This document shows positions 1-6,637 of a stretch of 6,637 nucleotides of DNA, piece by piece; positions within the stretch are counted from its first letter, which is position 1; each line of letters begins with the position of its first letter. A program made the translations under genes and the position numbers. The notes under the pieces are model-generated. The model was not told where the DNA came from. It saw only the letters and a program-made list of their open reading frames with translations, and ran no database searches. This DNA comes from a bacterium (GTDB lineage Bacteria; DYJV01; JALVYZ01): positions 1 to 6,637 of the forward strand of contig JALVYZ010000400.1 in assembly GCA_027037705.1 (NCBI GenBank). The letters are read 5' to 3'.

Positions 1-1093
1 CAAGTAATTTGTAATCTCTGAAAAATCTCTCTACATCATATTCTTTCATAAGTCCATATCCACCATGAATTTGAACTGCTTCATTTGCAACTCTTTTCAT
101 AACTTCTGAACAATACAATTTTGCCATAGCAGCATATTTTGCAAATGGTCTATTGTTGTCTCTCAGCCAGCATGCTTTATAAAGTAAATTTCTTGCAAGT
201 TCAATTTCTGTAGCCATATTAGCTATTTTGAACTGATTTATTTGAAAATTTATAATAGGCTGGCCAAATTGGACTCTCTGTTTAGCATATTTTATTGCAA
301 GCTCAAAAGCTCCTTGAGCACCACCTAAACCCATTGCTGCAATACTTAATCTTCCACCATCTAAAGTTGAAAGCATGTAATGAAAACCCTCTCCTCGTTT
401 ACCAAGCATATTCTCTTTTGGTACTCTTACATCATCAAAGTAAAGCTCACCAGTATTGGAAGCTCTCCACATTAATTTACCTTTCATCTCTTTTCTTGTT
501 AAACCTTTTGCATCAGCAGGCACAAGAAAACAGCTTATTTCTTTCTTACCATCAGGTCTCTTTCCTGTAACAGCCTGAACAATAATAACACCTGTCATTT
601 CATTTGCAGAATTTGTTATGAATATTTTACTACCATTTATTACCCATTCATTTCCATCGAGAACAGCAGTTGTCTGGGAATTACCAGCATCAGAACCAGC
701 ATTAGGCTCTGTTAGACCAAATGCAGCTAAAATTTCACCTTTGCAAAGAGGAGGTAGCCAATATTTTTTCTGTTCTTCATTACCAAAATAATATATTGGA
801 CCTATACCCAATGAATTGCCAGCTGCAATTGTTGCTGCATGAGATCCATCAACTCTTGCTAATTCTTCAACAGCTATTATATAAGATACATAATCAAGTC
901 CAGACCCCCCATATTCTGGAGAAACAAAAATTCCAAGAAGTCCTAACTCTCCCATCCTTTTTGTTAATTCAACAGAAAACTCTTCCTTTTCATCAAGTTC
1001 TCTTGCTACAGGTTTTATTTCATTTTCTGCAAAACTTCTCACAGTTTGTCTTAAAATATTATGTTCTTCTTTAAGGTCAAAATTTAGCGCCAT
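1..1093 (-). CDS. Acyl-CoA dehydrogenase, C-terminus cut by window edge
   Basis: FAD-dependent flavoenzyme that oxidises an acyl-CoA to the trans-2-enoyl-CoA and passes electrons to electron-transfer flavoprotein in the cytoplasm. Translating the minus strand from the ATG at 1093-1091 gives 364 residues with no stop before the left edge; the family is about 380 long, so roughly 15 residues are missing. The helical N-terminal domain covers about 1-118. The beta domain carries the flavin/substrate motif GLTEPNAGSD (126-135). The C-terminal helical domain has QRVQFGQP (272-279) and IHGGYG (342-347) followed by ERFFRD (355-360). At the position where isovaleryl-CoA dehydrogenases keep their catalytic Glu, the sequence reads LDGGR (244-248), so the base must be the Glu of the usual EGTSEIQ motif, just outside the window. 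The chain length preferred cannot be read. A good Shine-Dalgarno precedes the start; tgt lies 68 bases upstream on the same strand. Confidence 0.95.
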   Translation of the reverse strand, partial: MALNFDLKEEHNILRQTVRSFAENEIKPVARELDEKEEFSVELTKRMGELGLLGIFVSPEYGGSGLDYVSYIIAVEELARVDGSHAATIAAGNSLGIGPIYYFGNEEQKKYWLPPLCKGEILAAFGLTEPNAGSDAGNSQTTAVLDGNEWVINGSKIFITNSANEMTGVIIVQAVTGKRPDGKKEISCFLVPADAKGLTRKEMKGKLMWRASNTGELYFDDVRVPKENMLGKRGEGFHYMLSTLDGGRLSIAAMGLGGAQGAFELAIKYAKQRVQFGQPIINFQINQFKIANMATEIELARNLLYKACWLRDNNRPFAKYAAMAKLYCSEVMKRVANEAVQIHGGYGLMKEYDVERFFRDYKLL

Positions 1094-1097
1094 TTTT

Positions 1098-1107
1098 CCA
1101 CCCCTCT
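1098..1107 (-). promoter_or_regulatory. Ribosome binding site of the acyl-CoA dehydrogenase
   Basis: The minus strand reads AGAGGGGTGG, ending four bases before the ATG at 1093. It is purine-rich and close to the AGGAGGTG consensus. It fixes the start codon and shows that this gene is translated independently of tgt. Confidence 0.7.
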
Positions 1108-1139
1108 TATGATTTTTACGTAAACTGGGAAAGGATTAC

Positions 1140-3035
<1,896 letters not shown>

Positions 3036-3055
<20 letters not shown>

Positions 3056-3809
3056 ATTTACATGTCTCACAATTTTTGTCATGAATAATGAATGAAAAAT
3101 CTTTACCAAAAATATTTTCTAAATTTTTCTGAGTCATAGAATCTTCTGGCGTCCCATAAAAATGAATTTTCTTATTTAACCCTATAATTGAATCAACATA
3201 TTTTGAAATTATTCCAATGTCATGAGTAACAACAACAATAGTTAAACCTTCTTTTTTTAAGTCAATTAATAAATTGTAAAATTCCTGCTGGGAAATAATA
3301 TCAAGCCCTGTAGATGGTTCATCAAAAATTAATAGCTTTGGCTCAACTGCAAGAGCCCTTGCAATTAACACTCTCTGCTTTAAACCAGCTGATAAATCTT
3401 GAAAATAATCATTTACATAAGATAGTATTCCCACTCTATCAAGACATTTCTCTGCTATTTTAATATCATTTTTTGATGGAAGTTTAAAAAAACCTATTTG
3501 GGGATATCGTCCCATTACAACAATATCAATAACTTTAGACGGGAATTTTAGATTATAAACATTTTTTTGCGGTAAATATCCAATTAAACCCTTTGGATAA
3601 TCTGGAGAAATGTAATTAAATATTTTAACTTGACCAGAATATTTTGGTTGAAGTCCCAGGATGGCTCTTATAAATGTTGTTTTTCCTGAGCCATTGGGAC
3701 CTATAATTGCGGTAATTGAATTTTCTTTAATTTGTAAGTTTATATTATCAAGAATTATTTTTTTGTTAAATTTAATAGATAATGACTTTATCTCTATTGC
3801 ATTTGACAT
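3036..3809 (-). CDS. znuC: Metal ABC transporter ATP-binding protein, ZnuC-like
   Basis: Cytoplasmic ATPase that powers the adjacent metal permease. From the ATG at 3809 it has 257 residues and shows the complete ABC order: Walker A GPNGSGKT (37-44), Q-loop YLPQK with Q81, signature LSAGLKQR (139-146), Walker B LLIFDEP (159-165) with catalytic E164, D-loop STGLD (166-170) and H-loop H196 in VVVTHD. The signature departs from LSGGQ at its third and fifth positions but keeps the key Ser and second Gly. GRYPQIG (100-106) resembles the metal/siderophore branch of the ATPases. The tail holds HDKNCETC (243-250), a possible metal-binding cluster. The frame could start one codon earlier at a TTG (3812), but the ATG is preferred. 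Only three bases separate the ATG from the rpsT stop and no clear Shine-Dalgarno is present, so it is probably translated by coupling to rpsT. Confidence 0.92.
3060..3083 (-). other. C-terminal H-x3-C-x2-C cluster in the ATPase
   Basis: Residues 243-250 of the ATPase read HDKNCETC, placing one His and two Cys in an eight-residue stretch after the conserved ATPase core. The spacing resembles a metal-ligand cluster and recalls the His-rich tails of some zinc importer ATPases. Metal binding is inferred, not shown. The same DNA carries two unused alternative starts of the permease frame. Confidence 0.35.
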
Positions 3810-3812
3810 CAA

Positions 3813-4097
3813 TTATGTGTTTGATTGTAGTTCTGCTTTCAATTTATTTAATTTTACTGTTAATCTTGAAACTTTTCTTCCTGCATTTCTCCAATGAAGT
3901 ACACCTTTTGATTTTGCTTTATAGATAAATTTTATTGCGTTTCTTAATAATTCTTCAGCTTTTTGAACATCTTTTTCTTCAAGAGCATTTAAATACTTTT
4001 TAATTTCAGTTTTAGTTCTTGATTTAATTGCTTTGTTTCTCAATCTTCTTTTTTCAATCTGTCTAACTCTTTTCTTTGCTGACTTAATATTTGGCAC
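3813..4097 (-). CDS. rpsT: 30S ribosomal protein S20
   Basis: Primary 16S rRNA-binding protein that stabilises the 5' domain at the bottom of the small subunit. The 94-residue product begins MPNIKSAKKRVRQIEKRR, the hallmark S20 start, and ends with the expected second helix pair (HWRNAGRKVSRLTVKLNKL, 68-86). It is highly basic and of slightly above usual length (about 85-90). The start codon is GTG, supported by a near-perfect Shine-Dalgarno five bases upstream and by the conserved N-terminus. E. coli rpsT also uses a non-AUG start (UUG), which matters for its translational autoregulation, so a similar device is possible here. It is the first gene of the apparent operon rpsT-znuC-znuB-tgt and has a convincing promoter immediately upstream. 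The next gene begins three bases after its stop, with no terminator between. Confidence 0.98.
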   Translation of the reverse strand: MPNIKSAKKRVRQIEKRRLRNKAIKSRTKTEIKKYLNALEEKDVQKAEELLRNAIKFIYKAKSKGVLHWRNAGRKVSRLTVKLNKLKAELQSNT

Positions 4098-4101
4098 TTT
4101 T

Positions 4102-4110
4102 ACCTCCTTT
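4102..4110 (-). promoter_or_regulatory. Strong Shine-Dalgarno of rpsT
   Basis: The minus strand reads AAAGGAGGT, nearly the full anti-16S complement, with five bases between GGAGG and the GTG start at 4097. It settles the non-AUG start and is by far the strongest ribosome binding site in the window, as expected for a ribosomal protein gene. Confidence 0.9.
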
Positions 4111-4111
4111 T

Positions 4112-4128
4112 ACTAAATTAAATTTAGT
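4112..4128. repeat. 17-base dyad at the start of the rpsT leader
   Basis: ACTAAAT and ATTTAGT form perfect 7-base arms around a 3-base centre (TAA on the plus strand). The dyad begins at about the predicted transcription start (near 4128) and ends two bases before the Shine-Dalgarno. As RNA it would be a weak hairpin with a single C-G pair. As DNA it could be an operator. No known regulator site is recognised, and an AT-rich dyad of this size can also arise by chance. Confidence 0.4.
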
Positions 4129-4134
4129 CGTTAG

Positions 4135-4163
4135 CGTATAGACCTAAAAAAAAAATTTGTCAA
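4135..4163 (-). promoter_or_regulatory. Sigma-70-type promoter of rpsT and probable operon
   Basis: The minus strand has a perfect -35 TTGACA (4163-4158), a spacer of exactly 17 bases (4157-4141) and the -10 TATACG (4140-4135, four of six). Transcription should start near 4128, giving a leader of about 30 bases. The sequence upstream of the -35 is AT-rich and runs into the end of the helicase gene, so it may act as an UP element. The spacer contains ten consecutive T (4155-4146). It likely drives rpsT, znuC, znuB and tgt. Confidence 0.75.
4146..4155 (-). repeat. T10 tract inside the rpsT promoter spacer
   Basis: Ten consecutive T on the minus strand occupy more than half of the 17-base spacer between -35 and -10. 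Homopolymers of this length are prone to slippage, and each gained or lost base would change the spacer length. Confidence 0.8.
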
Positions 4164-4181
4164 GTAATTTCACTATAAAAG

Positions 4182-6637
4182 TTAAAATATAGTCTTTATT
4201 TTTTTTTTTTTCTTAACTGCCTTAAATTCTATTTCATTTAAAAATCTTGAAATTTTATTTTTAATTTTTTCACCATAAATAAATCTATTTGAAGATAATA
4301 AATACAATTTATCTTTAGCTCTTGTAATCCCAACATACAATAACCTTTTCTCCTCTTCAATATCCACTTTATAATTTGAAAGAGAGAAAGGCAACAACTT
4401 ATCTTCAACTCCAATTATAAAAACTACTCTAAATTCAAGCCCCTTTGATGCGTGAAAACTCAATAAACTAACCTTTTCAACTTCAAAATTTAAATCTGTA
4501 ATTTCTTCCAATGGAATTTCTTTAGCTTCTTGAAATGGAATACCTTCTTCTTTAAAAACCTTTTTAATTTTATCTGCTAAAGCATTTACCCTAAAAAGAA
4601 TTGCAATATCTTTAAATGATACAACCTCATTGAGATTATCTGAAGTATGTAATTCAACTCCTCCAATTAACTTTTTAATTTCATTAGCAATAAATTTTGC
4701 TTCTTCATCGTCTGAGAAAAATTTCATTAATTTTATTTCTCCATCACAATCTCTGACACACTGAAGTGGAGTATTTATTAATTTGTTGGAAAAATTTATA
4801 ATATTTTTACAGCTTCTATAGTTATATTTTAAGAATATTTTTTTCCCATCTAATTTGTTAAAATAGCTATTAGAAGCTCCTCTAAAACCATATATTGACT
4901 GATTTGGATCTCCAATCCCAAATAATTTAACATTATATTTTAAAAAACCCTTAATTATATTAAATTGAGGTTCATTTATATCTTGAAATTCATCAATGAG
5001 AAGATAATTAATATTTAAAGGATTTTCAATTTTTAAAATGTTAATAGCATTAAAAATTAAATCATCAAAATCATATAGATTTTCGCTTTTCAAATAATTT
5101 GTATAATCTATGACTTCTTTTTTAAAAAATTCTGGTTTGTATCCAGACCTATGAAAATAAAGGTCTTTAAAGAATTTTTCAATATCAACTTTCTTATTAC
5201 TTTTTATTAAATTTTTTATAATTTTTAGCTGTTCTTCTGCTTCTAAAATTTTAATATTTTCATTTCTTTTAATTTCAATAATTTTTTTAGAAAGAGAATG
5301 AAAAGTATGAATATTTACATCTAAATTAACTCTATTTTTTAGCTCATCTTTAGCTTTATTTGTAAATGTAATTGCAAAAATTTTATCTACTTCATAACCT
5401 TGATCAACCAAAAACTTTATTTTTTTCACTAAAGTAAAAGTTTTCCCTGTTCCAGGTCCTGCTATTACTAAAATTATATCATCTAATGCTTCTATTGATT
5501 TAATTTGTTCGTAATTAATATTTTTATTAGTTATAACTTTATTTTCACTTTTATTATTAGATTTGATCTCATACTCTTTTTTTTCTCTTTTAACTTCCTT
5601 TAATTTAATATTTTCAACAAAGATACCTTTTTTTGCTAAAAAATGTTTTCTATCATCTTCATTAATTACAATTATTTTACCATACTCCCCATCAAAACCA
5701 GGTTTAACCTCAACTTTCCCTTCTCTCATCTTTTCTATTCCATAAGCTATTAATTCTCCTGCTACCTTTTTAATCTCAACTAATGGAATGTCTTTTAAAA
5801 TTTCAAGCTCACTCCCAAGACTTTTAATCATTTTTTCATAAATATTTTTTACTTTTTTAGTTGAAGATCTTACATTTAAAGCTTGTGCAATTATTTCATC
5901 TAATGGTACTAAACTGTAATATTTTTGTAAAAATGGGATATTATCTTTTCTGTCTGCAAGCTCTAAAACCCTATGTAATACTCCAATTGTAATGGTTTTA
6001 CCACATTCTGGGCATATATTATTATTCTTAATTGCTTCTTCTGGATTCAAACATATATTACATTTTCTATGACCATCATAATGATATTTACCTTCCTCTG
6101 GAAAAAATTCAATTGTAGCGACTTTACTTTTATCTTTTAATGATTCTAATAAAGAAAAATAGTCTTTTTTGCAGAAAAAGATATTTGCCTCTCTCGCTAT
6201 TTTAAATGGAGAATGAGCATCTGAATTTGAAACAAGTGTAAATTTATCAAGCATTGATAGTCTCCAGTTCATAGGTGGATCGGAACTTAATCCTGTCTCA
6301 ACCGCATAAATATATTGAGTTAAATCCTCAAAACATTGCTCTATATCATCAAAACCACTCATTTTTCCAAAAAGTGAAAACCATGGAGTCCAAATATGAG
6401 CTGGTATAAATATAACATTTTCATCAACTTCAAGGCACAACTCAAGTAAATGTTTGGAATCTAATCCTAAGATTGGCCTTCCATCAGAATGGATATTACC
6501 TATTTTATCGAGTTTTTTTGATAATTTTTCAGCAGATTCTATTGTTGGCATATATATCATGTTATGAATTTTTCTAACTTTTCCATCTTTTTTATAAATA
6601 GAACTTATTTCACCGCCTAAAATAAACTGCACTTTAT
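4182..6637 (-). CDS. EndoQ-like nuclease fused to UvrD-type helicase, N-terminus missing
   Basis: The frame is open at the right edge, so the first 80-100 residues are missing. Numbering here takes the valine codon at 6632 as residue 1 (816 residues to the TAA at 4184-4182). Residues 1-325 are an endonuclease Q/TIGR00375 PHP module. Candidate metal ligands are E8 (GGEIS), H23 (KIHN), H48 and D50 (HSDGRP), H79 (PAHIWTPWFS), E112 (ETGLSSDP), D138 and H140 (SNSDAH). A zinc finger follows at C191/C194 and C207/C210, then TIGVLHRVLELAD. EndoQ nicks DNA 5' of deaminated bases and abasic sites. Residues 326-372 are a charged linker. Residues 373-816 are an SF1A helicase: Walker A AGPGTGKT (391-398), TFTNKAKDEL (422-431), IHTFHSL (441-447), DEFQD (547-551), GDPNQSIYGFRGA (574-586), YNYRS (603-607), LSFHASKGLEF (724-734) and LLYVGITRAKDKL (764-776). 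The 2B subdomain seems absent. A DNA repair role is inferred. Confidence 0.93.
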   Translation of the reverse strand, partial: KVQFILGGEISSIYKKDGKVRKIHNMIYMPTIESAEKLSKKLDKIGNIHSDGRPILGLDSKHLLELCLEVDENVIFIPAHIWTPWFSLFGKMSGFDDIEQCFEDLTQYIYAVETGLSSDPPMNWRLSMLDKFTLVSNSDAHSPFKIAREANIFFCKKDYFSLLESLKDKSKVATIEFFPEEGKYHYDGHRKCNICLNPEEAIKNNNICPECGKTITIGVLHRVLELADRKDNIPFLQKYYSLVPLDEIIAQALNVRSSTKKVKNIYEKMIKSLGSELEILKDIPLVEIKKVAGELIAYGIEKMREGKVEVKPGFDGEYGKIIVINEDDRKHFLAKKGIFVENIKLKEVKREKKEYEIKSNNKSENKVITNKNINYEQIKSIEALDDIILVIAGPGTGKTFTLVKKIKFLVDQGYEVDKIFAITFTNKAKDELKNRVNLDVNIHTFHSLSKKIIEIKRNENIKILEAEEQLKIIKNLIKSNKKVDIEKFFKDLYFHRSGYKPEFFKKEVIDYTNYLKSENLYDFDDLIFNAINILKIENPLNINYLLIDEFQDINEPQFNIIKGFLKYNVKLFGIGDPNQSIYGFRGASNSYFNKLDGKKIFLKYNYRSCKNIINFSNKLINTPLQCVRDCDGEIKLMKFFSDDEEAKFIANEIKKLIGGVELHTSDNLNEVVSFKDIAILFRVNALADKIKKVFKEEGIPFQEAKEIPLEEITDLNFEVEKVSLLSFHASKGLEFRVVFIIGVEDKLLPFSLSNYKVDIEEEKRLLYVGITRAKDKLYLLSSNRFIYGEKIKNKISRFLNEIEFKAVKKKKKIKTIF
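4199..4211 (-). repeat. A13 tract in the 3' end of the helicase gene
   Basis: Thirteen consecutive A on the coding strand contribute to a run of five lysines five residues before the stop of the fusion protein. Loss of one A gives an in-frame TAA at once; gain of one A extends the frame into the rpsT promoter. Either change would alter only the tail, after the last helicase motif. Confidence 0.75.

Follow-up and report, generated by a model that had tools for sequence, protein, structure and literature searches.

An endonuclease Q (EndoQ) and a UvrD-family helicase are joined in a single gene in the bacterial DNA analysed here. The fused protein occurs in about 9% (~1 in 11) of the sampled bacterial genomes, this one included, and suggests a little-known nick-and-unwind route of DNA repair. 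Both modules are of known kinds; the joint enzyme is a new variation on them. No description of an EndoQ–UvrD fusion was found in the open-access literature searched, a search outside of which most subscription journals lie. The step that comes after the EndoQ cut has been open since the discovery of EndoQ, and a recurring fusion suggests, by genetic linkage, which activity follows.

The fusion gene lies at 4182..6635 on the minus strand of the window, by which we mean the whole stretch of 6,637 nucleotides that was analysed and that is itself the whole of contig G000:C400. It has 817 codons and a stop codon (4182–4184), and the frame stays open up to the contig end at 6635. The gene is therefore incomplete at its 5' end, with about 80–100 N-terminal residues of the protein missing; neither a protein search nor an end-pattern search found this piece elsewhere in the same assembly. 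The protein begins with the EndoQ module (residues 1–336; 5628..6635, minus strand), followed by a lysine-rich linker (residues 337–371; 5523..5627, minus strand), an SF1A (UvrD/PcrA/Rep) helicase module (residues 372–804; 4224..5522, minus strand) and a short basic tail (residues 805–817). An AlphaFold2 model built from 46 fused sequences has a mean pLDDT of 86.7; the linker, at below 50, is predicted to be disordered, and the placement of the two modules relative to each other is not confidently predicted (pTM 0.56). The assignment of the domains and their order is strongly supported; sequence and predicted structure agree. A sequence-only reading had described an EndoQ and a helicase in one uninterrupted frame with a lysine-rich linker between them, and the 817 open codons and the disordered segment at 337–371 bear this out. 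On the same strand, after the fusion gene, window positions 1–4097 carry rpsT, a zinc-type ABC ATPase and permease (znuC/znuB-like), tgt and an acyl-CoA dehydrogenase; these neighbors, named by reading alone, look ordinary.

The EndoQ module comprises the PHP domain from the motif III region on, a zinc finger and the C-terminal EndoQ domain. In a phmmer search against solved structures, window residues 20–325 match residues 80–384 of PfuEndoQ (5zb8; E 2.7e-39), and the window model aligns with the same structure over 317 residues (Z 32.3, rmsd 2.6). A model of the complete Candidatus Formimonas warabiya protein (L003) aligns with PfuEndoQ over 388 of 398 residues (Z 47.7, VIA-align). Five ligands in the window, E9, H24, H80, D139 and H141, correspond to Pfu E76, H84, H139, D193 and H195. 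D193, the counterpart of window D139, is reported to be essential for EndoQ activity in P. furiosus, and the M. acetivorans enzyme was inactivated via the equivalent residue (PMC6202378). The conserved PHP metal ligands noted earlier are thus present in the window as far as the contig extends; motifs I and II (D5, H7, H9 and D41 in full-length relatives) lie off the contig, and the set is complete only in those relatives. There, D5, H7, H9, D41 and H104 are found in at least 90% of rows and E89, H160, D219 and H221 in all. The first five map to D6, H8, H10, D42 and H84 of PfuEndoQ and the other four to its E76, H139, D193 and H195; the Pfu motif I and II residues (D6, H8, H10, D42) agree with the columns conserved in at least 90%. 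Of the 47 family-invariant EndoQ columns, 33 are identical in PfuEndoQ, H139, D193 and H195 among them. The predicted four-Cys zinc finger is likewise present (C192-x2-C195 ... C208-x2-C211; 6003..6062, minus strand); it aligns with the Pfu CPKC finger, and C192, C208 and C211 are invariant across the fused family.

The truncated window gene scores 178–181 bits against TIGR00375 over profile positions 74–374, below the curated cut-off of 326.6. This cut-off is reached by none of the matches in 386 bacterial genomes, as compared to 2 of 14 named control genomes. The cut-off thus excludes the bacterial branch as a whole, and annotation pipelines built on TIGR00375 will therefore overlook it; what we claim for the window is accordingly an EndoQ-like module and not a TIGR00375 equivalog. 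The damage specificity proposed below is drawn from homology to EndoQ at about 30% identity. The divergence evident in these scores is real, and it lends some weight to the idea that the EndoQ fold has been repurposed for a different nick, for instance at mismatches, ribonucleotides or helix distortions, in a repair nuclease-helicase for another lesion. We consider this improbable, given that the catalytic ligands and most invariant residues are common to the family and PfuEndoQ, and that EndoQ-like activity was reported from a preliminary experiment with the B. subtilis homolog (PMC4357722).

As the sequence-only reading had stated, the second module has its SF1A ATPase motifs, all seven that were looked for: I (Walker A; GPGTGKT, residues 393–399, 5439..5459), Ia (TFTNKAK), II (Walker B; DEFQD, residues 548–552, 4980..4994), III (GDPNQSIYGFRG), IV (YNYRS), V (SFHASKGLEF) and VI (YVGITRAKD, residues 767–775, 4311..4337), all on the minus strand. 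Pfam, phmmer and structure alignment agree on the module. The Pfam matches are far over their cut-offs (PF00580, 155 bits against 23, E 3.4e-45; PF13361, 118 bits against 25.6, E 9.9e-34), phmmer matches the helicase part to PcrA among solved structures (E 1.6e-45), and the window model aligns with PcrA over 420 residues (Z 38.0, rmsd 2.2). The NCBIfam equivalog cut-off for PcrA/Rep/UvrD is not reached, the best score being 228.7 bits as compared to a cut-off of 911 for PcrA. PcrA residues from about 381 to 550, which form the 2B subdomain, have no counterpart in the phmmer alignment, and some ten residues (703–713; 4497..4529, minus strand) replace the ~170-residue 2B subdomain of PcrA and Rep. 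The segment between motifs IV and V is 17 residues long in the window and 16 in one relative (L212), as compared to 61–164 in most fused relatives. The 2B subdomain restrains Rep, and Mycoplasma pneumoniae has a PcrA that naturally lacks 2B yet works as a helicase (PMC3720892). Since active SF1A enzymes may be without 2B, its absence marks the window helicase as a variant and does not place it outside SF1A. Because 2B is missing, the window helicase is predicted to be a constitutively active core, whose loading EndoQ would perhaps supply.

The fusion is widespread. Searching a spread of 386 bacterial genomes with TIGR00375 and classifying the surroundings of the listed matches, we found EndoQ in 100 genomes: 34 carry it fused (27 families), 64 carry it as a stand-alone gene, and one (G044, locus L208) has two adjacent genes. 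The window comes in addition to these 34. At least 60 other loci have the same module order in one frame, which speaks against a chance arrangement, and the fused relatives in a scan of named genomes come mainly from Clostridia and Negativicutes, with others from Calditrichota, a Bacteroidales MAG, Fibrobacterota and further groups. Sporomusa acidovorans, Propionispora and Candidatus Formimonas warabiya are among the carriers in culture. EndoQ had been taken to be mainly a stand-alone archaeal enzyme. That is indeed the view of the literature, but about a quarter of the sampled bacteria have EndoQ, a third of those in fused form, and by this count EndoQ is common in bacteria, not rare, and under-annotated there. 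Further apparent EndoQ fusions in three long frames (L165, L207, L226) contain no second Pfam domain and are probably upstream read-through.

That the window gene lies at the contig end of a draft assembly, and that the frame is broken in two related MAGs (L029, L032), might suggest two neighboring genes read as one through an error of assembly or annotation. This is already refuted for the family and has next to no chance of being right: dozens of assemblies made independently of one another show the same fusion, complete or isolate genomes (L003, L014, L193) among them, and the fused rows fall on a single tree branch.

In a tree of 137 EndoQ domains, all sampled fused rows fall within one starred branch of 78 rows, which also takes in seven stand-alone EndoQs and three that lie next to a helicase gene. 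A contig end truncates one of the stand-alone cases (L201). In another (L231), EndoQ is still followed by a stretch that resembles the linker of fused proteins, and the 5 kb of sequence analysed contains no helicase. In G044 the split EndoQ and helicase genes overlap by 9 nt, and in a myxococcote locus (L030), which falls just outside the fused branch, they are 201 bases apart. The closest sampled relative of the window, from the same order (G001), has a stand-alone EndoQ. This pattern fits a single fusion event followed by repeated loss or splitting, although the tree is unrooted and the direction cannot be proved from counts. It also fits loss of the helicase in several lineages of the fused branch (for example L180, from the same order as the window), and where such loss has occurred the helicase would be dispensable for EndoQ, which counts against the reading preferred below. 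In the helicase tree, the fused helicases, the adjacent ones and an orphan (L041) group on one side, and the branch that sets them apart from PcrA-like controls is moderately supported (83). Deltaproteobacterial DNA, too, has helicases of the fused type (L030, 3039–5093; L041, 6001–7923); the orphan has a QLTLF tail as in fused proteins, and no EndoQ lies in the 14 kb of sequence analysed around it. One genome (G088) has two stand-alone EndoQ genes (L172, L174) on different branches of the EndoQ tree.

A second recurring feature is a short motif. The alignment consensus of the fused family has QxxLF behind the EndoQ module and QLxLF at the C-terminus, and sequences of the QLSLF or QxxLF type match the consensus for binding the beta clamp (the sliding clamp), a putative role here. 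Counting Q-x-x-[LMI]-F, with the last 25 residues taken as C-terminal and 500 shuffles as control, we found the C-terminal motif in 46 of 67 fused proteins (1.5 expected, maximum 6 in 500) and the linker motif in 18 of 67 (1.6 in shuffles). Among stand-alone bacterial EndoQs, 33 of 65 have the C-terminal motif (0.9 in shuffles). The rows are related, so the shuffle control overstates the significance of these counts; this does not apply to the helicase controls, where only 1 of 57 unfused UvrD-like helicases has the motif, namely the orphan L041. When the count is restricted to the sample spread over families, the motif is present in about 20 of 34 fused proteins. In about half of the stand-alone bacterial EndoQs (L146–L191) the very last residues form a QLSLF-type motif, which corresponds in bacteria to the PIP box of archaea. 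Three fused proteins of family f126 (L237, L238, L240) each have a long linker with three QxxLF motifs, as though several clamp contacts were made there. A PIP box at its C-terminus lets archaeal EndoQ bind PCNA and be stimulated by it, and the same study noted beta-clamp motifs in the bacterial homologs (PMC4858679). What is new is that fused proteins often keep the motif behind EndoQ and have another at the helicase end. In the window both sites are degenerate: KKGIF (residues 335–339; 5619..5633, minus strand), with K for Q, stands at the site of the family QxxLF motif, and a C-terminal tail ending in KIKTIF (4185..4223, minus strand) at the site of the relatives' QLSLF end. A homopolymer error in the T run near 4198–4210 was considered; the other frames give no clamp motif, and the printed tail stands. 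Clamp docking is thus a predicted property of the family, of which the window member has degenerate motif forms only.

We think it probable, on balance, that the fused protein is a bifunctional enzyme for an alternative excision repair guided by the sliding clamp: EndoQ would make the nick and the helicase would strip away the damaged strand. This nick-then-unwind idea is the best reading of the observed architecture, conservation and motifs, and it extends from them to a presumed lesion specificity, coupling and clamp docking. EndoQ incision 5' of a damaged base leaves a 3'-OH and a 5'-phosphate, and of the two post-incision pathways drawn originally for EndoQ, one is removal by a helicase (PMC4357722). 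In the fused protein, an EndoQ with a conserved catalytic center is flexibly linked to what sequence and model indicate to be an intact SF1A motor. EndoQ would nick 5' of a deaminated base (uracil, hypoxanthine or xanthine) or an AP site, generating these ends on the damaged strand. The helicase would then load on the intact strand at the nick and run 3' to 5', pushing aside the 5' end that bears the lesion as a polymerase elongates the strand from its 3'-OH. The displaced piece would be removed by a flap nuclease, of which the Pol I 5' nuclease is an example, or by a second nick, and ligase would seal. In most members, the QLSLF-type sequences may attach both modules to the beta clamp, much as archaeal EndoQ attaches to PCNA. 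Such a motor at a nick would displace the lesion strand, a geometry that fits what repair synthesis needs. That the two activities work together is suggested above all by how often they are paired, whether within one frame or as neighboring genes; the persistence of the fusion across many families, the adjacent genes and the clamp tails give nick-then-unwind independent support.

SF1A helicases such as Rep act at replication forks, and the order of events might be the reverse, with a motor that scans DNA or remodels a blocked fork before any nick and brings EndoQ to deaminated bases where the DNA is exposed or bound by the clamp. The clamp-binding motifs fit a replication-linked scanner and the flexible linker would permit one, but EndoQ finds lesions in duplex DNA without a motor (PMC4357722) and stand-alone EndoQ persists in related lineages; we regard this order as unlikely, though to be taken seriously. 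The genomic context bears on another possibility, that the protein is an anti-phage or anti-plasmid nuclease-helicase, Gabija-like or resembling other nuclease-UvrD pairs, attacking modified-base DNA. Among relatives we found no conserved operon partners beyond shadow frames of the gene itself and neighbors common to close kin, no recurrent defense genes among them, and none of the window neighbors is a defense partner. Among phage and plasmid records no match extends over 80% of the protein, and a scan of viral contigs gave no relatives. The branch pattern of the EndoQ tree is that of a mostly inherited chromosomal gene. The PADLOC profiles GajB and RTasHel do match the helicase part, but these matches are generic to UvrD helicases and no PADLOC model is listed for the EndoQ part, which leaves a defense role with little credit.

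Under the preferred nick-then-unwind reading, the fusion does not stand in for uracil glycosylase. That enzyme is kept by 24 of 28 fused carriers and by 74 of 80 genomes overall, with EndoQ carriers hardly differing. Since the carriers nearly all keep it, replacement is ruled out and the fusion would be an addition. EndoV is rarer in fused carriers domain-wide (4 of 28 as compared to 23 of 52; p = 0.007), a deficit not repeated within the phylum of G332 (about 7 of 13 as compared to 8 of 20). Whether all this amounts to a dedicated bacterial pathway, so far undescribed and present in ~9% of sampled genomes, in which a single polypeptide, tethered to the clamp, cuts next to deaminated or abasic sites and also unwinds the damaged strand, is to us close to an even question, leaning slightly to no. 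Such a pathway would add a fourth scheme to base excision, nucleotide excision and EndoV-type repair. With EndoQ in 100 of 386 bacterial genomes and missed by the curated model, a repair pathway regarded as archaeal is underestimated in bacteria, and the fusion offers one protein for assays of nicking, unwinding and clamp docking alike.

Compared to endonuclease Q itself (PfuEndoQ, 5zb8 and 7k30–7k33; TIGR00375, COG1379), the fused protein has the same PHP ligands except those off the contig, the same zinc finger, C-terminal domain and fold, and, as a family habit, a clamp-binding tail. It differs in having a helicase on the same chain and in scoring under the TIGR00375 cut-off, and the clamp motif of the fused family is of the bacterial beta-clamp type, unlike that of archaeal EndoQ. 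The window helicase resembles PcrA-s of Mycoplasma pneumoniae (MPN340) and the engineered Rep-delta-2B as an SF1A enzyme without 2B, those two being active (PMC3720892), but neither is fused to a nuclease and the lineage is different. With PcrA, Rep and UvrD it shares the seven motifs (I, Ia, II–VI) and the 1A-1B-2A core; unlike these, the fused helicases fall outside the PcrA branch and mostly have a clamp-binding-like motif at their end, and the window copy is without the 2B subdomain. Like UvrD with UvrC or MutL-type nickases, and like RecB/AddA, the fusion would couple a nick or cut to 3'-5' SF1A unwinding. In those systems, however, the nick comes from separate proteins or from a PD-(D/E)XK domain, where the fusion would use a lesion-specific PHP enzyme that shares its chain with the helicase.
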